Positions 1 through 10,879 of a DNA stretch of 10,879 nt are shown here, one piece after another. The notes below the pieces were generated by a model. The model searched no databases and had not been told where the DNA came from. It saw nothing but the letters and a program-made list of their open reading frames with translations. The stretch covers positions 7,519 through 18,397 of the forward strand of contig JAGTWP010000024.1 of the NCBI GenBank assembly GCA_018260755.1, read 5' to 3'. The stretch's first letter is position 1. The number at the start of each line of letters is the position of its first letter. The DNA is from Candidatus Altarchaeum sp. GTDB lineage: Archaea; Altiarchaeota; Altiarchaeia; Altiarchaeales; Altiarchaeaceae. The translations under genes were made by a program, and so were the position numbers.

Positions 1-48
1 ATTAAATTTTACAATTAAATTTTACAATTAAATTTTACAATTAAATTT
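1..48. repeat. 13-bp tandem repeat, 3.7 copies
   Basis: The unit ATTAAATTTTACA occurs at 1-13, 14-26 and 27-39, followed by a partial copy at 40-48. It runs from the window edge to about 13 bp before the ATG of the first gene, so it may begin further left. It contains TATA-like A/T tracts and must overlap the promoter of the first gene. Related words (AATTTTACAATT and AATTTTACTTGTTAAATTT) recur at 2983-3001 and 3405-3433. There are no spacers, so it is not a CRISPR array. Confidence 0.85.
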
Positions 49-61
49 CTCTATTGACAAA

Positions 62-1246
62 ATGGATGCAGAAAAACTCAAAGAAATAATAAGGAACGGA
101 GAAAGTTCTACCCTTGAATTCAAGGAAACACTCACCGATAAATTACCCATAGAAAAGGAAATCGTAGCATTTCTAAATTTAAGAGGTGGAAAAATTTTGA
201 TAGGGGTTAGCGATAATAAGGTGATTGTAGGAGTTGATGAGAAGGAGTTAAAAAATATTGAAGAAAAGATTATGAATAAATGCAGGAGTGTTGTAAAGCC
301 GGAAATAATTCCTATATATGAGACGATTTTTGTTGATGGAAAATATGTCATCGTTCTGGAGGTTCGTGGAATTAATAAGCCGTATTATGTCTTCAAAGAT
401 AACAGAAAAACATATTATATCCGAGTGGGAACAACGGAAAGGGAGGCAACAAGGGAAGAGTTGGGAAGGTTGTTTCAAGCATTAGGGATGATATATTATG
501 AAGAGAATCCTGTTTATAATTCCTCTATCAAGGATTTATCAATGGATAAAATTACAGAATATTTTGAAAAATTAAGAGGGGTTATGTTTGAAAATCTGCC
601 CGAAGAAGAAAAGATTAATATCTTGATAAATTCAAAAATTCTTACAAATAGAGATGATAAAATTTTATGTACTGTTTCAGGAATTCTTTTATTTGGGAAA
701 GAACCGACAAAACTTCTTTCACAGAGTGGAATTATTTATGCGTATTTTGAAGGAAATGAAATTTCAGGACATTTGATTGACAGAAAGGAGTTAAATGGAA
801 CAATCGTTGAAAATATCATAAATATTTGCAAAATAATAAAATTAAATTTACAACGTAGTTCAAAGATAGAAGGTTTAGAAAGGGTTGAAAAAGAAGAAAT
901 TCCTGAAAGAGTTATAAGAGAGACGATAGCAAATGCATGCATTCATAGGGATTATACAATTTACGGAGCAAAAATTAGGGCCTTTATGTTTGATGATAGA
1001 TTAGAAATCAGAAGTCCGGGAGTTCCGCCAAATACTGTAAATGTGGAGAGTATGAAAACCGGAATTTCTGTTTATAGAAATCCAATAATTGTAAGATTTA
1101 TTAACGATTATCATCTTGCCGAAGGTATGGGCAGAGGAATTCCTATGATAATAAAGGAGATGAATAAAATTTCAGGAAAAGAACCAAAAATAGAGGTTTT
1201 GGAAAATGAAACAAATTTGATAATTTATTTTCCAAAAAGGAAATAA
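62..1246 (+). CDS. AlbA_2 (Schlafen-type) / HATPase_c_4 putative transcriptional regulator
   Basis: This 394-residue protein has the two-domain layout of the family often annotated as ATP-binding protein, putative transcriptional regulator or RecG-related. Residues about 10-135 form an AlbA_2 domain: the start STLEFKE (16-22), then FLNLRGGKILIGVSD (37-51), then a YYIRVGTTEREATREEL segment (118-134). Residues about 280-372 form a GHKL-like ATPase domain (HATPase_c_4) with RETIANACIHRDY (286-298), where Glu287 and Asn291 sit in an N-box-like position, and a glycine motif GMGRGI (355-360). Members of the family often carry a winged-helix tail after the ATPase domain; this one stops about 25 residues after it, so DNA binding would rest on the AlbA_2 part. 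ATG 62 immediately precedes the conserved domain, and there is no room for a longer start. The biological role in this organism is unknown. Family membership is clear; function is inference. Confidence 0.9.
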   Translation: MDAEKLKEIIRNGESSTLEFKETLTDKLPIEKEIVAFLNLRGGKILIGVSDNKVIVGVDEKELKNIEEKIMNKCRSVVKPEIIPIYETIFVDGKYVIVLEVRGINKPYYVFKDNRKTYYIRVGTTEREATREELGRLFQALGMIYYEENPVYNSSIKDLSMDKITEYFEKLRGVMFENLPEEEKINILINSKILTNRDDKILCTVSGILLFGKEPTKLLSQSGIIYAYFEGNEISGHLIDRKELNGTIVENIINICKIIKLNLQRSSKIEGLERVEKEEIPERVIRETIANACIHRDYTIYGAKIRAFMFDDRLEIRSPGVPPNTVNVESMKTGISVYRNPIIVRFINDYHLAEGMGRGIPMIIKEMNKISGKEPKIEVLENETNLIIYFPKRK

Positions 1247-1394
1247 AAAAGAGTAGTGGCTAATAAGTAATGCTCATCAAAAATAAATCACATTGCTTAT
1301 ACCAGAAAATTTTAAATTTTTACTCAATTTAAACGACTGTGATAAAAATCTGTTAATATTCAGCATTACCTGTTTATCACCACCACTATTTTTT
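1245..1394. repeat. Imperfect inverted repeat filling a convergent intergenic gap
   Basis: The left arm 1245-1274 (six A, then GAGTAGTGG, ending GTAATGCT) is the imperfect reverse complement of the right arm 1362-1394 (AGCATTAC to CACCACTATTTTTT). Roughly 24 of 30 positions match after a short gap. The arms enclose about 87 nt and lie flush against the stop codons of the two converging genes. The outer ends are A/T runs, so transcripts from either side would end in U-rich tracts. It could be a bidirectional terminator or the remains of a small inverted-repeat element (MITE). Confidence 0.5.
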
Positions 1395-1773
1395 AGAATT
1401 CATTTTTTATGCAAAGATTCGCCCTTTTTCCGCACCTATCATAAGCCGCAACATCCTTAATACTTTTATATGGCTTTTTCACTATTAAATTTATTGCATA
1501 TTTTTCAAAAAAATTTAAGTCCGCCCGAGACGGAGTGAAACATTCATTCGGATGGCTGTGTATGGAGCCAATTGTGTTAATTCCTATAGGAACCATCCAC
1601 AAATCAAGGGATGAAAAGGTATCTCCGAGTATAGTGTTCGGTATTATATAAATTTCGCTCAAAGCACAGTCATTTTCCGAAAGTAATGCCAAGAATTCGT
1701 TCGGATAAAAATTTCTTGCTGCTTCAAGTATAAATTTCAGACATTTTTCCGTTATGAAAAATTCGTCGTTCAT
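1393..1773 (-). CDS. JAMM/Mov34 (Prok-JAB) metalloprotease-like protein, possible desampylase
   Basis: The protein has 126 residues and a complete JAMM zinc motif: Glu26 in FYPNEFLALL, then His72-Ser-His74-Pro, seven residues, Ser82, two residues and Asp85 (HSHPNECFTPSRAD). This is the EXnHXHX7SX2D signature of JAB1/MPN+ isopeptidases. Stand-alone archaeal proteins of this size include HvJAMM1-type desampylases, which cut ubiquitin-like SAMP proteins from their targets. Other members process sulfur-carrier or thiocarboxylate proteins, so the substrate here is not certain. The protein is cytosolic, with no signal or membrane segment. The short C-terminal part after residue 100 contains two cysteines (114 and 121). 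The gene faces away from the PAC2 gene across 63 bp. Its likely TATA box (TTTAAATATA on the plus strand, 1791-1800) lies about 26 bp from the ATG, which suggests a leaderless transcript. Confidence 0.85.
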   Translation of the reverse strand: MNDEFFITEKCLKFILEAARNFYPNEFLALLSENDCALSEIYIIPNTILGDTFSSLDLWMVPIGINTIGSIHSHPNECFTPSRADLNFFEKYAINLIVKKPYKSIKDVAAYDRCGKRANLCIKNEF

Positions 1774-1836
1774 TTGATAAAATTTTTAAATTTAAATATA
1801 GAATTGTTTTTAATTATAATATAATTTCTTCTTAAA
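1774..1836. promoter_or_regulatory. Divergent promoter between JAMM and PAC2 genes
   Basis: This 63-bp gap is almost entirely A/T. Read leftward, a TATA-like box at 1791-1800 is centred about 23-26 bp from the JAMM ATG. Read rightward, AATTATAATATA around 1812-1823 lies about 20-25 bp before the PAC2 ATG. Both fit leaderless archaeal promoters. No Shine-Dalgarno sequence precedes either start. Confidence 0.5.
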
Positions 1837-2607
1837 ATGGAAACTGACAACTTAAAACCAACGCATGCTGTCAAATTGGTTGAAACTAAAAGTCTAAATT
1901 TTAAAAATCCGGTTGTTATCATTGGATTTCCCGACGTTGGACTTGTCGGGACAATAGTTGCACATTATATTATAGACGAATTAAAATTAGATGAAATAGG
2001 ACATATTGAATCGCAGTTATTTCCGCCAATTCTCGTGATTCATAATGAAAAGATACAGAACCTAATACAAATTAACGGAAATGAGCATGTAATTGTTTTT
2101 ACATCCGAAATACCTATTTCTTTGAAAATTCTTAATGATCTAGTAAATACAATTACAACATGGATAACTGCAAAAAAAGCGGAAATGACCTTTATAATAG
2201 GCGGAATACCAAATCAAAACCGGCTTGAAATGAAAACAATCAACACTTATGCTATTCCAACAACATCTCGTGCATCGGAAATTTTAAATAAAGGAAATTT
2301 ACAGTTATTTGATGAGGGCGTTATTATGGGAATGAATACATTATTTTTAAGAAAATTTTTTGAGGAAAAATCAGACAGCATTGGCTTACTGGCAGATTCC
2401 TTTCTTGCTTTTCCTGACCCCGAATCGTCTGCGGTTGTAATTGAAAATTTAAACAAAATGTTAGGATGGAATATTGATATTAAAAAACTCCTGGAGAAAG
2501 GAGAAGAAATACGGCTAAATGCGCGTGACTTAATGAAAAGAACAGAGGAAAATTTGAGCAAAATGCGTGAGCCGAAGGAAGAGGACATTCCAATGATGTA
2601 TCGCTAA
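1837..2607 (+). CDS. PAC2-family proteasome assembly chaperone homologue (PbaA/PbaB-like)
   Basis: The protein has 256 residues. Its N-terminal half matches the PAC2 family: PVVIIGFPDVGLVGTIVAHYII (25-46, with the characteristic GFPDVGLVG), then a FPP turn (62-64). The family-typical IIGGIP (120-125) and a late GMNTLFL (165-171) follow. A C-terminal segment, PDPESSAVVIENLNKMLGWNID (193-214), leads into a charged helix (about 216-246) that could form a coiled coil. Archaeal PbaA and PbaB are homologues of eukaryotic proteasome assembly chaperones; PbaB binds and activates the 20S core through a C-terminal HbYX tail. The last three residues here are Met-Tyr-Arg, which fits HbYX (hydrophobic, Tyr, any), so docking into the alpha-ring pockets of the core is a reasonable inference. 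ATG 1837 follows an A/T-rich promoter and leaves a normal N-terminus. Confidence 0.88.
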   Translation: METDNLKPTHAVKLVETKSLNFKNPVVIIGFPDVGLVGTIVAHYIIDELKLDEIGHIESQLFPPILVIHNEKIQNLIQINGNEHVIVFTSEIPISLKILNDLVNTITTWITAKKAEMTFIIGGIPNQNRLEMKTINTYAIPTTSRASEILNKGNLQLFDEGVIMGMNTLFLRKFFEEKSDSIGLLADSFLAFPDPESSAVVIENLNKMLGWNIDIKKLLEKGEEIRLNARDLMKRTEENLSKMREPKEEDIPMMYR

Positions 2608-2610
2608 ATT

Positions 2611-2634
2611 TTTATTCATTTTTATTCATTTTTA
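2611..2634. repeat. 10-bp tandem repeat upstream of Hsp20-like gene
   Basis: TTTATTCATT is repeated at 2611-2620 and 2621-2630, followed by TTTA at 2631-2634. It occupies the gap between the PAC2 stop (2607) and the next ATG (2654). On the plus strand this T-rich run could end the PAC2 transcript, since archaeal termination uses T tracts. It also overlaps the spacing expected for the promoter of the next gene. Confidence 0.5.
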
Positions 2635-2653
2635 CTGAAATTCTAAATCCAAA

Positions 2654-2983
2654 ATGAACATTGAAATTTTTAACAAAGAAAGTTGTATTGAACCGCTTGT
2701 CCATATCGGCGAATCAAGCACTCAAATTATTGTGATGATTGACCTGCCGTGTGTCAGAAAAGAGGATATTGACTTAAAGGTAAGTGAAAAAGCGGTTGAG
2801 ATAAAGACCATAATAAAAACAACATTCAAAAATAAACGTTCTGTGAAATTTTGTCTTTTTCATAAAATTATAGACCTTCCGACAATGGTATTTAAGGAAA
2901 AAGTAAAGGCAAAATTTGAAAAAAATATATTGCTGATTACACTACCAAAAGAAAAGAATATCAAAAGGATAAAAATTGAATAA
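2654..2983 (+). CDS. Small Hsp20/alpha-crystallin-like protein
   Basis: The protein has 109 residues and is close to a bare alpha-crystallin (ACD/HSP20-like) domain. Residues 13-52 (from EPLVHIGESST through IDLPCVRKEDIDLKVSE to AVEIKT) match the start of that domain: a beta strand, then the conserved DLPGV-like turn written here DLPCV (30-34), then KEDIDLKV. The second half, VKFCLFHKIIDLPTMV (64-79) then KVKAKFEKNILLITLPK (83-99), matches the closing strands with the FENGVLxITLPK-type motif. Typical archaeal Hsp20 proteins are 140-170 residues, with an N-terminal arm and a C-terminal IXI tail for oligomer assembly. The arm is almost absent here; IKRIKIE (103-109) at the C-terminus contains only a weak IxI. 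It may therefore work as a small holdase or a p23/CS-like adaptor. It lies 46 bp after the PAC2 gene on the same strand, which suggests a shared protein-quality theme. Confidence 0.75.
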   Translation: MNIEIFNKESCIEPLVHIGESSTQIIVMIDLPCVRKEDIDLKVSEKAVEIKTIIKTTFKNKRSVKFCLFHKIIDLPTMVFKEKVKAKFEKNILLITLPKEKNIKRIKIE

Positions 2984-3001
2984 ATTTTACTTGTTAAATT
3001 T
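2983..3001. repeat. 19-bp direct repeat, left copy
   Basis: AATTTTACTTGTTAAATTT is present here and again, without mismatch, at 3415-3433. The two copies bracket the anomalous segment that holds the C-rich array, the hairpins and the doubtful ORF. The sequence resembles the 13-bp tandem unit at the window start. A shorter relative (TTTACTTGTAATTTTTT) lies at 3911-3927 inside the right arm of the MITE-like element. Confidence 0.7.
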
Positions 3002-3023
3002 TATTCTTCAAGAAAATTAAAAG

Positions 3024-3386
3024 ATGTTTTGTTATCATGTTTTACAGGCATGCGTCAGAAACTACCCTCTTAAAATTACCCTCTTAAAACTAACCGGAAA
3101 CTACCTCAATGCCCTCAAAACTAATTCTGAAACTACCCCCCGAAACTACCCAAAATGCCCTCCAAAACTACCCCCTAAAATAGATGAAATTGTGCCGGTT
3201 GATTTCTGGGAGATTTCTGGGAGAAATCTTATACTTTATATAAATGTAAAAAAGAAAGAAAATCACCTCGCTTACGCTCGGAGATTTTCAAAACTCTGCG
3301 TTTTGGAAATCGTTCGGAGATTTAAAAATCTCAGCGATTTTAAAACACTCCTAAAAGAAAGAAAAAGTAATCATTCGAAAAATTAG
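3024..3386 (+). CDS. Doubtful small ORF over repeat-rich DNA
   Basis: The frame would encode 120 residues of no recognised family. The first half has a degenerate repeat of Asn-Tyr, Lys-Leu and Thr-Thr-Pro or Pro-Pro-Lys words (for example RNYPKCPPKLPPK, 40-52) that simply mirrors the AAACTACCC DNA repeat. The second half (Arg/Lys/Phe-rich) is laid over inverted repeats. In favour of a gene: an ATG preceded by a TATA-like stretch (TTAAATTTTAT, 2994-3004) at leaderless spacing. Against it: codons follow the repeat pattern, and there is no domain or coherent hydrophobic core. A weak alternative is a fragment of a linker region such as the proline/lysine-rich tails found in some AlbA_2 proteins. 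I regard it as more likely non-coding. Confidence 0.2.
   Translation: MFCYHVLQACVRNYPLKITLLKLTGNYLNALKTNSETTPRNYPKCPPKLPPKIDEIVPVDFWEISGRNLILYINVKKKENHLAYARRFSKLCVLEIVRRFKNLSDFKTLLKERKSNHSKN
3059..3173. repeat. C-rich degenerate AAACTACCC array, eight units
   Basis: Units of nine bases close to AAACTACCC start at 3059, 3073, 3087, 3098, 3118, 3130, 3143 and 3165. Four are exact (3059, 3130, 3143 and 3165), and the rest differ at one to three bases. Spacing varies from 11 to 22 bp. A second word, ATGCCCTC, occurs twice (near 3109 and 3154). The plus strand is nearly free of G across the array, so the minus strand is a G-rich strand in an otherwise A/T genome. Such composition is unlike any neighbour. 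Confidence 0.75.
3136..3175 (-). other. Possible G-quadruplex on minus strand
   Basis: The plus strand has C runs of 6 (3136-3141), 3 (3149-3151), 3 (3158-3160) and 5 (3171-3175). On the minus strand these are four G runs of at least three, separated by loops of 7, 6 and 10 nt. One loop exceeds the usual limit of 7, so stability is uncertain, but the pattern is striking for such AT-rich DNA. Confidence 0.4.
3201..3229. repeat. Short tandem repeat with perfect hairpin
   Basis: GATTTCTGGGA is present at 3201-3211 and 3212-3222. The second copy joins GAAATCT to give a perfect 8-bp stem (3211-3218 with 3222-3229) and a GGG loop. It begins the run of hairpins that continues to 3340. Confidence 0.6.
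3258..3340. repeat. Cluster of alternating hairpins
   Basis: Three inverted repeats lie end to end. GAAAATC (3258-3264) pairs with GATTTTC (3283-3289) around an 18-nt centre rich in CTCG/GCTCGG words. CAAAAC (3289-3294) pairs with GTTTTG (3300-3305). AAATCG (3307-3312) plus GAGATTT (3317-3323) pair with AAATCTC (3326-3332) plus CGATTT (3335-3340). The word CGGAGATTT occurs at the ends of the first and third structures. The cluster could be a folded RNA, a terminator region or decayed repeat elements. Confidence 0.55.
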
Positions 3387-3414
3387 AATATAAATTTAGA
3401 AATTTTACAATTGG

Positions 3415-3433
3415 AATTTTACTTGTTAAATTT
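3415..3433. repeat. 19-bp direct repeat, right copy
   Basis: Exact second copy of the repeat at 2983-3001. It lies 21 bp before the 3' end of the tRNA gene, on the side away from the tRNA promoter. Together the copies delimit 413 bp of unusual sequence, compatible with an insertion scar, though the motif is A/T rich and could be a dispersed intergenic word. Confidence 0.65.
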
Positions 3434-3454
3434 AAGACAATTTAAAAATAAAAA

Positions 3455-3529
3455 CGGGCCTGACGGGATTTGAACCCGTGATCTACAGCTTAGAAGGCTG
3501 TCGCCTTATCCAAGCTAGGCTACAGGTCC
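3455..3529 (-). tRNA. tRNA-Arg (UCU)
   Basis: Read on the minus strand the gene folds as a full cloverleaf: acceptor GGACCTG with CAGGCCC, D stem GCCT with AGGC, anticodon stem ACAGC with GCTGT and loop CTTCTAA (anticodon TCT, reading AGA), and T stem ACGGG with CCCGT around TTCAAAT. The discriminator base is G. CCA is not encoded and no intron interrupts the anticodon loop. All stems are perfect except acceptor pair 3-70, which is A opposite C. AGA is expected to be the main Arg codon in such an AT-rich genome, so the gene should be needed. A TATA-like box (TTTAAATA, minus strand, about 3565-3572) lies upstream. Confidence 0.95.
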
Positions 3530-3564
3530 ATAAAATTTAATAAAATTTAAATTTATCGAACAAC

Positions 3565-3572
3565 TATTTAAA
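3565..3572 (-). promoter_or_regulatory. Candidate TATA box for tRNA-Arg
   Basis: On the minus strand TTTAAATA is found 36-43 bp upstream of the tRNA 5' end, about right if transcription starts a dozen bases before the mature end. The surrounding 3536-3600 is so A/T-rich (several TTTATAAA-like words) that other boxes are possible. Confidence 0.3.
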
Positions 3573-3693
3573 TTTATTTATAAATTTATAAATTTATTTA
3601 GTAATTGGTATTTGTGAAATAAATTTAGTAATTATTCAGCCACCCAAAAAATTATAGGTAAATTTTTTGACCTTTTGTATTTTTCAAATAAGC

Positions 3694-3764
3694 AGGACTT
3701 ACGCAGTCCAGTATATAAAAAGGTCTTAAAATCCCTAAATTTATGTATGTTTTGCGTAAGTTCT
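3694..3764. repeat. Nested 71-bp inverted-repeat unit
   Basis: AGGACTTACGCA (3694-3705) and TGCGTAAGTTCT (3753-3764) are inverted copies with one mismatch in 12. The left arm also forms its own small hairpin: GGACT, TACGC loop, AGTCC (3695-3709). The unit lies wholly inside the 318-bp element, so it may be an older insertion into it or part of its fold. Confidence 0.55.
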
Positions 3765-3769
3765 AAGAA

Positions 3770-3886
3770 GTTTGAAAATGCACAAACATCAGTGAGTATA
3801 TTTTTGAAATTTTAACAAGTATTAAAAAATATTTGAAATATTTTTTAATACCTGCGATTTTCAAACTTGTTTGAAAATGCACAAAC
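3770..3886. repeat. 18-bp direct repeat and two perfect palindromes inside the element
   Basis: GTTTGAAAATGCACAAAC occurs exactly at 3770-3787 and 3869-3886, each followed by a similar GTGAG word. Between the copies, 3819-3834 and 3836-3851 are perfect 16-bp inverted arms around a single G (GTATTAAAAAATATTT as left arm). Next, ATTTTCAAAC (3857-3866) pairs with GTTTGAAAAT (3869-3878) around TT. The 99-bp offset of the direct repeat suggests an internal duplication. Confidence 0.7.
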
Positions 3887-3952
3887 GAAGTGAGCGTAAA
3901 AATCAAAAAATTTACTTGTAATTTTTTGGATGGCTGAATAGTTACAAAAAAT

Positions 3953-4759
3953 TTACTCCTTAAATATCACCTTCCCTTCAAAAACATATTCCGAGCATCC
4001 AATCAAAAAAATTTCTTCTTCTCCGGCATCATTTTCATTTATCTCTACCTCCAAATCCCCACCCCTTGCGTGAATTAAAAATTTCTTCTTTCCGTGCTTT
4101 TTATACATAGCATAAGATGCGGCACAAATTCCCGTCCCGCAGGCAAGTGTTTCATCTTCAACACCTCTTTCGTAGGTTCTTATCCTAAATTCATCATCGC
4201 CAAGGCGTTGGATAAAATGCGCATTTGCCCCGTTCTTAAACACATTGGAATTCCTTATTTCTCTTCCTAATTCCTTGACATTTACATAATCAACATCACT
4301 CCACAATGTAATAAAATGCGGATTTCCTACATTAACATAATATCCGCTAAATCCCCTTGCATTCATCTCGCTAAATTCCAGTACCTTTCCCAAATTTACC
4401 TTAACCTCAAAGTCCTTTTTCGGAAAAATTTCCAGATTTAATATTCCCTTCAATGTGTCTGCTTTAATAAAATTTTTCTTTTCAATAAAGTTGTAAAAAT
4501 ACCGTGCAAAACATCTTATTCCGTTTCCGCACATTTCAGCAATACTGCCATCCGGATTAAAGAAGTGAAATTTTGCATCAGCATCCTTATCTGATTTTTG
4601 TATAAATATTACTCCGTCGCTTCCTATTCCGAAATGCCTGTCTGAAAATTTCTTCACAAAGTCGGACTTTTTATCTTCGGGAATTAAAATTTTGTTGCGT
4701 TCATTAATTAATATAAAGTCGTTTCCTGCTGCCTGCATCTTAACAAATGGGATTTTCAT
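3953..4759 (-). CDS. dapF: Diaminopimelate epimerase
   Basis: DapF interconverts LL- and meso-diaminopimelate without a cofactor in the lysine pathway. The 268-residue protein starts IPFVKMQAAGNDFILI (3-18), the standard opening with the conserved GNDF. It carries both catalytic cysteines in their usual settings: Cys77 in AEMCGNGIRCFARY (74-87) and Cys207 in ETLACGTGICAA (203-214). NPDGSIAEMCGNG, VNVGNPHF (142-149) and the RTYERGVEDET run (194-204) are further family motifs. Length is normal (about 270-280 residues). The protein is cytosolic. ATG 4757-4759 fits the conserved N-terminus. The gene faces away from mptA across 58 bp, with TATA-like words at about 4774-4783 for its own leaderless promoter. 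Downstream, its stop is almost touched by the MITE-like element, whose A/T-rich end may help terminate it. Presence of DapF implies a DAP lysine route in this archaeon. Confidence 0.97.
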   Translation of the reverse strand: MKIPFVKMQAAGNDFILINERNKILIPEDKKSDFVKKFSDRHFGIGSDGVIFIQKSDKDADAKFHFFNPDGSIAEMCGNGIRCFARYFYNFIEKKNFIKADTLKGILNLEIFPKKDFEVKVNLGKVLEFSEMNARGFSGYYVNVGNPHFITLWSDVDYVNVKELGREIRNSNVFKNGANAHFIQRLGDDEFRIRTYERGVEDETLACGTGICAASYAMYKKHGKKKFLIHARGGDLEVEINENDAGEEEIFLIGCSEYVFEGKVIFKE

Positions 4760-4817
4760 TTTATTTATAAAGTTATAAATTTAATTATCAAAGATAAATT
4801 TTAAAATTTTATATAAA
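4760..4817. promoter_or_regulatory. Divergent promoter between dapF and mptA
   Basis: Fifty-eight bp, nearly all A/T. The dapF side has a TATA-like word around 4774-4783. For mptA, GATAAATTTTA (4793-4803) is about 20 bp before the TTG start, whereas TTTTATATAAAT (4807-4818) abuts the start itself and is too close to serve a transcript that includes that start. Confidence 0.4.
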
Positions 4818-5711
4818 TTGGATGTTCAAAATTCTAAACCGCAGGTTTTGTTGGGATTAAATAAAGTCGGATGTAAAGGAATAAAAAAGCAAATCATAAG
4901 GAATGGTAATACACTTTATGCAGACATAGATGCGTATGTGGATTTGGCAGGGGACAAGAAAGGAATTCACATGTCAAGGATTATAGAAAGTATAGACGAA
5001 ATCATAGAAAAAATAGATAAAAAGGTAAATAACTGCGAGGACTTTTGTGTTGAAATTGCAAAGAAGATTATTGAGACGCAGAATGGTGCCGAAAGGTCAG
5101 AAGTAAATTTAACCGCTGATTTCAGCGCGCAACGAGATAAATTTGGAAAAGGTGTTGAAAAGATATATAAACTGCTCGCATCAGGTGTTATAACAAAGAA
5201 AGAACACAATATAAGAATCAGAAAAAAGATTGGTTGCAAGGCAATTGGTTTGAATGCCTGCCCGTGTGCACAGGAGACAATAAAACAAAGAACGGATAAA
5301 AAGCTAAAAAATTTATTCAATAAAGAGCAAACAAATAAAATTTTGTCGTTAATTCCGCTGGTAACACATAACCAAAGGGTAGAAATTACCTTAATTGTTG
5401 AGACGTCTGAAAACGAGCATGTTAACCTTGAGGATTTGATTGATGTGTGCGAAAATTCGTTTAGTTCTGAAATTTTTGAGATGCTAAAACGACCTGAAGA
5501 AGCATCCGTTGTTGAAAATGCGCACGCAAAGCCATTATTTGTTGAGGACAGTGTGAGAGAGGTTGCAAGAAATTTTTATAAAACATACGGAAATTTAAGA
5601 AATGGAATTATAACTGCAAAGGTTAAAAGTTTTGAATCAATTCATCCGCATGATGCTTTTGCGGAGTGTAAAATTTCAACAGAGGATTTAAGGAAAATTT
5701 TTAAATTTTAA
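4818..5711 (+). CDS. mptA: GTP cyclohydrolase IV (MptA)
   Basis: MptA is a Fe(II)-dependent enzyme that turns GTP into 7,8-dihydroneopterin 2',3'-cyclic phosphate, the first step of archaeal tetrahydromethanopterin-type pterin synthesis. The 297-residue protein has the family marks: DVQNSKPQ at the N-terminus (2-8), GDKKGIHMSR (45-54), NACPC (146-150, metal-site cysteine region), THNQR (183-187), FVEDSVREV (241-249) and SIHPHDAFAE (274-283). The start is TTG (4818-4820). It is chosen because the conserved DVQ opening follows it directly, no in-frame ATG or GTG lies between it and an upstream stop (4782-4784), and the next internal ATG would remove the conserved KGIHMSR segment. A hairpin with 8-bp arms lies 35 bp after the stop. 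The gene stands alone with dapF divergent; the link between the two is probably only positional. Confidence 0.95.
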   Translation: MDVQNSKPQVLLGLNKVGCKGIKKQIIRNGNTLYADIDAYVDLAGDKKGIHMSRIIESIDEIIEKIDKKVNNCEDFCVEIAKKIIETQNGAERSEVNLTADFSAQRDKFGKGVEKIYKLLASGVITKKEHNIRIRKKIGCKAIGLNACPCAQETIKQRTDKKLKNLFNKEQTNKILSLIPLVTHNQRVEITLIVETSENEHVNLEDLIDVCENSFSSEIFEMLKRPEEASVVENAHAKPLFVEDSVREVARNFYKTYGNLRNGIITAKVKSFESIHPHDAFAECKISTEDLRKIFKF

Positions 5712-5745
5712 ACACCCTAAAAGTCAAAAAAGCAGACACTGCGAA

Positions 5746-5763
5746 GGTTAGATAAATCTAACC
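5746..5763. terminator. Perfect hairpin after mptA
   Basis: GGTTAGAT (5746-5753) pairs with ATCTAACC (5756-5763) around AA. It lies between mptA and the stress-protein gene and is followed by A6, then TTTTAAAA. A long U tract is lacking, so it is a weak terminator candidate; it could equally mark the 5' end of the next transcript. Confidence 0.35.
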
Positions 5764-5790
5764 AAAAAATTTTAAAATAAAAACATTAAA

Positions 5791-6258
5791 ATGTTCAAAA
5801 AAATTTTGTTTGCGACAGACGGAAGCGAATGCGCAAAAAGGGCAGAAAAGTATGCAATAGAACTTGCAAAAGATGAAAACGGGGAAATTACAGCAATAGC
5901 CGTAGGAGATATATCCTATGCTGCAGTTCCGATAGGAATAGATGGAACAACTATGCTACAGGCGACAATTGCAGATGCGATAGAAAACGAAACAAAAAAT
6001 GCGGAAAAACTTTTGAACGAATTTAAACAAACAGCAGAAAAGGAAAATATGAAGGTAAATACAATAGTAAAAATCGGAAAGCCGGATACTGAAATTGTTG
6101 AAGAAAGTGAAAAGGGTTATGATGTTATAATTATCGGCTCAAAGGGATTAAGCGGAATAAAAAGATTTCTGCTCGGAAGTGTTGCAGAGCATGTTGTAAG
6201 ATATTCAAAAATACCCGTTTTGGTTGTGAAAAACAAAAAAGGAGTGGCTGAAGATTAA
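5791..6258 (+). CDS. Universal stress protein (UspA family)
   Basis: The 155-residue protein is a single Usp domain of normal size. It starts FKKILFATDGSECAKRAEKYA (2-22), with the family Asp10 and Ser12, and ends in the ATP-binding signature: Gly116, two residues, Gly119, nine residues, Gly129, Ser130 (GSKGLSGIKRFLLGS), followed by VVRYSKIPVLVV (135-146). The glycine motif places it in the ATP-binding class rather than the UspA class that lacks it. It is a cytosolic dimer by family precedent; a specific role cannot be read from sequence. A box TTTTAAAATA (about 5769-5778) lies at leaderless spacing before the ATG. The dcd gene begins 38 bp downstream on the same strand and may be partly cotranscribed. 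Confidence 0.95.
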   Translation: MFKKILFATDGSECAKRAEKYAIELAKDENGEITAIAVGDISYAAVPIGIDGTTMLQATIADAIENETKNAEKLLNEFKQTAEKENMKVNTIVKIGKPDTEIVEESEKGYDVIIIGSKGLSGIKRFLLGSVAEHVVRYSKIPVLVVKNKKGVAED

Positions 6259-6296
6259 AACAGAGTTGCTATGAAATAAAAATTTACTCTTAAAAG

Positions 6297-6884
6297 ATGA
6301 TACTATCAGACAAAGATATAAAAGAAGCACTTAAAAAAGGACAAATTAGCATAGAACCATTGTTGGATGCCGAACTTCAAATTCAGCCGTCTTCCGTTGA
6401 TTTGCGGTTGGGAAACGAGTTTCGTCTTTTTAAGTATGTTGAAATGCCTTTTATAGATCCGCGAAATAAAGCCAATACAAGTTTCGAAATAACCGAATTA
6501 AGAAGTATTAAAGATGGCGAGCGGTTTATTGTTCATCCCGGTGATTTTTTGCTCGGGACAACATTGGAATATATTAAAGTTCCAGCAGATATGGTGGCAC
6601 GATTAGAGGGAAGAAGCAGTATGGGAAGATTGGGCTTGATTATTCACAGCACGGCAGGTTATATTGACCCCGGATTTGAAGGAAAAATCACACTTGAAAT
6701 TTCAAATCTGGGAAAAATGCCCGTAGCTTTATATGCAAAGATGAGAATATGTCAGATTGTGTTTGAGAAAATGACATCACCTGCGGAAAGACCTTACGGA
6801 GCAGGCAGGGGCTCAAAGTATCAAAAGCAGGAACATCCGGAAGAAAGTAAAATTTCACAGGACAAGGAATTCAAAAGGTCTTAA
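6297..6884 (+). CDS. dcd: dCTP deaminase (possibly bifunctional dCTP deaminase/dUTPase)
   Basis: The enzyme deaminates dCTP to dUTP, feeding dUMP and thymidylate synthesis. The 195-residue protein has the trimeric dUTPase-fold motifs of Dcd: IQPSSVDLRLGNEF (29-42), HPGDFLLG (80-87), ARLEGRSSMGRLGL (101-114), HSTAGYIDPGFEGKITLEI (117-135, with Glu134 as the expected catalytic glutamate) and the C-terminal PYGAGRGSKYQKQ arm (166-178) that closes over the nucleotide. The archaeal enzyme from Methanocaldococcus also hydrolyses dUTP to dUMP, and the HSTAGYIDPGF region is compatible with that, but bifunctionality cannot be decided by eye. The last 18 residues are a charged tail outside the core. 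ATG 6297 lies 38 bp after the stress-protein stop. A small inverted repeat (GTAAA/TTTAC) follows the stop. Confidence 0.95.
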   Translation: MILSDKDIKEALKKGQISIEPLLDAELQIQPSSVDLRLGNEFRLFKYVEMPFIDPRNKANTSFEITELRSIKDGERFIVHPGDFLLGTTLEYIKVPADMVARLEGRSSMGRLGLIIHSTAGYIDPGFEGKITLEISNLGKMPVALYAKMRICQIVFEKMTSPAERPYGAGRGSKYQKQEHPEESKISQDKEFKRS

Positions 6885-7006
6885 ATGTAAATTTTTACCG
6901 ATAAAATTTATGCAAGCCAAGAAAGCCCTTCAGGCAAACACTATGCTCTACCTGTGATTTAATTCCGAGCAATTATTTTGCTTCCAAATATATTTTTTTC
7001 TGTTTT

Positions 7007-7434
7007 TTATCGAGGAGATCCCTTATAATAGCTAATAAAACACTTAATAAACCGCATTTTGAACCTACTACTTTCTCTACAACTTAACATCTTTTCTACT
7101 TCTGCTATTTCAACATCCCTAAGCTTATCCTTATATAACCTTAAATATCTCCTAATTGTGCTCGTCTAAGAAAATATCTTTTACTGTTATTTCGTTGTTT
7201 GCCTTAACAACCATATCCAACCTGTAAAGCAGCAGGATACATATCCTATAAAATGAATTGTTATATTTATTAATTGTATAAATTTTAATCGCTCATATAC
7301 CTATTATCATTGAACTTTTGTGTTTTGCATTTTATAGTGTATTTGAACTTGGATTGATATTTGAACTTGTGCTTGAATTTTAAAATTTGCAAAAATTCAA
7401 CAATGTGTTTATCTCTATCAGTGAAAATCAACAT
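7007..7434 (-). pseudogene. Decayed coding sequence with two frameshifts, family unknown
   Basis: The gap 6885-7497 has no intact gene, but three consecutive open stretches on the minus strand read like one broken protein. The first starts at ATG 7432-7434 (MLIFTDRDKHIVEFLQILKF onward) and stops at 7285-7287. Reading continues in another frame over 7155-7292 (including LDMVVKANNEITVKDIFLDE), then in the third over 7007-7165 (IRRYLRLYKDKLRDVEIAEV, then a Lys/Arg/Phe-rich end, stop at 7007-7009). Each frame takes over where the previous one ends, and the amino-acid usage is protein-like. The joined product would be about 145 residues, perhaps a helix-turn-helix type protein; that is a guess. 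In A/T-rich DNA, frames of about 50 codons can occur by chance, so confidence is limited. Apart from this, 6885-7006 and 7435-7497 show nothing recognisable. Confidence 0.4.
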
Positions 7435-7497
7435 AAGAGCGTTAAATTTATTGCTCTGTCAATATTTTTTGAAATTTTCATCAGGAAGTTTGTCTCT

Positions 7498-9198
7498 CTA
7501 AATAGTTAGGTTGATTATTCTCTCAATTTCCTCAATCTTTCCTACCTTTCTTATTTCAACTCCTGCCATGTCTTTTAAATTTTCAGTTTCAGGGTAAAAA
7601 CGATTACCATGATAGTAATAGGATGTTTCTTCGGGTAAAATTTTTAAGATAGTGAAGTTGATTTTTTTGTAATTATTTTTGAAAGGGAAACTTACACTCA
7701 AAGTATAATTTTTTGTTATATTATTACAATTATTTTCATACAATGAAGAAGGATCACAAAAAGTTAGTAATGCAAAAATCTTGACTTCATCATCTTTTTT
7801 AATGGTGTCAAATGGAATAAATTTTGCATTTTCTCCTGCCTCAAATGAAACCTGTTCTCTATCACTGATGTTTTCATTTAATTCCCAATATAATTCTTCC
7901 ATTCCGAATCCAATTTTGCCTTTATTGTCTTCTGAATAAAAGCAAATGTCCTCTATTTTTTCACAACATTCATTAATGTGTGTTCCTATATTCATTTTCG
8001 CATAAATTTTTGTTTTGTTATCTTCTTTTTTTACAGAGAACCTATAAACATTCTTAAATTTCTTTAACGTAATTTTATGTTTTTCAACTTCAATTATAAA
8101 TGTTAACATATCAGTTTTTACAAACAACACACTCTCATTTAACCATTCGGTTTGAGGATTACTTAAATATCCCTTGTATTTTCTGCCATCAACAGATTCT
8201 AAAAATTTTAATATTTCATTAGTATTGTTAATGTAATTTCCAATTAGATCTTCACGAGGTAAGGACGCCTTTAAAGTGGCAAAATTTTTATCCAAATCAA
8301 CAATAAATCTGTCACCTATGATTAAACTTTTGTTATCTTTACTTTTAAATATTTTTTCTTTTCCTTCCAACCCCCATAATTCAAAATATTTTAAAATCCT
8401 TTTCTTTTCTTTTTCATCAAATTCCCATTCAAATGAAAAATCAGATATTTTATTTTTATTGATATTTGGTATAGAGATATATTTTTCCCACATAGCGGGT
8501 TGAGGTGGTCGTGATCCTATCCAATAACCAACCTCCATAAAATAAAGATTTCCACTATTTGACTTTGTGTTTTTAAAACCCATCGTTCCATCCAACCCTA
8601 CCGCAAGATCACACTTACAATGCCCTTCAGGTATATTAATAATATTGATTCCATATATTTTCAAATTTTCTTCATTTTTAATTTCAACAGGAAGCATTGC
8701 ACTACATCCACATCCATGACCAAAGGTGTAATAACTATCAAATAGGTAATGCTCCAATGGAAAGTATGAAGAATGAAAATCAGTCCATGAAAAATAAGAA
8801 TTATTTCCATAGTAATACATCGGAGGAATATACTCGTCATACGGCTCAATATCTTCCAACAACTTTTTCTTTGGAGAAAGAACTGAAAAACAATAGATTG
8901 AAGTATAGTTTTGTTTCTCTGTCAAATTTGAACCGACATTTTTTCCAATGTTTGAGGTTTTGTTTTCAGTTTCATTTTTATTTTTAGTTATGTTTCCGTT
9001 TCCTGTATTTCCGTTCCCTTTATTTATTTCTGATAAATTTTGCAGAACACTATAATTTTTCTCACTATAATTTTTGTCTTCAATGTTCGTAATGTTTGCC
9101 TTTTTATCCTCTTCTATAAAATTATAAATAAGAAATCCTAAAAAAATCAAGAATAGAAAAACAACAAAAGGCAGAACATTATTTTTATTTTGTTGCAT
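7498..9198 (-). CDS. Membrane-anchored, sequon-rich extracellular protein of unknown family
   Basis: The protein has 566 residues from ATG 9196-9198. A GTG 15 bp further upstream would add five residues and overlap the protease gene; the ATG is preferred because GGTGGTG, close to the archaeal Shine-Dalgarno GGAGGTG, lies 9 nt before it. Residues about 8-28 (VLPFVVFLFLIFLGFLIYNF) form one hydrophobic segment, a signal anchor that places the rest outside the cell. Residues about 30-100 are an Asn/Lys/Gly/Ser-rich linker with at least eight N-x-S/T sites for archaeal N-glycosylation. The remaining part looks globular and beta-rich, with cysteines in tight groups: GHGCGC (160-165), GHCKC (192-196), NECCEKIEDIC and CDPSS...NNC nearer the end. 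These could be disulfides or metal sites. No domain is recognised. It follows the serine protease by 2 nt, so the two are surely cotranscribed and probably act together. Confidence 0.8.
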   Translation of the reverse strand: MQQNKNNVLPFVVFLFLIFLGFLIYNFIEEDKKANITNIEDKNYSEKNYSVLQNLSEINKGNGNTGNGNITKNKNETENKTSNIGKNVGSNLTEKQNYTSIYCFSVLSPKKKLLEDIEPYDEYIPPMYYYGNNSYFSWTDFHSSYFPLEHYLFDSYYTFGHGCGCSAMLPVEIKNEENLKIYGINIINIPEGHCKCDLAVGLDGTMGFKNTKSNSGNLYFMEVGYWIGSRPPQPAMWEKYISIPNINKNKISDFSFEWEFDEKEKKRILKYFELWGLEGKEKIFKSKDNKSLIIGDRFIVDLDKNFATLKASLPREDLIGNYINNTNEILKFLESVDGRKYKGYLSNPQTEWLNESVLFVKTDMLTFIIEVEKHKITLKKFKNVYRFSVKKEDNKTKIYAKMNIGTHINECCEKIEDICFYSEDNKGKIGFGMEELYWELNENISDREQVSFEAGENAKFIPFDTIKKDDEVKIFALLTFCDPSSLYENNCNNITKNYTLSVSFPFKNNYKKINFTILKILPEETSYYYHGNRFYPETENLKDMAGVEIRKVGKIEEIERIINLTI

Positions 9199-9200
9199 TT

Positions 9201-10775
9201 TTATAAACACCACCCAATATCTGATACAGAAAGAGACCCGGTATATTTTTCTACATTACTTATTGAACTATAAGCACCCGCATAACCACTTCCACTCCAT
9301 TGTGGGCAAGTACCCCAAGCAACACCGCAAATCTTTACTTTAATCTCTCCACAACTTTCATATTTTTTATATACTGCTGCCCCACTATCTCCCCTGTATA
9401 TATAAAAAGAAGCAATAGTTTGATCATATCTCCACACCCAACTATCTGACGGAAGGCAATCCTTATGACGCTCTACAACCCGTCCACAGGTCTCACCAGT
9501 TCTTATACCTCCTTTACATACTTGTTCTCCTATCCATCCTCCATAATCTATCTTGCCTATTACTTCATAATTTTCATACATCTTAGAACATATTTCCAAT
9601 GTTGTTGGAATCCATGCAACATCGGCATACACATAACCAGGATTGTTTGAAAAAGAGTTTATTGATACTTTTCCAATATAGTCAGGGGATGCAGGTTGAT
9701 AAACATTAACATTTGTAGATCCACAATGACCCGCAGTAATAACACCACTTTCTCCACTGTGCCTAGCTACAAATCCTTGTGTGCAGGCACCATTTCCTAA
9801 CGTTATTTTTATTCCTCCAAACAATGGCCTATATTTAGCATTTCTAGAAAATTCTTCACAATCTGTTGCTTTTTCTATGTATATGTTGTTCACAGGTATC
9901 TTCATAATATTTAGATATGTGTATATGTCATTTAACGTTTCATTATTAATTTCACGTAAACCTATAATAATTCCGTTCAAAGATAAGGAAGCAGTAAGAG
10001 TTGCAACGTTACTAATATTTATTTCTCTGATATTTTTTTTCTGTTCTAACAACTGCTTTTCTGTATATTTTCCTTTCAAAAACACAACATTTGCTCCTTT
10101 ATTAATATGTGGCTTCAAAATTTCCTTTATCTTTTTCTTGTCCTTATCGTCATTCAAATAAACGAAAATCAATCCTCCATCTTCATCAACAGCCAGCCCT
10201 CCATAAGAATCTAAATTTTCAATTTTCTTTGCTACATCCTCAACAACCACTTCTCTAAAAACAAATCTAAAAATTTCTTTTTCGTTCATTCCTTCAATAA
10301 AATTGTTCGTTTCTTTTATTCTTTTAATTAAAGCACTGATGTTTAATATTCTTTCTTGTTCTTTCATTTTGTTAATTTCCAACGAAAGCAACTTTTCTTT
10401 CGCCTCTTTTTTCAATTCCTCAACATTTAGTTTTTCAGCATTTTCATAGGCAAACCCATCAAATTTTTCTGAATTTTTTAAATCAAAGCATTTGCTCCAC
10501 GGATAAATTATTTCTTTTTCTGTCCATTTTCCATATTCGTAAACCCAATAGTTTTCCTTTATACAGTCATCATCATTGGTTGTATTATCTACACCTGCTA
10601 TTTTTATATTTGGTTCTTTCGCAGGTTTTGCATTATTGTCATCTCCCTGAGCATTCACAACTGCAAATACTATTCCAACCAGAAGTGCTAATAGCACTCC
10701 ATATATTGCTATTTGCCCAACCCTTTCAACAGCTCTCTCAAGGGCATTGGAGGTATTTTTTATTGTATTTGTCAT
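9201..10775 (-). CDS. Secreted/anchored S1 serine protease (alpha-lytic/streptogrisin-like) with pro-region
   Basis: The protein has 524 residues. Residues about 22-42 (IAIYGVLLALLVGIVFAVVNA) form a signal peptide or anchor, with a plausible cleavage point after Ala42. A long pro-region (43 to about 316) follows, including GLAVDEDGGLIFVYLN (193-208) and a later beta/alpha stretch (265-300) that resemble the pro-domains which fold alpha-lytic protease. The catalytic domain starts near FGGIKITLGNGACTQGF (319-335) and is about 205 residues, like the bacterial enzymes. The triad is complete: His350 in ITAGHC, Asp385 in YADVAW, Ser464 in RGDSGAAV. Cys331-Cys351 and Cys420-Cys430 (VCKGGIRTGETCG) match the two disulfides of streptogrisins. 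The usual GDSGG reads GDSGA here. It acts outside the cell. Start ATG 10773-10775 gives a normal signal region. First gene of a two-gene operon. Confidence 0.93.
   Translation of the reverse strand: MTNTIKNTSNALERAVERVGQIAIYGVLLALLVGIVFAVVNAQGDDNNAKPAKEPNIKIAGVDNTTNDDDCIKENYWVYEYGKWTEKEIIYPWSKCFDLKNSEKFDGFAYENAEKLNVEELKKEAKEKLLSLEINKMKEQERILNISALIKRIKETNNFIEGMNEKEIFRFVFREVVVEDVAKKIENLDSYGGLAVDEDGGLIFVYLNDDKDKKKIKEILKPHINKGANVVFLKGKYTEKQLLEQKKNIREINISNVATLTASLSLNGIIIGLREINNETLNDIYTYLNIMKIPVNNIYIEKATDCEEFSRNAKYRPLFGGIKITLGNGACTQGFVARHSGESGVITAGHCGSTNVNVYQPASPDYIGKVSINSFSNNPGYVYADVAWIPTTLEICSKMYENYEVIGKIDYGGWIGEQVCKGGIRTGETCGRVVERHKDCLPSDSWVWRYDQTIASFYIYRGDSGAAVYKKYESCGEIKVKICGVAWGTCPQWSGSGYAGAYSSISNVEKYTGSLSVSDIGWCL
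9208..9214 (-). promoter_or_regulatory. Shine-Dalgarno-like site setting the start of the downstream operon gene
   Basis: On the minus strand GGTGGTG differs from the archaeal consensus GGAGGTG at one base. Its 9-nt distance to ATG 9196-9198 is good for initiation. It lies within the last codons of the protease gene. Most other starts in this window lack such a site and look leaderless, so its presence here fits an internal operon gene. Confidence 0.55.
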
Positions 10776-10795
10776 ATTTGTTTTGTTTAATTTAT

Positions 10796-10831
10796 TACTT
10801 ATTTTTATCGCTCTTATACTTATTTTTATCG
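10796..10831. promoter_or_regulatory. Paired 15-bp direct repeats in the protease operon leader
   Basis: TACTTATTTTTATCG occurs exactly at 10796-10810 and 10817-10831, 21 bp apart, which is two helical turns. Both copies lie 21-56 bp upstream of the protease ATG. TATA-like words on the minus strand lie further out: TTATAAAT (plus 10841-10848) and TTTAAATA (plus about 10862-10869). Transcription would then start near or within the repeats. That is the position of an archaeal repressor operator. The 3-nt word TCG at the end of each copy stands out in the A/T background. Confidence 0.55.
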
Positions 10832-10840
10832 ATTAAAATA

Positions 10841-10869
10841 ATTTATAACGTTTTTAATTAGTATTTAAA
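10841..10869 (-). promoter_or_regulatory. Candidate TATA boxes of the protease operon
   Basis: Two TATA-like words on the minus strand, TTATAAAT (plus 10841-10848) and GTTTAAATAC (plus 10861-10870), are 66-95 bp upstream of the ATG. Either would give a leader of roughly 40-65 nt, unlike the leaderless genes elsewhere in the window. Confidence 0.35.
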
Positions 10870-10879
10870 CATATTAAAT

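What the first reader, a model, noticed from the sequence alone, without database searches (positions are those of the whole stretch)
9201..10775. Bacterial-style S1 serine protease with long pro-region in an archaeon
The complete His350/Asp385/Ser464 triad, streptogrisin-like disulfides and pro-region are typical of actinobacterial and proteobacterial secreted enzymes and uncommon in archaea. The membrane anchor and the GDSGA variant of the serine motif add interest. Uses could include surface remodelling, attack on neighbours or symbiont interaction.
Basis: partly seen in the sequence, partly recalled or inferred. Interest (0 to 1): 0.6.

Follow-up and report, generated by a model that had tools for sequence, protein, structure and literature searches.

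The report
Archaeal secreted protease with linked partner
This archaeal gene encodes a secreted digestive-type protease that belongs to a patchy archaeal family, not a recent gift from bacteria, and its relatives in heat-loving Thermococcaceae sit in mix-and-match gene pairs laid out like bacterial toxin and antidote genes.

Summary
Window 9201-10775 (minus strand) encodes a 524-aa secreted S1 serine protease with triad H350/D385/S464, an alpha-lytic/streptogrisin-type fold (Z 22) and a long pro-region. Three readings need correcting. The "membrane anchor" is more likely a signal peptide. GDSGA/GDSGS is the rule among archaeal relatives. Full-length relatives with the same pro-region occur in Thermococcaceae, and the tree puts the window on the archaeal side, with weak support. 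"Bacterial enzyme in an archaeon" is therefore only partly right.

The surprise is the arrangement. In 17 of 18 archaeal loci read, a gene for an exported, usually membrane-anchored protein follows the protease at once (2 nt in the window). In Thermococcaceae the leader and pro-region are constant, while catalytic domain and partner are exchanged together, leaving displaced protease tails and intact orphan partners. In three other archaeal genomes the partner is a stand-alone copy of the pro-domain. In the window's genome the leader cassette also heads a matrixin-like metalloprotease, a DUF7689 protein and a protease-less pro-domain.

Best reading: a polymorphic secreted-peptidase/partner module whose partner restrains the protease at the producer's surface. 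Inhibition, toxicity and delivery are inferred; P0002 has no recognisable fold.

The parts
9201..10775 (-). secreted S1 serine protease precursor, 524 aa
   Evidence: ORF and triad; homology; fold
10650..10775 (-). leader, residues 1-42: probable Sec signal peptide ending VNA|QG
   Evidence: hydrophobic stretch 22-40; same leader on 3 other proteins of the genome and one of a congener
10644..10805 (-). leader DNA cassette (leader codons plus about 30 nt upstream of ATG), shared at DNA level (94% to the search copy; other own copies 92-94%)
10440..10598 (-). outer pro-segment, residues 60-112, with invariant C71 and C96 and the YWV..W motif
   Evidence: conserved in Thermococcaceae
9867..10229 (-). 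pro-domain core, residues 183-303 (predicted beta-beta-alpha-beta, alpha, beta-beta-alpha-beta)
   Evidence: homologous to Thermococcaceae pro-region; secondary structure; window pro-region vs archaeal pro-region profile P 3e-25, archaeal pro-region profile vs streptogrisin pro-region P 8e-4
9204..9827 (-). catalytic domain, residues 317-524: H350, D385, S464
7498..9198 (-). adjoining partner gene P0002, 566 aa: N-terminal hydrophobic anchor, Asn-rich linker, extracytoplasmic part; ATG 2 nt after the protease stop
   Evidence: a relative in congener G003 carries the protease's leader and has no protease beside it

Best explanation
The window encodes a two-gene unit: a Sec-exported S1 protease zymogen and, 2 nt downstream, a membrane-anchored extracytoplasmic partner. 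SHOWN from sequence: leader, archaeal-type pro-region, complete triad and alpha-lytic fold; tight gene adjacency; the leader is a shared cassette. SHOWN in Thermococcaceae relatives: a constant leader and pro-region joined to exchangeable catalytic domains, each with a matching partner family, plus displaced catalytic tails and intact partners lacking a protease. INFERRED: the pro-region guides folding and blocks the active site until cleaved outside the cell, as in alpha-lytic protease. The partner stays on the producer's surface and restrains the matured protease, so the cell is protected while proteins of neighbours, or proteins in the surroundings, are cut. That is an antagonism module laid out like a polymorphic toxin and its immunity protein, but exported by a simple signal peptide. 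Rough step confidences: secreted S1 zymogen 0.95; member of an archaeal mosaic family 0.8; partner acts as inhibitor or immunity protein 0.45; use in conflict rather than nutrition 0.4.
For: Homologues and fold. Adjacency: 17 of 18 archaeal loci read have a partner ORF right downstream, most within 20 nt, nearly all with a hydrophobic N-terminus. Mosaic structure: the inner pro-region is 68-83% identical among 11 Thermococcaceae loci, whereas catalytic domains fall into types A/B/B'/C (28-96%). Partner similarity follows catalytic similarity (Mantel r 0.66, p 0.0005) and not pro-region similarity (r 0.12, p 0.20). Two genera share about 360 nt at 98-100% at the 5' end and then carry different catalytic types. 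Of 10 A-type partners, 3 have a protease with pro-region and catalytic domain upstream (one frameshifted), 5 only C-terminal remains and 2 none. All partner ORFs are full length, with pairwise dN/dS 0.07-0.30. The leader also heads C39-like peptidases and other proteins. In G279, G469 and G339 the partner is a copy of the neighbouring protease's pro-domain (E 4e-22, 3e-17, 6e-22), a domain class that in alpha-lytic protease is a tight inhibitor (established knowledge).
Against: No partner has been shown to bind or inhibit anything. P0002 is not similar to any Thermococcaceae partner or to a pro-domain and its model is useless (pLDDT 34). Swapping was seen in Thermococcaceae, not in the window's lineage, where only one complete protease is known. 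L049 and L051 have 96% identical catalytic domains but partners only about 43% identical, which fits strict cognate specificity poorly. Part of the purifying-selection signal predates protease loss, and one orphan pair (L187/L191) has identical tails but diverged partners, so it is probably recombinant. No toxin-delivery apparatus was found.
Confidence: 0.45

Rival explanations
1. Ordinary nutritional exoprotease: the zymogen is secreted to digest environmental protein, and the partner is an anchoring, folding or maturation factor. The mosaic reflects routine recombination at a variable locus, with no antagonism.
For: Thermococcaceae grow on peptides (established knowledge; also stated in PMC8416519). 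Several peptidase types share the leader, as expected of a generic secretion cassette.
Against: Intact partners persist without a full protease in 7 of 10 A-type loci, which a maturation factor should not. Partner family tracks catalytic type.
Confidence: 0.3
2. The partner is a trans-acting foldase (intermolecular pro-domain) needed to fold the protease, like the foldases of secreted lipases, with protection as a side effect.
For: In three archaeal genomes the partner is a copy of the pro-domain; alpha-lytic pro-domains fold their protease in trans (established knowledge).
Against: Window and Thermococcaceae proteases already carry a pro-region in cis, and their partners show no pro-domain similarity. 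Orphan partners and protease-less pro-domains persist.
Confidence: 0.15
3. Recent acquisition of a bacterial streptogrisin or alpha-lytic protease by this archaeon.
For: The relatives with solved structures are bacterial.
Against: Closest full-length relatives are archaeal with the same pro-region; window on the archaeal side of the tree; window pro-region matches the archaeal profile at P 3e-25 but the bacterial one only at P 0.09. Weak tree support means an old transfer is not excluded.
Confidence: 0.1

Closest known systems
Alpha-lytic protease / streptogrisin group (MEROPS S1, chymotrypsin fold)
   Same: Fold (Z 21-22), triad, two of three disulfides, N-terminal pro-region, secretion
   Different: About 21-24% identity; no hit to Pfam Trypsin or Pro_Al_protease (both hit the bacterial control L182); GDSGA; archaeal-type pro-region with an extra Cys-bearing outer segment; tight downstream partner gene
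Thermococcaceae pro-S1 proteases (uncharacterised)
   Same: Same outer and inner pro-region plus catalytic domain; tight downstream exported partner
   Different: Signal peptide is MRWKLL-type; partners belong to other families; pro-region of the window has an insertion of about 40 residues
Polymorphic toxin systems (Zhang 2012, PMC3482391)
   Same: Constant N-terminus, variable C-terminal effector, adjoining partner gene, orphan partners and displaced tails (in Thermococcaceae)
   Different: Plain signal peptide, no T5/T6/T7 or repeat scaffold; the term 'trypsin' does not occur in the held text; toxicity and immunity untested
VARTIG modules of Thermococcales (PMC8416519)
   Same: Hypervariable exported-protein loci of Thermococcales likened to polymorphic toxin systems
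   Different: VARTIG is built on Ig-domain proteins; the held text has no 'trypsin'

Membership tests
S1 alpha-lytic/streptogrisin-type peptidase | chymotrypsin-type double beta-barrel | tested here: met
   VIA-align Z 21-22 to SGPB and alpha-lytic protease over 319-520, on a model of moderate confidence
S1 alpha-lytic/streptogrisin-type peptidase | His-Asp-Ser triad in S1 motifs | tested here: met
   H350, D385, S464 conserved
S1 alpha-lytic/streptogrisin-type peptidase | three alpha-lytic disulfides | tested here: inconclusive
   two conserved by alignment, the third (Cys before GDSG) absent
S1 alpha-lytic/streptogrisin-type peptidase | alpha-lytic pro-domain (Pfam PF02983) | tested here: inconclusive
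   no Pfam hit; archaeal pro-region profile vs streptogrisin pro-regions P 8e-4, window alone P 0.09; secondary structure compatible
S1 alpha-lytic/streptogrisin-type peptidase | proteolytic activity after pro-region removal | not testable with these tools
   needs enzyme assay
Polymorphic toxin system | constant N-terminus with exchangeable C-terminal effector | tested here: inconclusive
   met in Thermococcaceae; in the window's lineage only leader sharing on different proteins is shown
Polymorphic toxin system | cognate immunity gene right downstream | tested here: inconclusive
   gene adjacent in the window and in 17 of 18 loci; immunity function untested
Polymorphic toxin system | orphan immunity genes and displaced effector tails | tested here: inconclusive
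   met in Thermococcaceae; in the window's genus only a lone P0002 relative and a protease-less pro-domain
Polymorphic toxin system | dedicated delivery route (T5/T6/T7, PVC, long repeat scaffold) | tested here: not met
   only a signal-peptide-like leader in the protein; not filed as a member
VARTIG | hypervariable Ig-domain protein | tested here: not met
   no Ig domain hit in P0001 or P0002

The most novel reading that the evidence does not exclude
Archaea possess a polymorphic, Sec-exported peptidase weapon system: a leader/pro cassette onto which catalytic domains (S1, C39-like and possibly M10) are swapped, each with a surface-anchored inhibitor acting as immunity protein, sometimes a free copy of the pro-domain. 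The window carries one such pair.
Probability: 0.35. Interest if true: 0.8.

Novelty: new variant of a known kind. Interest (0 to 1): 0.58.

Why it matters
Archaeal antagonism is poorly known. If the partner is an inhibitor, a family of heat-stable secreted proteases with built-in, swappable antidotes is sitting in culturable Thermococcaceae, where the toxin/immunity idea can be tested by gene deletion and simple enzyme inhibition. It would also show pro-domains turned into free-standing, membrane-anchored inhibitors. Even if the proteases are only nutritional, the co-swapping of catalytic domain and partner needs explaining.

Tried and rejected
Recent bacterial transfer: not supported. Phage or plasmid origin: no tblastn match in phages or plasmids and none in viral contigs. 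Leader copies as mobile-element ends: no transposase was seen beside them; the conserved upstream block holds a 42-codon ORF intact in two copies and broken in two, with no Rfam match. VARTIG membership: rejected. P0002 as pro-domain copy: no similarity. P0002 structure: AF2 with two sequences failed, pLDDT 34. Orphan-only selection test on the L187/L191 pair: spoiled, because their tails are identical while the partners differ (that script stopped on a zero division after printing the tails). Makarova 2019 on archaeal polymorphic toxins is not held, so prior mention there cannot be excluded.

Full report
OBSERVATION. The minus-strand ORF 9201-10775 (524 aa) is real. It carries H350, D385 and S464 in S1 context. 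phmmer against solved structures finds Nocardiopsis protease, Thermobifida TFPA and alpha-lytic protease over residues 318-467, E 2e-6 to 1e-4. A profile of the family reaches E 7e-12. The AF2 model (pLDDT 65) matches streptogrisins and alpha-lytic protease at Z 21-22, rmsd 2.5-2.9. Pfam Trypsin does not fire. Two of three alpha-lytic disulfides are conserved. The N-terminal hydrophobic stretch ends in VNA|QG and looks like a signal peptide.

RELATIVES. No other genome of the window's phylum (29 held) has the protease; the only congener match there is the leader. Full-length relatives, sharing the outer pro-segment (60-112), the inner pro-domain (183-303) and the catalytic domain, occur in Thermococcaceae (named). 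Across 394 archaeal genomes the profile hits 17, so the family is archaeal but patchy. In the tree the window lies with archaeal sequences, apart from six actinobacterial ones (68/87, weak). The archaeal pro-region resembles the streptogrisin pro-region in register but weakly (P 8e-4). A second Thermococcus S1 type (L063) groups with the bacterial enzymes (89/85).

LEADER CASSETTE. The first about 50 residues recur, with closely similar DNA (92-94% over about 160 nt in the two longest own matches) and about 30 nt of upstream sequence, on three other proteins of the window's genome: a matrixin-like metalloprotease (Pfam M10, E 2e-10), a 751-aa DUF7689 protein and a 226-aa protein. A congener (G003) has it on a 598-aa protein. 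The 226-aa protein is the pro-domain of the L063-type S1 protease (57% identity) with the catalytic domain missing; it is followed by the same small partner as in Thermococcus (60% identity). No catalytic domain of that type was found elsewhere in the held genome. The G003 protein is a relative of the window's partner P0002 (E 5e-16) and has no protease beside it.

PARTNER. P0002 (7498-9198) starts 2 nt after the protease stop and has an N-terminal hydrophobic segment. In 17 of 18 archaeal protease loci read, an exported-looking ORF follows at once. In G279, G469 and G339 it is a stand-alone copy of that protease's pro-domain, in part with a C-terminal membrane segment. G323 has a pro-domain alone with a C-terminal membrane segment.

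MOSAIC IN THERMOCOCCACEAE. Among 11 loci the inner pro-region is 68-83% identical, while catalytic domains fall into discrete types. Partner families follow catalytic type (Mantel r 0.66, p 0.0005) and not pro-region (r 0.12, p 0.20). Loci of different genera (L048, L049) share the first about 360 nt at 98-100% and then diverge into different catalytic types. Many loci lie at one hotspot between an MFS transporter and a GNAT gene. The same leader also heads C39-like cysteine peptidases and proteins of unknown type, in several cases with S1 C-terminal tails and their partners left downstream. A-type partners: 3 with a protease upstream (one frameshifted), 5 with only C-terminal remains, 2 with none. 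B-type partners also outnumber intact proteases. Partner ORFs are full length with dN/dS 0.07-0.30, though part of that history predates protease loss and one pair looks recombinant.

MECHANISM. The most likely working is a secreted zymogen restrained first by its pro-region and, after maturation, by a surface-anchored partner that protects the producer. Layout and orphan partners resemble polymorphic toxin systems, but the delivery feature of that family is not met, and inhibition and toxicity are untested. It is therefore described as working like such a system, not filed as a member. Rivals are an ordinary nutritional protease with a maturation factor, and a trans foldase. Retention of partners without protease speaks against both; the 96%/43% identity contrast of L049/L051 speaks against strict cognate specificity.

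LITERATURE. Neither the polymorphic toxin survey (PMC3482391) nor the VARTIG paper (PMC8416519) contains the word trypsin in the held text. The archaeal dark-matter survey (PMC4158269) describes other Thermococcus secreted-protein clusters. The 2019 archaeal toxin survey was not held.

LIMITS. One complete protease in the window's lineage; incomplete, fragmented genome (85% complete, contig end 104 bp upstream); P0002 unmodelled; weak tree support; Thermococcaceae evidence is carried over to the window by homology of the protease and by gene layout, not by homology of the partner.

Noticed in passing
L038 (G000:C64) 6394-7074 and 7087-7533: Leader fused to a protease-less streptogrisin-type pro-domain, followed by a small lipoprotein-like partner; the Thermococcus homologue (L063) has the full protease and the same partner.
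   Followed up: yes
L037 (G000:C56) 14025-15155 and 15509-17764: Same leader on a matrixin-like (M10) metalloprotease and on a 751-aa DUF7689 protein, side by side.
   Followed up: partly
L037 17786-17945 and 15171-15328, L038 6099-6253, L039 about 12000-12175: Conserved block upstream of the leader holding a 42-codon ORF (MITKTAKIMFGFGDSW..MKREPxGDPxRMLK), intact in two copies and broken in two; function unknown.
   Followed up: partly
L127 about 8560-8990 (G003:C84:28588): Leader-like N-terminus on a short cysteine-rich protein in the congener.
   Followed up: no
L096 3061-3786, L098 2946-3953, L100 3084-3572, L097 1945-2658: Free-standing copies of S1 pro-domains, some with a C-terminal membrane segment, beside proteases or alone, in other archaea.
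   Followed up: partly
L169, L171, L172, L174 (Thermococcaceae): Leader MRWKLL/MQWKLL heads C39-like cysteine peptidases with an I69-like pro-segment, each with downstream exported proteins.
   Followed up: partly
L037 4210-13845: Run of paralogous anchored proteins (about 290-310 aa, motif PxFKVGDKFxY) in the window's genome.
   Followed up: no
window 62-1246, 3454-3530: Schlafen/AlbA_2 ATPase-like gene at the left end; tRNA-Arg (tct) on the minus strand.
   Followed up: no
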